Positions 1-64,000 of a stretch of DNA of 64,000 bases are shown here, in pieces. The translations under genes and the position numbers were made by a program. The stretch covers positions 1,302,001-1,366,000 of the forward strand of contig NZ_AP019711.1 of NCBI RefSeq assembly GCF_010537335.1, in the 5' to 3' direction. This DNA is from Amedibacterium intestinale (GTDB lineage Bacteria > Bacillota_I > Bacilli_A > Erysipelotrichales > Erysipelotrichaceae). Each line of letters begins with the position of its first letter. Position 1 is the first letter of the stretch. The notes under the pieces were generated by a model. That model saw only the letters and a list, made by a program, of their open reading frames with translations. It searched no databases and was not told where the DNA came from.

Positions 1-878
1 AGTTGATATTTCGTATATAAGTCTGAATATTGGGATAACACAGCAAATGCAAAATCTTCATAAAATTTTACATCATTGTATTGCCATCCAGGTAAAATAT
101 CATACGCCAATTTAAAGAAATGCTGCATAAACTGATCAATATCACTTCCTAATAGCGAACCAACTTCTTCTGCAGTGGAAATATGCTTTCTTTGTCCGAT
201 CATCAATATTTTTTCGCATACTCTAAATTCCTTTAGATACTGTGCAGAATTAACTTCCACATCCTCTGTCATGTTAAACTTAACACATTCCCCTATCTGT
301 TTCTTTATTTCTTTAAAATCTTTTGCCTTGATATCCATTGTATCTGCTACTTTGTTAAGAGTAACCATAACTAAGTCTTTATCATATCCATGTTTATCAA
401 AATCATAGTCAGCTTTATCTATCCCATTTCCTTCTATGATATTTTTCTCAATAATCTTTACATCGGGTTCATCTAGCAGGAAATGTGCATAATCTTCATA
501 GACATGATGAACATTCATTGCCTGCAATTTAGAAATACATTCTTCTAAACTCCATGATTCATAAACAGATAGTTTTGCTTTTTTCGTTGTTTTTTTACTT
601 GTTGTTTTTTTAACTGCTGCTTTCTTTGTTGTTTTCTTTACTTCTGATTTTTTAGAAGATGTTTTTTTCGTTGGTGACTTAACACCTTTTTTCTCTTCAA
701 TTTTTTCCACTTGTTTGACTGCTAATTTTTTTGGTTCTTCTTTTGCAGCAATTTTCACCGGTTCTTTCGAAGCCGTTATTTTTTTTGGTTCTGGTTTTGC
801 CGTAATTTTTTTCTGTTCTTCTTTCCCATTGTTACCTTCTGCTTTCACAGTCATTGCTTTTTTACTCTTGTTTGCCAT
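1..878 (-). CDS. Lys/Ala-rich N-tail protein of unknown function (3' end outside window)
   Basis: The reading frame is open from the ATG at 878 to the window edge (about 292 codons, no stop), so the C-terminus is missing. AGGGAGG lies 9 bases before the ATG. Residues 1 to about 110 are low complexity, dominated by Lys, Ala, Thr and Glu, with runs such as KKTTKKAAVKKTTSKKTTKK that resemble histone H1 or HU-type tails. From about residue 112 a globular part begins (VYESWSLEECISKLQAM). I do not recognise its family. No signal peptide or membrane segment is visible. The basic tail suggests nucleic-acid or surface-polymer contact, but that is inference. It is divergent from htrA, and the IS1634 element sits between them. 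Confidence 0.75.
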   Translation of the reverse strand, partial: MANKSKKAMTVKAEGNNGKEEQKKITAKPEPKKITASKEPVKIAAKEEPKKLAVKQVEKIEEKKGVKSPTKKTSSKKSEVKKTTKKAAVKKTTSKKTTKKAKLSVYESWSLEECISKLQAMNVHHVYEDYAHFLLDEPDVKIIEKNIIEGNGIDKADYDFDKHGYDKDLVMVTLNKVADTMDIKAKDFKEIKKQIGECVKFNMTEDVEVNSAQYLKEFRVCEKILMIGQRKHISTAEEVGSLLGSDIDQFMQHFFKLAYDILPGWQYNDVKFYEDFAFAVLSQYSDLYTKYQ

Positions 879-956
879 TTTTATCAGCCTCCCTATATTT
901 TCTATATTAATGTAAATCGAGATAATACGGAAGATAGTACTATATATACCAAACTC

Positions 957-985
957 ATTATAGCACACTTCTTTGTATTAGGAAC
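957..985 (-). promoter_or_regulatory. Extended -10 promoter of the Lys-rich gene
   Basis: On the minus strand TGCTATAAT forms an extended -10 with TATAAT at 957-962. There is no good -35; TTGTTC lies 19 bases upstream. Most of this promoter falls inside the 61-bp repeat, so the insertion left it intact and made a second copy on the far side of the element. Confidence 0.5.
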
Positions 986-1017
986 AAAACTCATGATATA
1001 AAAGAGAAAATGTTTCA
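957..1017. repeat. 61-bp target-site duplication, left copy
   Basis: This 61-base segment, beginning ATTATAGCACAC and ending AAAATGTTTCA, is identical to 2994-3054. The two copies bracket the transposase element exactly, so they are read as a target-site duplication. Confidence 0.92.
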
Positions 1018-1154
1018 CGGGAGTTTGACACATATAAAATTTCATAAATTTACTATGGCGCTTTAAACAGGCGCTTTTCTTTTACTTTTTTTGTCAAATT
1101 TTATGTTCTATTATGTGCTATATTGTGCTATATGTGTTATTATTATATTGGGTG

Positions 1155-2903
1155 ATGAATATGTACGTTGCAATCAATGGCACTGGCAATTCCAAAAGCA
1201 TTTATATTATGAGTTCTTATCGCAAAAACAATGGTAAAACTTCTAGTCGCATTTTTAGAAAGCTTGGTCGATTAAATGACCTGCTTCCTCAATTTGATAA
1301 TAATGAAGAAAAATTATTGGAATGGGCTCGTTCTGAAGCTAAAAAGGACACTTTATCCCATCAACAGGATACTGCACCTGTTCTCATACCTTTCTCTAGC
1401 GACAAAAAAATCAAAAAAAATGAAGTTTTGTTATTTAATGTTGGCTACCTATTCCTTCAATCCATCTGTTCCAATCTTCATTTTGACAATATTTGTCGTA
1501 ATATTAAGAATCATCATAAATTCGAATATGATATCCATCGCATCCTCTGCGATCTTGTCTACGCTCGTGTTCTATATCCTTCCAGTAAACGCTCTTCTTT
1601 CTCTTTCGCTCATTCTCTGCTGGAACAGCCAAAGTATAAATTACAGGATATCTATCGTTCCTTATCTATATTGGCCGAGGAATCTGATTACATACAGGCG
1701 GAAGTTTATCGAAATTCTAACTTTCTTCATAAAAGAAACACAAAAGTTCTTTATTATGACTGTACGAACTATTACTTTGAAATCGAACAAGAAGATGAAC
1801 TTAAAAAATACGGAAAAAGCAAAGAACATCGTCCAAATCCTATCGTAGGCATGGGGTTATTCATGGATGGAGATGGTTTCCCTTTAGCTTTTGATATCTT
1901 TCCCGGAAATCAAAACGAACAGAAATCCTTGAAACCATTAGAACATAAAGTTATTCAGGATTTCGACTGTTCCGAATTCATCTACTGCTCAGACAGTGGA
2001 CTGGCATCACAGAATAACAAACTGTTCAATGATATAGGAGGAAGATCCTATGTCATTACACAGTCATTAAAAAAATTAAAGAAAGAAGATAGAGATATCG
2101 CTTTAAATACGAAACAATATCGAAAAGTAGGAAGCAGCACATTCATTGATTTGAAAGATCTTGATGAAAATGACCCAGAGGTATATGAATCCATCTATTA
2201 TAAAGAAGTACCTATAGAATCTAAAAAGATATCGGAAACTCTTATCGTTACCTATTCTCCAAAATATAAAGCTTATCAGGAAAAGATAAGACAAGGGCAG
2301 ATAGACAGAGCAAAAAACATGATAAGTAAAAATGGAAAAATCAAAAAGAATAGAAAAAATCCGAATGATCCAAGCAGATTTACAAAGAGGACTTCCATCA
2401 CAGCGAATGGAGAAGTAGCAGAAGAAGAAATCTACGAAATCGATCAGGAGGCTATAGATAAAGAAGCAATGTATGATGGTTTCTATGCGGTAAGCACAGA
2501 TATGGAAGGTGATGTAGCGGAGATCATCGCTATCAACAAACGCAGATGGCAGATCGAAGAGTGCTTTAGAATAATGAAAACGGATTTTGATGCACGACCA
2601 ATCTATCTGCAAAGAGAAGACAGGATCAAAGCGCATTTCCTGATTTGTTTCTTGTCCCTTCTGATATATCGAATATTAGAATATAAATTAGAGAAAAAAT
2701 ATACATCTGAACAAATAATAGATACATTGAGAAAGATGAACGTAACAAAATTAAAAGAAGGATTAGGATATATACCTTCTTACACACGAACAGATTTAAC
2801 AGATTTACTGCATGAGTTGTTTGGTTTTGAAACAGACAGAGAAATAATAAAACGATCCACAATGAGAAATATTATCAAATACACAAAAGAACATCATATA
2901 TAG
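1155..2903 (+). CDS. IS1634-family DDE transposase
   Basis: Catalyses transposition of the surrounding element. About 582 residues from the ATG at 1155, which opens the conserved N-terminus (MNMYVAINGTGNSKS); an upstream ATG at 1113 would only add a non-conserved hydrophobic stretch. Likely catalytic residues are D202 (YYDCTNYYFE), D280 (CSDSGLASQN) and E468 in RRWQIEECFRIMK, which keeps the R(3)E(6)K spacing of IS4-like transposases. Length and motif order match full-length IS1634-type enzymes, and no frameshift is seen. A good ribosome binding site is not obvious, as is common for transposases. Confidence 0.92.
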   Translation: MNMYVAINGTGNSKSIYIMSSYRKNNGKTSSRIFRKLGRLNDLLPQFDNNEEKLLEWARSEAKKDTLSHQQDTAPVLIPFSSDKKIKKNEVLLFNVGYLFLQSICSNLHFDNICRNIKNHHKFEYDIHRILCDLVYARVLYPSSKRSSFSFAHSLLEQPKYKLQDIYRSLSILAEESDYIQAEVYRNSNFLHKRNTKVLYYDCTNYYFEIEQEDELKKYGKSKEHRPNPIVGMGLFMDGDGFPLAFDIFPGNQNEQKSLKPLEHKVIQDFDCSEFIYCSDSGLASQNNKLFNDIGGRSYVITQSLKKLKKEDRDIALNTKQYRKVGSSTFIDLKDLDENDPEVYESIYYKEVPIESKKISETLIVTYSPKYKAYQEKIRQGQIDRAKNMISKNGKIKKNRKNPNDPSRFTKRTSITANGEVAEEEIYEIDQEAIDKEAMYDGFYAVSTDMEGDVAEIIAINKRRWQIEECFRIMKTDFDARPIYLQREDRIKAHFLICFLSLLIYRILEYKLEKKYTSEQIIDTLRKMNVTKLKEGLGYIPSYTRTDLTDLLHELFGFETDREIIKRSTMRNIIKYTKEHHI

Positions 2904-2922
2904 CACAATTCGTTACAAAGAC

Positions 2923-2969
2923 AAAAAGTGCAAAAAAGCTTAATTCTAAAGTCTTTAATGCACTTTTTT
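2923..2969 (+). terminator. Transposase terminator
   Basis: AAAAAGTGCA (2923-2932) pairs with TGCACTTTTTT (2959-2969) across a 26-base loop, ending in T-rich sequence just after the transposase stop and inside the element. Confidence 0.65.
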
Positions 2970-2993
2970 CGCTTTCTAACTGTCAAAGACGAG

Positions 2994-3054
2994 ATTATAG
3001 CACACTTCTTTGTATTAGGAACAAAACTCATGATATAAAAGAGAAAATGTTTCA
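2994..3054. repeat. 61-bp target-site duplication, right copy
   Basis: Identical to 957-1017. This copy carries a second TGCTATAAT extended -10 on the minus strand, now facing the 3' end of the transposase and therefore potentially making antisense RNA. Confidence 0.92.
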
Positions 3055-3181
3055 TTTTTTTCAACAATTTTCATCTCTCTTAATCAAATATTGAAAATTT
3101 AAGACAAATTTCACATATTTTTGAAATTTTTTTGAGATAATATATAGGTATAATACATAATGTATTTAAGGAGGTACCTAT

Positions 3182-4399
3182 ATGGAGGAACAAAACATAT
3201 ACAATAATGATGAGAATATAGATGCGAGCTTTAACAGTCAACAGCACGCAGAAGCAAAAAAAGGTTCTAAGAAAACCATGCTTGTTTTATGCGGATGTTT
3301 TATTTTAGCTGGAATAGGTGGTTTTGGAGGAACAATGGCTGCCTTATCTCTAAATGGAGGAACTGGTAGAGCTGTCTTGTATCAGTCTGTAACAAATACA
3401 GAAAATGGATCTGATAAAGGTTCTGTTGATGCAAATGCAATGAGTGTCAAGCAAGTAGCGGATGCTACCGCAAACAGTGTGGTTGAAATTCAGACAGAAT
3501 CTGTTTCTACAAATCCATTTTTCCCACAAGCTGTTACATCAGGAGCAGGTAGTGGTGTAATTTTATCAAAAGATGGCTATATCGTCACAAATAACCATGT
3601 TATTGAAGGAGCAAGTAAAGTTACAGTAAAAACAAAAGATGGTAAAAGCTATAATGCTGACTTTGTTGGTACAGATAAAACAACAGACTTAGCAGTTATT
3701 AAAATTAAAGCAGAAAATTTAACACCTGCTGTGCTTGGAAAATCAGCAGATTTGGAAGTTGGAGATGTGGCTATTGCCATCGGTAATCCACTAGGGGAAC
3801 TTGGCGGTACAGTAACCAGCGGTATTATTTCTGCCTTGGATAGAGAAATTAATGTAGACAATCAAAGCATGCATTTGCTGCAGACAAGTGCAGCTATTAA
3901 CCCTGGAAATTCTGGCGGTGGATTGTTTAATGATCATGGAGAATTAGTTGGTATCGTAAATGCGAAATCTGGAGGAGAAAATATTGAAGGATTAGGATTT
4001 GCTATTCCTATTGACCATGCAAAAACTGTTATTGAAAATCTAATTGAAAATGGATATGTTAAAGGAAGACCTTCTTTAGGTGTTGTTTTACAGGCAGCAA
4101 GTACGATTAACAGCGACAAAGAAAATGTATATATTGCTGAAGTAGAAAAAGGAAAAGCTGCTGATAAAGCCGGATTGAAAACAGGCGATCAGATTTTAAA
4201 AGCAGATGGAAAAAATGTTACTTCTATTTCTGATGTAAAAGAAGCAATTGATTCTCATAAGGCAGGAGATAATATGAGTTTTACAATCTTACGTGAAAAC
4301 GAAACAAAAGAAATTAAAGTGAAACTTGGAGAAGCTGATACAACACAAACAGAAACGCAATCCTACCAGAACAATACCATCCCATTTGGAAATCAATAA
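3182..4399 (+). CDS. htrA: HtrA/DegP-type serine protease with PDZ domain
   Basis: Membrane-anchored protease of envelope quality control. The 405-residue protein has a short cytosolic N-terminus, one transmembrane helix (about 32-55), a trypsin-like domain and one C-terminal PDZ domain (about 295-385). The catalytic triad is visible: H139 (TNNHVIEG), D169 (TTDLAVIK) and S244 (NPGNSGGG). AAGGAGG lies 8 bases before the ATG. Upstream is a TATAAT at 3149-3154 with only a poor -35. It is monocistronic, with its own terminator. Insertion of the IS about 190 bp upstream separated it from the divergent Lys-rich gene and may have altered its regulation; this last point is inference. Confidence 0.95.
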   Translation: MEEQNIYNNDENIDASFNSQQHAEAKKGSKKTMLVLCGCFILAGIGGFGGTMAALSLNGGTGRAVLYQSVTNTENGSDKGSVDANAMSVKQVADATANSVVEIQTESVSTNPFFPQAVTSGAGSGVILSKDGYIVTNNHVIEGASKVTVKTKDGKSYNADFVGTDKTTDLAVIKIKAENLTPAVLGKSADLEVGDVAIAIGNPLGELGGTVTSGIISALDREINVDNQSMHLLQTSAAINPGNSGGGLFNDHGELVGIVNAKSGGENIEGLGFAIPIDHAKTVIENLIENGYVKGRPSLGVVLQAASTINSDKENVYIAEVEKGKAADKAGLKTGDQILKADGKNVTSISDVKEAIDSHKAGDNMSFTILRENETKEIKVKLGEADTTQTETQSYQNNTIPFGNQ

Positions 4400-4440
4400 A
4401 CCATAAAATAAAATTTCACAATATATAAATATAAAACCTA

Positions 4441-4475
4441 GATGATTCACGATTTAATACTGAATCATCTTTTTA
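4441..4475 (+). terminator. htrA terminator
   Basis: GATGATTCA and TGAATCATC form a 9-bp stem followed by TTTTTATTT. Confidence 0.85.
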
Positions 4476-4489
4476 TTTACCTGTATACA

Positions 4490-4520
4490 TAACAAAAAAC
4501 TTATCATTTCACTGATAAGT
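4490..4520 (-). terminator. malQ terminator
   Basis: Read on the minus strand, ACTTATCA pairs with TGATAAGT (8 bp, 6-base loop) and is followed by a T-rich tract directly after the malQ stop. Confidence 0.8.
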
Positions 4521-4521
4521 T

Positions 4522-5991
4522 TTAACGTTTGCTATCTTTGATCCATTTCCCAAGGGCAGGAAGAAGAGAATAAAATTCCTTTAGATTTTTTACCTTCCAT
4601 TCCCAGTTTGGCGAACCAATTGTTCCCGGTGTATTTAATCTTCCTTCCTTTTTTAAACCTAAAACATCCTGCAAAGGAATGATTACTGTAGAAGCATTGC
4701 TGTCCAGACAATAACGAATAACTAAATTATGAAAATTTCGATCATCATATCCACAATTGTGGAAGAATCTTCGTAATGCAATCTTTTGATTTTGTGTCAA
4801 ATCCAAATAAAATCCTTCCAAAGTATCATTATCATGTGTTCCTGTATATAAAATCACCTCTTCTTTACGTGATTTTTTTAATAATTTAGGCTGCATTTCA
4901 AATTGAATCACATGCATTCCTTTCAAATGATAAAAGTCTCTAAGTTTTAATACCTGTGGCCTTAAATCTCCAAGATCTTCCGCAACTAGATGAATATCTG
5001 GAAAACATTTATACACTTCATCAAAAAAATCATAGGCAGGCCCTAAAATCCATTCTCCTTCTACCGCTGTTGGACAAGATGAGGGAATTTTCCAATATGT
5101 ATCAAAAGCCCTGAAATGATCCAATCGGATAATATCAAACTGCTGTGCATTCCATGCCAAACGTTTCATCCAAAAATCATAACGATTTTTTTTCATAATG
5201 TTCCAGTCATAAATTGGATTTCCCCATCTCTGCCCTGTTTCACTGAAATAATCAGGAGGTACACCTGCAACAAAAGACGGATATCCATTTTCATCTAATA
5301 AAAATTGATTCTTATACTGCCACACATCTGCACTATCCAAACCCACATAAAATGGTATATCACCTAAAATCTTTACATGATGCTTTTCTGCATACTTCTT
5401 AATATCATTCCACTGCTTATAAAAGATAAACTGCAGGAATTGATGATACTTAATTTCATCTTCTATATCCTCTAAAGAAAGTTGTCGACTATCAATCCAA
5501 TCTCTTTCTTCCTTTTTCCATTCCTGCCATGGCTTATTTTCATTTTTTCTTTTTAGTACGATAAACACAGCATAAGGATATAACCATTCTGCTGTAGAAC
5601 AAAACAGCTGGTATTCTTTCTCAAACTGATGAAAATTCTTCAAAAAAATCTTATATGCTTTTCTAAAATAAGGCTCTTTAAAAGCTCGAACCCCTTCAAA
5701 ATCCACCGCATCACTGAATTTATTAAAATTTCGTACAGAACTTTGTTTTATTAATCCATAATCTGCCAGCGTGTCTAAACTAATGTAAATTTCATCACCT
5801 GCAAAAGATGAATATGGCTGATACGGTGAATTCCCATAACCTGCAGGATTCAATGGTAAAATTTGCCATATATGGATATTTTGCTTCGAAATCGCATCAA
5901 TAAAACGATACGGATGTTTACCAAAGTCCCCTATTCCCTGATTTGAAGGTAATGAAGATATTGGCATTAAAATTCCAGCTTCTCTTTTCAT
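4522..5991 (-). CDS. malQ: 4-alpha-glucanotransferase (amylomaltase, GH77)
   Basis: Transfers alpha-1,4-glucan segments between maltodextrins in the cytosol. The 489-residue length is normal for a bacterial amylomaltase. GH77 catalytic residues are present: nucleophile D291 (IRLDHFRAF), acid/base E338 (VAEDLG) and D387 in GTHDNDT. The N-terminal ISSLPSNQGIGDFG signature and WQILPLNP also match. The start has AGGAGG at good spacing. It stands alone, with a partial catabolite-response element just upstream, so glucose repression through CcpA is plausible. Confidence 0.96.
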   Translation of the reverse strand: MKREAGILMPISSLPSNQGIGDFGKHPYRFIDAISKQNIHIWQILPLNPAGYGNSPYQPYSSFAGDEIYISLDTLADYGLIKQSSVRNFNKFSDAVDFEGVRAFKEPYFRKAYKIFLKNFHQFEKEYQLFCSTAEWLYPYAVFIVLKRKNENKPWQEWKKEERDWIDSRQLSLEDIEDEIKYHQFLQFIFYKQWNDIKKYAEKHHVKILGDIPFYVGLDSADVWQYKNQFLLDENGYPSFVAGVPPDYFSETGQRWGNPIYDWNIMKKNRYDFWMKRLAWNAQQFDIIRLDHFRAFDTYWKIPSSCPTAVEGEWILGPAYDFFDEVYKCFPDIHLVAEDLGDLRPQVLKLRDFYHLKGMHVIQFEMQPKLLKKSRKEEVILYTGTHDNDTLEGFYLDLTQNQKIALRRFFHNCGYDDRNFHNLVIRYCLDSNASTVIIPLQDVLGLKKEGRLNTPGTIGSPNWEWKVKNLKEFYSLLPALGKWIKDSKR

Positions 5992-6032
5992 AGATACCTC
6001 CTATTTATATAAAAATAACTTTACAAAGAAAA

Positions 6033-6046
6033 TGAAAGCGTTTTAT
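6033..6046 (-). promoter_or_regulatory. Candidate CcpA cre box upstream of malQ
   Basis: TGAAAGCGTTTTAT matches the cre consensus TGWNANCGNTNWCA at all but the last two positions. It lies about 45 bases upstream of the malQ start, where CcpA could block transcription. The imperfect 3' half keeps confidence moderate. Confidence 0.4.
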
Positions 6047-6091
6047 GTTTATAACAATATTAACACATTTCTGATAAAAAGTACATTTTTA

Positions 6092-6119
6092 TAAAAAAAG
6101 GTCTTTTCTAGAAAGACCT
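6092..6119 (-). terminator. Terminator of the PocR-domain gene
   Basis: On the minus strand AGGTCTTT pairs with AAAGACCT and runs into TTTTTTT. Confidence 0.8.
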
Positions 6120-6131
6120 GAAACGTGAAGC

Positions 6132-6623
6132 TTATCCACGCATGCTAATATGATAAGAAAGCAGATTTTTCAATAATTCAATAGATGCATACATCTGTTT
6201 TTCATCCATCGTCTTAATAACCCGAAAACTATCTAAAAGCATTTCCTGATCCAGATTATATTCTTCACTTAAATATTTTGTCCAGCGTTCTGCATCTTCT
6301 TCTACCTGCTGAACAGATAAAATTCCTTCCGAAATAACAACACAATGAAAATCGTCGACATCTACAGGAACAGCCCACTTTATCAAACCTGCATGACAGG
6401 AATAAATACTTTCTGAATCAATTTCTCTTGCATTATTATAGTTTTCATGTGTACAGCGCTCACATTCTGCCAAAGCCTTTGCAGATACCTTTAAGCACTT
6501 ACAAAAATAATTCCTTTCAGAAGCACTCTGAATAACCGTATTATCATATAAAACATAAGAACGCAAACCAGTAATGCGGCGATAATCATCCATAGCGTGC
6601 TGTACAATTTCTTTCATTTCCAT
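6132..6623 (-). CDS. Stand-alone PocR-type sensory domain protein
   Basis: A 163-residue protein consisting almost wholly of a PocR ligand-binding domain, without a DNA-binding or kinase domain. Family features are the paired cysteines (YFCKCLK, ECERCTHEN) and the CHAGLIKWAVPV segment. PocR domains usually sit at the N-terminus of regulators and are thought to bind small hydrocarbon-derived ligands; here the partner is unknown. The cysteine pattern could also suit a metal or haem site, which is inference. GAGGAGG precedes the start. The gene stands alone between malQ and a flavin reductase. Confidence 0.8.
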   Translation of the reverse strand: MEMKEIVQHAMDDYRRITGLRSYVLYDNTVIQSASERNYFCKCLKVSAKALAECERCTHENYNNAREIDSESIYSCHAGLIKWAVPVDVDDFHCVVISEGILSVQQVEEDAERWTKYLSEEYNLDQEMLLDSFRVIKTMDEKQMYASIELLKNLLSYHISMRG

Positions 6624-6794
6624 ATCAAAGCCTCCTCGCCTATTCTTTATATAAAATATAGCATATTTAAGTAAATATTTCCATATTTCATAAAAAACCG
6701 CTTTCTTTTTACATTATTTTATATTTTTATTCATTATTGCCTACACTATCTTCATATATTATAATGTTCTTAGTTAACAAAGGAGAGATATAAA

Positions 6795-7304
6795 ATGAAA
6801 CTTATAAACATAGAACCAGAAAAACTACATGCGGATTGTTTTACCATGATAGGCAAAGAATGGATGTTGATTACAGCTGAAAAAGATGGAAAAGTGAATA
6901 CAATGACCGCTTCCTGGGGTGGTATGGGTATCTTATGGAATAAGAAAGTTGCCTTTATTTTCATACGTCCACAGCGATATACAAAAGAATTTGTAGATGC
7001 TACATCCCACCTTTCACTTACTTTCTTTGATGAAAGCTATCGTAAGCAATTATCTTATTTAGGAAGAGTTTCTGGTAGAGATGAAGATAAAATAAAAAAT
7101 GCAGAGCTTCATGTAGCCTACAAAAACAATATTCCATATTTTGAAGAAGCAAATACTGTAATACTAGGAAGAAAGCTATATATGCAGGAAATGAAGGAAG
7201 AAAACTTTCTTGATAAAGAAATCTTAGCTAAAAATTATCCAAATATGGACTTGCATACAATGTATGTCATTGAAATCGAAGAAGTATTTACTCATCAACA
7301 ATAA
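6795..7304 (+). CDS. Flavin reductase family protein
   Basis: FMN-binding split-barrel protein, 169 residues. Characteristic segments are the N-terminal NTMTASWGGMGILW, the IRPQRYTKEFVD strand-helix and the SGRDEDKIK region, as in small NAD(P)H-dependent flavin reductases. It is expected to be cytosolic and to bind FMN as a dimer; the electron acceptor is not evident. A strong AAAGGAGAG lies before the ATG, and TATATTATAATG upstream may hold the -10. A related but different family member lies at 36029-36571 beside the flavodoxin island. Confidence 0.85.
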   Translation: MKLINIEPEKLHADCFTMIGKEWMLITAEKDGKVNTMTASWGGMGILWNKKVAFIFIRPQRYTKEFVDATSHLSLTFFDESYRKQLSYLGRVSGRDEDKIKNAELHVAYKNNIPYFEEANTVILGRKLYMQEMKEENFLDKEILAKNYPNMDLHTMYVIEIEEVFTHQQ

Positions 7305-7308
7305 AAAG

Positions 7309-7353
7309 AGACAGTTTCTTATCAACACCAGTAAGAAACTGTCTTTTCTTTTA
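7309..7353. terminator. Bidirectional terminator between flavin reductase and ABC permease
   Basis: AGACAGTTTCTTA (7309-7321) pairs with TAAGAAACTGTCT (7332-7344), a 13-bp perfect stem with T-rich flanks in both directions. Confidence 0.9.
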
Positions 7354-8559
7354 TTTTTTAAATAGCACTTTTTTTAATTTTAAATGATTGCCATAAGATA
7401 ATGTTCCTCTTCGATATAATTTTGCACCGATAAATCCTACACATAGTGTTGTGATCGCTAATAAAAGCAAAGAAATTATAACTTCAATAAACGAAACACT
7501 TCCTAATGCTACATTGACAAACATACACATCCATGAAGTAAATGGTATATAACATACAATTTTAGCGAATAAAGTATCGGGTATCTGCAACGTAACCATA
7601 CTGATTAGAAAAACTGCTACAATAAACAATTGCAATGGCAATGTTGCTCCATTTACCTCTTCTACTTTCGAACACAACGCACCAATTGCTCCAAATAAGA
7701 AACTGAACAACAAATACCCCAATATACCAAACATAGCAAATGTCAACAATACAGAAGATGGAATATTTAAAAATCTATCTAAAGAATAGTTCCAGCTTTG
7801 TGCATTCCAGCTATAAGAAAGCAGGAAAGAGCCAACCATCAAGGAGGTCTGTATGATCCCTGTAATAGCACCTGCCATTACTTTCCCAAAAATCAACGCA
7901 TTAGAAGAACAGCTCGTTGTTAAAATTTCAATTGCACGATTGCTTTTTTCAGTTGCTACTCCAACTCCAATCTGATTTCCATAAATTAAAATCATCATAT
8001 ATAAAAGTAAAATCAAAACATAAGTATAAAAATAATTACTTTTTCCATCTTTACCTAATACCTGTGTTTCAGAAGCAATTGCTGATTGATAAACCTTTTG
8101 TACCTTATTAACATCATACCCTAATTTTTTTAATTCACTTGTTTGAAAATTTTGTTTCATCATACTTTCAAATCGTGAAGAAGTCATATCATTTAAAGAT
8201 GAATTTTCTACATAATATACAAATTCTGAAGAATTTCTAATTTCAAATCCAGCATCCACTTTGCCATCTTTAACTTGATCTTTTACTTCAGATAAAGAAT
8301 CTACAAACTGTATTTCATATTCAGGAAAGCTTTGTTGCATCAGTTCTTGATTTTTTAAAACATCCATTTGATCATAGACAAGCATCTTTTTCTCTTTTGT
8401 AACTGCACCATTATTATCTTGCCCATCATTTGAAATAAAGCGTGGCAGTGAGAAAAGCACAATTGCCCCAAGCATTACAATAATGGTAGAAATTAAAAAA
8501 GATTTTTTAGACAGCATCGTCTTTAATTCAAATCTTAGTACGATTAAAAATTCTCTCAC
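7351..8559 (-). CDS. ABC-2 type transporter permease (NatB-like)
   Basis: Membrane subunit of an exporter. The 402 residues follow the NatB layout: one transmembrane helix near residues 20-43, a large extracytoplasmic region (about 45-175), then five or so helices from about 180 to 385 and a basic tail. Its ATG overlaps the stop of the ATPase gene by 4 bases, so the two are translationally coupled. NatAB pairs are best known for Na+ or drug export; the substrate here cannot be told. It ends at the shared terminator. Confidence 0.9.
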   Translation of the reverse strand: MREFLIVLRFELKTMLSKKSFLISTIIVMLGAIVLFSLPRFISNDGQDNNGAVTKEKKMLVYDQMDVLKNQELMQQSFPEYEIQFVDSLSEVKDQVKDGKVDAGFEIRNSSEFVYYVENSSLNDMTSSRFESMMKQNFQTSELKKLGYDVNKVQKVYQSAIASETQVLGKDGKSNYFYTYVLILLLYMMILIYGNQIGVGVATEKSNRAIEILTTSCSSNALIFGKVMAGAITGIIQTSLMVGSFLLSYSWNAQSWNYSLDRFLNIPSSVLLTFAMFGILGYLLFSFLFGAIGALCSKVEEVNGATLPLQLFIVAVFLISMVTLQIPDTLFAKIVCYIPFTSWMCMFVNVALGSVSFIEVIISLLLLAITTLCVGFIGAKLYRRGTLSYGNHLKLKKVLFKK

Positions 8560-9470
8560 TTGTCATCACCTGCCTTATCAACAAAAATATCTGTCAAAGA
8601 TGCCTCATACAAATAGAAGGCTTCTAACTCTATATCGTGTTCCATCATCTTTTTTAATACATCTTTTCTTTCTACATGATTTTCAAGCTCAACGATAAAC
8701 TCATTTCCATTTTGTTTATAGACATGCAAAATTTGAGAACATTCTTGTTTTAGAAAAGACGAAAACTCATGCTCTGGTATGCCTGCTCGAAGTACTATTC
8801 GATTTTTCCCATACTCTTTTTTTATTTGTTTTACGTTTCCCTGCAGCACAACATCTCCATGATGAAGAATTATGATATCTTCACAAAATTCTTCAACATA
8901 ATTCATTTGATGTGAAGAAAAAATAACAAGTTTTCCTTTCTGAATCTGCTCCTGTACAACTTCTTTTAAAATTTGAGAATTTACTGGGTCCAAACCAGAA
9001 AATGGCTCATCCAAAATAATAAGATCAGGATTACAGATTAATGTTTGAACAAGCTGTACCTTTTGTTGATTTCCTTTACTTAAAGTATCCAGTATTCGAT
9101 TTTCATATTCCTCTATTCCCAATCTTTTTAACCATGCTTTTACATTTTGTTTCGCTTCCTTATGAGATAAACCTCGAAGCGAAGCCAAATAAATTAATTG
9201 TTCACTAACTTTCTTTTTAGGATATAATCCTCTTTCTTCTGGTAGATAGCCAATATTAAAATCTTTCGCATAAAAAGGTTTTCCATCAACAGTTATTTCT
9301 CCCTTATCCGCCTTAAAAACGTCCATTAAAATACGTATGGTTGTTGACTTCCCTGCACCATTTCTCCCTAATAAACCAAGTGCTTTTCCACTTTCAACCG
9401 AAAAGGATACCCCATGTAAAACTTCATTTCCATCAAAGCTTTTATGTAAACCTTTCACTTCTAAAAACAT
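8556..9470 (-). CDS. ABC transporter ATP-binding protein (NatA-like)
   Basis: ATPase partner of the permease downstream. Walker A is GRNGAGKST, the signature is LSKGNQQKVQ, and Walker B is LIILDEPFSGLD, followed by the switch histidine in IFSSHQM. About 304 residues when started at the ATG at 9470 (MFLEVKGLHKSFDG), which has GGAGGG upstream; a longer frame starting at 9557 lacks a binding site. The C-terminal extension after about residue 215 is typical of NatA-like ATPases. Confidence 0.92.
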   Translation of the reverse strand: MFLEVKGLHKSFDGNEVLHGVSFSVESGKALGLLGRNGAGKSTTIRILMDVFKADKGEITVDGKPFYAKDFNIGYLPEERGLYPKKKVSEQLIYLASLRGLSHKEAKQNVKAWLKRLGIEEYENRILDTLSKGNQQKVQLVQTLICNPDLIILDEPFSGLDPVNSQILKEVVQEQIQKGKLVIFSSHQMNYVEEFCEDIIILHHGDVVLQGNVKQIKKEYGKNRIVLRAGIPEHEFSSFLKQECSQILHVYKQNGNEFIVELENHVERKDVLKKMMEHDIELEAFYLYEASLTDIFVDKAGDDK

Positions 9471-9587
9471 AAAATCCCTCCTCTTCTTTTTATAAAGCAT
9501 ATAGGATTCACATTCAAAATGCAATATAACATTAACTAGATATTCAAAAAACTGCACTTTAAGAAAACTCTACCTATTTTTAAAAAA

Positions 9588-9620
9588 AGACAATTTTAGA
9601 AATCTTAAAACTGTCTTTCT
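9588..9620. terminator. Terminator after the GntR-ABC operon
   Basis: AGACAATTTTA pairs with TAAAACTGTCT with one mismatch, with T-rich sequence on both sides. Read on the minus strand it closes the operon that begins with the GntR gene. Confidence 0.75.
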
Positions 9621-9693
9621 TTATTTATTTTATCTTTAAAGTATTTTATACAAATTCTTTTTCACCATACATTCTCCTCGTATAAACGTTTTT

Positions 9694-9804
9694 CTAATTT
9701 TTCCTAGAATCTTTCTTTTCCTCTTTTCGGGCTTTATATATCTTATTTCTCAACGGAATACCTCCACAAAGCAGTATTACTACAGCCAATATTGTAAAAT
9801 CCAT
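9694..9804 (-). CDS. Small membrane protein (36 aa), last gene of the GntR-ABC operon
   Basis: A short ORF starting MDFTILAVVILLCGG and ending with a charged tail (KARKEEKKDSRKN). One hydrophobic helix (residues 3-17) precedes a very basic cytoplasmic part. It begins 12 bases after the ABC permease stop, has a weak AAGGAAT upstream and is followed by the operon terminator. Position and composition support a real single-pass accessory subunit or regulator of the transporter; no family is recognised. Confidence 0.6.
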   Translation of the reverse strand: MDFTILAVVILLCGGIPLRNKIYKARKEEKKDSRKN

Positions 9805-9815
9805 AACGGTATTCC

Positions 9816-10469
9816 TTAAAATTCTTTTTTGTTCATAACAGAGATACTCACTTTCATCGAAAATAATACAACTATCATGGAAATTACAAAAATCAATATG
9901 AATAGACCTCCAGCACCTAAAAGCGATATACGATTTATAACTTCCGCTATATTAATTCCCAGCATACCTATTGATTTTCCTAATACAAAACTAATAAGAA
10001 ATACAATACTAAATACTGCTGAAATCACAATTCTTCCTTTTTCACTACCAAATTTTAGTTGAAAGGGTATCAAAATTGACAATAAAAGAAGTATAAATGG
10101 TAAAAGCATACCCCCACTAATCAATATATTACTGATTGTGTCACTCTTTTCAATTAAATTAAGAATTATAGCCAGTATGATGGCTAGAAACAAAGAACAT
10201 CCTCCAAGTAACATCCCAAACACATACTTTTCTGCTGCATATTTTTTACGATCAATAGGAAGTGTGAATAAAAAAGCATTCCCATTATCAAATTCATCAT
10301 AACTGATCGTACTAATTGTAAACATCGATGTTATAAAAGAAATAAATCCAAGCATAAACGTAGTATCTTCTGTAAGCAAAGAAATAACAAAAGCAATAGC
10401 AATAATCATAGCAAAATAGTTTCTATGCATCTTTATTAACTTAAAATCTTTTATTAGTAACCCCTTCAT
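9816..10469 (-). CDS. ABC-2 transporter permease (six-helix type)
   Basis: 217 residues with about six hydrophobic segments and a short cytosolic start (MKGLLIKDFKLIKMHRNYF), the layout of the small ABC2_membrane permeases found beside YtrA-type regulators. Its start overlaps the ATPase stop by 4 bases. The pair probably exports a peptide or antibiotic, as in cell-wall-stress or bacteriocin-immunity modules; the substrate is unknown. Confidence 0.88.
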   Translation of the reverse strand: MKGLLIKDFKLIKMHRNYFAMIIAIAFVISLLTEDTTFMLGFISFITSMFTISTISYDEFDNGNAFLFTLPIDRKKYAAEKYVFGMLLGGCSLFLAIILAIILNLIEKSDTISNILISGGMLLPFILLLLSILIPFQLKFGSEKGRIVISAVFSIVFLISFVLGKSIGMLGINIAEVINRISLLGAGGLFILIFVISMIVVLFSMKVSISVMNKKEF

Positions 10470-11317
10470 AACTTTTCACCTCGAATCATCATCATAATAG
10501 CTTCATCAATCGTTCCTTTATCAACTGCTATATCTGGATAGTTTTCCATATAGTATTGTTTTTGATTTGTTAAACAGCTATATCCATAAGTTTCTTTCTT
10601 TATTCTTAAAAGATATTGTTTATCCAATTTATAAAATTGTTCATCATTAACTTTTAGTAATGCATAATCACTTAACAAAACATCTGTATCTTCATGTAAA
10701 ATTACACTTCCTTCATGTATCATATATAAATCATCACACAAAGTTTCCAAGTCAGAAGAAATATGAGAACTAATTAAGATAGCACGTTCCTCATCCTTTT
10801 CCATAAACTCTCTTAACATCTCAAGAATGTCATCTCTGGCAATCACATCTAATCCAGAAGTAGGCTCATCCAAAATCAATACTTTCGCATTATGAGAAAT
10901 CGCAACCAAAACCTTTAGCTTAGCTTTCATTCCAGTGGAAAATTCTTTGATTTTTTTTGTAAGAGGAAGTTGAAATTTTTGCACTTGTTTCATAAAAAAT
11001 GACACATTAAAGTCTTTATATAAGTTTTTTAAAACAGGTAGAATATCGTTAATGGTTAAATAGCCACTAAACCCAGAATCTGAAAGAACAACACCTAAAT
11101 CTTCTCTATCTGCAGCAGTAAAATCTTTTATATCCTTTCCTAACAGGCGAATTGTACCATCATCAATCGAAATCAACCCTAATATCGCCTTAAAGGTTGT
11201 ACTTTTCCCTGCCCCATTTTGTCCAATAAGACCTGTAATCTGTCCTTTTTTTACTTCCAAACTACAATTCAAAGAAAAATTATCATAGTTTTTTCTTACG
11301 TTTTCAATTTGTAACAT
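10466..11317 (-). CDS. ABC transporter ATP-binding protein (YtrB-like)
   Basis: 283-residue ATPase: Walker A GQNGAGKST, signature FSTGMKAKLK, Walker B VLILDEPTSGLD and the switch histidine in ISSHIS. The degenerate signature (FSTGM in place of LSGGQ) is usual in this branch. It lies 3 bases after the GntR gene and overlaps the permease gene, so all are co-transcribed. Confidence 0.92.
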   Translation of the reverse strand: MLQIENVRKNYDNFSLNCSLEVKKGQITGLIGQNGAGKSTTFKAILGLISIDDGTIRLLGKDIKDFTAADREDLGVVLSDSGFSGYLTINDILPVLKNLYKDFNVSFFMKQVQKFQLPLTKKIKEFSTGMKAKLKVLVAISHNAKVLILDEPTSGLDVIARDDILEMLREFMEKDEERAILISSHISSDLETLCDDLYMIHEGSVILHEDTDVLLSDYALLKVNDEQFYKLDKQYLLRIKKETYGYSCLTNQKQYYMENYPDIAVDKGTIDEAIMMMIRGEKL

Positions 11318-11320
11318 TTC

Positions 11321-11692
11321 TTATCCCTCCAATATGATTTCAAATATGCTTCTTATATCTTCATCACTTATTCCACAGCGTCTACCTTTTTGGATTGCCC
11401 TTTCTAAATCCATTTCGACCTCTTTTCGCTGTTCCTCCAGTAAACGCTCCTTATTGGTTGCGGCTACATAAGTTCCCTTTCCATGAACTGTTATTACAAA
11501 TCCCTCTGTTTCTAAAGTATCATAAGCTTTCTTCACAGTTAAAGCACTTATTTTAAGTTCCTTTGAAAGTCCACGTACAGATGGCAAGTTATCATTTTCC
11601 TTTAACTCTCCATTTCGAATTTGTGTCTTAATTTGGTCTACAATCTGCTCATATATAGGTATCATTAATGAATTATTTATAATAATCCTCAT
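11321..11692 (-). CDS. GntR-family regulator, YtrA type
   Basis: About 123 residues from the ATG at 11692 (MRIIINNSLMIPIYEQI), chosen because AGAAGG lies at good spacing; two upstream ATG/GTG options are poorly placed. The winged helix covers about 10-75 (LPSVRGLSKELKISALTVKKAY), followed by a short helical dimerisation tail rather than a large effector domain, which defines the YtrA subgroup. First gene of its operon and preceded by a strong promoter overlapped by inverted repeats, so autoregulation is likely. Confidence 0.92.
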   Translation of the reverse strand: MRIIINNSLMIPIYEQIVDQIKTQIRNGELKENDNLPSVRGLSKELKISALTVKKAYDTLETEGFVITVHGKGTYVAATNKERLLEEQRKEVEMDLERAIQKGRRCGISDEDIRSIFEIILEG

Positions 11693-11715
11693 ATCTAACA
11701 TCCTTCTTTCTATAA

Positions 11716-11763
11716 ACAGTATAGAACAGCAAATAACTGTTGTCAAGTGTTATATACTGTTAT
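11716..11763 (-). promoter_or_regulatory. SigA promoter with GntR operator candidates
   Basis: On the minus strand TTGACA (11741-11746) and TATACT (11718-11723) are separated by exactly 17 bases, a near-consensus promoter. AACAG and CTGTT half-sites recur: one pair (AACAG-N7-CTGTT) fills the spacer, and AACAGTATA upstream of -35 mirrors TATACTGTT at -10. These are the likely binding sites of the GntR protein encoded downstream. Confidence 0.7.
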
Positions 11764-11767
11764 ATAT

Positions 11768-11790
11768 AAAAAAAGAGGAACATTGTCCCC
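11768..11790 (-). terminator. Terminator of the 44-aa ORF
   Basis: On the minus strand GGGGAC and GTTCCTC form a short GC-rich hairpin followed by TTTTTTT. Confidence 0.55.
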
Positions 11791-11845
11791 TTAACGATAT
11801 GCATGCTTTACATCTTATAAGACTTTTCGATTTCACTATATGTTT

Positions 11846-11980
11846 TTATTTATTAGTCAAGTATTTATAAATCTTTACAAGATACACCGTACTAACAACG
11901 ATGCAAACTGGTACGATTAAACGTACTATAATCAAAAAAACAGTAGCCAACTTTACAAAAAATCCAACAAATTCTTCCAT
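11846..11980 (-). CDS. Small membrane protein (44 aa)
   Basis: MEEFVGFFVKLATVF opens a 44-residue ORF with one long hydrophobic helix (about 6-36) and a basic end (KIYKYLTNK). GGAGGAG stands 8 bases before the ATG, a strong signal for a real gene, and a terminator follows. It lies just upstream of the GntR-ABC operon, in the same direction but outside it. No family is recognised. Confidence 0.7.
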   Translation of the reverse strand: MEEFVGFFVKLATVFLIIVRLIVPVCIVVSTVYLVKIYKYLTNK

Positions 11981-12076
11981 TATTTATCTCCTCCATAAAA
12001 CTATAACTCTTGCAAAATATCATCAGTATATGAACTTTCTTTCATTGTTATGTATATAACATTTCCCACTTATATC

Positions 12077-12532
12077 TTAAGAATGTTTTCTTATAAACCG
12101 CAATAACTTTTCTGATGTGCCCTCTTCAAATTTCATTTCACCTTCAAAGAAAAATCCATGCCTGTTATAGAAAGTAATTGCTTTCCTATTTTTTTCTAGA
12201 ACCCAAAGATTATCCACATGATGTTTATCTATTACATATTGAATAAGTTTACTCCCAATACCTTCCTTCTGAAAAAAAGTATCTACATATAATTTGATGA
12301 TTTCTGTTTTATCCACTTGAACAAATCCTTTTATTATTCCATCATCATAAACATAAATATTCTTTCGTACATCTTCCCTTCCAAAATAATCATTAGAAAT
12401 AGAAATCACCTGCAATTTTTTAAAGGAATATTCCACATCTTTAAAAATTGGTAAATAGTTTATACGATTATTAAAAACATATATTTCAGCTATTCTTGAT
12501 AAATCAGATGCAGTCGCAATTCTAATATTCAT
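12077..12532 (-). CDS. GNAT-family N-acetyltransferase
   Basis: 151 residues with the usual fold order. Motif A for acetyl-CoA is seen at KLYVDTFFQKEGIGSKLI, here with EGIGSKL replacing the common Q/RxxGxG/A. The C-terminal LEKNRKAITFYNRHGF segment is typical of the family. The acceptor is unknown. The gene stands alone with GAGGTAGG upstream. Confidence 0.88.
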   Translation of the reverse strand: MNIRIATASDLSRIAEIYVFNNRINYLPIFKDVEYSFKKLQVISISNDYFGREDVRKNIYVYDDGIIKGFVQVDKTEIIKLYVDTFFQKEGIGSKLIQYVIDKHHVDNLWVLEKNRKAITFYNRHGFFFEGEMKFEEGTSEKLLRFIRKHS

Positions 12533-12649
12533 ATACCTACCTCAAAACTATTTTAATTTCCTTTCCTGTTAAACTTATTAAAACAAAGATAATACCTCAA
12601 TGATGACTTTTCTCAAATAATCAAATATATTTCCACTTCCAACAGTATA

Positions 12650-13294
12650 CTAAGAATCTTCTTCTATTTTCTTTACAGGGTGTCTTATAACTGTCTTTAA
12701 TTTACTTTTATCACCTTTTCTTGGATCACTTATGTATATTTCATGATGAAATCTTTCATCGTTTATATCTAATTCATATCCCTGTGCATAGGCATATTCA
12801 TGCATAAGCTTAACCGTTGCAGGCTCATCATCATAAGAACCTATATGCATGCATTGAACACAAGTTCCTTCTTCATAGGTCAAAAATTCTACTTTTGAAA
12901 AGTCTTTCTTTTTCTTCCTTGTTGCTTCTTCAATAGCCCATTCAAAATCCTCTTTTTTGACAAAATCTGGAAGTCTTATGATAGATATAAAACATAAATC
13001 ATTCTTTTGATGATAATCCATTCCCTTTACATTTTCCTGCCACCAAAAGCCTTCCAAAGGCGGAACAACATATTCAAAAAACCCCTTAATTTTATATGTT
13101 CCTTTATAACTCATTCGAATGGTATAAGCAACTGCGTATAACAATTCAATTGATTTTTGATAGTCTCCATCTTCCTGATTTGGATCACCATTTCCTCTTA
13201 CCGCCAAATAATTCATTTTAGGTATCTCAATTATATTTGGAGTTTTCTTTGGCATATACATTTCTTTATATTCTTTTTTAAAATCAAAAGCCAT
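12650..13294 (-). CDS. GyrI-like small-molecule-binding protein
   Basis: 214 residues from the ATG at 13294; a GTG three codons earlier gives the longer frame but overlaps the AGAGGTGAT binding site. The sequence (MAFDFKKEYKEMYMPK, then LAVRGNGDPN and the YEEGTCVQCMHIGSYDD strand) matches the stand-alone GyrI-like family, the effector-binding fold also found in BmrR and SbmC. Such proteins bind or hydrolyse hydrophobic toxins or drugs; the ligand here is unknown. Confidence 0.82.
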   Translation of the reverse strand: MAFDFKKEYKEMYMPKKTPNIIEIPKMNYLAVRGNGDPNQEDGDYQKSIELLYAVAYTIRMSYKGTYKIKGFFEYVVPPLEGFWWQENVKGMDYHQKNDLCFISIIRLPDFVKKEDFEWAIEEATRKKKKDFSKVEFLTYEEGTCVQCMHIGSYDDEPATVKLMHEYAYAQGYELDINDERFHHEIYISDPRKGDKSKLKTVIRHPVKKIEEDS

Positions 13295-13507
13295 ACATAT
13301 CACCTCTTTAATAAAATTCTGTTTCTAAAATTATAGCTGAACAAGTAAATATTTTTCATCATTATATTAAACAATCTATTCTTGAAAAATATACAATCAC
13401 TTTTTCAAAAGCTATAAATTCCACATGATTTCTTCTCCATTTCAAAAAGATTACCATCGTTAATATCATTATACCTTAAACATGTTTAAAAAATATATAG
13501 AAGCAGT

Positions 13508-13541
13508 TAAAAAAAGCTATTACATAATATATTACAATAGC
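13508..13541 (-). terminator. pflA terminator
   Basis: GCTATT and AATAGC (13516-13541), with further A/T pairing inside, precede a TTTTTTT run on the minus strand, directly after the pflA stop. Confidence 0.7.
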
Positions 13542-13549
13542 CCATAGTT

Positions 13550-14302
13550 TTATTTTTTATATTCATTATAATCATCGCAGTGCAAAAGTTTTCTGGCGTA
13601 TTCGACCTGTTCTTTTGTAGGTGGCTCTATCCCTTCTAATGGATATTCCATACCTAATTCTTTCCACTTATATACTCCTAATGTATGATAAGGAAGAACT
13701 TCTACTCTATCCACATTATCTAATGTTTTAATAAATTCATCTAATCTTTTTAATTGTTCATCTTCATCATTTCTTTGTGGTACAAGCACATGACGAATCC
13801 ATACCGGTTTTTTCACAGCAGATAAATACTGTGCCATTTCTAAAATATTTTCATTTCCCCAGCCAGTTAATTCTTTATGCTTGTCATCATCAATATGTTT
13901 AATATCCAGCAAAAATAAATCCGTTAGTTTTAGAAGTTCTTGAAATTTAGAAAAGAATGGTTCTTGTTTTGTGAAAGGATTTCCACATGTGTCGATTACC
14001 GTATGGATTCCTTGTTTTTTCGCCTGTTGAAATAAAGAAAGTAAAAAATCAATTTGTAATAAAGGCTCTCCTCCACTTACCGTAATTCCCCCTTTATCTT
14101 TCCAGTAAGGACGATAGCGTAAAGCTTTTTTTAACACTTCCTCAGCGGTTTCCTTCGGTTCTTCTATTTTCCATGTATCCGCATTATGACAAAACTGACA
14201 ACGCATTTTACAACCCTGCATAAAAATCACATATCTTATCCCTGGTCCATCTACAGAGCCAAACGTTTCAATTGAATGAACTGCCCCTTTTATATTTTCC
14301 AT
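13550..14302 (-). CDS. pflA: Pyruvate formate-lyase activating enzyme
   Basis: Radical-SAM activase that places the glycyl radical on PflB. The 250-residue protein starts at the ATG at 14302, which has AAGGAG upstream. The [4Fe-4S] motif CX3CX2C is C31, C35 and C38 (GCKMRCQFCHN), and GGITVSGGEPLLQ is the SAM-binding glycine-rich segment. It lies 56 bases downstream of pflB in the same direction, so both probably fall under the ZTP riboswitch. Confidence 0.96.
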   Translation of the reverse strand: MENIKGAVHSIETFGSVDGPGIRYVIFMQGCKMRCQFCHNADTWKIEEPKETAEEVLKKALRYRPYWKDKGGITVSGGEPLLQIDFLLSLFQQAKKQGIHTVIDTCGNPFTKQEPFFSKFQELLKLTDLFLLDIKHIDDDKHKELTGWGNENILEMAQYLSAVKKPVWIRHVLVPQRNDEDEQLKRLDEFIKTLDNVDRVEVLPYHTLGVYKWKELGMEYPLEGIEPPTKEQVEYARKLLHCDDYNEYKK

Positions 14303-14358
14303 AGCATCTTCTCCTTTTTGTAAAAAGGTCTGCATTGTTTACAGACCTTTTGCTTATT

Positions 14359-16614
14359 TTACAGATGTGAATGACAAGTTCTAGAAATTACATCTAACTG
14401 CTGTTCACGTGTTAAATCAATAAATTTAACTGCATATCCAGAAACTCGAATCGTAAAGTTTGCATATTCTTCTTTTTCTGGGTGTTCCATAGCATCTTTT
14501 AATTTTTCCACACCAAAGACGTTAACATTTAAGTGGTGTGCACCCTGATCAAAATATCCATCCATTGCACGTACAAGATTTTCTACACGTTCTGTTTCAT
14601 CATGTCCTAATGCACCTGGATTGATTGTCTGCGTATTACTAATTCCATCTAACGCATATTCATAAGGAAGTTTTGCGACAGAGTTTAAAGAAGCCAGTAA
14701 ACCATTCTGCTCTGCACCATAAGAAGGGTTTGCACCTGGTGATAATGGTTCTCCTGCTTTTCTTCCATCTGGCATTGCACCAGTTGCTTTTCCATACACA
14801 ACATTAGAAGTAATTGTCAAAATAGAAGTTGTAGGTTCTGAATTACGATATGTGTGGCGTTTTTCAATTTTTTCCATAAATGTTTTTAATAACCATACCG
14901 CAATATCATCTGCACGATCATCATCGTTTCCATAACGAGGAAAATCTCCTTCTACTTCATAATCCACAACCAGTCCATTTTCATCACGAATTGTTTTTAC
15001 TTTCGCATATTTAATAGCACTTAAAGAATCCACTACATGAGAGAATCCTGCAATACCTGTTGCGAATGTACGTCTTACATTGGTATCGATCAAAGCCATC
15101 TGTGTTGCTTCATAATAATATTTATCATGCATGTACTGAATCAGATTTAAAATATTTACATATAAATCTGCCAGCCATTCCATCATGACATCATAACGAT
15201 GCATAACTTCATCATAATCCAAATATTCACTTGTGATAGCTTTGTATTCCGGTCCAACCTGTACTTTTGTTTTTTCATCTACACCGCCATTAATTGCGTA
15301 TAATAAACATTTCGCAAGGTTGGCACGTGCTCCAAAAAACTGCATTTCTTTTCCTGTCTGTGTTGCGGATACACAGCAGCATACCGCATAATCATCACCC
15401 CATACAGGACGCATGACATCATCATTTTCATACTGTACAGAACTTGTCGCAATGGATACTTTTGCAGCATATTTCTTAAATGCTTCTGGAAGATTGCTGG
15501 AGTATAAAACAGTTAAGTTTGGTTCTGGAGAAGGCCCCATGTTTTCTAATGTGTGAAGGAAACGATAACATGTTTTTGTAACCATATGTCTTCCATCCAT
15601 ACCTAAACCAGCTACATCTAAAGTTGCCCAAACAGGATCTCCAGAGAATAACTGATTGTAAGAAGGAATACGTGCAAATTTAACCATACGGAATTTCATT
15701 GTCATATGATCTACTAATTCCTGTGCTTCACTTTCATTTAAAATTCCTTTTTCTAAATCTCGTTCAATATAAATATCTAAGAAAGTAGATACACGTCCAA
15801 CAGACATTGCTGCTCCATTCTGTGTTTTAATTGCAGCTAAATATCCAAAGTATAACCACTGGAATGCTTCTTTTGCATTTGTTGCCGGTTTACTGATATC
15901 AAAGCCATAAATTGCTGCCATCTCTTTCATTCCACGTAATGCTTTAATTTGTTCCGCTAATTCTTCACGCTGACGAATGATATCATCACTCATCGTACCA
16001 CAGCCACAATTTGCCAAATCTTTTTCTTTCTGTTCAATCAGATAATCAACACCATATAATGCAACACGACGGTAATCCCCAACAATACGACCGCGTCCAT
16101 AAGTATCTGGCAATCCAGTTACGATTTTATTACGACGTGCAAGACGCATTTCAGGTGTATAAGCATCAAACACTGCCTGGTTATGTGTTTTATGATATTT
16201 TGTAAAGATTTCATGCAGTTTTTCACTTGGTGTATAACCATAAGTTGTACATGCTTCTTCTGCCATTTTAATACCACCATAAGGCATAAAGGCACGTTTT
16301 AACGGTTTATCTGTTTGAAGACCTACAACTTTTTCCAAATCTTTCAATTCTTCTTTAATATAACCTGGACCATACGCAGTTAAAGAAGAAACAATTTCTG
16401 TCTCCATATCAAGAACGCCGCCTTTTGCACGTTCTTCTTTTTGCAGTTTTTGTAACTCATCCCACAAAGTCATCGTTGCCTTTGTCGGTTCAGCCATAAA
16501 GGACTCATCACCATCATAAGGCTTATAGTTATTCTGAATAAAATCACGAACATTGACTTCTTCTTTCCAGATACGTCCACTAAATCCTTCCCATGCTTTC
16601 TTTTCTACACTCAT
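14359..16614 (-). CDS. pflB: Formate C-acetyltransferase (pyruvate formate-lyase)
   Basis: Converts pyruvate and CoA to acetyl-CoA and formate in anaerobic metabolism. 751 residues from the ATG at 16614 ([11 protein letters not shown]) with AGGAGG upstream. The glycyl-radical site is G726 in [10 protein letters not shown] near the C-terminus. The active-site cysteines lie at 413-414 in [10 protein letters not shown], where three cysteines are consecutive, one more than in the E. coli enzyme. The leader carries a ZTP riboswitch with an overlapping terminator, linking formate production to one-carbon and purine status. Confidence 0.97.
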
Positions 16615-16698
16615 GTCTTTTCCTCCTGTTATAACACTATAAACATGTAGTTTCGATAAATATATGACAATCATCGCCATCATTTATCTGCAATTGTA

Positions 16699-16758
16699 CA
16701 AAAAGAGCCGATTTTCTCTGTGCTCTTCAAATATGAAATGCCCAGACGGTCGGCTCTT
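16699..16758 (-). terminator. Riboswitch-controlled terminator in the pflB leader
   Basis: On the minus strand AAGAGCCGA (16750-16758) pairs perfectly with TCGGCTCTT (16703-16711), followed by TTTTTG. The 5' arm overlaps the base of the riboswitch's 3' domain, so ligand-bound aptamer and terminator should exclude one another, giving an ON switch. Confidence 0.8.
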
Positions 16759-16800
16759 GTTATAATTATACTCCATGTAGTCAATTCTACTTCCGTCAGT
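16739..16800 (-). ncRNA. ZTP riboswitch (pfl RNA motif)
   Basis: Conserved pieces appear in order on the minus strand: ACTGACGG (16793-16800), a GTAG/CTAC hairpin, ATGGAG, a variable linker, then CCGTCTGGGCA (16739-16749). GACGG and CCGTC are complementary, as in the long-range helix of the motif. The class binds ZTP/ZMP, the alarmone for 10-formyl-tetrahydrofolate shortage, and was first named for its link to pfl genes. Formate from PflB feeds 10-formyl-THF synthesis, so induction by ZTP makes physiological sense. Confidence 0.88.
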
Positions 16801-16815
16801 TGTATAACTGTTTTC

Positions 16816-16844
16816 ATTTTAACATATCCCCTATAAAGCTTCAA
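16816..16844 (-). promoter_or_regulatory. pflB promoter
   Basis: TTGAAG (16839-16844), a 17-base spacer and TAAAAT (16816-16821) with a TG extension. It is placed so that transcription would start just before the riboswitch. Confidence 0.65.
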
Positions 16845-16892
16845 TCCTTTTATCCAAGAAATTTTTACCCAAAGAAAGAGGACATAATTTTA

Positions 16893-16921
16893 TCGAATGT
16901 AAGACCGATCTCTGTTATAAT
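16893..16921 (+). promoter_or_regulatory. Promoter of the Gfo/Idh/MocA gene
   Basis: TATAAT at 16916-16921 with a weak -35 (TCGAAT) 17 bases upstream, about 30 bases before the start codon. Confidence 0.5.
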
Positions 16922-16952
16922 CATACTGTAAAATTGACAAGGAGGAAAACTA

Positions 16953-17927
16953 ATGAATTTTGCAATCCTAGGTACAGGAAATATTGCACATATCATGGCG
17001 GATACCATAAAGAAAATGAAACATCCAGACATTTCTTTATATGCTGTTGCATCAAGAAATTTAGAAAAAGCAGAAGCTTTTGCCTCTAAATACCATATAC
17101 CTGCTGCATATGGAAGTTATGAAGAACTTGTTAAAGATGAACAGATTGATTTGATTTATATTGCTACCCCACATTCTCATCATTATGAGCATGCCAAACT
17201 ATGTATTCTTCATCATAAACCTGTATTGTGTGAAAAATCATTCACTGCCAATGCCAAACAGGCAGAAGAACTATTAAGTCTTGCAAAGAAACAAAAAGTT
17301 TTTATTAGTGAAGCTATCTGGACCAGATATATGCCTTCAAGAACAATTATTAAATCAATTGTAGAATCTAAAGTTCTTGGAGAGGTTCATTCTATTCAAG
17401 CCAATCTGGGATATCCAATAAAAGATGTACCACGTATGAGCAATCCAGAGTTGGCAGGAGGTGCTTTATTAGATGTTGGTATCTATACCTTAAACTTTGC
17501 CATGATGGCATTTGGTGAGGATGTAAGTGATGTCAAAGCACATGCTGTGATGTCTACTCAGGGAGTCGATTTATTAGACAGTATCACGTTATATTGGAAA
17601 GATAAGAAAATTGCTGTTTTACATGCCAGCATGCTTACGCCAACTGATCGCATGGGATATATTTATGGAGAAGATGGCTATCTCACCATAACCAATATCA
17701 ACAATCCAGAAAAAATTGAACGCTTTAATAAAGACCATCAACTTATAGAAACATATACCATTCCCTCTCAGATTACAGGTTATGAATATGAAGTACTAGC
17801 ATGTTATGATGCACTGAAAGAAAACAAGCTTGAATGTCCACAAATGCCACACCACGTAACTCTTCATATCATGAAACTTATGGATACCATACGAAAACAA
17901 TGGAATATGAAATATCCCTTTGAATAG
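16953..17927 (+). CDS. Gfo/Idh/MocA-family oxidoreductase
   Basis: NAD(P)-dependent sugar or cyclitol dehydrogenase, 324 residues, cytosolic. The N-terminal Rossmann motif is AILGTGNIAH, followed by the family segment LCEKSFTANAKQAEEL with the conserved Lys (CEKS). The C-terminal alpha/beta domain has GGALLDVGIYTLNFA. The substrate is not evident. GGAGG lies upstream. It is divergent from the pfl operon and ends at a bidirectional terminator. Confidence 0.92.
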   Translation: MNFAILGTGNIAHIMADTIKKMKHPDISLYAVASRNLEKAEAFASKYHIPAAYGSYEELVKDEQIDLIYIATPHSHHYEHAKLCILHHKPVLCEKSFTANAKQAEELLSLAKKQKVFISEAIWTRYMPSRTIIKSIVESKVLGEVHSIQANLGYPIKDVPRMSNPELAGGALLDVGIYTLNFAMMAFGEDVSDVKAHAVMSTQGVDLLDSITLYWKDKKIAVLHASMLTPTDRMGYIYGEDGYLTITNINNPEKIERFNKDHQLIETYTIPSQITGYEYEVLACYDALKENKLECPQMPHHVTLHIMKLMDTIRKQWNMKYPFE

Positions 17928-17930
17928 CAA

Positions 17931-17957
17931 AAAACAGCAGGAAATCTGCTGTTTTTG
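17931..17957. terminator. Bidirectional terminator
   Basis: AACAGCAG and CTGCTGTT form an 8-bp stem with a GAAAT loop and T-runs on both strands. It serves the convergent Gfo/Idh/MocA and CBS-domain genes. Confidence 0.88.
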
Positions 17958-17960
17958 TTA

Positions 17961-19250
17961 TCATTTATCTTCCTTATTCTCTTCATCTTCAGCCTTAGGC
18001 TGCGGTAAAATTAAATGTACTTCTTCAATACGATTTTTCAAAAGCTGATGAACTTCTAAAATTGTGCCATCCTCTAATACAATTCGATCATGCAATTGTG
18101 GAAGACGATTCAACTTATCAATAATCAAACCACCAATCGAATCAAAATCTTCTGATTCTAAATCTAAATCCAATTCATCATTTAAATCATTCAAGCTAAC
18201 AAAACCTTTAATGATATATTCACGATCTTTAACTTTACGAATATACTCCTCTTCATGTTCGTCATATTCGTCATGAATTTCCCCTACAATTTCTTCTAGA
18301 ATATCTTCAAGTGTAATCAGACCGGAAGTTTCTCCATATTCATCCAATACAATTGCGATATTAATAGAAGTCTTACGCATTTCTACTAAAAGATCAGAAA
18401 CTTTTTGATTTTCATATGTAAAATAAGGCTTACGCAAAATCTTGCTGATTTTAAAATCTTTCATGTTATCTTTATATAACAGAAGATCTTTCATGTTGAT
18501 CGTTCCAACAACGTTATCAGTAGTTCCCTGATATATAGGAAGGCGTGTAAATTTTTCTTTTCTAAAAATCGCTATTAATTCTTCATAACTCGTTCCAATT
18601 TCAGCAAAGACAACATGAATTCTAGGAACCATAACTTCCTTCGCTTTGGCATCTCCTAAATCAAACACATTGTTAATCATTTCTTTTTCATCTGTTTCAA
18701 TGACACCTTCTTCATGACTCACATCCACAATCGTACGCAATTCATTTTCTGTCATTCTCTGTGTACTTTTATTCATATCAATACGAAACAGCTTCAATAT
18801 TATTTTTGAAACAAAGTTAATAACAACAATAATTGGTGTTAAAACTGTCATTAAAAAGGAAATAATGCCTGCATAAAACAAGGCCATCCCTTCATTATGC
18901 TGTGTTGCAATCGTTTTTGGTGTAATCTCTCCAAAAATCAAAATAAGCAATGTGATGATAAACGTGGCAATACTAACTGCATAGCCCCCAAAAGAATATG
19001 CTATTGTTGCAGTAATAGAGGCTGCAAATGTATTTACCAAGTTATTTCCAATTAAAATAGCACTTAACATTTTGGAAGAATCTTCTGTAATATCAAGTAC
19101 CTTCTGTGCTCGATGATTTCCTTCTTCTGCCAAAGCACGCATTTTCATTTTACTGACTGAAATCAGTGAAGTTTCTGCAGAAGAAAAGAATCCAGATAAA
19201 AACAAAAGTATAATTAAAATTAGAATTTGAACACCCAGTTCCGAGTCCAT
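17961..19250 (-). CDS. CNNM/CBS-domain membrane protein (TlyC/CorC family)
   Basis: 429 residues: an N-terminal CNNM (DUF21) membrane domain of about four helices (1-165, with the SGFFSSAETSLISVSKMK motif), paired CBS domains (about 205-325) that usually bind adenine nucleotides, and a C-terminal CorC/HlyC domain (about 345-415) ending in an acidic tail. Homologues take part in Mg2+ or other cation transport; the old name hemolysin is misleading. Good GAGGAGAG site. Probably monocistronic. Confidence 0.93.
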   Translation of the reverse strand: MDSELGVQILILIILLFLSGFFSSAETSLISVSKMKMRALAEEGNHRAQKVLDITEDSSKMLSAILIGNNLVNTFAASITATIAYSFGGYAVSIATFIITLLILIFGEITPKTIATQHNEGMALFYAGIISFLMTVLTPIIVVINFVSKIILKLFRIDMNKSTQRMTENELRTIVDVSHEEGVIETDEKEMINNVFDLGDAKAKEVMVPRIHVVFAEIGTSYEELIAIFRKEKFTRLPIYQGTTDNVVGTINMKDLLLYKDNMKDFKISKILRKPYFTYENQKVSDLLVEMRKTSINIAIVLDEYGETSGLITLEDILEEIVGEIHDEYDEHEEEYIRKVKDREYIIKGFVSLNDLNDELDLDLESEDFDSIGGLIIDKLNRLPQLHDRIVLEDGTILEVHQLLKNRIEEVHLILPQPKAEDEENKEDK

Positions 19251-19325
19251 ATAAGCAATCTCTCCTCATTTTTTCATGTAATTTAATGTGAAACACCATT
19301 ATATTAGCATTTCTTCTCATAATAA

Positions 19326-20195
19326 TCAAATTTTTTCCTTTTTCATACAAGAAGAAGCAGCTTCCCTCTTTTTTCTTCTATTTACATCTTCCTGTATCCA
19401 CAATGCAACAGCATCCTCATTATTGGAACCAATAACTCCATCTGCCAATGCTTTTATTTCATCAATTGCATTGCTTACTGCATAACAGGCATCACTTGCT
19501 TTAAACATTTCTATATCGTTGGCAGCATCACCAAAGCAAATAACTTCATCAAACCCTTCTTTTTCTTTTAAACGAAGCATCGCATCCGCTTTGCTAGCCT
19601 TTTTAGGCATTACTTCCAGCCAGTATTCCTCACGATTTCTTTCTTGTTGATAAACGATCATAAAAGAACATGTATTTTCTAAAACCTCATATACATCATC
19701 TAAATTTTCTTTATCATCAATGATCGTAAAATAAAAAATATCTCCCTGAAGCAAATCCTTTCGATTATCTAGTTCTATAAAACGAGGATCATTTTTTCTA
19801 CTGTATCGATAATGGGCCGCACCTTCATGAAATTCATGTTTCTCATATAACACTTTTTCAACTCCATCAATATATGTATAAACAAAGGGATGAAGCCCAT
19901 ATTGTGTAAACAATTCCAAAAGCTTCTGTGCTTCTTCTTTTGAAAATAAACGTTCATGTAAGACCTTTTTACTGGAAGGTTCTAATATATATACACCATT
20001 ATATACAATAACCCCATCTCTTAACTTTAAACCCTGAATAACAGATTGTGCAGAAAGCATGGAACGTGCTGTCGCAAAAGAAATATGTTCTCCCTGCTCT
20101 ACCAGTGAATTTATAATCCGTATTGTTTTTTCACTTAGTTTGCTGTCATCATTTAATAATGTCCCATCTAAATCACTCAAATATAATGTTTTCAT
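19326..20195 (-). CDS. Cof-type HAD-IIB hydrolase
   Basis: 289-residue cytosolic phosphatase of the haloacid dehalogenase superfamily. Motif I is DLDGTLLND, motif II lies in FATARS, motif III supplies the Lys of KASKADAML, and motif IV is FGDAANDIEM. The large cap domain between motifs II and III is of the Cof (C2B) type. Likely substrates are sugar phosphates or flavin-type phosphates, which cannot be told apart here. GAAGGAA lies before the ATG. Confidence 0.92.
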   Translation of the reverse strand: MKTLYLSDLDGTLLNDDSKLSEKTIRIINSLVEQGEHISFATARSMLSAQSVIQGLKLRDGVIVYNGVYILEPSSKKVLHERLFSKEEAQKLLELFTQYGLHPFVYTYIDGVEKVLYEKHEFHEGAAHYRYSRKNDPRFIELDNRKDLLQGDIFYFTIIDDKENLDDVYEVLENTCSFMIVYQQERNREEYWLEVMPKKASKADAMLRLKEKEGFDEVICFGDAANDIEMFKASDACYAVSNAIDEIKALADGVIGSNNEDAVALWIQEDVNRRKKREAASSCMKKEKI

Positions 20196-20318
20196 AACAT
20201 TCCTTCTTTCCTGCTGCTATGAAAAAGTATAACATAAAATATACTTTCATTTTCATAAATATTTGTAATCTATTCATATGCATAGTATGATATTACAAAA
20301 GAACAAGAGGTATGATTT

Positions 20319-22178
20319 ATGGAATGGAACTGGAAAAACTTAACATTTAACTTTAAAGAAGATACACTGCAGATAAAAATTCATACACCAGATACAAACT
20401 GGATCACACAAAAGTATCGTGCCTATCTTCTCACTGATGAAAGAAAACTTTATTTTCATGATATAAAAAGCATTTCTCATATCCCCTACAAAAATGGTAT
20501 AGGAGAAGGCATTTTAACACATTATTTAGATGATGGTCTTGCATTTGATACAATAATATGGAGTGAATATCGTAATGGAACTTTACATTTTGAATGGATT
20601 CCAATAAAAGAAGATAAAAACATTAAAGAAGTTGTGTGGCCTTCCCCTATGGAATTTGAAGCATACGATTCTCATTGGTATTCACTTTTAAATTTACAGC
20701 AGGGACTGCTTTTACCAAATACATGGAAAGAAGAATTAACAAAGCTTCCCTTTGATGGACAGTTTGCTTCTTCCAGTGCTTATATGCCATGGTTTGGACA
20801 AATTAAAAACCGCAATGGATATATGTGTATCTGTGAAACGTACTGGGACTGTGCTTATAGTGTAGAGCACCCTGCCAATGGACCTTATACAAATTTATTT
20901 CTTCGCTGGCTGCCTAGTATGGGACATATGTGCTATCCTAGAAAAATGCAGATGCACTTTTATCAAAACTGCGATTACAATACACTTTGCAAAGAATATC
21001 GTCTATATGCAGAAGAAAAAGGAAAAGTAACCACATTAAAAGAAAAATGTGCAAAAAATCCTCTTGTAGATAAACTTATTGGAAGTGGCTTTGTTCATAT
21101 GGGAATTAAAACCTTTGTACAAAAAGATTCTTCATTTTATGATCAAAAAGATCCTGAAAAAAACAATTCCATAACTTCTTTTTCAAAGCGTGCAGAAGAA
21201 ATTTTACATTATAAAAAACAAGGAATAAAAAAGCTTTACCTTCACTTAGATGGATGGGCACAATATGGATATGACAACAACCATCCAGATATTCTTCCTG
21301 CATGCGAAGAAGCCGGAGGATGGGAAGGTTTGAAAGCCTTAAGCGACACGATAAAAAACTGCAATTATATGCTGGGACTTCACGATCAATATCGTGATTA
21401 TTATCATCGGGCTGCTTCTTATGATCCAGCTTACAGTGTGCATACAGCAAATGCTAAACGGCCATCTCACGCATCTTGGGCAGGAGGTCATCAGGATTAT
21501 TTATGTTCTGCTTTTGCCCCATTGTATGTAAAACGAAATTATACAGAAATCTTAGCTCACAATATTCATTTAGAAGGCAGTTATCTTGATGTATTTACAT
21601 GCAATGAACCAGATGAATGCATTCATCCATACCACCCTGTTTCCCGCAGACAATGTCTGGATAATCGACTGGAATGCTTCTCTTATATGCAAAGCCAGGG
21701 TATCTTGCCTAGCAGCGAGGAAGTTAATGAATGGGCTCTTTCTCAACTTGTATATTGTCATTATGCACCTTATGATTTTCAAATGCATGCTTCCAGTGAA
21801 CCAAGAAAAGGAATTCCAGTTCCATTATTTAATTTAGTCTACCATGACTGCGTACTTATTCCCTGGCCAATGGAAAAACAAAAAGGTGGAGATGACTTTA
21901 TGTTATATGCATTATTGAATGGTGGAGGAGCTTATTTAAGAAAAGATGCAGCATATCCTAATACAGATGGCATGTTTGAAAATGAATATGAAAAACTGTC
22001 AGAAGAAGAATGTATAAAACGCTGCCAGATCGTAGCCCAGCTGCAGGAAAAAGTAGCTTATCAGAAAATGGTGCATCATGAATTTATTCATCACGATCCT
22101 CATCTTCAAAAAACTGTTTTTGAAGATGGAACAACCATTACTATCGATTTATATAAACAAACTTTTAAAATACAATAA
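20319..22178 (+). CDS. Intracellular glycosidase, probably GH129/GH101-like
   Basis: 619 residues without signal peptide or membrane segment. The middle of the chain has TIM-barrel features: KKLYLHLDGWAQYGYDNNHP, MLGLHDQYRDYYH, and EGSYLDVFTCNEPDECIHP, where acidic residues could be catalytic. The size and pattern recall cytosolic GH129 alpha-N-acetylgalactosaminidases and the related DUF5696/GH101 group, which act on mucin-type glycans. The assignment is from memory of family shape, so it is tentative. No transporter is adjacent; a small companion gene follows 69 bases downstream. Confidence 0.6.
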   Translation: MEWNWKNLTFNFKEDTLQIKIHTPDTNWITQKYRAYLLTDERKLYFHDIKSISHIPYKNGIGEGILTHYLDDGLAFDTIIWSEYRNGTLHFEWIPIKEDKNIKEVVWPSPMEFEAYDSHWYSLLNLQQGLLLPNTWKEELTKLPFDGQFASSSAYMPWFGQIKNRNGYMCICETYWDCAYSVEHPANGPYTNLFLRWLPSMGHMCYPRKMQMHFYQNCDYNTLCKEYRLYAEEKGKVTTLKEKCAKNPLVDKLIGSGFVHMGIKTFVQKDSSFYDQKDPEKNNSITSFSKRAEEILHYKKQGIKKLYLHLDGWAQYGYDNNHPDILPACEEAGGWEGLKALSDTIKNCNYMLGLHDQYRDYYHRAASYDPAYSVHTANAKRPSHASWAGGHQDYLCSAFAPLYVKRNYTEILAHNIHLEGSYLDVFTCNEPDECIHPYHPVSRRQCLDNRLECFSYMQSQGILPSSEEVNEWALSQLVYCHYAPYDFQMHASSEPRKGIPVPLFNLVYHDCVLIPWPMEKQKGGDDFMLYALLNGGGAYLRKDAAYPNTDGMFENEYEKLSEEECIKRCQIVAQLQEKVAYQKMVHHEFIHHDPHLQKTVFEDGTTITIDLYKQTFKIQ

Positions 22179-22247
22179 AGTACATTTATCAATAGCATTT
22201 TAACCGTTTTCATGCTAGGATTAAAATGTTATCAAGGGGAGGTCAAT

Positions 22248-22694
22248 ATGAAACCAAAAAAAGAAAATGTCAGAACTCTTCCTTTTAAAGAAGAAGATAT
22301 TCGCTATGTCATCATGAATCCCAAACAGCATAATATCCGTAAATATAAAGAATATCGTAAATTAGATGAACAAAACTGGATTGAAGATTATGGTGATGGC
22401 GCTATTGAACAGTTCACAATTATCAAAAACACATCCAAAAAAATTGTACTGAAAAACTACCCTGTAGGTTCCAGTTCTAAAAAAGTATATACCACTTCCT
22501 TTACATTTCATCCTAATACAGATGGAACTTGTACTTTAGAAATTCTCTTAGATTTAAAAAAAGGAAATATCTTTCGTCAAATCACATATCTATTTGATGC
22601 CCTTACAAATATGGAAGAATACTATGACAATATGTTTAAAAAGATTTCTTATGAATGCAGCAAGATTGCAGAACCTGTAACAGCTGATAAGTAA
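22248..22694 (+). CDS. Hypothetical protein, 148 aa
   Basis: Starts at the ATG at 22248 (MKPKKENVRTLPFKEEDI), preceded by GGGGAGG; an upstream in-frame ATG lacks a binding site. The sequence is soluble, with alternating strands and a C-terminal helix (FDALTNMEEYYDNMFKKI) that faintly recalls SRPBCC/START-like folds. No family is recognised. It follows the glycosidase in the same direction and shares its terminator region. Confidence 0.7.
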   Translation: MKPKKENVRTLPFKEEDIRYVIMNPKQHNIRKYKEYRKLDEQNWIEDYGDGAIEQFTIIKNTSKKIVLKNYPVGSSSKKVYTTSFTFHPNTDGTCTLEILLDLKKGNIFRQITYLFDALTNMEEYYDNMFKKISYECSKIAEPVTADK

Positions 22695-22695
22695 A

Positions 22696-22732
22696 AAAGC
22701 CGATATGTCAGAAAAACATATCGGCTTTTTCT
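22696..22732. terminator. Bidirectional terminator
   Basis: AAAGCCGATATG and CATATCGGCTTT form a 12-bp perfect stem with T-rich flanks, between convergent genes. Confidence 0.92.
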
Positions 22733-23635
22733 TTATTTCCAAAGTCCATTTGGATATTCGTTTTTATCAACTAGATTTTTAATTCCTGCTTTTACATTTG
22801 GCTTATCTTCCTGATAAGTTACCCCAAACCATTTTTCATCACTGCTTAACAATTTAACATCGACATTTCCTTCTTTAATAAGTTCATCGACAACAACTGG
22901 AATTAAAAATTCTGCTTTCATTGGATTTTCTTTCACTTTTTCTTCTAGGAAAACATGGAACTTCTCTTCGATTTTTTCAATGAAATCTGGATAGAATCCC
23001 CACATATTCATAGATACTAAAGATTTCGCATCAACATCTACCCATTCATCATTTTCAAAATACTGTACACCACAATCATGTTTCTCAATTTTCGCACATT
23101 CTTTTACTTCACTTAACAATCCATCTTTTGACTGGCAGATTCCACGAGTCACACTTCCATTGTCTGTTAACGTATTTTCTAAAATATATCCAACCAATGC
23201 ATACTGTTTGTGAGTTTCATCCGCAAGATAATCATGCAATGTCTGATAAGAACCTTTTCCATAGAAATCATCCGCATTAATAATTGCAAATGGTTCTTTC
23301 ACTACATCTTTACAGCATAAAAGTGCATGTGCAGTACCCCAAGGTTTTGTTCTACCTTCTGGAATTTCAAATCCTTCAGGAAGCATAGAATCCATTCCCT
23401 GGAATACATATTCCACTTCAATTTTTTCTGCTATTTTGCTTCCGATTAATTCAATAAAATCTTTTTCCATTTCTTTTTTAATGATGAAAACGATTTTATC
23501 AAATCCTGCACGAATTGCATCATATGCAGAAAATTCTAAAATTGCTTCTCCATTTGGCCCTAATGGATCCATCTGTTTTAATCCGCCATAGCGACTTCCC
23601 ATACCAGCCGCAAGTACAACTAATGTTGTTTTCAT
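22733..23635 (-). CDS. Sugar-phosphate nucleotidyltransferase
   Basis: 300-residue cytosolic enzyme that activates a sugar 1-phosphate with an NTP. The nucleotide-binding signature is VVLAAGMGSRYGGLKQMDPLGPNGE, split here as VVLAAGMGSRYGGLK and QMDPLGPNGE; the catalytic Asp lies in AIINADDFYG. The branch resembles UTP-glucose-1-phosphate-type enzymes that carry a C-terminal extension (KNEYPNGLWK). The exact sugar is not visible. The gene is alone. Confidence 0.88.
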   Translation of the reverse strand: MKTTLVVLAAGMGSRYGGLKQMDPLGPNGEAILEFSAYDAIRAGFDKIVFIIKKEMEKDFIELIGSKIAEKIEVEYVFQGMDSMLPEGFEIPEGRTKPWGTAHALLCCKDVVKEPFAIINADDFYGKGSYQTLHDYLADETHKQYALVGYILENTLTDNGSVTRGICQSKDGLLSEVKECAKIEKHDCGVQYFENDEWVDVDAKSLVSMNMWGFYPDFIEKIEEKFHVFLEEKVKENPMKAEFLIPVVVDELIKEGNVDVKLLSSDEKWFGVTYQEDKPNVKAGIKNLVDKNEYPNGLWK

Positions 23636-23792
23636 ATTTCTTCACCTCGTTAATTTCCTTTGTCATTTTATCATAATTACAAATTGATGAAAAGGATTTC
23701 AATAAGAAAATAAGCTTTCTAGGCATCTAAAAGAGGCAATAGTTTCTTTTTTTACATATCATAATGCAGAAATATAAAAAGGAGGAGATTTT

Positions 23793-25157
23793 ATGGGAAT
23801 AACAAGTGTAAACAAAACGATTGACAAACAGGAAATCAGCTGTGATGAAACTTTAAAAGTTACCCTGTCTTTAAATGCAGCGCCTAACATCATTACCCAT
23901 CCAGTGGATATTGTACTTATATTGGATGAGTCAAAAAGTATGGAAGTCAGTGCTTTGGAAAACCTGAAAATAGCAGCCGATGCATTCATTGATATTATTC
24001 AGGAATCTACCCAGGGAGAAAGTGGACAAATTGGTTCTGGAAGTCATATCGGTATTGTCAGCTTTTCCGATACAGCAACACAAGAAACACAGCTTATTAC
24101 CTCGACTGCAGATTTAAAACAAGCAATTGACAGCCTTCATGCGAATGGAAGAACAAATCATGCGGATGCTTTTACAAAAGCAATTGACTTATTCAATGCA
24201 GCTTCCAGCAATGAAAAAGTCATGATCATGTTTACTGATGGAAAAACAACGATTGGACTAGATCCTGCGCCTATTGCACAAAATGCCAAAGCACAGGGTA
24301 TTGAGATTTATTGTATTGGACTTTTAGGAAGTGATGGTGTCGATGCAGATGCTTTGAATGAATGGGCAAGTGACCCTGACGCTACTCATGTCGCACTTAC
24401 CCCAAATGAAGAAGATTTGAAAAAACTATTTGAAGATCTCGCAATGAATATTACACAGCCCGGAGCTACAAATATTGTATTAGAAGATATCATACAGCCA
24501 GATTTTACAATTAGCGGTATTCTTGCACCTGATAAAGGAACTGCAATCATAATGGATTCACAGACCATTAAATGGAATATTAGTGCTCTAGGTGTCAAAG
24601 AAAGTGAAAATGCAGTATTAGAATTTTATATTCGACACATTGGAACTGCATCCGGCTTAAAAAAAGTAAATGAATCTATTTTATATGAAGATACACAAGG
24701 TAATGTTGTGGATTTCCCAGAACCTATGGTACAAGTAAATTGTGGAGGTGATGTCATAGGAGAAAATTGTCCTGAACCAAAAGAAATATGGCTAGATCAC
24801 TGTAAAGATTTCATTGAAGTTAACGCAGGTGATGTATATTTGCACTCACAGGGAAGACTATTAGAAATTGAAACTACGATCAAACATGTATGCCCTGATA
24901 AAAGAGTAGCTTTGGCTATCGCAGTCAGTGAAGAAGATGAATACAAAAAAGAGCATTCTTTAGGTACAAAGTTTCTAACAATCCCTGCACATCATGAAAA
25001 AGAATGTAAAGATATTCATGTTAAATGTATTCCATTTGTCTTGCCAGAAGAAAACTGCCGTTGCGATATGGGGATGTGTCAAAACCGCAAAATTAAAATC
25101 CGTGTATTTGCAAATACCATTGACAGTGATGTTCACTGCTGCAAAGATACAAACTAA
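23793..25157 (+). CDS. Cytosolic VWA-domain protein with Cys-rich C-terminus
   Basis: 454 residues with no signal peptide. A von Willebrand A domain occupies about 37-210, with an intact MIDAS: D45-x-S47-x-S49 (LDESKSM), a Thr in GRTNHADAF and FTDGKTT. Residues 220-315 look like a beta-rich domain of unusual conserved form. The C-terminal 140 residues contain at least eleven cysteines (VNCGG, NCRCDMGMCQ, HCC), suggesting a metal site or disulfide-linked structure. GGAGGAG precedes the ATG. The gene stands alone, and its partner protein is unknown. Confidence 0.85.
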   Translation: MGITSVNKTIDKQEISCDETLKVTLSLNAAPNIITHPVDIVLILDESKSMEVSALENLKIAADAFIDIIQESTQGESGQIGSGSHIGIVSFSDTATQETQLITSTADLKQAIDSLHANGRTNHADAFTKAIDLFNAASSNEKVMIMFTDGKTTIGLDPAPIAQNAKAQGIEIYCIGLLGSDGVDADALNEWASDPDATHVALTPNEEDLKKLFEDLAMNITQPGATNIVLEDIIQPDFTISGILAPDKGTAIIMDSQTIKWNISALGVKESENAVLEFYIRHIGTASGLKKVNESILYEDTQGNVVDFPEPMVQVNCGGDVIGENCPEPKEIWLDHCKDFIEVNAGDVYLHSQGRLLEIETTIKHVCPDKRVALAIAVSEEDEYKKEHSLGTKFLTIPAHHEKECKDIHVKCIPFVLPEENCRCDMGMCQNRKIKIRVFANTIDSDVHCCKDTN

Positions 25158-25160
25158 CAA

Positions 25161-25187
25161 AAAACCTGTCATAGCGACAGGTTTTTG
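25161..25187. terminator. Bidirectional terminator
   Basis: AAAACCTGTC and GACAGGTTTT form a 10-bp stem with a 5-base loop, between the convergent VWA and DUF349 genes. Confidence 0.9.
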
Positions 25188-25194
25188 CATTTAT

Positions 25195-26352
25195 TTATTT
25201 GTCATTTTCAAGTTTTGCATCGATATCAGCAATTTCTTCTTCTAATTCCTGAATGAAAGCTTCTTTATCCGCAATCGCATCTTCCATATCGGCAATTGCT
25301 CTTTCTCCTAAAAGACCAACCATATCTGCCTGCATACGTTTGATTTGCTGTTTCTGTTTTAAAATTAGATCTGCTTTTCGATTACGAATATCTAACATAC
25401 GATTTCTCCAGTTCGCATGCTTTTGTTCATTCCATTCTTTTAATCCATGGAAATATGCATCCATTACAGAACGGAATTCCTGCCAGATAGTATCTTCTCT
25501 ATCTTTTCCACATGATCCAACACCTTTCCATTCAACACCTAAATCCTTCATTTTCTGTGTATTCTCACGTGTATATTCTTTTGTTTCTACAATATTGCGA
25601 GCCTGTTCCAGCAATTTCTGCTTTTCTTCATATTTAGCATCAAATTCTTCACGAAGAGTGTTATAATGTGCATTTCTTCTATCATAGAACGCCTGGCGAT
25701 AAGCATTGAACTGTTCCCATAACTGCTCTTCCTCTTTACCAGCACTTCCAAATGCTTTCCATGCATCCAAAAGCTCTTTAAAGATTTCTCCTGTTTTTTT
25801 CCATTCTTCGCTATCTTTTAAAGAAGCTGCTTTTTCTATTAATTCCTGTTTTCCTTTTTGAGAAGCTTCAAATTTCGCCTGCATATCTTCCCAATGCGCA
25901 TGCTTGCGGTCAAAGAATTTCTGTCTTTCGCTATTGAATTCTTCCCATAAAACATCGTCTTTTTCTCTTCCCGCAGATGGACATGCCTTCCACTCATCCA
26001 TCAATACTTTCATATCCTCACTTGCTTTATTCCAGTCCTCAGACACAGCAGCTTTACGAGCTCTTTCAATTAATGCTTTTTTAACATCTTCATGTGCTTT
26101 ATACTCTGCATTTCTTTTCCCAAAGAAACCATCTACAAACTGTTCAAACTCTTCCATCAAAGAATCTTCATAAGCGGATTCCCAATAATGGATTCTTCTC
26201 CATTTTCTTTGGATATCCATTACTGTTTTAAAATCCTCATTCCAGTCTTCACTTAACTGCAGCTCTCTTACTTCTTTTAAGATTTCCTCACGAAGTTTTA
26301 CATCTTCATCAAAATCACTTACTTCAAACATTTCATCTACATCATTACGCAT
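25195..26352 (-). CDS. DUF349 repeat protein
   Basis: 385 residues, almost wholly helical, made of about four DUF349 repeats. The core W-x-E-F-x-R-x-F-x-R-x-x-x-H pattern recurs at EEFNSERQKFFDRKHAHW, EQFNAYRQAFYDRRNAHY and QEFRSVMDAYFHGLKEW, and the first copy is at EEFEQFVDGFFGKRNAEY. A coiled coil ends the protein (IQELEEEIADIDAKLE). The family is common in Bacteroidota and some Bacillota, and its function is not settled. GGAGGG precedes the start. Monocistronic. Confidence 0.88.
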   Translation of the reverse strand: MRNDVDEMFEVSDFDEDVKLREEILKEVRELQLSEDWNEDFKTVMDIQRKWRRIHYWESAYEDSLMEEFEQFVDGFFGKRNAEYKAHEDVKKALIERARKAAVSEDWNKASEDMKVLMDEWKACPSAGREKDDVLWEEFNSERQKFFDRKHAHWEDMQAKFEASQKGKQELIEKAASLKDSEEWKKTGEIFKELLDAWKAFGSAGKEEEQLWEQFNAYRQAFYDRRNAHYNTLREEFDAKYEEKQKLLEQARNIVETKEYTRENTQKMKDLGVEWKGVGSCGKDREDTIWQEFRSVMDAYFHGLKEWNEQKHANWRNRMLDIRNRKADLILKQKQQIKRMQADMVGLLGERAIADMEDAIADKEAFIQELEEEIADIDAKLENDK

Positions 26353-26635
26353 AAAAACCCTCCATCGATAAACCGATTTTCTTTAATATATAAATTTTAA
26401 CTCATATAACAAAAAATATCATTCTTTTTTATAAAATATTTAAAAAAACTCATATTTTATAAAGAAAATTCCTTTCATTCATACATTTCTTCATGATTAT
26501 TTGTTATATACTAAGTTCTCTTCATTATCTAATTGAATGTATACATAACAATTTGAAGTAACAGAAGAATACGATTCGCTGTCTATTGAATACCAGCAGG
26601 TCATCTTATCAAATTAAGATTTGTATATCTTCTTT

Positions 26636-27367
26636 TTAGGAAACCTTGTGATACATTACAACTGCTTGTCTATGCAAAGATTCATAACATTTCTCTACTT
26701 GTTTTCTATCGTAAGAAATTTCTTTTTCATATAAGGGATCATTGAAATAACAATGTGTATCATCCATTCCAACCAAAACCAGGCAATGTTCCTGTGCAGG
26801 ATATTCGAAATATTGTCCATTACTATATAAAGAAATATAATATTCTATGTCCTTCATATCCAATGTAGCCCACAAAATAACAGGAATGTCCTTTTCCAGC
26901 CAAACTTCAAGATCACTCAATGCTGTTCCACTTATATCTTCTACGTTCCAAGTACTATCACTCGCATCTTTTAATCCTTGTACAATAACAAGTGCATAGC
27001 AACCTAAACCATCTGTCACTGTATAAGGATTTCCTGCATATGCGTGTGATGGATCTGGTCCACATAAAATATTATTTTCATAATATAAAGGCTGCATAAA
27101 AAGATATTCATCAACAAATTCCTGTGCTGTTATATCAAAGCCATAATATTGCAAGATCATAGCAGCACTAACTGCTTCACAGCCATTAGGAAGAAGAGGA
27201 TACTGCTGGATCAAAGGAACTCCAGAAATTTTTGTTAATTCATTCTGCGACATCTTTTCCTCTAATACAAAATTACTATTTAATGCTTTTTCCGTCACAT
27301 TTTGATTAGATAAAAAATTACTAATAGAAATCAAAAACACCAGCATAATATAATAGATTGATTTCAT
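26636..27367 (-). CDS. Secreted C39-like cysteine peptidase family protein
   Basis: 243 residues with an N-terminal signal peptide or anchor (about 1-20). The papain-like fold of the C39_2 family is indicated by the nucleophile C63 in LPNGCEAVSAAMILQYYG, the histidine in QEHCLVLVGMDD and a following FNDPLYE segment. These proteins are typically extracellular and of unknown substrate. AGGAGGGG precedes the ATG. It is the outermost gene of the accessory island and may or may not belong to it. Confidence 0.85.
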   Translation of the reverse strand: MKSIYYIMLVFLISISNFLSNQNVTEKALNSNFVLEEKMSQNELTKISGVPLIQQYPLLPNGCEAVSAAMILQYYGFDITAQEFVDEYLFMQPLYYENNILCGPDPSHAYAGNPYTVTDGLGCYALVIVQGLKDASDSTWNVEDISGTALSDLEVWLEKDIPVILWATLDMKDIEYYISLYSNGQYFEYPAQEHCLVLVGMDDTHCYFNDPLYEKEISYDRKQVEKCYESLHRQAVVMYHKVS

Positions 27368-27528
27368 ATGAACCCCTCCTCCTCTTTTATTACAAGTATC
27401 TTAAAGAATGTTACATAGATGAAATCAAACAAGACATTACTATACTTTATTAAGCAAGCACATGTCTTATTATCCATCAACAAATCCTTTGCTTTCTAAA
27501 TATAATTGTTTTCTTCCATGCTATATTC

Positions 27529-28047
27529 TTATTCTGAAAGCTCTATTGTAACTTTAAAATCCTCTGTTTGTGATGTTAAGATATCAAGTCCTTCATCGAT
27601 ATGTCCAATCGCCAAAAGATCATCTGTATAATTATATTCATGATAAAAAATAGACAAATTTCCCCATGGTGCATATACCAGGATATCTCCTTCTGCCGGT
27701 GCAGCCCCCTTCTTTGTTCCTTCTAATGTAAAAGGTGTTTTTGGATATGCAATCTTTTCGGTATTGTTAAAGTCTTCAAATGTCATCGTTACAGGCAACA
27801 TAGCTTTTAAACTATCTGCAGTTGGATTATCAAGTAATGTTGCATATATTTCCTGATCTCCAACTTTTAGACGAATTCGATTGCTTTCTGTCTTTTCTTC
27901 TGGTTTCATTTCTTCATTTTTTTCTTTCACTTCTTCTTTCACCTCTGCTTTTTTAGATTCTTTTTTATCTGGTGTTGTTTCCTTTTGAGCAGAACATCCA
28001 CACACCAATAACAAGAACATCATAAAACTGCCAATTACCTTTTTCAT
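27529..28047 (-). CDS. Lipoprotein with cyclophilin-like domain
   Basis: 172 residues: signal peptide with a lipobox (VCGC, lipidated C18), a Lys/Glu-rich linker (about 20-58) and a cyclophilin-like beta-barrel (about 60-170; RLKVGDQEIYATLLDNPTA, YAPWGNLSIFYHEY). The same domain is fused to a flavodoxin in the broken gene at 29832-30905, which supports a shared role. It is co-directional with the DUF4405 gene 14 bases upstream, so the two are co-expressed. The barrel may bind a small molecule; that is inference. Confidence 0.85.
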   Translation of the reverse strand: MKKVIGSFMMFLLLVCGCSAQKETTPDKKESKKAEVKEEVKEKNEEMKPEEKTESNRIRLKVGDQEIYATLLDNPTADSLKAMLPVTMTFEDFNNTEKIAYPKTPFTLEGTKKGAAPAEGDILVYAPWGNLSIFYHEYNYTDDLLAIGHIDEGLDILTSQTEDFKVTIELSE

Positions 28048-28061
28048 ATCATTGCCTCCAA

Positions 28062-28721
28062 TTATTTCACTAATTTTTTTAACATTAAACCAATCCAGGT
28101 AAATAAACTCATCATTGCAATCTGCTTGATCATATATACAAATAGGAATTCCTGATAGTTCAAAAAGACAAATTCAACCAGTAAGAACAGTTCATTCCAT
28201 AGTTTTCTTTCAAAAAACACATATACCCCATACAAAACAAGCATATACCCTAATGTCTGAGAAAACGTCACCAAGAAATCTGCAAACTTACCTTTCGAAA
28301 TCTTTCTTTTAAACATTTGAAATATACTTTCCCAATGCATTCCAAGATGCAAACTCATAAACACAAAACACCAGGCCGTCGATGTTAAATGCAGTTTTCT
28401 TGTGAGAGCTGCGAAATGTATGTTCAAAAATGGAAAGGCATAGTTTGACATTAATATCCCGCTTAAAACTGCTGTCAAAAATGCAATAAGCAACAATATA
28501 TTTATTGTTACAGAAAGTATTTTTGTTTTTGTCCATTTCGTTTTCCAGATTACCTTATACCAAGAAATATTTAAGATATTATGAAGAAGAAATAACACAA
28601 AAAAGCATACACCTAACCACTCATGCAGGAATACTTCTGTATATTGATACCCCATCACAAACAAACTGCAAAGTATCATCAAAAAATCAATCAGCAATCT
28701 TAACTGCACTTTTCTATTCAT
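28062..28721 (-). CDS. DUF4405 membrane protein (cytochrome-b-like)
   Basis: 219 residues with about six transmembrane helices. Histidines sit at positions typical of this family: LHEWLGVCFFVLFLLHN in helix 2, KLHLTSTAW and SLHLGMHWESIF further on. DUF4405 proteins resemble the di-haem membrane part of formate dehydrogenase or cytochrome b561, so a quinol-linked electron-transfer role is plausible. Next to exported flavodoxins it is the natural candidate to pass electrons across the membrane; this is inference. Confidence 0.85.
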   Translation of the reverse strand: MNRKVQLRLLIDFLMILCSLFVMGYQYTEVFLHEWLGVCFFVLFLLHNILNISWYKVIWKTKWTKTKILSVTINILLLIAFLTAVLSGILMSNYAFPFLNIHFAALTRKLHLTSTAWCFVFMSLHLGMHWESIFQMFKRKISKGKFADFLVTFSQTLGYMLVLYGVYVFFERKLWNELFLLVEFVFLNYQEFLFVYMIKQIAMMSLFTWIGLMLKKLVK

Positions 28722-29090
28722 ATGGATACCTCCTACAAAAAATAAAGAATGCAGATACTTTGTTCTACATTCTCATTTTAATTGATTTATTGGTTTAAAT
28801 CTAATACCCTTTTCCTATCAAAATCTATACTTTAAAGGCATACCACAAAACAAAATAAACTTTGTGATTACAAAAGAAATGTTTTATCTCTATACATAAA
28901 CATCCATCTTTAATTTAAGTAAAAAGCTTGATGATAACAGTTTCATTTCTTCACTTGTCAATTCATTTTATGTAGCGCAAGTACCACTTCCAGTATACAC
29001 AGTTCAAATATGGCAATCATCAACAAGTTAACCTTATTCATCGCTACGATCGCTTTTTTCACACTTTTCTGCCAATCAAATTTATATATA
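28722..29090. other. Intergenic region, no confident gene
   Basis: The region holds the likely promoter of the DUF4405-lipoprotein pair near 28722-28800. An unsupported 64-codon minus-strand frame (28958-29152) with one hydrophobic helix overlaps the 3' end of the flavodoxin gene. A weak CACAAA/TTTGTG hairpin lies near 28844. Nothing else is seen. Confidence 0.5.
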
Positions 29091-29825
29091 TCAGGAATTT
29101 TTGCCACTGGAACTTTCTTTATTTTGAAATCCGATAGAATCAAGCCATGCACTGATTACAGTTTCAGCATTGCCCATATCATCTCGATTAATGTCAATAG
29201 CAGGTAATACTTCTGTTGTTGAAGGAAGATCAGCAATAATGTCTTTTACACTGCCTGCCACTCCTCCTGTTCCATGAGAACAAAATGGAATCACTGTTTT
29301 GTTACTAAAGTCATATTGTTCGATGAAAGAGAATACTGCCATTGGAGCTGTATAACACCAATTTGGAAAGCCAAGAAAAATTATATCGTAATCATCGAAA
29401 TTATTAATTGTATTTAGTAATTCCGGACGTACTCTATCTATTTTTTCATTTGCAGCACGATCAAGACATTTATCATAATCATACGGATACGCTTCTTTAA
29501 CCTTGATTGGATATAGTTCTCCTCCTATTTGTGAATTTATTAACTGTGCCATCACTGCTGTGTTTCCTGGAATTGTAGAACTTGCTGAAGATAATACATC
29601 CATGTTTTGATTAAAAACAGTGTTATCTGCCCATGAAAAATAGGCAATTAATACCTTGCCATTCATACCTGCAAGATTCCCTGTCTTTGATTGAACAATT
29701 TCTTTTTCAGTTTTATCTATCGGTAATTGACGATCTGCTATAGCACTATTTTTACTGTAATAAACATAAAGTATTGTTAGAATAGACACAAAGAAAGCAA
29801 TTATTATAATTTTTTGTTTCATCAT
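29091..29825 (-). CDS. Membrane-anchored flavodoxin
   Basis: 244 residues. An N-terminal hydrophobic helix (about 4-24, with no lipobox Cys) anchors or exports the protein; a linker follows and then a flavodoxin domain of the Flavodoxin_4 type (about 55-235). FMN contacts are suggested by LIAYFSWADNT in the phosphate loop, FLGFPNWCYTAPM and PFCSHGTGGVAGS. It is one of four related flavodoxins in the island. Its start lies 6 bases after the neighbouring pseudogene's stop, so the genes form an operon. Confidence 0.88.
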   Translation of the reverse strand: MMKQKIIIIAFFVSILTILYVYYSKNSAIADRQLPIDKTEKEIVQSKTGNLAGMNGKVLIAYFSWADNTVFNQNMDVLSSASSTIPGNTAVMAQLINSQIGGELYPIKVKEAYPYDYDKCLDRAANEKIDRVRPELLNTINNFDDYDIIFLGFPNWCYTAPMAVFSFIEQYDFSNKTVIPFCSHGTGGVAGSVKDIIADLPSTTEVLPAIDINRDDMGNAETVISAWLDSIGFQNKESSSGKNS

Positions 29826-29831
29826 ACCACC

Positions 29832-30905
29832 TTATTTATGTTTCAAGGAAAACGTAATTTCTTCTCTGTTATCAAGATTTTCAAAAACAGATAAATCAGA
29901 TATCACTTTTCCAATAGGAATCACATTAACGGAAAGATTTGGATTATCTGTCTGTGCATAAAAAATTGCCATGTTGTGATGATCTTCACAGTAAGTAATA
30001 TCTCCATTCTCAAAAGTTTTTTGTCCGCCTTCCAGGCTTTCAGGATAGAAATCTACTCCGCCATAAAATTCTCTGCCTGCATATTTTGTCATAGAAATTG
30101 TGAATGGGAAATACTGCTTGATTTCATTAGCCAATGCAGTATTATAAAGCACTCCATCAAGAGTAATATTACCTATTTGAATCGCAATTTCTGTTTCACC
30201 CTCATCTGTTTTTTTTGAAAGCATACCAATAGAGTTTAACCAATTTTCTATAACAGTGGAGGAATCTTTAATATCCTTTGCTTCAATTGCCAAAGCTTCA
30301 AGCATATTTTTCGCAGAACTTTCTACACGAATACTATTATAGCTATTTCCTGCACCATAACCATCATGAGTACAAAATGGTATTACGGTTTTATCGGATA
30401 AGTCATATTTTTTTTAAAATGAAACCACAGCCTGTGGTACATCGGTTGCCCATACTGGATATCCAATAAAAATCGTATCGTAGTTAGATATATCCAAGTT
30501 ACTTTTCTGAAGTTCTGGCAGCTTGTTATTTTCCATTTCATTATGGTTAACATCTCTAAGTTCATCAAAATCATCTGTATATGGTGTTACAGTTCGAATA
30601 GGAAACAGTTCTCCTCCAACTGTTTTCTGGATCATACGTGCCATATACTCAGTTGTTCCATAACGTTCTTTATCAATTACAACACTAGCCGAAGTAGATG
30701 CATCCACATCATCTGGATAATCCGTATTGCCATACCTTGAAAAATAAGCAATTAAAATGCGATTTTTTTCAATAGGAAGTCCGGCTGTTTTTTCTTGGGA
30801 ACTATCTGCATAGTTTTCACTTTTACGATTACTATTATCCTTTGTACAGGAAGCCAATGTACATATCATACTGATTATTAAAGCTGATAATAAAAATTTC
30901 TTCAT
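29832..30905 (-). pseudogene. Flavodoxin-cyclophilin fusion lipoprotein, split by an in-frame TAA
   Basis: One frame runs from the ATG at 30905 (AGGAGGAAG upstream) to 29832, broken only by TAA at 30414-30416. N-terminal lipobox TLASC, flavodoxin domain (RILIAYFSRYGNTDYP, IFIGYPVWATDVPQAVVSF), then after the stop KKYDLSDKTVIPFCTHDGYG completes the flavodoxin, followed by a cyclophilin-like domain (IAIQIGNITLDGVLY). The paralogue at 29091 continues without a stop at the matching place. A single change from TTA (Leu) to TAA explains it. The frame is otherwise well kept, so the damage is recent. Confidence 0.88.
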
Positions 30906-30981
30906 ATTACTTCCTCCTAACAACGCCAGCATGCTTACTCTCATATCTTCAAAAATAATCTTATAAGGATAGAATTAAATA

Positions 30982-31032
30982 AAAATGTAAGCAAAACTTA
31001 AAGTGTATTACCACTGGTTTCACTTACATTTT
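30982..31032 (-). terminator. Terminator of the LysR gene
   Basis: AAAATGTAAG (30982-30991) and CTTACATTTT (31023-31032) bracket an inner AGTG/CACT hairpin, with T-rich sequence following on the minus strand. Confidence 0.5.
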
Positions 31033-31067
31033 AAATGAATGTTAACCGTATAACAAATGCTTAATTT

Positions 31068-31958
31068 TTATGTATTTCCCATACCTAGAAAGCATTTTGC
31101 ATGCTCTATAAATTTTGTTGTTGCCAAACTAAATGGCTTCCCTCTTTTCCATGCAAAAACACTGGTTGCCGTAAGTACAGGATATAAAGGTCGGTATGTA
31201 ATTTTAGATTGATCCCATAAGGATAACATGCCATCAATTACAACAGAATATGCCAATCCTTTTTCTACCATAATTGCTCCATTTGTATTTAAATTACTTG
31301 TGAATACAACATGAAGATTCTTGTAATAATCTCCAAACCAGCTTGCCAATTCACTTTGTACCTGTAAACGACGAGGCAATATCAAAGGCAGCTTCGATAA
31401 TTCTTTTGCGCTAATATGTTCTTTTTCAGCAAGAGGATCACTCGGCGGCATCAACACGACCCAGCGTTCTTTTGTATTTAAACGAACAAACTCATATTTT
31501 TCAATATCAATCGGCTCTAGCAGAAGACCTATATCAATAAGTCCTTTATCCATCTGTTCCTTGACAAAATCTGCAGTAGCTGTGAAAAAATCAAAAGTAA
31601 CACGAGGATATTTTTCTGTAAAAGACTTAATCAAATCCGATAGTATCTGAACTGCTGCAATTTCTCCGCAACCAATGGTTATTTTACCTTCAACTTGTTC
31701 ATTTTGTCCCAAAAGTTCCTGTTCTGTTTTATCCACAAGCTGTATGATTTCTTCTGCACGCCTACGTAGCAGCATACCCTCGTTTGTTAATCTGATTTTT
31801 CTGGTACCACGATCAATCAACTTAACACCCAATTCTTCTTCCATCTGCGCTAACTGACGGCTTAATGTCGGCTGTGTGATATGAAGAACTTCGGATGCCT
31901 TTGTGATACTTTCTTCCCTTACAACTGTCAGAAAATATTTTAAAACTCGTATTTCCAT
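31068..31958 (-). CDS. LysR-family transcriptional regulator
   Basis: 296 residues from the ATG at 31958 (MEIRVLKYFLTVVREES), chosen for its GGAGGTG site. Winged helix at 1-60 (SITKASEVLHITQPTLSRQLAQME), a helical linker, then a periplasmic-binding-like effector domain (about 90-290). It sits in the middle of the flavodoxin island and reads in the same direction, so it is the likely local regulator. The effector is unknown, though a redox or flavin-related signal would fit. Confidence 0.92.
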   Translation of the reverse strand: MEIRVLKYFLTVVREESITKASEVLHITQPTLSRQLAQMEEELGVKLIDRGTRKIRLTNEGMLLRRRAEEIIQLVDKTEQELLGQNEQVEGKITIGCGEIAAVQILSDLIKSFTEKYPRVTFDFFTATADFVKEQMDKGLIDIGLLLEPIDIEKYEFVRLNTKERWVVLMPPSDPLAEKEHISAKELSKLPLILPRRLQVQSELASWFGDYYKNLHVVFTSNLNTNGAIMVEKGLAYSVVIDGMLSLWDQSKITYRPLYPVLTATSVFAWKRGKPFSLATTKFIEHAKCFLGMGNT

Positions 31959-32173
31959 AGTACACCTCCAATTTTTACATATACTACCCATTACATTAAA
32001 AATATCCTATCTATGTTTAAAGCGATACATCAATTCAGAAAACTTGATAATAGACAAGTTTCATTTAAGGAAATAGGCATTGAGAATCATAACGATAAGC
32101 AGATTTTATATTTTATCTGTACTACATTTATATTATACATTGCTTATTTTTGTAACTCAAAATATTTTATACT

Positions 32174-32224
32174 GAAAAAAGAATCTAATTATATTCTCTT
32201 TACTCTAGAGTATAATAGATTCTA
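32174..32224 (-). terminator. Terminator of the flavodoxin lipoprotein gene
   Basis: On the minus strand AGAATCTA pairs with TAGATTCT, enclosing a smaller ACTCTAGAGT palindrome, and runs into TTTTTTC. Confidence 0.7.
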
Positions 32225-32241
32225 ATTTTACTATTCTTTTC

Positions 32242-32874
32242 TTACTTTAATGATTCTAACCAGTCACTAACAATTCCTTCACAGTTATCTACATTTGAAT
32301 CCTGAATTGATAAACCATCTTCATTAACAGTAGCCCCTTTGACAACATTGGAAATATCAGAAATACTGCTTCCAAAGCCACTTCCTCCATGCGTAGTAAA
32401 TGGAATTATCGTTTTTCCACTGAAATCATGACTTTCTAGGAAGGTAAAGATAACCATAGGGGATGTTCCCCACCAGCAAGGATAGCCCACATAAATCGTG
32501 TCGTACTGATCAATATTTTCTACATCGTTTTTTATGGCAGGTCGAACATTTGCTGCTTTTTCCTCACTAGCTAAATCTACACATTCATCATAATCCTCTG
32601 GATATGCTTTTTCTGGAACAATTTCAAATATATCACTGTTTGTTCCCTGCGCAATCAATTGTGCTACTTTTTCTGTATTTCCACTATAGGAAAAATAAAC
32701 AACTAAAGATTTTGCGGAATCTTGATTTTCTGCCGTTGTTTCTTCTTTCTTTTCTTCTTGTTTTACCACAGCTTCTTTTTCTTGCCCACTTTGTTCATCA
32801 TTATTTGATGAACAGGCTGCCAGTGAAACCATCATCACACCAGCAATTAAAAACACACATAATTTTTTCAACAT
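32242..32874 (-). CDS. Flavodoxin lipoprotein
   Basis: 210 residues: signal peptide with lipobox SLAAC, a Glu/Lys/Gln linker (about 24-52) and a flavodoxin domain (about 55-205) with the phosphate loop VVYFSYSGNTEKVAQL and the flavin-contact segments YVGYPCWWGTSPM and PFTTHGGSGFG. Flavodoxins are normally cytosolic, but this one should be tethered outside the membrane. It lies 20 bases downstream of the SUMF1-flavodoxin pseudogene. Intact. Confidence 0.92.
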   Translation of the reverse strand: MLKKLCVFLIAGVMMVSLAACSSNNDEQSGQEKEAVVKQEEKKEETTAENQDSAKSLVVYFSYSGNTEKVAQLIAQGTNSDIFEIVPEKAYPEDYDECVDLASEEKAANVRPAIKNDVENIDQYDTIYVGYPCWWGTSPMVIFTFLESHDFSGKTIIPFTTHGGSGFGSSISDISNVVKGATVNEDGLSIQDSNVDNCEGIVSDWLESLK

Positions 32875-32894
32875 ATTTCATCCCTCCATAACAT

Positions 32895-34358
32895 TTACTG
32901 TTCTAAAATATGATTTTGAGCTAACCATTGTGAAATATCATCGGATAAGCCACTATCTCCAGAGTAATGAACGCTTAGTGCTTCTCCAATTACACTATTT
33001 GGTGCCAGCTTACGAATATCATTTACACTTTGCCCCAATCTTCCGCCTCCATGCGAACAGAATGGAACAATTCGTTTATTAGACAAATCGTATTCTTCTA
33101 AAAACGAAGCAACTGGCATCGGAATCGTTGCCCACCAGTTTGGATATCCAATAAGAATCGCATCATATTTTGATATATCCTCCACATAGTTCTTTAATTC
33201 TGGTCTGGCATTGGCATTCATATCTCTTTGTGCTTCATCAAGAACGGTATTGTAATCCGATGAATAAGGATTTACCAATGTAAGTTCAAACATATCTGCA
33301 CCTGTTTTTTCCTGAATTTGTTCTGCAATACCTTCCGTATTTCCTCCCCATGAAAAATACACAATCAGTGTTTTATCTCCACGAATATCATGCTTATCAA
33401 CCGCTTCAATATCATTTACGATAATTGATTTTTCTGTAGTAGAAGCTGCATTTCTTGCTAAACGAAATCCTACGTTGCTAGCGGAAGTATTGGGATCTTT
33501 ACTAGAGCGATAAGCACTTCTCAAGTGTTTTGCATAATCATTCCACCCGCCTCCGCGAACGATTCTAGCATTTCCAGTTGCTGGACCAGTTGGATTTTCT
33601 ATATTTTTTTGATCGTATGCTCCATAAAAATCCCAGCACCATTCACCAACATTTCCATGCATGTCATATAATCCCCAGGCATTGGGCTGAAAACTTCCAA
33701 CAGAAACACTCGTTTCTCTATACTGTCCTGGTTCTGTATCTAAATTGCCTTGTGAAAAATAATTTTCTTCAATCAAATATGGATAATGCCCATAATAATT
33801 TGATTCCTAATCACTAATAGAAGTTTCTGTATTAAAGGGTGTAGTCGTATTCGCACGACATGCATATTCCCATTCTGCTTCTGTTGGCAAGCGATAACCA
33901 TTGGCATTTTGATCCCACTCAACTTCTTTTCCATTTACACGATATACTGGAGTCAAGCCATTTTTCTCACTCAGCTTGTTACAATACTCTACGGCATCAA
34001 ACCAGGATACATTTTCAATGGGAAGATCTTCTCCATGAAATTCACTTGGATTTTTACCCATCAATTCTTCATACTCTTTTTGCGTAACTTCCAAAGGACT
34101 TATATAAAACGAATCAATTTTTACTTCATGAAGAACTTCATTCTCTTCCCTTTGCCTTTCTGTTTCAGGACTTCCCATTGGAAAGGTTCCAGAATCTAAC
34201 AATTTCATATGATCCGATACACTCACTTTCTCAGGATTCGACTTAGCCTTATCCACTTCCTTATTCGTAAAGTAACTGGCAAATAGAACCATAAGGACTC
34301 CCCATACACTTATGATCAATACAGACAATGCAATATGTAATAATTGTCTTTTTTGCAT
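32895..34358 (-). pseudogene. Membrane-anchored SUMF1-flavodoxin fusion, split by an in-frame TAG
   Basis: A single frame from the ATG at 34358 to 32895 is interrupted only by TAG at 33807-33809. N-terminal transmembrane helix (about 10-30), then a formylglycine-generating-enzyme-like (SUMF1) domain: GTFPMGSPETERQ, RLPTEAEWEYACRANTTTPF, then past the stop NYFSQG, DMHGNVGEWCWDFYG, RIVRGGGW and NVGFRLARN. A C-terminal flavodoxin follows (LIVYFSWGGNTEGIAEQ). The stop replaces a residue that is commonly Gln in this loop, so CAG to TAG is likely. The catalytic cysteines of true FGEs are absent. Confidence 0.88.
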
Positions 34359-34485
34359 CTCATCACTCCTTTACTTTCTGTACAAACAAATAATAAAACA
34401 CTCTAAAAAAGATGTCTAATACTCCTTAAACATGTACATTTATACACTTTAGGCATGAAAAAAAGCCGGATAAATTCCAGCTTCT

Positions 34486-35443
34486 TCACAGTGCACCAAC
34501 AACTTTATGAGGCGTATATTCTTCTTCCAAGAACTTTAAATCTTCCTTTGTTAATTCCACATCAAAAGCCTGTATTGCTTCTTCTAGATGTGTTATTTTT
34601 GTTGCCCCTATAATCGGTGCTGCCACCTGTGGCTGATGAAGCGGCCATGCAAGGGCAATCTGTGTTCTAGTTACATTTTTTTTCTTTAGCCAGTGCAGCC
34701 ACACAATCAACAATAAGATGATCCACCTGTTCATTTCCATCATATTTAACAATCGATTCTTTATCTGTTTTAAAGCGAAGCGTATCCCCCTGCCAATCCC
34801 TTGTTAATCTGCCCGCAGCCAAGGGGTGAATAAGGCGTCAACTGAATGTTTGCATCTTTACAGTATGGAAGAAGTTCATGTTCATCTTCACGATATAAAA
34901 GATTATAGTGATTTTGCATAGAAATAAATTTTGTCCTGCCATTTCTTTCCGCAATATTCTGTGCTTTCTGAAATTGCCACGCATACATCGCAGAAGCACC
35001 AATATAAAGAACTTTACCAGACTTTACCAAATCATTTAATGCCCTCATCGTCTCTTCAATAGGGGTATCATAATCCCAGCGGTGAATAACAAGTAAATCA
35101 ATATAATCTGTATCCAAACGCTTTAATGACTGTTCTACAGCTTGAAAAATATGTTTGCGTGATAATCCCATTCCATTTTTCTTTTCTTCTACTGGAAAAA
35201 AACTTTTGTAGCAATCACAACTTCTTCTCGATCTGCATACTCTTTTATCGCTTTTCCTAAAATACATTCACTTTCACCTAAAAAATATACATCCGCAGTA
35301 TCAAAAAAATTAATTCCCAAATCTAATGCTTTTTTAATAATTTTCTTACTTTCTTCCTCTTTTAAGATCCATTTTCCTCTAGACCATTTATCTGGATACA
35401 AAATCGAAATGAAAGCCATTAAAATTGAAAATGATTTTTTCAT
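34486..35443 (-). pseudogene. Aldo/keto reductase with three frameshifts
   Basis: Pieces in three frames together give most of an aldo/keto reductase: FFDTADVYFLGESE (catalytic Asp and Tyr), IATKV (Lys), LLVIHRWDYDTPIEE (His), then TQIALAWPLHQPQVAAPIIGAT. Indels explain every break: one T lost in a T-run near 35195, one C gained near 34820 and one A gained in the A-run near 34680. The N-terminal strand is replaced by a signal-peptide-like stretch (MKKSFSILMAFIS). It must be non-functional as read. Confidence 0.85.
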
Positions 35444-35468
35444 TATCAAACCCCTTCCAATACTGCTT

Positions 35469-35939
35469 TTATGTACTTGAACCTGCAATAGGCCCTTTGT
35501 TTTTCAACTCAGAAATTATTTTTTCAACTTTACTTGATAAACTTTGATTCCCCTGCTTCTTTAATTCTTGATTGATTTCATTGAGTTTTCGTAACAAGGC
35601 TTCTCCCTCATTTTTATCAAACAGCCATGCTTCTTTCCCATATTTGGATGATATGGCAAAAGATAATAATATTGGCTCATCAAGATTCAAAGAACCAATC
35701 TCTCCATTAACATAGTCAAGCCTCACATTACTCATAAAACTGTAATATCCATCGCCATTCATTTTCACATCAACATATACATTCTCATACGTTTCTGTTT
35801 GATCCTCTTGTACAGGTTCAACAAAATCAACGATTTGTGCTTGTTTGTTGATATTTTCCGTTTCCTCATTTTCTGAAGCATATACAGTAAATGACAATAA
35901 ACATATACATGCCATCACGAAAAGAAAGATTTTTTTCAT
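35469..35939 (-). CDS. Secreted protein of unknown function, 156 aa
   Basis: A clear signal peptide (MKKIFLFVMACICLLSFTVYA, cleaved after about residue 22), an acidic linker, a beta-rich middle (YENVYVDVKMNGDGYYSFM) and a helical C-terminus. No cysteine remains in the mature chain and no family is recognised. It sits between the broken aldo/keto reductase and the flavin reductase, so it may belong to the same exported redox set; that is inference. Confidence 0.7.
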   Translation of the reverse strand: MKKIFLFVMACICLLSFTVYASENEETENINKQAQIVDFVEPVQEDQTETYENVYVDVKMNGDGYYSFMSNVRLDYVNGEIGSLNLDEPILLSFAISSKYGKEAWLFDKNEGEALLRKLNEINQELKKQGNQSLSSKVEKIISELKNKGPIAGSST

Positions 35940-36028
35940 GAAATCACCTCATTTTCATTTATTGATCCAATTTAACAATATACATACATCGTATTTCATC
36001 TGTCTTTTGTATATTTAAACAATGTTAC

Positions 36029-36571
36029 CTATTTCTCAAGTTTTAAACATTTACCAAGTACTTCACCAGTCGATAAATATTGATACGTCGGCATTTCAAA
36101 TAATACCGGTTTTAACTTATCATAATTAATTTTTCCTTGTTCATCCAAACATTCTTCCTTAACAAACGTATTTTTTATTAAAAGAATGAAATTATCAAAG
36201 TCTTCTGTTTCATAATTGTTTTCCACAATACACTCCATTGTTAATGGGGAATCCTTGATCATTGGAACCCCTGTTTCCCCAATTTCTTCATCAAAAACAT
36301 TTGATTTATCAACAGTTTTGCCACTAACTGATCCTACATAATTGGCTTTACTTAACAATTGTTCATCAATTAAATTCACAGATACCACACGGCTTTCTTT
36401 TATTCCTTTGTTTGTATAATGTGCCTTTGCACAACTAATCAATAAACGATCATGGCCTAATATACCAACATGGGCAACCAATAGCCAATTTGTTTTGCCA
36501 TCTACTTTCGTACCTGCTACACAAACAGGTGTGGGATACAATGCCAACACTGATCCAATATTTTTTCTCAT
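36029..36571 (-). CDS. Flavin reductase family protein
   Basis: 180 residues from the ATG at 36571 (MRKNIGSVLALYPTPVCVAGT), with GGAATG upstream. FMN-binding split-barrel segments are VDGKTNWLLVAHVGI, ISCAKAHYTNKGIKESRVVSVNLI and YVGSVSGKTVDKSNVF. Cytosolic; expected to reduce or bind flavin with NAD(P)H. It forms the upstream edge of the flavodoxin island. The reading frame continues 5' beyond this start through an in-frame TGA at 36683-36685, which suggests decay of an upstream ORF. Confidence 0.85.
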   Translation of the reverse strand: MRKNIGSVLALYPTPVCVAGTKVDGKTNWLLVAHVGILGHDRLLISCAKAHYTNKGIKESRVVSVNLIDEQLLSKANYVGSVSGKTVDKSNVFDEEIGETGVPMIKDSPLTMECIVENNYETEDFDNFILLIKNTFVKEECLDEQGKINYDKLKPVLFEMPTYQYLSTGEVLGKCLKLEK

Positions 36572-37062
36572 ATTACTTACATTCCTTTTTTCTGTTTGAA
36601 TACAATACATTAAATAATCCATACGTGCTAACTGATGTTCTTTAAAATGAATATCAACTAAAATCGAGTTAGGAATCTGATATCATTTGCCTGCTTCTTT
36701 TGTCATTTTACTAATCACCCTTTCTAAAATTATTTTAGGTTGCAATACAGACAAAGTAAAATACTTAAATTTAATTGATTCCTATGCTTTGAAAGCATTT
36801 CTTTTTTTACATGAATACATTATTTCAAATAACAAATAATAAACCGTTTCAATAGGAACAATAAAAATCCTTATTTACCACATCCCTCTTTTCTTCTTAT
36901 GCTGCTTCCACAAGCACATATGATCGAAACACTTTAGATTTAGTTTAGACATAAGAAAAAACCTGACTTTTAAAAATCAGGCTAAACATCATATATCATC
37001 AAATAAGGCAAATTTTAAAACTTTGAAAAAACTTAATTCAAGAGTGTTTCAACTATATACTT
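36572..37062. other. Intergenic region with possible ORF remnant and rlmD terminator
   Basis: A minus-strand ATG at 36706 with AAGGGTG upstream opens MTKEAGK, then TGA, then YQIPNSILVDIHFKEHQ in frame with the flavin reductase. This looks like a remnant but has no recognised family. The rest (36710-36950) shows nothing, and the rlmD terminator lies at 36955-36981. Confidence 0.4.
36955..36981 (-). terminator. rlmD terminator
   Basis: CCTGA and TCAGG, extended by A/T pairs, with TTTTTTC following on the minus strand. Confidence 0.75.
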
Positions 37063-38373
37063 TTATTTTCTAACTAAAAGACAAATGCTTTCGATATGAG
37101 ATGTATTTGGAAACATATCTATTGGCTGAATACGTTCTACACGATATCGGTTTTGTAAAACAGCTAAATTCTTTCCTAGTGTTGCTGGATTACAAGATAC
37201 ATAAACAATGTTCTTAATTTTACTTCTTAAAATACAATCCAGCATTGCATCATCCAAGCCACTTCTTGGAGGATCCACTACCAGCACATCAATATTTCTT
37301 TTCTTAGAAAGATATATAAGTTTATCAGCTGCATCTGCACATAGGAAAGAAACATCTTCACATCCATTTTTCTTTGCATTCTGATTTGCATTCACAACTG
37401 CATCTTTAATGCTTTCAATTCCAATAATTTCTTTAGCCTTATCTTTTAAATACATAGAAATTCCACCAATTCCACTGTAAGCTTCTACCAGCAGATTGCA
37501 CTTAGCAGGAATCATAGCTGCTATATTACGATACAACTGTATAGCCTGTTTCGTATTCAACTGGAAAAAAGAACGTGGTGAAATCTGCAGCTGTATATCT
37601 TCAAGCTGTAAAGGAAGATATTTTTCTCCTGCAAGCAAGACAACTTTTTTTCCAAACACTTCTGTTGTTTTCTTTGTCGTATGTACACTTTGCCATAAAC
37701 TGTACATGCCCTTGATCTGCATCAGTTTCTGTATTAAAGATGCACCAATTTCATTTTCTCCTGTTACCAAGGTACATTGATATTTTCCATCAAAGCCACG
37801 TACAATTAAATTTCTTAATCCTTTTTTTGTCTTATGAGAATATGCTTCCATATGTGCATTATTTAAAACTTTCATAATCTCTCTACGGATTTCTTCTAAC
37901 CCTTTATCATGAATGATACATTTTTTTATTCCCAGGAAATAATTCGTATTTGGTAAAAACATTCCACTTTCTAAATACCCTTCATCAACACCACAAGGCA
38001 TTTTAAACTGATTACGATAGGCAAAAATATCTTCACTTGGTAAAACATTGCTGATTCTTCTAGGATCTACCTGAGCATATTTAATAAGTGACTGTTTTAA
38101 AATCTCTCTTTTATATTCCAGTTGCTTTGGATAACGTACATGCATTAGAGAACAGCCGCCGCATACATGCTGCAAATGACATTTAGGCTGCATACGATCT
38201 TTATTTTTTGATACAATCTTTAATACTTCCCCGCGCGCATAGCGTTTATTTTTTTCTGTAATCTTAATATCAACAATTTCTCCAATCATTGCTTTGGGTA
38301 CAAAAACAGGAAGATGATCAATATATCCTATTCCTTCTCCATTGATTCCAACTTTTTTAATTTCCACTTTCAT
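37063..38373 (-). CDS. rlmD: 23S rRNA (uracil-C5)-methyltransferase, RlmD/RlmCD type
   Basis: 436 residues of the TrmA/RumA family. An N-terminal TRAM RNA-binding domain (about 1-55) is followed by the iron-sulfur ligands C65, C71, C74 (KCHLQHVCGGC) and C152. A SAM-dependent methyltransferase domain has VEAYSGIGGISMYL, DPPRSGL and the catalytic Cys in VYVSCNPATL. Which uridine is modified cannot be read from the sequence. It is the last gene of a three-gene run (lipoprotein, YihY, rlmD). Confidence 0.93.
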   Translation of the reverse strand: MKVEIKKVGINGEGIGYIDHLPVFVPKAMIGEIVDIKITEKNKRYARGEVLKIVSKNKDRMQPKCHLQHVCGGCSLMHVRYPKQLEYKREILKQSLIKYAQVDPRRISNVLPSEDIFAYRNQFKMPCGVDEGYLESGMFLPNTNYFLGIKKCIIHDKGLEEIRREIMKVLNNAHMEAYSHKTKKGLRNLIVRGFDGKYQCTLVTGENEIGASLIQKLMQIKGMYSLWQSVHTTKKTTEVFGKKVVLLAGEKYLPLQLEDIQLQISPRSFFQLNTKQAIQLYRNIAAMIPAKCNLLVEAYSGIGGISMYLKDKAKEIIGIESIKDAVVNANQNAKKNGCEDVSFLCADAADKLIYLSKKRNIDVLVVDPPRSGLDDAMLDCILRSKIKNIVYVSCNPATLGKNLAVLQNRYRVERIQPIDMFPNTSHIESICLLVRK

Positions 38374-38384
38374 AATGCTTTCCT

Positions 38385-39212
38385 CTATTTTCTTTCTATC
38401 AGTTTACTGATTTTATGTGATATATGAATTGCTAAATCATAAAATCTTCCATGTTTTAAAGGAAGATGCTGTTCATATCCATATTCATCTTCAATTACTA
38501 AATTTAAACAAAAGCCAAAGTAAATAATACACGATATTAAATAGATTGCCAACAATAAAGTTACCAAAGATGCTAAAGGACCATAAACATCCTGATATGA
38601 TGTAAATTTTGTAACGATCATTACAAATAAAGTTGCCAAAAGCAATACCCCAATGGTAGAAAACATAGCACCTGCCAAACCAAATGACCAGTCACGCTTT
38701 CGAAAACTTAAAGTTCGATACATAAAATAAAAGACCAGCAGCATAATACCAGAAAAAATAAACGGTAAAAAATCAAAAAAATTAGTCGCGATATAAGCAC
38801 AGGCAATAAATAAAAATGCCATCAACACAAAAATAATAACAGATTTTATACGTATTGACCATTTTGGAACTTCCACATGTTCATGAGAAGCACTAATTAG
38901 CAGAAAGGAAAAAATACTTTTGCTGGCTAGATAAAACGATACACACATCGTAATGATAAAAGAAGTAATATTATAATCTTTATCTGTGAAAAAAGAGAAA
39001 ATCTGATCGATCATTTCCGTATTATTATCAGGTATAAAATGCAAGATAAAATTTAATAATATATCTTCAGAAAGATATGCATATTTAAACAGTAAAGCCA
39101 CGATTAAAACTGAAGGAGCTAATGCCAGTAATAAAGAAAATGCAAGGGAATACTTAAATAAGCTTCCTTCAAACGAGGTAAATTCACGATACAGATATAC
39201 GAGTTTTTTCAT
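38385..39212 (-). CDS. YihY/BrkB-family membrane protein
   Basis: 275 residues with about six transmembrane helices, the layout of the YihY family (long mis-called ribonuclease BN). The conserved N-terminal region (SLAFSLLLALAPSVLIV) and the central AGAMFSTIGVLLLATLFVM segment fit. The biochemical role is unsettled; a transport or flippase function has been proposed. Spacing to rlmD is 11 bases, so they are co-transcribed. Confidence 0.9.
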   Translation of the reverse strand: MKKLVYLYREFTSFEGSLFKYSLAFSLLLALAPSVLIVALLFKYAYLSEDILLNFILHFIPDNNTEMIDQIFSFFTDKDYNITSFIITMCVSFYLASKSIFSFLLISASHEHVEVPKWSIRIKSVIIFVLMAFLFIACAYIATNFFDFLPFIFSGIMLLVFYFMYRTLSFRKRDWSFGLAGAMFSTIGVLLLATLFVMIVTKFTSYQDVYGPLASLVTLLLAIYLISCIIYFGFCLNLVIEDEYGYEQHLPLKHGRFYDLAIHISHKISKLIERK

Positions 39213-39230
39213 AACTTGCCTCCTATAGGA

Positions 39231-39713
39231 TTATTTCAGGCTACGAAGATAGTTTACCACCTTTTCTGTATCTGTACCAAGAACAAAACAATAATATTGT
39301 CCTATTTTCCCTTCCCATGAAGCATTTATACGCTTTTCTAAACCAGGTATTGTATTTTTCCATGTATTGAGTATATTTTCTTTTCGATATGAAATTGCAT
39401 TTTTTACTTCATCTAATACAGTATCATCTGCCTGAAAAAAGGCAATTTCACCAAGTTGTGGCTTTACTACACTTGAAAATACATATGCCTCTTTCGCATG
39501 TGCTACCACAAATCCATATTCTTCTTCTATTTTCGTATCTTCCCATGGAATTTCATTTAACAATTCCATTTCTAATGTTTTATCTGTAATCTGTTTATTT
39601 ATATTATATATAACTTTTTCTACATTCAGATTTCCTTTTTCAAAACTTCCCATTTTATCACATCCAAAAAGACATAAAAAAGCAAACATACAACAAAACC
39701 ATTTTTTCAACAT
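39231..39713 (-). CDS. DUF4358-type lipoprotein
   Basis: 160 residues: signal peptide ending in a lipobox (CLFGC, lipidated near residue 18) and a small alpha/beta domain. YVFSSVVKPQLGEIAFFQADD is the characteristic stretch of DUF4358, whose role is unknown. First gene of the run that ends with rlmD. The family assignment is by pattern only. Confidence 0.7.
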   Translation of the reverse strand: MLKKWFCCMFAFLCLFGCDKMGSFEKGNLNVEKVIYNINKQITDKTLEMELLNEIPWEDTKIEEEYGFVVAHAKEAYVFSSVVKPQLGEIAFFQADDTVLDEVKNAISYRKENILNTWKNTIPGLEKRINASWEGKIGQYYCFVLGTDTEKVVNYLRSLK

Positions 39714-39757
39714 AAAAAACCTCCTGTTTCAATGTATGCCCAAATAACAATAGAAAT

Positions 39758-39782
39758 GAAAAAAAGCTGACATTTATCAGCT
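39758..39782 (-). terminator. Terminator of the pyrophosphatase-like gene
   Basis: AGCTGA and TCAGCT with a 6-base loop, then TTTTTTTC on the minus strand; the stem overlaps the stop codon. Confidence 0.75.
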
Positions 39783-40171
39783 TAATCATTGCTTGCCCAA
39801 TAAGGGACTTCACTTCCTCTTCGAATCAAAACAGCTTTTTGAAATTCTGTTTGATTTAAAAATTCCAAAATTTCAAGTTCTTCCTCTTCACTGCATCCAA
39901 TCAGCAGTTTTACTTCACAATCTTTTTTTAAAATGTCTGCACTGACAACAACAGATTGTACCAGATTTGATTTTTCACTTCCTTTAAATACATCAATAGG
40001 AGCCTGATCAGAACCTGTTGTATCACACAAGTAACCATAATCTACTGGATAAATCAGATTGCTGTATTTGTAATGACATGTATTACGTGGTCTATCAACT
40101 ACCAATTTGCTTGATAAATATAGTGTGTCTAATTTCTGCCAGAAAAAAGCATTGTTTTCATATGCGCTCAT
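39782..40171 (-). CDS. Reduced inorganic-pyrophosphatase-like protein
   Basis: 129 residues, shorter than the roughly 165-180 of family I soluble pyrophosphatases. Recognisable pieces are YSNLIYPVDYGYL (the YPxxYGY motif) and SDQAPIDVF, where the family has DGDPxDV. One metal-binding Asp of that motif is therefore replaced by Ala, and C-terminal catalytic residues are missing, so hydrolysis of pyrophosphate is doubtful. It lies 12 bases downstream of the FMN dehydrogenase gene and is co-transcribed with it. Confidence 0.75.
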   Translation of the reverse strand: MSAYENNAFFWQKLDTLYLSSKLVVDRPRNTCHYKYSNLIYPVDYGYLCDTTGSDQAPIDVFKGSEKSNLVQSVVVSADILKKDCEVKLLIGCSEEEELEILEFLNQTEFQKAVLIRRGSEVPYWASND

Positions 40172-40183
40172 AAGTACCCTCCT

Positions 40184-41206
40184 TTAGAATTTTACTGTAA
40201 TCTTATCTCTTGTAATGTCCTTAATTGTTTTACATCCAGACATTGCCATAGCCTCTTTTAATTCCAGAGCAATCTTTTCCATATAAATACGAATACCTTC
40301 TCTGCCTCCGCCAATTACAGCATGCGATACAGGTCTTCCAATCAATACACCATCTGCACCTAAAGCCAATGCTTTAAACACATCATTTCCAGTACGGATT
40401 GCCCCATCTACAAATATTTTCATACGTCCATCCACAGCTTTTACAATTTCTTCCAAAACTTCAATACCAGCTAAAGAATCATCCAGTACTCTTCCTCCAT
40501 GATTGGAAACAATAATACCATCTGCACCTGCTTCCAATGCTTTTAAAGCACCTTTCACACTCATGATTCCTTTTAAGATAAAAGGCAATGAACAATTGGA
40601 TGTAATTTCTTTCAAATCTTCCACTGTTTTAAAACCTACCGGCGTTACACTTTTTCTTAAATTCGTTAATCCACTGGCATCAATATCAGAAGCGATTGCT
40701 AAAGCATTTGCCTCCTGTGCCATCTGTAAACGCCACTGCATAGCTTCCTTCTCCCATGGTTTCACCGTTGGAATACCATATCCATTATGTTTTTTTACAA
40801 TACCAGTAGGTCCTGTAAACATTTCATCATGCATTCCATCCCCCGTAAAAGCCAAGGTACCTGCTTCCAGACATCCAGCAACAAGCTCCTCTGTATAAGT
40901 TAAATCATCTAAATCTGCCCCATAATTTTGCTTGATTCCACTAATTGGTGCTGCATATACCGGTAAAGATACGGGATGTCCAAAAAAATCTGCATTCGTA
41001 GAAATTTCTTCATTTCCTGTTATTGTATCCATCGTAATAAAGATTTCTTTCAACATCTTTGCATTTCTAACAAAAGATTCCCCACTGCCTTTTCCTCCAG
41101 GACCTGGGGTTTCCCCTCTGCATGCCAAACCATTGCATACAGGGCAGCAGCGACAAATTTTACATTTTTTTCTAGCTTCTGAATAAACGTCTTCCCATGT
41201 TTTCAT
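40184..41206 (-). CDS. FMN-dependent alpha-hydroxy-acid dehydrogenase/oxidase
   Basis: 340 residues. The TIM barrel is recognised by LPVYAAPISGI, the active-site histidine in GIIVSNHGGRVLDDS, and the FMN-phosphate motif VDGAIRTGNDVFKALALGADGVLIGRP. The N-terminal CKICRCCPVCNG cluster with five cysteines is typical of the anaerobic Bacillota branch, where it may bind an iron-sulfur centre. Substrate may be lactate or another 2-hydroxy acid. It forms an operon with the pyrophosphatase-like gene. Confidence 0.9.
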   Translation of the reverse strand: MKTWEDVYSEARKKCKICRCCPVCNGLACRGETPGPGGKGSGESFVRNAKMLKEIFITMDTITGNEEISTNADFFGHPVSLPVYAAPISGIKQNYGADLDDLTYTEELVAGCLEAGTLAFTGDGMHDEMFTGPTGIVKKHNGYGIPTVKPWEKEAMQWRLQMAQEANALAIASDIDASGLTNLRKSVTPVGFKTVEDLKEITSNCSLPFILKGIMSVKGALKALEAGADGIIVSNHGGRVLDDSLAGIEVLEEIVKAVDGRMKIFVDGAIRTGNDVFKALALGADGVLIGRPVSHAVIGGGREGIRIYMEKIALELKEAMAMSGCKTIKDITRDKITVKF

Positions 41207-41375
41207 TTTTACACATCACTTTCTATTGTGTCATTCCTATTATACTGTTTATGAAAATATTTATCAAGGGTTTAAATATACTTTCATTTTTTGTTTCATT
41301 TTGTAAAGAGAAACATATAAAAGATGCTTACTGAAATTGCTTTCTTACCTTTCTTTTCCACATCCATTATCTTAT

Positions 41376-41401
41376 ATAAAAAGAAGGTGTCTGACACCTT
41401 C
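41376..41401 (-). terminator. Terminator of the aldose epimerase gene
   Basis: GAAGGTGTC and GACACCTTC form a near-perfect palindrome followed by TTTTT on the minus strand. Confidence 0.8.
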
Positions 41402-41407
41402 CATACA

Positions 41408-42280
41408 TTAAAATACTTCTATCGTATAAGCTGTAGTAAATGTTTTTTGAGGAGATAAGATCATAGTTCCTTCACGATGATAAAAATCTTCTTTTACTTC
41501 TGAGAAATCTGCATGTCCATACCATGGCTCTAAACAAACAAATGGTGCATCTTTCTTAGCTGTCCATAGTGCTACATACGGATATCCTGCAATTGATATT
41601 TTAACACCATGTCCTTTTTTACCTTCCAAAGTTAAATAAGCACTTTTTGTTCCTTTATATATCAATGTTTTATAGTGATCAAATGTTTCATAATCACATG
41701 GAATCTCCTGAAGTTCTACATTTTCCAGTTTATATGGTTCTTTTTTCTCCACATCAAATACTAGCTGCTGCATCTTTTCCGGATTTGAAAAACGCATTGT
41801 GTAATCTTCAAAACGCTCTTCCTCACATAAAGGGCAATTAAATCCAGGATGAAGTCCAAAACTAAATGGCATTTCTTTATCTCCAGTGTTTGTAATGCAG
41901 TAAGTAATCGTTAGTTTATTATCCTTTAATTCATAAGCAATTTCATAATGAAAATCAAATGGATACTGTTTTTTTGTATCCTCATTGCTGTTTAATTCCA
42001 TTACAACCTGTTTTCCATCATCTTGTCTGCATGTTAATGTAGCATAACGAATCAAGCCATGATTTTTCATCGCATAAGACTTTCCATCGATTGTATAATC
42101 ATTTGTATAGGTATTTCCTACCATTGGAAATAAAGAAGGATTTTTTCCACTCCAATAAGCTTCATCTCCCTGCCACATATACTGAATACCTGTTTCTTTG
42201 TCTGTAAAACTTTGAATTTCGCCACCTTTTTCTACAAAGGTAACAATATAACGTTCATTTTCAAGTTTCATAATTTTCAA
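41408..42280 (-). CDS. Aldose 1-epimerase family protein
   Basis: 290-residue beta-sandwich enzyme acting on free sugars or sugar phosphates. Family features are the NHGLIRYATL histidine, FGLHPGFNCPL with the second histidine, and a C-terminal CLEPWYGHADF with the catalytic Glu. This branch (LacX/YeaD-like) often acts on phosphorylated or unusual sugars. It starts 6 bases after the HAD gene stops, so the two are co-transcribed and may handle the same sugar. Confidence 0.92.
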   Translation of the reverse strand: MKIMKLENERYIVTFVEKGGEIQSFTDKETGIQYMWQGDEAYWSGKNPSLFPMVGNTYTNDYTIDGKSYAMKNHGLIRYATLTCRQDDGKQVVMELNSNEDTKKQYPFDFHYEIAYELKDNKLTITYCITNTGDKEMPFSFGLHPGFNCPLCEEERFEDYTMRFSNPEKMQQLVFDVEKKEPYKLENVELQEIPCDYETFDHYKTLIYKGTKSAYLTLEGKKGHGVKISIAGYPYVALWTAKKDAPFVCLEPWYGHADFSEVKEDFYHREGTMILSPQKTFTTAYTIEVF

Positions 42281-42286
42281 CTCCTT

Positions 42287-43072
42287 CTATATTATTTTTA
42301 ATTCTTCACATATGTTGTACAAGCCATCTTCATCAATATGCGCACATACGCGATCTGCAGCCTGCTTTGCTTTTTCATTTCCATTTCCCATCGCAATGCC
42401 TAGTCCTGCTTCTGTTAACATACCTACATCATTGGCTCCATCTCCAAAACATACAATATCATCCAATGAGATTCCCCATTTTTCACATATATAAGCAACT
42501 GTTGTCCCTTTATCACATGCTTTCGCAGTAAATTCTAAAACGTTTGCACTATGTTCCACAATATAACAGTCCTGCATCAATTGTTTTAACTGTTCAACCT
42601 GATACGCTTTATCAGGATATGCCAGCATATTGAAAACTTCCTCCTGCTCATATGCTTTTACAAGCGGATAATTTAAATACAGTTTAAAAAATTTATCAAA
42701 TACAGATGCATCACAGCTTTCCGCAAGACAATCCTTGTCATATGTAGAATAGCGAACAGGAATTTTTTCTTTATGACAGTAGGCAATCAGTTTTTCTACT
42801 GCAGGTGAATCAATTCCAAATTTTTGAATAATTTTATCATCTTCTATAATTAAAGATCCTCCATCATAAATCTTCACATCAAAAGGATATTCTCTAAAAA
42901 AAGAAGGCAGATGTTTTGTTTCATAGCGACATCTGCTTGTCGCAAACCCAACTTTGTATCCTTTTTTCTTTGCTTTTATCAAAAGATCTTTTGTCGATGC
43001 AGGAAGATCATGTACACGATGCGTATACAATGTAGAATCTACATCAAAAAATAATGCTTTTATTTGTTCCAT
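42287..43072 (-). CDS. HAD-IIB family hydrolase
   Basis: 261 residues from the ATG at 43072 (MEQIKALFFDVDSTLY), with GAGGAG upstream; a GTG two codons earlier is less likely. HAD motif I is DVDSTLY, where the usual DxDGT has Ser for Gly; motif II is in FATSRC, and motif IV is FGDGANDVGML with the C2 cap between. Substrate unknown, probably a sugar phosphate given the co-transcribed epimerase. Confidence 0.9.
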   Translation of the reverse strand: MEQIKALFFDVDSTLYTHRVHDLPASTKDLLIKAKKKGYKVGFATSRCRYETKHLPSFFREYPFDVKIYDGGSLIIEDDKIIQKFGIDSPAVEKLIAYCHKEKIPVRYSTYDKDCLAESCDASVFDKFFKLYLNYPLVKAYEQEEVFNMLAYPDKAYQVEQLKQLMQDCYIVEHSANVLEFTAKACDKGTTVAYICEKWGISLDDIVCFGDGANDVGMLTEAGLGIAMGNGNEKAKQAADRVCAHIDEDGLYNICEELKII

Positions 43073-43214
43073 AAACACTCCTCTGTTTCGCTTTCCATTA
43101 TATCATGTCTTACTTTGTATAAAAAGTAAAAATAACAAACTGCAAATTTTTATATAAGCATCATAAAACCAGTCACTCTTCCAGCTTTTCATACAATTAT
43201 CAATTGATAAAATG

Positions 43215-43222
43215 TAAAAAAG
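43215..43222. repeat. 8-bp target-site duplication, left
   Basis: TAAAAAAG, identical to 45731-45738, immediately outside the left GG end of the ISL3 element. Confidence 0.88.
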
Positions 43223-43390
43223 GGTAATCTAAAATTACGTGGTGTTTGAAAGGACAACACTTTATGCTGTGGTCTTAGTGACTGCAGCTTTTTTCATGCT
43301 CTCATCATCTTTGGGGTACCTTTTCTGATATTTCCTCATTATTTCGATCATCATTTATGTTATCATATCTTTAAATCAATATATAAAAAA

Positions 43391-43430
43391 AAGTAAGAAC
43401 CACAAAGTTTAGCGACCTAGGTTCTTACTT
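43391..43430. other. Hairpin upstream of the DUF6431 gene
   Basis: AAGTAAGAACC and GGTTCTTACTT form an 11-bp perfect stem with an 18-base loop. On the minus strand it is followed by a T9 run, so it can terminate transcription there; on the plus strand it may limit read-through expression of the IS genes. Confidence 0.6.
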
Positions 43431-43449
43431 ACCCAAAGCAGGCATCCTT

Positions 43450-43929
43450 ATGATAACATTTAATAACTTTTCTCTCAAGTACATATCTCAAAAATCTTAT
43501 GATGACTATATTTCTAAGATCGAACTTTCTTCCATCAAATGTCCAGGCTGTTCTCATCTTGGATTTCATTTTCATGCTTATTATAAAAGATCTTTGCTTA
43601 CACATGATGGTATTATTACCTTAAAGATATGCAGGATTATTTGTCCTCACTGTCACAAGACTCACGCCATCCTTCCTGTTTCTTTAATTCCTTACACCAG
43701 ACTCCTGGCTTCTGATGTAATAGAAATCATTCTCGATCACGATACTGATAAAGATCATTCTAACCTTTTTCTTGATCCAGTTTACTTTTACTCCATCTTT
43801 CATCGATATCATTCCTTTTTACTGAATATTTCCTATTTCCCTTCAATTACTGATTTTTTCGTCTTTCATATTCATAGATTTCATAGAAATTTTGCTCAGT
43901 TGCGCGGCTTTCTTTTCATTCCCACATAG
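43450..43929 (+). CDS. DUF6431-type zinc-finger protein of the ISL3 element
   Basis: 159 residues. A zinc-binding N-terminal half has CPGCSHLGFHFHAYYKR and CRIICPHCHKTHAILP, closely resembling the N-terminal zinc finger of ISL3 transposases, then a His- and Phe-rich tail. It lacks a catalytic domain. It probably binds DNA and assists or controls transposition of its element; this is inference from position and fold. Only a weak ribosome binding site is visible. Confidence 0.7.
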   Translation: MITFNNFSLKYISQKSYDDYISKIELSSIKCPGCSHLGFHFHAYYKRSLLTHDGIITLKICRIICPHCHKTHAILPVSLIPYTRLLASDVIEIILDHDTDKDHSNLFLDPVYFYSIFHRYHSFLLNISYFPSITDFFVFHIHRFHRNFAQLRGFLFIPT

Positions 43930-43997
43930 GATTCCTTTCCTGCCTTCCATTTTGCCTTCATAATGACACTGTAATGATCATTATAGACTGGAGGTTG

Positions 43998-44042
43998 ATG
44001 AAAACATCCATTGTATTTTCAGTTCTTGATGTTTTCTTTTGA
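43998..44042 (+). CDS. Leader peptide (14 aa) before the ISL3 transposase
   Basis: ATG at 43998 follows a strong TGGAGG, encodes MKTSIVFSVLDVFF and stops at 44040-44042, six bases before the transposase ATG. The transposase itself has no visible binding site, so translational coupling through this short ORF would explain its expression. Confidence 0.55.
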   Translation: MKTSIVFSVLDVFF

Positions 44043-44047
44043 TTTTT

Positions 44048-45448
44048 ATGAAAAACGATACTACTTCTGCGTCCATCAGTGACGACTATATCCTTCATCT
44101 CTTTCATCTCCAGAAAGAACAGATAGATTCTTTCCAGGTAAATCATCAGGATGATGGTGTTCATGTAAGGATCAAGCTTACCCCAAAGACTACTTCATGT
44201 CCTGTCTGCGGCTTTCCCACTTCCAAGGTAAAAAGCTATGTACATAAACGCATAACACATTCCATGCTGAATACGGAAGCCTGCTATATCGATTACCAGG
44301 CCAGACGCTATATCTGCCCTGCATGTAATAAGACTTTCTATGAGGACAATCCTTTTACTTTCAAGGGAATGAAGATCTCTTTATTGACCGTATATAATGT
44401 CCTTCGAGATCTGAAAAACCCTGCCGATACATTTAAAAGCGTTGCACAGAGAAATCATATATCCTCTACTTCTGCCATGTCCATCTTTGACAGGCATGTC
44501 CAGATATCCAGAAGAAAACTTCCTGAATATCTGAATATCGACGAAGTCTACAGTTTCAAATCTGAAAACAGTTCCTATGTATGTGTCCTTCTGGATTTCA
44601 ACTCCCAAAATGTCATCGATCTTCTTCCAGGCAGGAAAAAGTCCGAACTCATCAATTACTTTTCTTTCATTCCCCGAGAAGAAAGATGTGCTGTAAAGGC
44701 CGTATCTATTGATTTATGGGAAACCTACAGGATCGTCGCAAAGATGATGTTCCCCAATGCTGCCATAGCTGCGGATAAATTCCATCTCATCCAGGAACTG
44801 AACAGAAGAGTAGACAAGGTGCGTCTGCGTACGATGAATCAGTTAAAGAACTATAAGCTCATGGATCTGAAAAATGCAGATGCAGCTTCGATAGAAAAAG
44901 CTGAAAGAATGCGTAAACAGTATTACCTTTATAAAAAATTCAACTGGCTTCTCTTCACAAACGATCCTGCATATACAGATCCAAATAGAGAAAAGAAATA
45001 TAATAAAGTACTTCAGGGATACTATAACTATAACGATATCCTGCATTATATGTGTTTGTATAACCCTGAACTTGAAGAAGCCATGAATCTGAAAGACAGG
45101 ATGATATATTTCTATAAGAACAGTGATCTTGATAATGCAAGAAAAGATATCAATGAACTGATCAGTGCTTTCAGGGATTGTAAAGTACCTGAAATATCAT
45201 CCTTTGCGAATACGATGACCAGATGGAAGACTGAAATAATAAATTCTTTTATCGTCACGAATGAACATGGAAGAAAGATAAACAGCGGGATCATAGAAAA
45301 CAGAAACAGGACGATCAAATGTATCAAGCACAATTCCAATGGATATACCAATTGGAAACGATTCCGAAACAGAGTGCTTTATGTACTGAATAAAGATACC
45401 ACTTATCACTTATACCCTAAGGAAGGAGAAAATGAAAATGAACAATAA
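44048..45448 (+). CDS. ISL3-family transposase
   Basis: 466 residues from the ATG at 44048. N-terminal zinc finger CPVCGFPTSKVKSYVHKR with RRYICPACNKTF, a helix-turn-helix region, and a DDE domain with acidic residues in YLNIDEVYSFK and AVSIDLWETYR and the Glu-containing SGIIENRNRTIK near the end. Length is normal for the family and no frame disruption is present, so the element may still be active. It overlaps the start of the small coiled-coil ORF by 17 bases. Confidence 0.93.
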   Translation: MKNDTTSASISDDYILHLFHLQKEQIDSFQVNHQDDGVHVRIKLTPKTTSCPVCGFPTSKVKSYVHKRITHSMLNTEACYIDYQARRYICPACNKTFYEDNPFTFKGMKISLLTVYNVLRDLKNPADTFKSVAQRNHISSTSAMSIFDRHVQISRRKLPEYLNIDEVYSFKSENSSYVCVLLDFNSQNVIDLLPGRKKSELINYFSFIPREERCAVKAVSIDLWETYRIVAKMMFPNAAIAADKFHLIQELNRRVDKVRLRTMNQLKNYKLMDLKNADAASIEKAERMRKQYYLYKKFNWLLFTNDPAYTDPNREKKYNKVLQGYYNYNDILHYMCLYNPELEEAMNLKDRMIYFYKNSDLDNARKDINELISAFRDCKVPEISSFANTMTRWKTEIINSFIVTNEHGRKINSGIIENRNRTIKCIKHNSNGYTNWKRFRNRVLYVLNKDTTYHLYPKEGENENEQ

Positions 45449-45596
45449 AATTTATTACCAACGTAAAGAAAGATGGCTCAAAAGAGAACTTTACATTAAA
45501 AAGCAGCGCCTTATGATGCTGGAGCTGGAAGTAGAAAATCTACGATTGAAACTTCTTTTGGAAAAAGAAAAAAACAAAAATATTCTTCCATTCTGA
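45432..45596 (+). CDS. Small coiled-coil protein (54 aa) of the ISL3 element
   Basis: Begins MKMNNKIYYQRKERW inside the 3' end of the transposase gene, with AAGGAGAA as binding site. It is very basic and predicted helical (MMLELEVENLRLKLLLEKEK gives a leucine-repeat coiled coil). Its position inside the inverted repeats makes it part of the element. Function unknown; it could dimerise with the transposase or the DUF6431 protein. Confidence 0.65.
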   Translation: MKMNNKIYYQRKERWLKRELYIKKQRLMMLELEVENLRLKLLLEKEKNKNILPF

Positions 45597-45606
45597 TATT
45601 AAAAAC

Positions 45607-45628
45607 GAGAGAGCTGATCAGCTCTCTC
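45607..45628. other. 22-base perfect palindrome in the ISL3 3' region
   Basis: GAGAGAGCTGATCAGCTCTCTC follows the coiled-coil ORF by ten bases. It lacks a T-run on the plus strand but has TTTTT on the minus strand; it may act as a terminator or as a protein-binding site. Confidence 0.6.
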
Positions 45629-45730
45629 ATCCTTTACATCTTGTTTTCAATAAACATCTTTGGGGTACTGATGCCCACAAGTTATTTTATTGTCCTTTGT
45701 TAGTTTTACCACACGTAATTTTACAAAGCC

Positions 45731-45738
45731 TAAAAAAG
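45731..45738. repeat. 8-bp target-site duplication, right
   Basis: TAAAAAAG, identical to 43215-43222. On the minus strand it supplies the T-tract of the nagA terminator. Confidence 0.88.
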
Positions 45739-45763
45739 ATGGATATTTTCTCAAATATCCATC
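45732..45763 (-). terminator. nagA terminator, abutted by the ISL3 element
   Basis: GATGGATATTT and AAATATCCATC form an 11-bp stem with a TTTTTT tract on the minus strand; the IS joins exactly at the end of that tract. Confidence 0.88.
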
Positions 45764-45775
45764 AAATACATAATT

Positions 45776-46915
45776 TTAAAATGCTTCTTTTCCTTTTACA
45801 TAAGTCATTTCAACAGAATAATCATCATTTAATACAACAACGTCTGCATCATATCCTGCAACTAATTTTCCTTTACGATCATCAATTCCTAAATAACGTG
45901 CAGGATTAATTGTACAAGAGTTAATTGCATAATCCCATGGAATCATTGCTTTTTCTACCAATACTTTTAATCCCTGGTTTACTTTTAATGTAGAACCAGC
46001 CAATCCTTTTGTTGTTGTCAAATGTGCACTTCCATCTGGATAAAGTTCAATTTCATTTCCACCAAACAATACCTTTGTACCTACAGGAAGTCCTTTTACC
46101 ATCAAGGCATCTGTTACCATGATCGTATAATCACGTCCTTTTGCCATAAACAAATCATTTAAGGCTTCTGGTGTAGAATGGTTTCCATCACAGATGACTT
46201 CTCCAAATACATCGCGGAAACGCATTGCAGCACCTACAAGACCTGGTTTACGATGATGGAATGCAGTCATACCATTAAAAATATGTGTCATTCCTGTTGC
46301 CCCATGTGCAATTCCCATTGCAGCCTGTTCAAAAGTAGCAGCAGAATGTCCCATGCTTACACGAATACCATTTTCTACGCAATATTTTGTTAATTTGAAA
46401 TCATCATCCTGCTCTGTTGCCATCGTAATAACTTTAATCAATCCATTTGCTGCTTTTTGATAGCGTTTGAACTGTTCTACATCTGGTTTTACGATGCACT
46501 GTTCTGGCTGAGCACCTTTATATTCCATATCTAAATAAGGTCCTTCAAAATGAATACCTACGATTTCTGCACCTTCATATCCTTCTTCTACAACTTTCGC
46601 AACATTAGCGACAGCTTTTGTCAATACTTCCTCTGTTTGTGTAATTGTAGTAGGACAGATAGAAGTAACACCTTCTTCAGGAATATGCTTCATCCAGTTA
46701 CGAAGTCCTTCTGGTTCAGCATCATTTGTATCAAAACCATATGCACCATGTGTATGTACATCAATAAATCCTGGAACGATTCGACGATCCCCATAATCTT
46801 TATCTACTTCTTTTGTACCATATGAAAAAATATTTTTAATTTTTCCATCTTCCATTTCAAGCTGTGCTTCCATAAAATGTCCACACACCCAAACTCTTTT
46901 ACTTTGAATAATCAT
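45776..46915 (-). CDS. nagA: N-acetylglucosamine-6-phosphate deacetylase
   Basis: Removes acetate from GlcNAc-6-P in amino-sugar catabolism or wall recycling. 379 residues from the ATG at 46915 with AGGAGG upstream. The amidohydrolase metal site is VHTHGAYGFDTND, followed by HFEGPYLD (catalytic Glu), MGHSAATFEQA and the ATGMTHIFNGM histidine; VTDALMVKG carries the catalytic Asp. No nagB neighbour is present. A weak cre-like sequence (46977-46990) lies just upstream of its -35. Confidence 0.96.
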   Translation of the reverse strand: MIIQSKRVWVCGHFMEAQLEMEDGKIKNIFSYGTKEVDKDYGDRRIVPGFIDVHTHGAYGFDTNDAEPEGLRNWMKHIPEEGVTSICPTTITQTEEVLTKAVANVAKVVEEGYEGAEIVGIHFEGPYLDMEYKGAQPEQCIVKPDVEQFKRYQKAANGLIKVITMATEQDDDFKLTKYCVENGIRVSMGHSAATFEQAAMGIAHGATGMTHIFNGMTAFHHRKPGLVGAAMRFRDVFGEVICDGNHSTPEALNDLFMAKGRDYTIMVTDALMVKGLPVGTKVLFGGNEIELYPDGSAHLTTTKGLAGSTLKVNQGLKVLVEKAMIPWDYAINSCTINPARYLGIDDRKGKLVAGYDADVVVLNDDYSVEMTYVKGKEAF

Positions 46916-46946
46916 ATGCAACCTCCTATTGAATATCTCTATATTT

Positions 46947-46974
46947 ATTATACTCTTCTCACCCTCTTTGTAAA
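46947..46974 (-). promoter_or_regulatory. nagA promoter
   Basis: TTTACA (46969-46974), a 16-base spacer and TATAAT (46947-46952) on the minus strand. Confidence 0.6.
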
Positions 46975-47063
46975 TCCGGAAACACTTTCATTTTTCAATT
47001 TGTACATATATTCCGTTAAAAAGTGCAAATGCGTAATTTTTGTAACATAAATGAGCATATGAA

Positions 47064-47093
47064 TAGACAGAGCACTTCTTTCCATTATATAAT
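47064..47093 (+). promoter_or_regulatory. Promoter of the flavodiiron gene
   Basis: TAGACA, an 18-base spacer and TATAAT (47088-47093), about 20 bases before the start codon. Confidence 0.6.
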
Positions 47094-47112
47094 AGATAAG
47101 AGGTGAACGAAA

Positions 47113-48312
47113 ATGAAAAAGGCTATACAAATCAAAGAAAATATATATTGGGTAGGTGTACATGATTTTAACTGCCGAAAATTTCATGGAGAATTATTCC
47201 CTATTGAAGATGGGACTACATATAATGCATATCTAATCGTAGATGAGCAAGTTACATTAATTGATACTGTTGAAGAAGAATTTTTAGATATTATGCTGGA
47301 ACGTATTCAATCTGTTATTGGAGATCGTCCTGTTGACAATATTATTGTTCAGCATGCGGAACCTGATCATTCCAGCGGTTTCTTAAAAACGATGCAGAAA
47401 TATCCTAACGCTGTTCCTTATGCCAGCAATGCCGGTGTAAAACACATGCTGGAACAGTATTTTAAAGAATATGCATATAATAAAGTTAAAACCGGTGATA
47501 CATTATCTATCGGAAAGAATACATTAACATTTGTGGAAATGCCTATGATTCACTGGCCAGATAATATGTTAACCTATCTTCCAGAATCTAAGATTGCATT
47601 TTCAAACGATGCATTTGGTCAGCATATTGCCAGCTACAAGTTATTTGATGATGAACATAGTTTAGAAACATGTCTGGACAAAGCGAAAGATTATTATGCA
47701 AATATCGTTATGCCATATGGATTGCAGGTAAATAATAAATTAAAACAAATTTTAGATATGAATCTTGAATTTGATATGATTGCTCCAGCACATGGTGTTA
47801 TTTGGAGAAGTTATATTTCAGAATTGCTGGAAGCATATAAACAATTCGCAAATTTCTCTTCAAAAGATAAAGTGGTAATCGTTTATGAAAGTGTATGGAA
47901 ACACACACAGATGATGGCAGAAGCATTGGCAGAAGGAATTGGAAGAAGCGGTGTTGAAGTTAAAGTATTTAAAAATTCAGAAACTTCTACATCTCTAATT
48001 ATGAAAGAAATACTGGATGCAAAAGCAGTTCTTGCCGGAAGTGGAAATTATAATAACTGCATGGCTCCAGGCATGGCAAGTTTCCTTGAAAAACTGGCAA
48101 GCTGTAAAATCAAAGGAAAGAAAGCTTTAGGATTTGGTTCTTATGGATGGGCTAATGTAGTCACAAAGGAAATCAATGCTCGTTTAGAAAAAGCAGGTTT
48201 TGCTCCTGTAGTTGATGAAAGTGTTACAGTAAACTTCACACCAAGCCATGATGATTTGAATGCATTAGAAGAACTTGGTGAAAAAATCGCTGACGCAGTA
48301 AAAAACATGTAA
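47113..48312 (+). CDS. fprA: Flavodiiron protein (A-type flavoprotein)
   Basis: Reduces O2 to water (or NO) to protect anaerobes. 399 residues: a beta-lactamase-like diiron domain (1-250) with H81-x-E83-x-D85-H86 (QHAEPDHSSG), further ligands in MIHWPDNM, FSNDAFGQH and APAHGVIW, then a C-terminal flavodoxin domain (VVIVYESVWKHTQMMAEAL). AAGAGGTG lies before the ATG. No rubredoxin domain is fused, so electrons must come from another protein. It is divergent from nagA, and its terminator has been split by a mobile element. Confidence 0.95.
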   Translation: MKKAIQIKENIYWVGVHDFNCRKFHGELFPIEDGTTYNAYLIVDEQVTLIDTVEEEFLDIMLERIQSVIGDRPVDNIIVQHAEPDHSSGFLKTMQKYPNAVPYASNAGVKHMLEQYFKEYAYNKVKTGDTLSIGKNTLTFVEMPMIHWPDNMLTYLPESKIAFSNDAFGQHIASYKLFDDEHSLETCLDKAKDYYANIVMPYGLQVNNKLKQILDMNLEFDMIAPAHGVIWRSYISELLEAYKQFANFSSKDKVVIVYESVWKHTQMMAEALAEGIGRSGVEVKVFKNSETSTSLIMKEILDAKAVLAGSGNYNNCMAPGMASFLEKLASCKIKGKKALGFGSYGWANVVTKEINARLEKAGFAPVVDESVTVNFTPSHDDLNALEELGEKIADAVKNM

Positions 48313-48314
48313 TA

Positions 48315-48336
48315 AGCAGCAGAGAAATCTGCTGTT
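48315..48336. repeat. 22-bp direct repeat, left (split terminator stem)
   Basis: AGCAGCAGAGAAATCTGCTGTT, identical to 48528-48549. It is a terminator hairpin (CAGCAG/CTGCTG) for the flavodiiron gene that in this copy has lost its T-tract. Confidence 0.85.
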
Positions 48337-48413
48337 CAGGTTGTTGACAAACTATATATTTTGAAAATATATAAAACCAATTTAAAAAAAGTGGTAGAAA
48401 GATTCCTTTTACT

Positions 48414-48456
48414 AGGTGATTTTTGGTAAATGATAGCTTAAAATCACCTGTTTTTT
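48414..48456 (+). terminator. Terminator inside the MITE-like element (plus)
   Basis: AGGTGATTTT and AAAATCACCT form a stem followed by GTTTTTTAT, which may replace the flavodiiron terminator that the insertion split. Confidence 0.75.
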
Positions 48457-48472
48457 ATACAAAAGTGGGGAT

Positions 48473-48525
48473 AAAAAAAAGACCGAATGACAAAGTCTGC
48501 TCAAAGAGCGACTTTGTCAACGGTC
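48473..48525 (-). terminator. Terminator-like hairpin inside the MITE-like element (minus)
   Basis: GACAAAGTC pairs with GACTTTGTC, extended by GACCG/CGGTC, and is followed on the minus strand by a T8 run. Confidence 0.7.
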
Positions 48526-48527
48526 TG

Positions 48528-48549
48528 AGCAGCAGAGAAATCTGCTGTT
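48528..48549. repeat. 22-bp direct repeat, right
   Basis: Second copy of AGCAGCAGAGAAATCTGCTGTT, which keeps the original TTTTTTTT tract of the terminator. Confidence 0.85.
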
Positions 48550-48571
48550 TTTTTTCATGTAAGCGAAAAAT

Positions 48572-48608
48572 AAAAGACATTACAGAAATCAACTCTATAA
48601 TGTCTTTT
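48572..48608 (-). terminator. Terminator of the metallophosphoesterase gene
   Basis: AAAAGACATTA and TAATGTCTTTT form an 11-bp stem, followed by TTATTTTT-like sequence on the minus strand. Confidence 0.75.
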
Positions 48609-48620
48609 ACTTAAATAATC

Positions 48621-49817
48621 TTATTTTTCATTAAAATGCACCAAAATACTGCATATTTCACTCTTCGTTCCAACTCGCATATTTGGTCCAAAAAGCCCAA
48701 CTCCAGATGTTACAATGTTGTGCATTGTACCTTTCTGCAAATAACCATAAGAATTTTCCCACATTAGTTTTACAAATAAATTCCCAGGAAATAACTGTCC
48801 ATCATGCGTATGCCCGCTTAAATCCAAATCTACACCAGCATCCGCCATTTCCTGCAATTCTTTCGGCTGATGGTCAATCATGATAATCGGCTTTTCCCTA
48901 TCCATGTTTTTTGTAATTTCCATCGGTGATTTTCTTTGCTTTTTCGTATTTCCTCTTTTATAAGCATCTGGTCGTCCATACACATAAAAAGAATTATCAA
49001 TTAGTACACCCTCATCTTTTAATAATTTAATTCCAGCTTTTTTTAAGAAATCATCCATTTCTTTACTGCTTTCTTTATGTTTATCATCATCAAAAGTAAA
49101 TCCTGCCAGTATTTTTTCTTCTACATCATGATTCCCATAGCAGGCATAAACTCCATATGTACTTTTTATATTTCTTAACGTTTTTGCGATTTCCTCTGGC
49201 TGGTATACTGCTGCATATTCATTATCAAAAATATCTCCTGCAACCACGACCAAATCTGGTTTCTCTTTGTTTATTTTTTCAACCATTTGTTTCATATGCA
49301 AATTTCCAATATTATAGCCTAAATGCATATCTGCAACAAGTACAATGCGTAAATCTTTTCGATTCTCAACCGTTTTATTTACATTTACTTCATAATCGGT
49401 TGTTTTTATCACACTGGCATTGTATACACCAATACCGCTTATAAGCACAAGAATACAAAGACAAAGTGTTCCAACAAAAACACAGCCCTTTCTGGAAAAT
49501 AAGAATTCTTTGCGAGAAAAAGAAATCTTTTTTAAAACTATACGAAGAAAATCCACAATAAATAAAATTAGTAGAATGTATAAAAGAATACCTAGCCAAT
49601 AATTGCTAATTACCTTTAAAAATTTATGGAAAAAGTTTTGTGGAAACAACATAGAAGTTAGTAAAGAAGTAATTACAAACAAATAAACAACTCCTATGAT
49701 TCCCTTGACCAGTGGTTTATCAAACAGCAAATGACAATGCTTTAGCCAATGTGTCCACCGTTTCCATATATACCAGCATAATATCAAATAAACAGGAGCT
49801 AAAAACAACGCTAACAT
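48621..49817 (-). CDS. Membrane-anchored metallophosphoesterase
   Basis: 398 residues: three to four N-terminal transmembrane helices (about 1-130), then a calcineurin-like phosphoesterase domain. Metal-binding motifs are in order: VLVADMHLG, VVAGDIFDNE, CYGNHDVEEK, IMIDHQPKE and DLSGHTHDGQL. This YkuE/YaeI-like group may act on lipid-linked phosphates at the outer face; the substrate is not visible. It follows the ABC_trans_CmpB-type pseudogene by 4 bases, so they formed an operon. Confidence 0.9.
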   Translation of the reverse strand: MLALFLAPVYLILCWYIWKRWTHWLKHCHLLFDKPLVKGIIGVVYLFVITSLLTSMLFPQNFFHKFLKVISNYWLGILLYILLILFIVDFLRIVLKKISFSRKEFLFSRKGCVFVGTLCLCILVLISGIGVYNASVIKTTDYEVNVNKTVENRKDLRIVLVADMHLGYNIGNLHMKQMVEKINKEKPDLVVVAGDIFDNEYAAVYQPEEIAKTLRNIKSTYGVYACYGNHDVEEKILAGFTFDDDKHKESSKEMDDFLKKAGIKLLKDEGVLIDNSFYVYGRPDAYKRGNTKKQRKSPMEITKNMDREKPIIMIDHQPKELQEMADAGVDLDLSGHTHDGQLFPGNLFVKLMWENSYGYLQKGTMHNIVTSGVGLFGPNMRVGTKSEICSILVHFNEK

Positions 49818-49821
49818 AACA

Positions 49822-50532
49822 TCACCTCTTCACACTTATTCCTTCTCCCATATTTGGGTTCGATAAAGAATAGATTTGATCTGCTCCATATATACATAAA
49901 AAGGATAGACATACCATAATCAGCACCTTTTTTGATATCTTATGAAGAAGATTATCAATACAAGGAGCAAGAAAGTAAACAATAAACAAGCTTCCCAAAC
50001 CAAAAGCAAGCAGACCTTCTGCGCAAATTCTTCCATGAAGATTCAAAAAATAATCACTGTAATCCCACCATCTTACACCATTATGCATACGTTCCAATAC
50101 ATACGATGCACCATATTCTACAACACCACATACAAGCATGGCACTCAAAAATTCAATAAAAGGCTTTTTACGAAATTTCTTTAGTAATATCAATATCAAA
50201 ATACTTCCACTTCCATAAATAGGCAGCCATGGACCATGCAAAATACCTCTGTTTACAAATTCCTGATATCTAAAAAGATGCAATCCAACTTCCCAGATTC
50301 ACCCTAAAAAAGACATAGCAAAAAATATGATAATTAAAGATAATATAGAGTATGTTCGATCATAGTGCAAATTTTTTATAACAAAATTTTTAATTTTAAA
50401 AGTAGATATACCTTGTTTCAAGTCCGTTGCATCTAACGAAGGTGTTCCCTCAATTCGCATACCCCTTTTATAAAATACATTACTTTTTATATAACGTATA
50501 TTTCTATTTAAATATAACATTACCCTTTCCAT
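49822..50532 (-). pseudogene. Membrane protein of the ABC_trans_CmpB-like family, split by an in-frame TGA
   Basis: The frame from the ATG at 50532 (AGGCGGTGA upstream) to 49822 is interrupted only by TGA at 50299-50301. Around it the chain reads FFAMSFLG, stop, IWEVGLHLFRYQEFVNRG, where family members have a tryptophan (GW[IV]xE), so TGG to TGA fits. Downstream parts (ILHGPWLPIYGSGS, GVVEYGASYVLERMHNGVRWWDYSD) are typical. TGA serves as a normal stop elsewhere here, so recoding is unlikely. Confidence 0.85.
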
Positions 50533-50641
50533 ACATTTCACCGCCTTTATAGAAGCATTTTTCTACTTTACACAATTATTTTATAATTCATTTCTAAAAA
50601 AAATCTAAACAAGTTCAAAAAAATTATATAAATTTAAAAAA

Positions 50642-50671
50642 GCACTCTCATCTTTTACAAGAATCAAGTGC
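50642..50671 (-). terminator. Terminator of the YbjQ gene
   Basis: GCACT and AGTGC with partial extension, then TTTTTTAAATTT on the minus strand. Confidence 0.6.
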
Positions 50672-50679
50672 ATTTTCTC

Positions 50680-51000
50680 TTATTTTGATTCTATAAATCT
50701 TACAGCTGTACCATAAGCAATGACTTCGGCTGCACCACCCATGATAGCACTGGAAGCATATCGGATATTCACAACTGCATCAGCTCCTAGATTTTCTGCC
50801 TCTTCAACCATTCTGTTTGTTGCCAGTGCTCTTGCCTCATTCATCATTTCATTATAAGCTTTAAGTTCACCGCCAATAAGTGTTTTTAGTCCTTGACTAA
50901 TATCCTTTCCTATATTTTTTGTTTGAATTGTACTTCCTTTTACCAATCCCAGCATTTCAAATGTTTTACCTGAAATATAATCCGTATTTACTAAGATCAT
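50680..51000 (-). CDS. YbjQ/UPF0145-family protein
   Basis: 106 residues from the ATG at 51000 (MILVNTDYISGKTFEMLG), with AAAGGGTG upstream; the much longer open frame has no binding site and an unlikely start. The family core (VKGSTIQTKNIGKDI, LGADAVVNIRYASS, AYGTAVRF) is complete. Members form pentameric rings and have been called heavy-metal-binding, but the role is unproved. Confidence 0.9.
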   Translation of the reverse strand: MILVNTDYISGKTFEMLGLVKGSTIQTKNIGKDISQGLKTLIGGELKAYNEMMNEARALATNRMVEEAENLGADAVVNIRYASSAIMGGAAEVIAYGTAVRFIESK

Positions 51001-51115
51001 CTTCTTCACCCTTTCTTTTATAAACACTCTTTGACAACATGAATCCAAAGATACAGCAATCCCGCTGATCAAAATTATCTTTTTTCCTTGCGATTTCTTT
51101 TCATCGTGTATACAG

Positions 51116-51268
51116 TTAATAGAAAAATTCTGCAATAACAAAAAGAACAATTATCAAAAAACCTATTCCAGCAATTATAAATTCACCTTTAAATCGACGT
51201 AAACTATCTTGGAGTTCTTCTTGTTTAGCGACCCATTTCTTATTTAATTTCTTATAACTTTTTGACAT
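51116..51268 (-). CDS. Small single-pass membrane protein (50 aa)
   Basis: Starts at the ATG at 51268 (MSKSYKKLNKKWVAKQEEL) with AAGGAGTGAG before it. A basic amphipathic helix (1-28) is followed by one transmembrane helix (about 31-47). No family is recognised. It lies upstream of the YbjQ gene and may share its transcript. Confidence 0.7.
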   Translation of the reverse strand: MSKSYKKLNKKWVAKQEELQDSLRRFKGEFIIAGIGFLIIVLFVIAEFFY

Positions 51269-51352
51269 TTTGCTCACTCCTTTGCTAAGTAATCCTTCCT
51301 CTAATTTCATACTACTCTTATGTAATATTCTTGTCAACTAGCATTCGTTCCA

Positions 51353-51382
51353 TAAAAAAACCGCTACTTATTTCATAGCGGT
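51353..51382 (-). terminator. Terminator of the NrdI-like gene
   Basis: ACCGCTA and TAGCGGT with a 9-base loop, followed by TTTTTTTATGG on the minus strand. Confidence 0.85.
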
Positions 51383-51396
51383 CTAACTAACTATAT

Positions 51397-51750
51397 TTAT
51401 TTAGAAAGCAATTCCTGAATTGCGGTTACATCTTCCTGTGTTCCTGCTCCATCTACTTTGTATAAGCATGGAACATTGTATTCTTTAGCGATGATATCTC
51501 CTGCAAAACAGTAAGTATCCGCATGACGTTCCATACTACCCGAAACAACAACACCTTTTAGATGTGCATGTGTATTTTTCAAAAATTCTTCTACGATTGC
51601 AGGTACGATTCCATGTCCATCTGTATATGTAAATAGAACGAAATCTTCGTTTACCTCTAAATCTGCTGTTTCTATCTTAATAGCTTCTTCTGAAACCATT
51701 TTTGCTAGTTTTTCAACTTTTCCCATTCTTGATGCATAATATATTTTCAT
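51397..51750 (-). CDS. nrdI: NrdI-like flavodoxin
   Basis: 117 residues from the ATG at 51750 (MKIYYASRMGKVEKLA), with TGGAGG upstream. The short flavodoxin fold and the ending AGDIIAKEYNVPCLYKVDGAGTQEDV match NrdI, which activates the manganese cofactor of class Ib ribonucleotide reductase. NrdE and NrdF are not adjacent, so the role is inferred from sequence alone. The phosphate loop (SRMGKVEK) is less canonical than usual. Confidence 0.75.
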   Translation of the reverse strand: MKIYYASRMGKVEKLAKMVSEEAIKIETADLEVNEDFVLFTYTDGHGIVPAIVEEFLKNTHAHLKGVVVSGSMERHADTYCFAGDIIAKEYNVPCLYKVDGAGTQEDVTAIQELLSK

Positions 51751-51833
51751 AAGTATTACCTCCATTTATTTTACACATATAGAATAGCAAAAATAGTTAT
51801 ATTTGGCAAACATTATGCTCATACATAAATAAA

Positions 51834-51869
51834 AACTCACAGCAAGGTTTCAATGCATATACCTTACTG
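51834..51869 (-). terminator. groEL terminator
   Basis: CAGTAAGG and CCTTGCTG (one mismatch) then GAGTTTTTATTT on the minus strand. Confidence 0.6.
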
Positions 51870-51893
51870 CAAGTTTGTTTAATTTATTTATGA

Positions 51894-53528
<1,635 letters not shown>

Positions 53529-53795
53529 TTAAGCTAATACAGCTAAAATATCTTCATCTTCTAAAATAATATATTCTTCATCATCCAAAGTAACTTTTGT
53601 ACCTGAATATTCTTTATAAACTACTTTATCATTCACTTGTACATCTGCTTTACAGTCAGGCCCAATAGCCACTACGACTGCATAGCTTGGTTTATTTTTT
53701 CCATTATCAGTTAAAATAATACCACTTGCTGTTGTTGTTTCTTTTTCCTCTTTTTCTTTTTTCAAAATCACATTTTTGTGTAACGGCTTTAACAT
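53529..53795 (-). CDS. groES: Co-chaperonin GroES (Hsp10)
   Basis: 88 residues of the usual length. The start LKPLHKNVILKKEKEEKET is the conserved N-terminus, with the mobile loop (TTASGIILTDNGKNKPSYA) after it and the end LEDEDILAVLA. Binds GroEL as a heptameric lid. First gene of the operon, with GGAGG before the ATG and two CIRCE boxes upstream. Confidence 0.98.
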   Translation of the reverse strand: MLKPLHKNVILKKEKEEKETTTASGIILTDNGKNKPSYAVVVAIGPDCKADVQVNDKVVYKEYSGTKVTLDDEEYIILEDEDILAVLA

Positions 53796-53816
53796 ATTAG
53801 ATTCCTCCTTTAAGCA

Positions 53817-53843
53817 TTAGCACTCTTAGCTTATGATTGCTAA
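53817..53843. promoter_or_regulatory. CIRCE operator 1 (HrcA site)
   Basis: TTAGCACTC-N9-GATTGCTAA matches the consensus TTAGCACTC-N9-GAGTGCTAA with one mismatch. It lies in the transcribed leader of groES. Confidence 0.93.
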
Positions 53844-53850
53844 CAAGGTT

Positions 53851-53878
53851 ATTATACACCTTTCTAGCACTTATGCAA
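53851..53878 (-). promoter_or_regulatory. groESL promoter
   Basis: TTGCAT (53873-53878), a 16-base spacer and TATAAT (53851-53856) on the minus strand, set between and overlapping the two CIRCE boxes. Confidence 0.8.
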
Positions 53879-53890
53879 TAGGAGTGCTAA
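53864..53890. promoter_or_regulatory. CIRCE operator 2 (HrcA site)
   Basis: CTAGCACTT-N9-GAGTGCTAA has two mismatches to consensus, both in the left arm, and overlaps the -35 of groES. Confidence 0.88.
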
Positions 53891-53944
53891 ACTTTTTTGA
53901 TTTTTTTATTTCTTTCTTCTTCTATCCGTAAAAATTTTATAATC

Positions 53945-53988
53945 TTAAAAAAAAGGAAGAAACACTTCCATTCCTAAGTCTTCTTCCT
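53945..53988 (-). terminator. Trk operon terminator
   Basis: AGGAAGAA and TTCTTCCT stem, then a T-run on the minus strand, directly after trkH. Confidence 0.75.
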
Positions 53989-53997
53989 TTCTAAAAC

Positions 53998-55476
53998 TTA
54001 TTTCTTCCATTTCAAACGTATAAAACTTCGAGCATAACTATATAATTCATGCACACCAATAAACACAATAAATATTTCAAGCCTTCCCATAAACATACCA
54101 ATAATTTCAACGATTAATGTAGCCATATTGGTTGCAGGTCCTGTAATTCCAATAGAAAGTCCTACGGTACCAAGACTTGAGGCAAAATCAAACATCGCAG
54201 ATGTTAAATCGCAATTTGCTGTTATAGACACCGCAATAGTTCCAATACAAAACAAAACCAGATAACAAACGAAAAAACTACTTGTATTTTTAAGCAAACG
54301 ATCATCTACCTCTTCTTTTCCATGGGCTGTTATATAAGTTATCTTTCGAATGGAACGAGCAGGTTTTAATCGCATCCTTATATCATCTATGGTTGAGCGA
54401 AGCATGATATAAATACGTGTCAGTTTTAATCCTCCTGCTGTAGAACCAATTCCTCCACCAATCAGCATCATTATGATCATGATTCCAAGAGCTGCCTGTG
54501 GCCAATCCTGGTAAGGCATTGTTGAATAACCGGTTGTTGATAAAGCGGAAACAATATTAAATAAAGAAAGACGAAGACCTTCTGCCAGATTAACATACAA
54601 CCCATATGTCAAAATAAAAGCCGTAACAGGAACAAAGACAATTAAAAGCATAAAAAGGAAGCGTACTTCACTTACTTTTATAAATTGCATGATTTTTCCT
54701 TTCGTCAAAAGTAGCAGTGCCGCAAAATTCGTTGTTCCTACCAGCATCTGGACAATTGTCACAGCCTCTATTGCAGGACTGTCATAATATCCGATACTAT
54801 CAGCTCTTGTAGAAAAACCTCCAGTTGACAAGGAACACATCGTATGAATGATACTATCAAACAAATTCATTCCACATACTAGATACATTAGTACTCCAAC
54901 TACCAAAAAGCCACAATACATTATACAAATCGTCTGTGCCGTTTTTCGTATATTTGGCAACAGTTTATCCGGATGACCTTCCGCACTATACAATGCCATG
55001 GCCTGTTTCCCCTGTACAAAAATAATCATCATCATAAGAAAACCAAGTCCACCGCAAAATTGCATAAATCCCCTGTGAAAAAGAAAAATATAAGGAGTTG
55101 CTTCTACATCCATAACCGAAAGGCCAGTTGTCGTCCATCCGCTAACTGCTTCAAAAACAGCCTGAATTGGATTTAGCAAGCCAGAAAGTACAAAAGGCAA
55201 AGCTCCCATAGTAATACCATAAACCCATGCAAACAATACGGCAAAACTGCCAACTCTTAAATTATCTCGAAATCCACCTTGCGATTGTTTTACATGAAGA
55301 TACTTGCATAAGAAAAAACCAAATACAATGGAAAGAATGGAAGGAATTAAAAACGATGGAATATACTTAACTTCATCAGGATAAAAAGGAAGAATCAGGA
55401 TAGGAACTGCTATTAAAACACCAATGATTACCGCTAATTTCCCATAGTGATTCCCATATTTAAATGCTAATTTCAT
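53998..55476 (-). CDS. trkH: Potassium uptake membrane subunit TrkH/KtrB
   Basis: 492 residues, about ten membrane-spanning segments and four pore loops with the filter glycines in SGWTTTGLSVMD, CSLSTGGFSTRADS, SALSTTGYSTMP and SSLGTVGLSIG. Imports K+, possibly with H+ or Na+. It overlaps the second TrkA gene by 4 bases and ends the operon. Two TrkA-type gating subunits are encoded just upstream. Confidence 0.95.
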   Translation of the reverse strand: MKLAFKYGNHYGKLAVIIGVLIAVPILILPFYPDEVKYIPSFLIPSILSIVFGFFLCKYLHVKQSQGGFRDNLRVGSFAVLFAWVYGITMGALPFVLSGLLNPIQAVFEAVSGWTTTGLSVMDVEATPYIFLFHRGFMQFCGGLGFLMMMIIFVQGKQAMALYSAEGHPDKLLPNIRKTAQTICIMYCGFLVVGVLMYLVCGMNLFDSIIHTMCSLSTGGFSTRADSIGYYDSPAIEAVTIVQMLVGTTNFAALLLLTKGKIMQFIKVSEVRFLFMLLIVFVPVTAFILTYGLYVNLAEGLRLSLFNIVSALSTTGYSTMPYQDWPQAALGIMIIMMLIGGGIGSTAGGLKLTRIYIMLRSTIDDIRMRLKPARSIRKITYITAHGKEEVDDRLLKNTSSFFVCYLVLFCIGTIAVSITANCDLTSAMFDFASSLGTVGLSIGITGPATNMATLIVEIIGMFMGRLEIFIVFIGVHELYSYARSFIRLKWKK

Positions 55477-56147
55477 AAGTTCTCACTTCCATTTAGAATC
55501 TGCATAGCTTTCCGTTCTTTATCTTTTGCCGCAATCAGCACGATATTATCATGTTCGAAAATACAAGTATTTCCTTTTGGTACAATACTTTTTCCATTAC
55601 GTAAAATGCATCCAATAATAACACCATCAGGCAAATGCAAATCCTGTATACTTTTCCCTGCTGCTTCAGACTCTTTTGTGATTATAATCTCACTGATAAC
55701 TACATCATCACTGGATAAAGGAATCGTCATCGCAATATTTTCCACAAATGCCTGCTGTTCTATAATACCGGTAATAGCTTGTGTCGTACAAACAACAGAA
55801 TCAATACCCATTTCATAGAAAAACTTAGATTTCCTAGAATCACTTACAATAGAAACTGTACGTTTTACATGAAATAGCTTTTTACAAAGTTCACATACAA
55901 CAAGATTGCTGTCATCTCTTTGAGTCAAAGCAATTGCTATATCTGCATTCCATATATCTGCATCCTCTAATACATAAGGCTTTGTGCCATCCCCATATAC
56001 AACATGCAAATCATTGATTTCCGCTAAAATCTGACAATTTTGATAATCCGCATTAATCGCAGTAACTTCAAACCCTTTCTGAATCAAAGAATAAGCCAAG
56101 GAACGTGCCTTGTGAAATCCTCCTATCAAGATAATTCGCTTCTTCAT
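55473..56147 (-). CDS. trkA: TrkA-type gating subunit with TrkA_C domain
   Basis: 224 residues: Rossmann-like RCK_N domain (1-125) and RCK_C/TrkA_C domain (about 140-220; EAAGKSIQDLHLPDGVIIGCILRNG). The first loop is GGFHKARSLA in place of the usual GxGxxG, so nucleotide binding may be weakened or lost. It overlaps trkH and the next trkA-like gene by 4 bases each, so all three are coupled. Confidence 0.92.
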   Translation of the reverse strand: MKKRIILIGGFHKARSLAYSLIQKGFEVTAINADYQNCQILAEINDLHVVYGDGTKPYVLEDADIWNADIAIALTQRDDSNLVVCELCKKLFHVKRTVSIVSDSRKSKFFYEMGIDSVVCTTQAITGIIEQQAFVENIAMTIPLSSDDVVISEIIITKESEAAGKSIQDLHLPDGVIIGCILRNGKSIVPKGNTCIFEHDNIVLIAAKDKERKAMQILNGSENL

Positions 56148-56596
56148 TTTGTATCCATTCCCTTCTCTTCATGTAGAATCTTTCCTACTTCAAACATAGT
56201 CAACAATGCAGGACACACAACATGAATTCCCATATCCTGACAAATAAATTCCCTGTGAGAATCATATAAACGCATAATTACTTTTTCACAATGGAACCAT
56301 TTTTTTACAAGCTGAGCCGCTAGAATATTTGTATTGTCATTGTCTGTTACAATTATGACTGCACTTGCTTCCTGTACCTTTGCATCCTTTAGCACTTCAA
56401 TATCAGTTCCATCTCCTAAAATCGTTAATCCTCCAAAGGATGAAGGAAGTTTGCGAAAGGATTCTTTTCGATCATCAATGATCAATACATTTCTATCCTC
56501 ATCTGATAAAGTACCGGCTAAAGAAGCACCAAGTCTGCCGCATCCAATAATAACTGTATAATCTTTTGTTTTCTTTTTTCCTATTTTAAATTCCAT
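56144..56596 (-). CDS. TrkA_N-only gating subunit
   Basis: 150 residues holding one RCK_N domain with an intact nucleotide loop (VIIGCGRLGASLAGTL) and the acidic end of strand 2 (LIIDDRKES), but no TrkA_C domain. With the degenerate partner downstream it looks like a TrkA whose NAD(H)-sensing and C-terminal functions have been shared between two chains. Possible role: one chain senses nucleotide and the other seats on TrkH; this is inference. Confidence 0.9.
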   Translation of the reverse strand: MEFKIGKKKTKDYTVIIGCGRLGASLAGTLSDEDRNVLIIDDRKESFRKLPSSFGGLTILGDGTDIEVLKDAKVQEASAVIIVTDNDNTNILAAQLVKKWFHCEKVIMRLYDSHREFICQDMGIHVVCPALLTMFEVGKILHEEKGMDTK

Positions 56597-56598
56597 TG

Positions 56599-56979
56599 CT
56601 AGTCCCTCTTTCTTACGATATGTCCAATACCCTGTTCATCATATTCAACAATGTAGCTTCCTTTTTGCCTTTCATCATCTTCATCTCCAAACAAAAGCTT
56701 TTTCCCTGTAGGACGAAATGCACAAAGACTATCAATATTTTTACGAATACTTGTATTCTTGGGATCTAACGCATAAGCTGAACGAAAATGTTTCATTGCT
56801 CCTACCCTGTCATTTTCTATTTCTTTTACGATTCCCATCAAATTATGAGGTATCCCTGCATCTGGATGCTGTGCCATTCCCAATGCAATTTTTTCTTTTG
56901 CTTCACTTAAGCGTTCCTCTTGAATGAATTTCCTTATATCTGCACATAATTCCCTAAGTTCTGTTATTTCATCTTTCAT
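56599..56979 (-). CDS. TPR-containing protein of the Trk operon
   Basis: 126 residues from the ATG at 56979 with GAGGAGTG upstream. Two TPR-like helical pairs span about 5-85 (LSEAKEKIALGMAQHPDAG, GAMKHFRSAYALDPKN), then an acidic/basic tail (FGDEDDERQK, GHIVRKRD). First gene of the TPR-trkA-trkA-trkH operon, with the response-regulator box and a TATAAT just upstream. A scaffold for the gating subunits is plausible. Confidence 0.85.
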   Translation of the reverse strand: MKDEITELRELCADIRKFIQEERLSEAKEKIALGMAQHPDAGIPHNLMGIVKEIENDRVGAMKHFRSAYALDPKNTSIRKNIDSLCAFRPTGKKLLFGDEDDERQKGSYIVEYDEQGIGHIVRKRD

Positions 56980-57019
56980 ATATGTCACTCCTCAAAGTTC
57001 CTTTTCTTTTTACATAGAT

Positions 57020-57084
57020 ATTATATAAAGAAACCTGTGAGATGGGTGTGAGATGTCAAAACTCTTTGTGAGAATTGTGTGAGA
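57020..57084 (-). promoter_or_regulatory. Trk operon promoter with OmpR/KdpE-type direct repeats
   Basis: TCTCACA occurs four times on the minus strand, at 57078-57084, 57067-57073, 57047-57053 and 57036-57042. Each pair is spaced by 11 bp, and the pairs are 31 bp apart, so all face the same side of the helix. TATAAT (57020-57025) lies 10 bases beyond the last copy, and no good -35 exists, as at activator-dependent promoters. Confidence 0.7.
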
Positions 57085-57159
57085 AAAAAGGATATAGGTA
57101 GATATTATCAGGAAAAGATATGTGTTTCTTATCTAAAGCTTTATAAGTAATTCAAAAAA

Positions 57160-57185
57160 AGATTATGTCTAGCATAGCATAATCT
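57160..57185. terminator. Terminator of the sensor-regulator operon
   Basis: AGATTATG and CATAATCT with T-runs on both sides; on the minus strand it follows the response regulator gene. Confidence 0.85.
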
Positions 57186-57192
57186 TTTTTAC

Positions 57193-57900
57193 CTATTCAT
57201 CAACCAGTCGATACCCAACACCAATTTCTGTCATGATATAGCGGGGTCTGGCAGGACTATCTTCAATCTTACGACGCAATGCCGCCATCAAAGCACGCAG
57301 TGCCTGTGTATCATTTCCATAATTTTTACCATAAACTTCCTGAATAATATAACTCGTTGTTAGAACTTTTCCTATATTTTTAAAGAATACAGATAAAAGG
57401 CGATATTCCATTGGTGTTACATGAAGCTCTTCCCCTTTTAAATATACCAAATGTTTAGAAAAATCAATCATCAGCTCTCCTACTTTTCCATTTTGCATAA
57501 CTTCTTCTTTACCAATTTTTTCCAGATGTCGAAAAGCTACACGAATTCTTGCTAAAAGTTCAGAAGCAGAAAATGGCTTTACAAGATAATCATCTGCCCC
57601 ATAATCCAGTGCCTTTACTTTTTCTTTATCTTGATCTCTTGCGGATACAACAATAATAGGAATATCCGAAAACTCTCTAACCTTTTTTATAACTTCCATG
57701 CCATCTGCATCAGGAAGTCCAAGATCCAGCAAAATCAAGTCCATTGGTTCGCTAACGATTTCATTCATTGCCTGTGCCGCATTTTCTGATGTCAAAACCT
57801 TATACTTTTCATTTTCCAATGCAAAGCGTATAAAATTTCGAATTTGAATATCATCCTCTACAATTAAAATGACAGGTTGAATTTCATTCAACATAAACAT
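57193..57900 (-). CDS. OmpR/KdpE-family response regulator
   Basis: 235 residues: receiver domain (1-120) with the acidic pocket ILIVEDD, phosphoacceptor Asp in LILLDLGLPD and Lys in DYLVKPFS, then a winged-helix domain (about 135-235, YRLLSVFFKNIGKVLTTSYIIQEVYG). Its gene overlaps the upstream kinase gene by 17 bases, so the two form a pair. It or its paralogue is the likely reader of the TCTCACA boxes before the Trk operon. Confidence 0.93.
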   Translation of the reverse strand: MFMLNEIQPVILIVEDDIQIRNFIRFALENEKYKVLTSENAAQAMNEIVSEPMDLILLDLGLPDADGMEVIKKVREFSDIPIIVVSARDQDKEKVKALDYGADDYLVKPFSASELLARIRVAFRHLEKIGKEEVMQNGKVGELMIDFSKHLVYLKGEELHVTPMEYRLLSVFFKNIGKVLTTSYIIQEVYGKNYGNDTQALRALMAALRRKIEDSPARPRYIMTEIGVGYRLVDE

Positions 57901-59404
57901 TCTCCTTTCTTGGAATTACAAAAGAAAATCTTGCCCCATCACCATCTTCTCTGTTTTCTGCATAGATATTTCCCCCATGTGCTTCAATGATAGATTTACA
58001 TATAGTTAACCCAAGTCCTATACCCATAGATGCATCACTATGCTTGCTGGAAGTCGTATAAAACATTTCAAAAATTCTAGAAATATCCTGTTCAGCAATT
58101 CCTTCTCCTTCATCTTCCACACATACCTTTACCTCTGTTTTGCTGCAAGACACATAAATAGAAATCGATTTATCTTTTGGTGTATGCTTATTCGCATTAT
58201 CCAAAAGATTTAAAATAACCTGTTCCAGCAGCTTTGCATCTGCATCAACAATGACAATATCATCTGGAAGCTGTACTTTTACTTCTCTTTCTGAACGCTT
58301 TTCAAACTGATATAAGGCAACACCAACAATTTCATCCATTGACTCGCTTTGACAACTCATCTGCATTTTCCCTTCCTGCAGCTTAGTAAGACTTAAAATA
58401 TTTTCCACAAGGCTATAAAGCCATTGTGCATCTTTATAAATACCATCTGTGAGTTCATATTCTTTTTCTTTGTCGTCAAGCATCTTTTTCAACATTTCAC
58501 ATGTTCCCATAATTCCTGCAAGCGGTGTTCTCAAATCATGAGAAATCGCTCTTAAAAGATTTGCACGATATCTTTGCGCATTTGCCTCTTCTTTGAATTT
58601 CAAATGCTTTGCATCTGCCTGGATACGTTCCATCGCCAAAGCGATACAATCCAGCATTGAAGTTAATACCTGTAAAATATTGTTATCAAGTATAAAGCTG
58701 TTTTGTATAGGAATACGCATAATACCTAAAACTTCTTTACTTCCTTTAATTAAAAATTCATAAAAACCCTCTGTAACAAAATAAGGTTTATCATAATCTT
58801 TTAAAAACAAAAACAAGTCATCATATTCTGCAATTTCTTTGTATACAAAACCTGTTTCACTTTTTTTCAGATAGGTATCTTTCAAAACTCCCTGTTCATC
58901 CAAATGTATACATCCTACATCAATATGCAGATATTTATTAAAAGAAACAATTGAGCGTTTTGCGACATCTTCCATATCCTTGGCATGATTCAATTCGACC
59001 ATAAGCTCTAGTAAAACCTGTTTTTCATCCGCATTTTTTTGTGCAATCTTTGCACTTTGTTTCATTTGAACTGTCAATGTAGAAATAATAAAAGATACAC
59101 AAGTCATAATCAAAAACGTTACAAGATAACCTGCTTCATTAACATTTAAACTGTAGTATGGCTGTGTAAAAAAGTAATTAAATAAAAAAGTAGATGCTAC
59201 TGCAGAAAATAAACCTGCTACATGTCCATTTCCATATTTCGCTGATAAAGCTACCGCCAGCAAATACACAATAACGATATTTGATTCCTTAAAATTCCAG
59301 GCTTGAAACAATAAGCCAATTCCTGATGCCACGATAAGCAAAAAAATACTTTGAAGAATAGAGACAATCAGATTCCAGTGCTTCCTTACTCCTTTTTGTT
59401 TCAT
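57884..59404 (-). CDS. KdpD-type histidine kinase lacking the N-terminal KdpD and Usp domains
   Basis: 506 residues. Begins directly with four DUF4118 transmembrane helices (about 12-115, with the FNYFFTQPYYSL motif), then a GAF-like region (about 135-265), a HisKA domain with the phospho-His in ISHDLRTPLAG, and a HATPase with LDNANKHT, GEGIAEQDI and GIGLGLTICKS. KdpD normally starts with a 360-residue sensory part, entirely missing here. The start (ATG overlapping the previous stop by 4 bases) is not truncated. Confidence 0.93.
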   Translation of the reverse strand: MKQKGVRKHWNLIVSILQSIFLLIVASGIGLLFQAWNFKESNIVIVYLLAVALSAKYGNGHVAGLFSAVASTFLFNYFFTQPYYSLNVNEAGYLVTFLIMTCVSFIISTLTVQMKQSAKIAQKNADEKQVLLELMVELNHAKDMEDVAKRSIVSFNKYLHIDVGCIHLDEQGVLKDTYLKKSETGFVYKEIAEYDDLFLFLKDYDKPYFVTEGFYEFLIKGSKEVLGIMRIPIQNSFILDNNILQVLTSMLDCIALAMERIQADAKHLKFKEEANAQRYRANLLRAISHDLRTPLAGIMGTCEMLKKMLDDKEKEYELTDGIYKDAQWLYSLVENILSLTKLQEGKMQMSCQSESMDEIVGVALYQFEKRSEREVKVQLPDDIVIVDADAKLLEQVILNLLDNANKHTPKDKSISIYVSCSKTEVKVCVEDEGEGIAEQDISRIFEMFYTTSSKHSDASMGIGLGLTICKSIIEAHGGNIYAENREDGDGARFSFVIPRKENVYVE

Positions 59405-60129
59405 TTATTTTCATCCTCTTTTCTTAAGCGAAGCATTCGATACCCTATTCCAATATGTGTTTGAATGTATCGCTCATTTGTATGATTTCCTTTTTCAATC
59501 TTTTTTCTTAAGGATGCCATATACACACGTAAAGATGATAAATCACTTTCCAACGCATTGGTCCATACCTTATCTAAAATATATTGATGTGTTAATACTT
59601 TCCCAACATTTTTAGAAAGCAGACATAAAAGATGATACTCAATCGGCATTAAGTGTATTTCCACACCTTCAACATAAACGGTAGCACTTGTATAATCAAT
59701 TTTTAAATTTCCATTTTCAAATACAGTATTTTCAAGATTATTTTGATTTTCCAGATATTCCGCTCTTCGAAGCGTAGAGCGAACGCGTGCCAGTAATTCT
59801 TCAACAGAAAATGGTTTTGTTAAGTAATCATCTGCTCCTGCATCCAGGGCTTCAATTTTATCCTGATCATCGTTTCTTGCGGAAATTACAATGATTGGCA
59901 TCATGGAAAATGAGCGAATTTGACGAATTACTTCAACCCCATCCATATCTGGTAATCCCAAATCCAAAAGCATCATATCTATTTTCTTTGCCGTCGCAAG
60001 AAGCAAAGCCCCTTTCCCATCTACAGCCGCCTCATAATGATAAGCATTTGCCTGTAAGGTAGTTGTAATTAAATTTCGAATGGATGCATCATCCTCCACT
60101 ACTAAAATACCTTTTTGATTATTTAACAT
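59401..60129 (-). CDS. OmpR/KdpE-family response regulator
   Basis: 242 residues, paralogous to the regulator at 57193-57900. Receiver motifs ILVVEDD, MMLLDLGLPDMDG and DDYLTKPFS are intact, as is the C-terminal winged helix (YHLLCLLSKNVGKVLTHQYI). The C-terminus has a short basic/acidic extension (LRLRKEDENK). Overlaps by 4 and 7 bases with neighbouring kinases show all four sensor-regulator genes are one operon. Confidence 0.93.
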   Translation of the reverse strand: MLNNQKGILVVEDDASIRNLITTTLQANAYHYEAAVDGKGALLLATAKKIDMMLLDLGLPDMDGVEVIRQIRSFSMMPIIVISARNDDQDKIEALDAGADDYLTKPFSVEELLARVRSTLRRAEYLENQNNLENTVFENGNLKIDYTSATVYVEGVEIHLMPIEYHLLCLLSKNVGKVLTHQYILDKVWTNALESDLSSLRVYMASLRKKIEKGNHTNERYIQTHIGIGYRMLRLRKEDENK

Positions 60130-62093
60130 AATGTAATCTCCTCTTTTCTTAAATAAATCTGGAATTTTGCCCCATGCGGTTTACAGTCATGAACTTCTAT
60201 TCTTCCATCATGTGCCAACACTATGGAACGACATAAGGAAAGTCCAAGTCCCATACCCCTTCTTCCATCTACTACTTTTCGCTGGGCAGAATAAAACATA
60301 TCAAATATATGTTCTTTCTCTTCATCGCGAATGCCTGCCCCATCATCACAGACTTCAATTACACATTCTTCCCCCAAAGCAAAAACTTTTACATTGATGA
60401 TAGATGTCTCATAAGAATATTTTACCGCATTATTTAATAGGTTTGTCAATACCTGAATCATTAATCTGGCATCCATTTTCGCTGCCAAAATTTCATCCGG
60501 TTCTTCATAAAGGAATTTCTGCTTTGGTTTTGTACGAATATGTGATATTGCTTCTTCTACAACATCAGAAACAATTTCTGTTTGAAAATTTAACTGCATC
60601 GTTCCATTTTCGATTCTTGTTACAGACAATAAGTTTTCAACAAGATTAATAAGCCATAAACTATCTTCCTGAATATCGGTATACATACGTATTCTTTGTT
60701 CTTCACTCATTTCTTTACTATTCAACAACAATGCGGAAGCATTCCCACAAATACTTGTCAAAGGTGTACGTAAATCATGAGAAATGGAACGAAGAAGATT
60801 GGCTCTTAGCTGTTCCTGTTTCAATTTTGTAAATGCATCATTTTGTTTCGCAACAAATTCTTCTTTTTCCATCGCTAAAGCACACTCAGAAAGCATCGCA
60901 AGCAGCACTCCTTCTTCAAAGGAAGAAATAGGTTCTTTCTCCATATCAATACCTACGATTGAAAAAATCTTTTCTCCATTGCGAACGGTTAAAAATAAAT
61001 ATCTAGAGTCTTTGCATATATCTGTAGCATATCCTGTATGTCGATTTAATTCATAGGCTTGAATCGCAGCCTGCATTTCTATAGAGGATAGAGGATGAAA
61101 TGCTTTTTTTTGATAAACACACTGTTTAGGTTCATAATGGTTTGGATCTCCCATAAAATATAGTACGTTTTTTTCTAGCAGATGGGAAATCTGCCAGCTC
61201 ATTTTCTGCATGACATCTTCCATGTGAACAGCTTTTTGAAGCTTTTGGCTTGTCTCCAGCAATAACTCTGTTCGATTTGCTTTCAAGGACAATACACTTG
61301 CCATATTTTTCATTTTATGCGTAATTGACGAAATCAGAAACGCTGTGATAAACATTACAAAAAATGTTCCTATATAACTTTTATCATATACCTTGAAGGT
61401 CCATACAGGACTTGTAAAAAAATAATTAAAGGCAAAAACTGCAATGCCGCTGTACAGAAAGCAAATAAAGGACGATAAAATAGAAGAAGTAAAAATTCCC
61501 GTTAATAAAACACCAACGATATACATCATTATAATGTTGATATCTCGAAATCCCCATGATTCCATAAAAAAGCCGCAAAGCGTTACAAAAGCTAAAATAA
61601 AAAAAGCAAGCAAAACATCCTTTATGATTCGTATAGATTCTTTCCTTTGTTTTTTCAAAAGCAGACTCTCTTCATCATTGCTTTGTTTATGCACATAAAT
61701 ATCTGTATCTGGTATTTTTTTTGCCAGTTTGCTGGCAATCGATTCCCTTTCAACAAAACTATGTCTTTTTTTCAGGCTATTTCCTAGTACAACACAATCC
61801 ACTTGGTTTTTCTTTACAAAATGTGCGATCTCTGTAACAACATCTTTCCCATATATGCAGAAAACCTGTGCTCCTTCTTTTTCTGCCTGTGAAAGATTCC
61901 ACTCTAATTCCTGTTTTTCCTTTAAACTCAATCGATTAAAATAAGAATTCTTTTTTACATAGATAGCTGATAAACATGCGTGATTTCGCATAGCTAGATC
62001 AGCAGCGCTCAAAATTGTTTTTCTTGATAATTTCGAGGAAGATATACATATAAGAACATGCTGTATGTGGTTATTTTCTAAATTCTTTTCCAT
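60123..62093 (-). CDS. KdpD-type histidine kinase with Usp domain only
   Basis: 656 residues from the ATG at 62093 (GGAG at good spacing; an ATG four codons earlier is closer to it). A universal-stress-protein domain (about 10-140) is followed by DUF4118 (four helices, about 160-265), a GAF-like region, HisKA with SISHDLRTPLTS, and HATPase with LLNNAVKYS, GAGIRDEE and GMGLGLSLCRS. The roughly 210-residue ATP-binding KdpD sensory domain is absent. First gene of the four-gene operon. Confidence 0.93.
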   Translation of the reverse strand: MEKNLENNHIQHVLICISSSKLSRKTILSAADLAMRNHACLSAIYVKKNSYFNRLSLKEKQELEWNLSQAEKEGAQVFCIYGKDVVTEIAHFVKKNQVDCVVLGNSLKKRHSFVERESIASKLAKKIPDTDIYVHKQSNDEESLLLKKQRKESIRIIKDVLLAFFILAFVTLCGFFMESWGFRDINIIMMYIVGVLLTGIFTSSILSSFICFLYSGIAVFAFNYFFTSPVWTFKVYDKSYIGTFFVMFITAFLISSITHKMKNMASVLSLKANRTELLLETSQKLQKAVHMEDVMQKMSWQISHLLEKNVLYFMGDPNHYEPKQCVYQKKAFHPLSSIEMQAAIQAYELNRHTGYATDICKDSRYLFLTVRNGEKIFSIVGIDMEKEPISSFEEGVLLAMLSECALAMEKEEFVAKQNDAFTKLKQEQLRANLLRSISHDLRTPLTSICGNASALLLNSKEMSEEQRIRMYTDIQEDSLWLINLVENLLSVTRIENGTMQLNFQTEIVSDVVEEAISHIRTKPKQKFLYEEPDEILAAKMDARLMIQVLTNLLNNAVKYSYETSIINVKVFALGEECVIEVCDDGAGIRDEEKEHIFDMFYSAQRKVVDGRRGMGLGLSLCRSIVLAHDGRIEVHDCKPHGAKFQIYLRKEEITLC

Positions 62094-62162
62094 AACATTC
62101 TCCATTTTTTATTTCTATATATCTATTTTATCAAAAATTGTTTATTTGCTTTAGATATTCAT

Positions 62163-62217
62163 ATTAAAATTGCATTAAAATCATGGTTAATTTCTATTTT
62201 CATGGAATTTTCATAGT
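62163..62217. promoter_or_regulatory. Phased 11-bp repeats between divergent kinases
   Basis: Five consecutive 11-base blocks: ATTAAAATTGC, ATTAAAATCAT, a divergent one, ATTTTCATGGA and ATTTTCATAGT, starting at 62163, 62174, 62185, 62196 and 62207. Blocks 1-2 and 4-5 are tandem direct repeats, the layout bound by OmpR/KdpE-type regulators. They lie between the divergent kdpD and sensor-regulator operons. Confidence 0.55.
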
Positions 62218-62255
62218 AGAATAATATAAAAAGCAGAAAGAAGGATGCATTTTAA

Positions 62256-64000
62256 ATGGAAAAAAGAAAAGGAAAATTAAAAATCTTTTTTGGATATTGT
62301 GCAGGTGTTGGAAAAACCTATATGATGTTAAATACGGCACATCAAAAATATGTAGAGGGAGTTGATGTTGTCATTGGTTATATTGAACCACATGATCGTA
62401 AAGAAACGATGGATCTGGTACATGGCTTGGAAACAATTCCAACAAAGCAAATAGAGTATAAAGGACATACTTTTAAAGAATTCGATTTAGACAGTGCACT
62501 AAAACGGCATCCACAGTTAATTCTTGTAGATGAATTGGCACATACAAACATTTCTGGTTCTCGTCATGAAAAAAGATACAGTGATATTGAAGAGCTTTTA
62601 CGAGCAGGAATTGATGTTTATACAACGGTAAATGTACAGCACTTGGAAAGTCTGCATGATATCGTAGAAAGCATCACCAGAATAAAGGTCAATGAAAGGA
62701 TTCCTGATCACATTTTTGATGATGCCGATGATGTAAAACTGGTTGATATTGAAGTAGATGATCTGCTTATTCGTCTTGAAGAAGGAAAAATTTATCCAAA
62801 AAATCGAGCAAAACGTGCCTTGGAACATTTTTTTGCGAAAGATAATTTGATTGCTTTGCGCTCCATTGCGTTAAGGCGATGTGCCGATCGTGTAAACTTA
62901 ATTGCCACGCCACATACACGTACCTTTGCCAAAGACCATATCTTAGTATGCCTTGGTTCTTCTCCAACAAATGAAAAAGTCATACGCACCGCATCCCGCA
63001 TGGCACAGGCATTTCATGCTGATTTTACGGCTTTGTATGTAGAAACCGATCAGCAGTCCCACATGTCTGAAAAAGCAATGGCACAATTACAATCCAATTT
63101 AAAACTGGCACGTCATTTGGAAGCAGATATAGTTTCTACCTATGGAAATGATATCCCTTATCAAATCTCACAATATGTTAAAACAAGCAGTGTATCAAAA
63201 TTGGTAATCGGTCGTTCTTATCAAAAACCATCTATCTTCAAAAAAACAACGATTGTTGATCGTTTAAATCAATTATCTCCTGACCTGGAAATTTATATCA
63301 TTCCTGATGCACGTTCAAAAGCCTCTGCACATTCGTCTTTGGATTTGAAATCGTATATACACTTTACAAAAAAGGAGACTTTATCCACCATTTCTATTTT
63401 GCTTCTTACAACACTTGCCAGCTATGGTATTTTTACAATTCAGCCAAATGCTACGAATGCAATCTTGCTGTTTGTATTAGCTGCCTGTGTCATTGGTGTT
63501 ACAACATTATATCCTATTTACAGTATTCTTGCCGCAATCTACAGCGTTACGATCATTAACTTTCTTTTTATTGAACCACGCTTTACCTTTGAAATGTCAT
63601 CAAGCCAATATACATTAATCTTTATATGTATGATTGCAGTATCTTTCACAATATCTTATTTTACTAGAAAATTAAAAAGAGAAAATATCTTAGCCAGTCT
63701 TCATGCCCACAGCATGGATGTACTGCTGGAAACAAGCCAGAAACTGCAAATGTGCAACACATATGATGATGTAAAAGAAGAAGCCTGTTATCAGCTGCAT
63801 CGTATGTTAAAAAGACTCATTATTTACTACCCTGTAAAAAATAAAACTTTACAAGAACCCACACTTTACAGTGAACAGCATATTAGTGATGATCTTCATT
63901 CATTATATACAAGTAAGGAGGAAACAGCCGTTGCGAAATGGGTATTAGAAAACAATAAAAATGCAGGTGCATCCACAAGTACTCTGCCACATGCAAAAGG
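62256..64000 (+). CDS. kdpD: Sensor kinase KdpD, N-terminal part (runs off the window)
   Basis: Osmotic/K+ sensor. The frame is open from the ATG at 62256 (GAAGGA upstream) to the window edge, 581 codons. KdpD sensory domain with Walker A GYCAGVGKTYM and Walker B LILVDELAHTN (about 1-215), a Usp domain (about 225-365), four DUF4118 helices (about 385-480) and the start of a GAF-like region; the kinase core would follow outside. KdpFABC or KdpE, if present, would lie beyond the right edge. Confidence 0.95.
   Translation, partial: MEKRKGKLKIFFGYCAGVGKTYMMLNTAHQKYVEGVDVVIGYIEPHDRKETMDLVHGLETIPTKQIEYKGHTFKEFDLDSALKRHPQLILVDELAHTNISGSRHEKRYSDIEELLRAGIDVYTTVNVQHLESLHDIVESITRIKVNERIPDHIFDDADDVKLVDIEVDDLLIRLEEGKIYPKNRAKRALEHFFAKDNLIALRSIALRRCADRVNLIATPHTRTFAKDHILVCLGSSPTNEKVIRTASRMAQAFHADFTALYVETDQQSHMSEKAMAQLQSNLKLARHLEADIVSTYGNDIPYQISQYVKTSSVSKLVIGRSYQKPSIFKKTTIVDRLNQLSPDLEIYIIPDARSKASAHSSLDLKSYIHFTKKETLSTISILLLTTLASYGIFTIQPNATNAILLFVLAACVIGVTTLYPIYSILAAIYSVTIINFLFIEPRFTFEMSSSQYTLIFICMIAVSFTISYFTRKLKRENILASLHAHSMDVLLETSQKLQMCNTYDDVKEEACYQLHRMLKRLIIYYPVKNKTLQEPTLYSEQHISDDLHSLYTSKEETAVAKWVLENNKNAGASTSTLPHAK

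Follow-up and report, generated by a model that had tools for sequence, protein, structure and literature searches.

Is the Trk potassium transporter of Amedibacterium intestinale, a type of system described as constitutive (PMC3610689, PMC5401905), under the control of a two-component system of its own? The question is raised by positions 57020-57084 of the 64,000-nucleotide stretch of contig NZ_AP019711.1 analyzed here (hereafter the window), which lie between a trk operon and the genes of two response regulators and two sensor kinases.

The trk operon and its promoter

The operon is encoded on the minus strand and comprises, in order, a small TPR-fold protein (56599-56979; 126 aa from the ATG at 56979), the TrkA_N protein TrkA1 (56144-56596; PF02254), the TrkA_N/TrkA_C protein TrkA2 (55473-56147; PF02254 and PF02080) and the potassium transporter subunit TrkH (53998-55476; PF02386, TIGR00933). 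TrkH and the TrkA_N/TrkA_C subunits of a Trk system are thus found in one operon, with TrkA split over two genes. The TPR protein matched no Pfam family; its AlphaFold model (pLDDT 87), with predicted helical hairpins plus a beta-hairpin tail, had TPR-like structure matches.

Upstream of the operon, the minus strand reads TCTCACA-CAAT-TCTCACA-N13-TCTCACA-CCCA-TCTCACA-N10-TATAAT from 57084 to 57020. Both the distal pair (57067-57084) and the proximal pair (57036-57053) match TCTCACA-N4-TCTCACA exactly and are kept across genera. With the -10 hexamer TATAAT (57020-57025; 10 nt downstream of the last box) set at -12 to -7, the distal pair is predicted to span about -71 to -54; the proximal pair, predicted at about -40 to -23, stands in place of a -35 element. 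The boxes are spaced by 11 bp inside each pair and by 31 bp from pair to pair, so all four lie on one helical face, and the array has the direct repeats with 11-bp period of OmpR/PhoB-type operators. No -35 consensus was found at 16-18 bp from TATAAT (the hexamer at 17 bp is CACCCA), and a sigma-70 scan of the operon strand gave no -35/-10 pair. In these respects the preliminary description, which had pointed to four boxes in two 11-bp pairs on one helical face beside a TATAAT without -35, proved accurate in both coordinates and spacing.

The array is divided from the end of the upstream regulator operon by a terminator-like, A/T-rich hairpin with a U tract (57155-57190, minus strand; fold -12.6 kcal/mol, z -3.8), which a simple GC-based terminator scan did not list. 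In the 2,488,096-base genome, the exact pair TCTCACA-N4-TCTCACA occurs twice, both times at the trk promoter, against a chance expectation of approximately 0.003 per genome (calculated from the heptamer frequency in the window). When two mismatches were allowed genome-wide, 13 matches were obtained vs 13 for the reversed control, and no additional sites of a wider regulon stood out. An Rfam scan of 53500-64000 matched no RNA family, and thus gave no riboswitch or other known RNA at the trk promoter.

Regulators and kinases upstream of the trk operon

Four genes precede the trk promoter in the same direction: HK2 (60123-62105), RR2 (59401-60129), HK1 (57884-59404) and RR1 (57193-57900). Both regulators best matched KdpE and both kinases KdpD, all below the equivalog cut-offs, and the domain and family scores thereby confirm an earlier statement that two OmpR-type regulators with KdpD-like kinases are encoded immediately upstream. 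With 227 bits vs a cut-off of 325, RR1 is, judged by its sequence, KdpE-like and not filed as KdpE. HK1, with KdpD as its best NCBIfam family (254 bits, under the cut-off), has retained the DUF4118 membrane domain of KdpD and the kinase core (HisKA and HATPase), but a domain search found neither the KdpD N-terminal domain PF02702 nor a Usp domain in it; hence the suggestion of KdpD-type sensing is correct in part. HK2 has a weak Usp-like match in addition to DUF4118 and kinase domains.

The site bound by Escherichia coli KdpE is TTTATA-N5-TTTACA at -72 to -50, and residues R193, R200 and T215 of the protein matter for binding (PMC3264566). R202, R209 and T224 of RR1 read as these three residues, an equivalence taken from the motif without aligning the E. 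coli sequence itself, and the equivalent arginines and threonine are kept in all regulator clades described below. The RR1 clade differs at recognition-helix positions 198, 200, 203 and 204, which we infer, from the motif rather than a structure, to lie close to the base-contacting positions of Mycobacterium tuberculosis PhoP (PMC4832192).

Two side observations concern this region. First, a 653-aa KdpD-like protein is encoded on the plus strand at 62256-64000 and beyond (L010:10256-12217); its domains are KdpD, Usp-like and DUF4118, a kinase domain being absent, and it best matched KdpD and a KdpD-like non-kinase sensor, so that KdpD appears to be split over separate genes at this locus. A homologue of the kinase-less sensor adjoins kdpABC in three relatives (G009, G171 and G393). 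Second, a TTTTAAT-N4-TTTTAAT pair upstream of HK2 (62163-62180, minus strand) is possibly a site through which the regulator operon controls itself; the region upstream of HK2 gave no four-box array that was significant.

Distribution of the array in relatives

The preliminary description was prepared to give up its reading if the motif were not conserved at the trk operons of relatives, and here the array was found to be conserved: in about ten species it precedes TPR-trkA-trkA-trkH, usually beside a KdpE-like regulator. Among 273 family genomes the exact pair gave 15 matches vs 3 for the control, and those of G009, G077, G171, G172 and G194 precede a TPR-trkA-trkA operon. The four-box pattern with up to three mismatches gave 7 matches in the same genomes and 4 in a phylum sample, and its reversed control gave none in either. 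Beyond the family, the array precedes TPR-trk in G564 (another family of the same order), and Lacrimispora defluvii (Lachnospiraceae, another class) has the order HK1-RR1-array-TPR-trkA-trkA-trkH with an RR1 that is 67% identical. An RR1 orthologue was adjacent or in the same cluster in G000, G009, G077, G171, G172, G196, G564, G393, G498 and Lacrimispora, and was not seen in the stretch examined in G173 and G194. G001, which belongs to the same genus, has no RR1 orthologue and equally lacks the boxes and the TPR gene.

Several loci depart from this pattern. G176 has degenerate TCTCACA-like boxes and a divergent HK1, with no response regulator seen in the stretch examined, and G123 has intermediate boxes without a -10 at the usual offset. 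In G393 and G498 the TPR gene stands behind the array, and no trk genes were seen after it in the stretch read. In G196 (L147) the order is RR1, TCTCACA array, TPR gene and kdpA; the distance from the array to the TPR gene is about 250 bp longer, and this TPR gene adjoins kdpFABC and not trk. A second TCTCACA/ACTCACA array of perfect geometry, with TAAAAT at 10 nt, was observed in G077 (L130:1501-1548), where it precedes no recognisable gene; it is one of the seven family matches to the four-box pattern. Two more of the seven, in G036 and G043 (three mismatches; L128/L129), are related TTCACA/TCTCACA arrays that are imperfect and located where ftsH ends, with trk genes absent; they were rejected as chance or unrelated, and exact single pairs in G005, G008, G018, G034, G080, G119 and G264 look like chance, with no trk link.

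In a survey with the motif left free, a model of the TPR protein had matches in 31 of the 273 genomes, and upstream regions were scanned for four-box arrays that have 11-bp pairs and whose boxes resemble one another. At nearly every locus the array outscored all or most of 200 resampled sequences; L149 was an exception, and so was L147, where the TCTCACA array is located upstream of the stretch that was searched. The arrays at trk/TPR sort into a TCTCACA class and AT-rich classes. A -10-like hexamer, which played no part in the array search, stood exactly 10 nt from the array in 30 of 34 scored promoters (next best offset, 5/34), a count that leaves out L136, L149 and L158 (arrays degenerate or absent) and includes as a miss the mis-framed L135, in which a gap-14 reading gives TACAAT at 10 nt. 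These promoters are related to one another, and a binomial figure that counts them as independent is not to be taken at face value.

A probable parallel circuit at kdpFABC

In A. intestinale, kdpFABC and a kinase-less KdpD-like sensor are located just past the window. The kdpFABC promoter carries TTTAATG-N4-TTTAATA-N13-TTTAACA-N4-TTTAATT, in the same frame as the trk array and 10 nt from the -10-like TAAGAT; this AT-rich four-box array is the sole such site in the genome. AT-rich arrays of the same geometry precede kdpA in seven of the eight Kdp-bearing genomes of the TCTCACA class, none being visible in G176. The AT-rich TTTATA-type half-sites of KdpE operators are found at kdp promoters and not at the A. 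intestinale trk promoter, which has TCTCACA.

A tree of the regulators resolved three clades: RR1-like regulators with TCTCACA at trk (clade A), RR2-like regulators linked to kdp, and a third clade with TTTATA-type boxes at trk (support 99/97, 100/99 and 99/98, respectively). L184_0 and L166 represent the same RR1, and clade A is not split. KdpA was present in 8 of the 12 genomes with TCTCACA at trk/TPR vs none of the 16 with AT-rich boxes there (Fisher 0.0002 by genome and 0.01 by genus, both of which ignore relatedness, and some of the genomes are incomplete drafts). The regulator and operator classes follow phylogeny, and their match could partly reflect shared descent rather than coevolution. 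The four TCTCACA genomes that lack KdpA imply that insulation from Kdp is not the whole story there.

Judging from the genes and arrays involved, HK1-RR1 is likely to be the Trk regulator, and the AT-rich kdpFABC array is likely to be read by RR2. A regulator box at trk, and one of KdpE-like type, has strong comparative support, but the two regulators, which had been treated alike, do not appear interchangeable: the RR1 clade travels with TCTCACA, and RR2 is kdp-linked. Similarly, the proposal that KdpD-type sensing controls Trk rather than, or in addition to, KdpFABC is better restated as two parallel circuits, as kdpFABC has an AT-rich array of its own.

An alternative is that RR2, or RR1 and RR2 both, bind the TCTCACA boxes, such that Trk and Kdp would form one KdpDE-like regulon. 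RR1 and RR2 are 46-47% identical and probably co-transcribed, and in G393 and G498 the genes directly before the box are of RR2 type. However, both genomes also have an RR1 orthologue (that of G393, whose box has RR2-type genes on its flanks, belongs to the same cluster at a distance of 11 kb), RR1 adjoins the TCTCACA boxes in G077, G564 and Lacrimispora, the recognition helices of RR1 and RR2 differ, and genomes of the RR2 clade carry AT-rich boxes at kdp. We consider a shared regulon unlikely.

A model for Trk control

Given the boxes, their geometry and conservation, the co-occurrence and the regulator clades, it is probable that 57020-57084 is the operator-promoter of a regulated trk operon and that RR1-HK1 is its switch, duplicated from a KdpDE-type system and separate from that of Kdp. 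HK1 would drive the phosphorylation of RR1, and phosphorylated RR1 would bind in tandem, with a dimer on each of the two 11-bp box pairs. The place of the missing -35 element would be filled by the proximal dimer at 10 nt from the -10, with the distal dimer three helical turns upstream of it, and RNA polymerase would be recruited to the trk promoter only with active RR1. Potassium limitation, or an osmotic cue related to it, is the probable signal.

The opposite sign of control, in which RR1 would repress trk from these boxes and be released at low potassium, has some appeal because a protein bound at the proximal pair would cover part of the -35 zone and could obstruct polymerase there. Nevertheless, there is no -35 for unaided initiation, the 10-nt register to the -10 in 30 of the 34 promoters is what is expected for polymerase contact, and kdp promoters have the same geometry, KdpE being an activator in E. 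coli (PMC3610689); repression by RR1 thus seems rather improbable. It is least likely that another regulator of the OmpR/PhoB family (e.g., PhoB- or PhoP-like) reads the boxes, with the KdpE-like genes beside them only by coincidence: 17 OmpR-type effector domains are encoded in the genome and the M. tuberculosis PhoP motif TCACAGC-N4-TCACAGC is related (PMC4832192), but the array occurs at one genome locus only, unlike a global regulon, the box class tracks the RR1 clade from family to family and also in a second class, and G001 lacks RR1 orthologue, TPR gene and boxes together.

Returning to activation by RR1, the RR1-HK1 pair probably originated by duplication of a KdpDE-type system. Its operator would have shifted to TCTCACA, which has C at positions 2, 4 and 6, and the starting point would have been the AT-rich half-site of KdpE, T/C-T-T-A/T-A-T/C-A. 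Since the paralogue RR2 would have retained the AT-rich kdpFABC boxes while the RR1 operator changed, Trk and Kdp uptake are probably run by two insulated switches. A broader reading, for which we see even chances, is that gut Bacillota present a re-tuned series: without Kdp, a KdpDE-type system with ordinary boxes would run Trk; with Kdp, a duplicated pair, altered in the recognition helix and in the half-site at three bases, would do so in insulation; and Trk would be inducible.

While KdpDE control of a potassium transporter is already known for kdpFABC, we found no earlier account of KdpE control of trk, or of a trk-specific KdpDE-like pair, in the open-access literature, which most subscription papers lie outside. 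If the model is true, Trk here is an inducible transporter under two-component control, contrary to the constitutive textbook view, and such a dedicated switch, retained in several families, would alter how the transporter is seen in these bacteria. In addition, three regulator clades, three related half-sites and one unchanged promoter scaffold would offer a natural and tractable test of the way in which duplicated two-component systems become insulated from one another.

Comparison with known systems

Transcriptional control of potassium importers is also known from c-di-AMP riboswitches, e.g., at kdpFABC of B. thuringiensis (PMC6488665), whereas no Rfam riboswitch is present in 53500-64000 here. 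PhoB operators and the TCACAGC-N4-TCACAGC sites of M. tuberculosis PhoP (PMC4832192) resemble the trk array in combining a 7-bp motif with a 4-bp spacer, and the PhoP motif shares TCACA with TCTCACA; however, RR1 groups with KdpE rather than PhoB or PhoP by family score and genome context. There is also a likeness to the KdpDE/kdpFABC system of E. coli: RR1 and RR2 best match KdpE, HK1 and HK2 best match KdpD, the half-sites repeat at 11 bp, and the distal trk pair lies where E. coli KdpE binds. On the other hand, the target here is trk and not kdp, HK1 is without the N-terminal and Usp domains of KdpD, the half-site has C at three positions, and the trk array has a second, proximal pair that replaces the -35 element.
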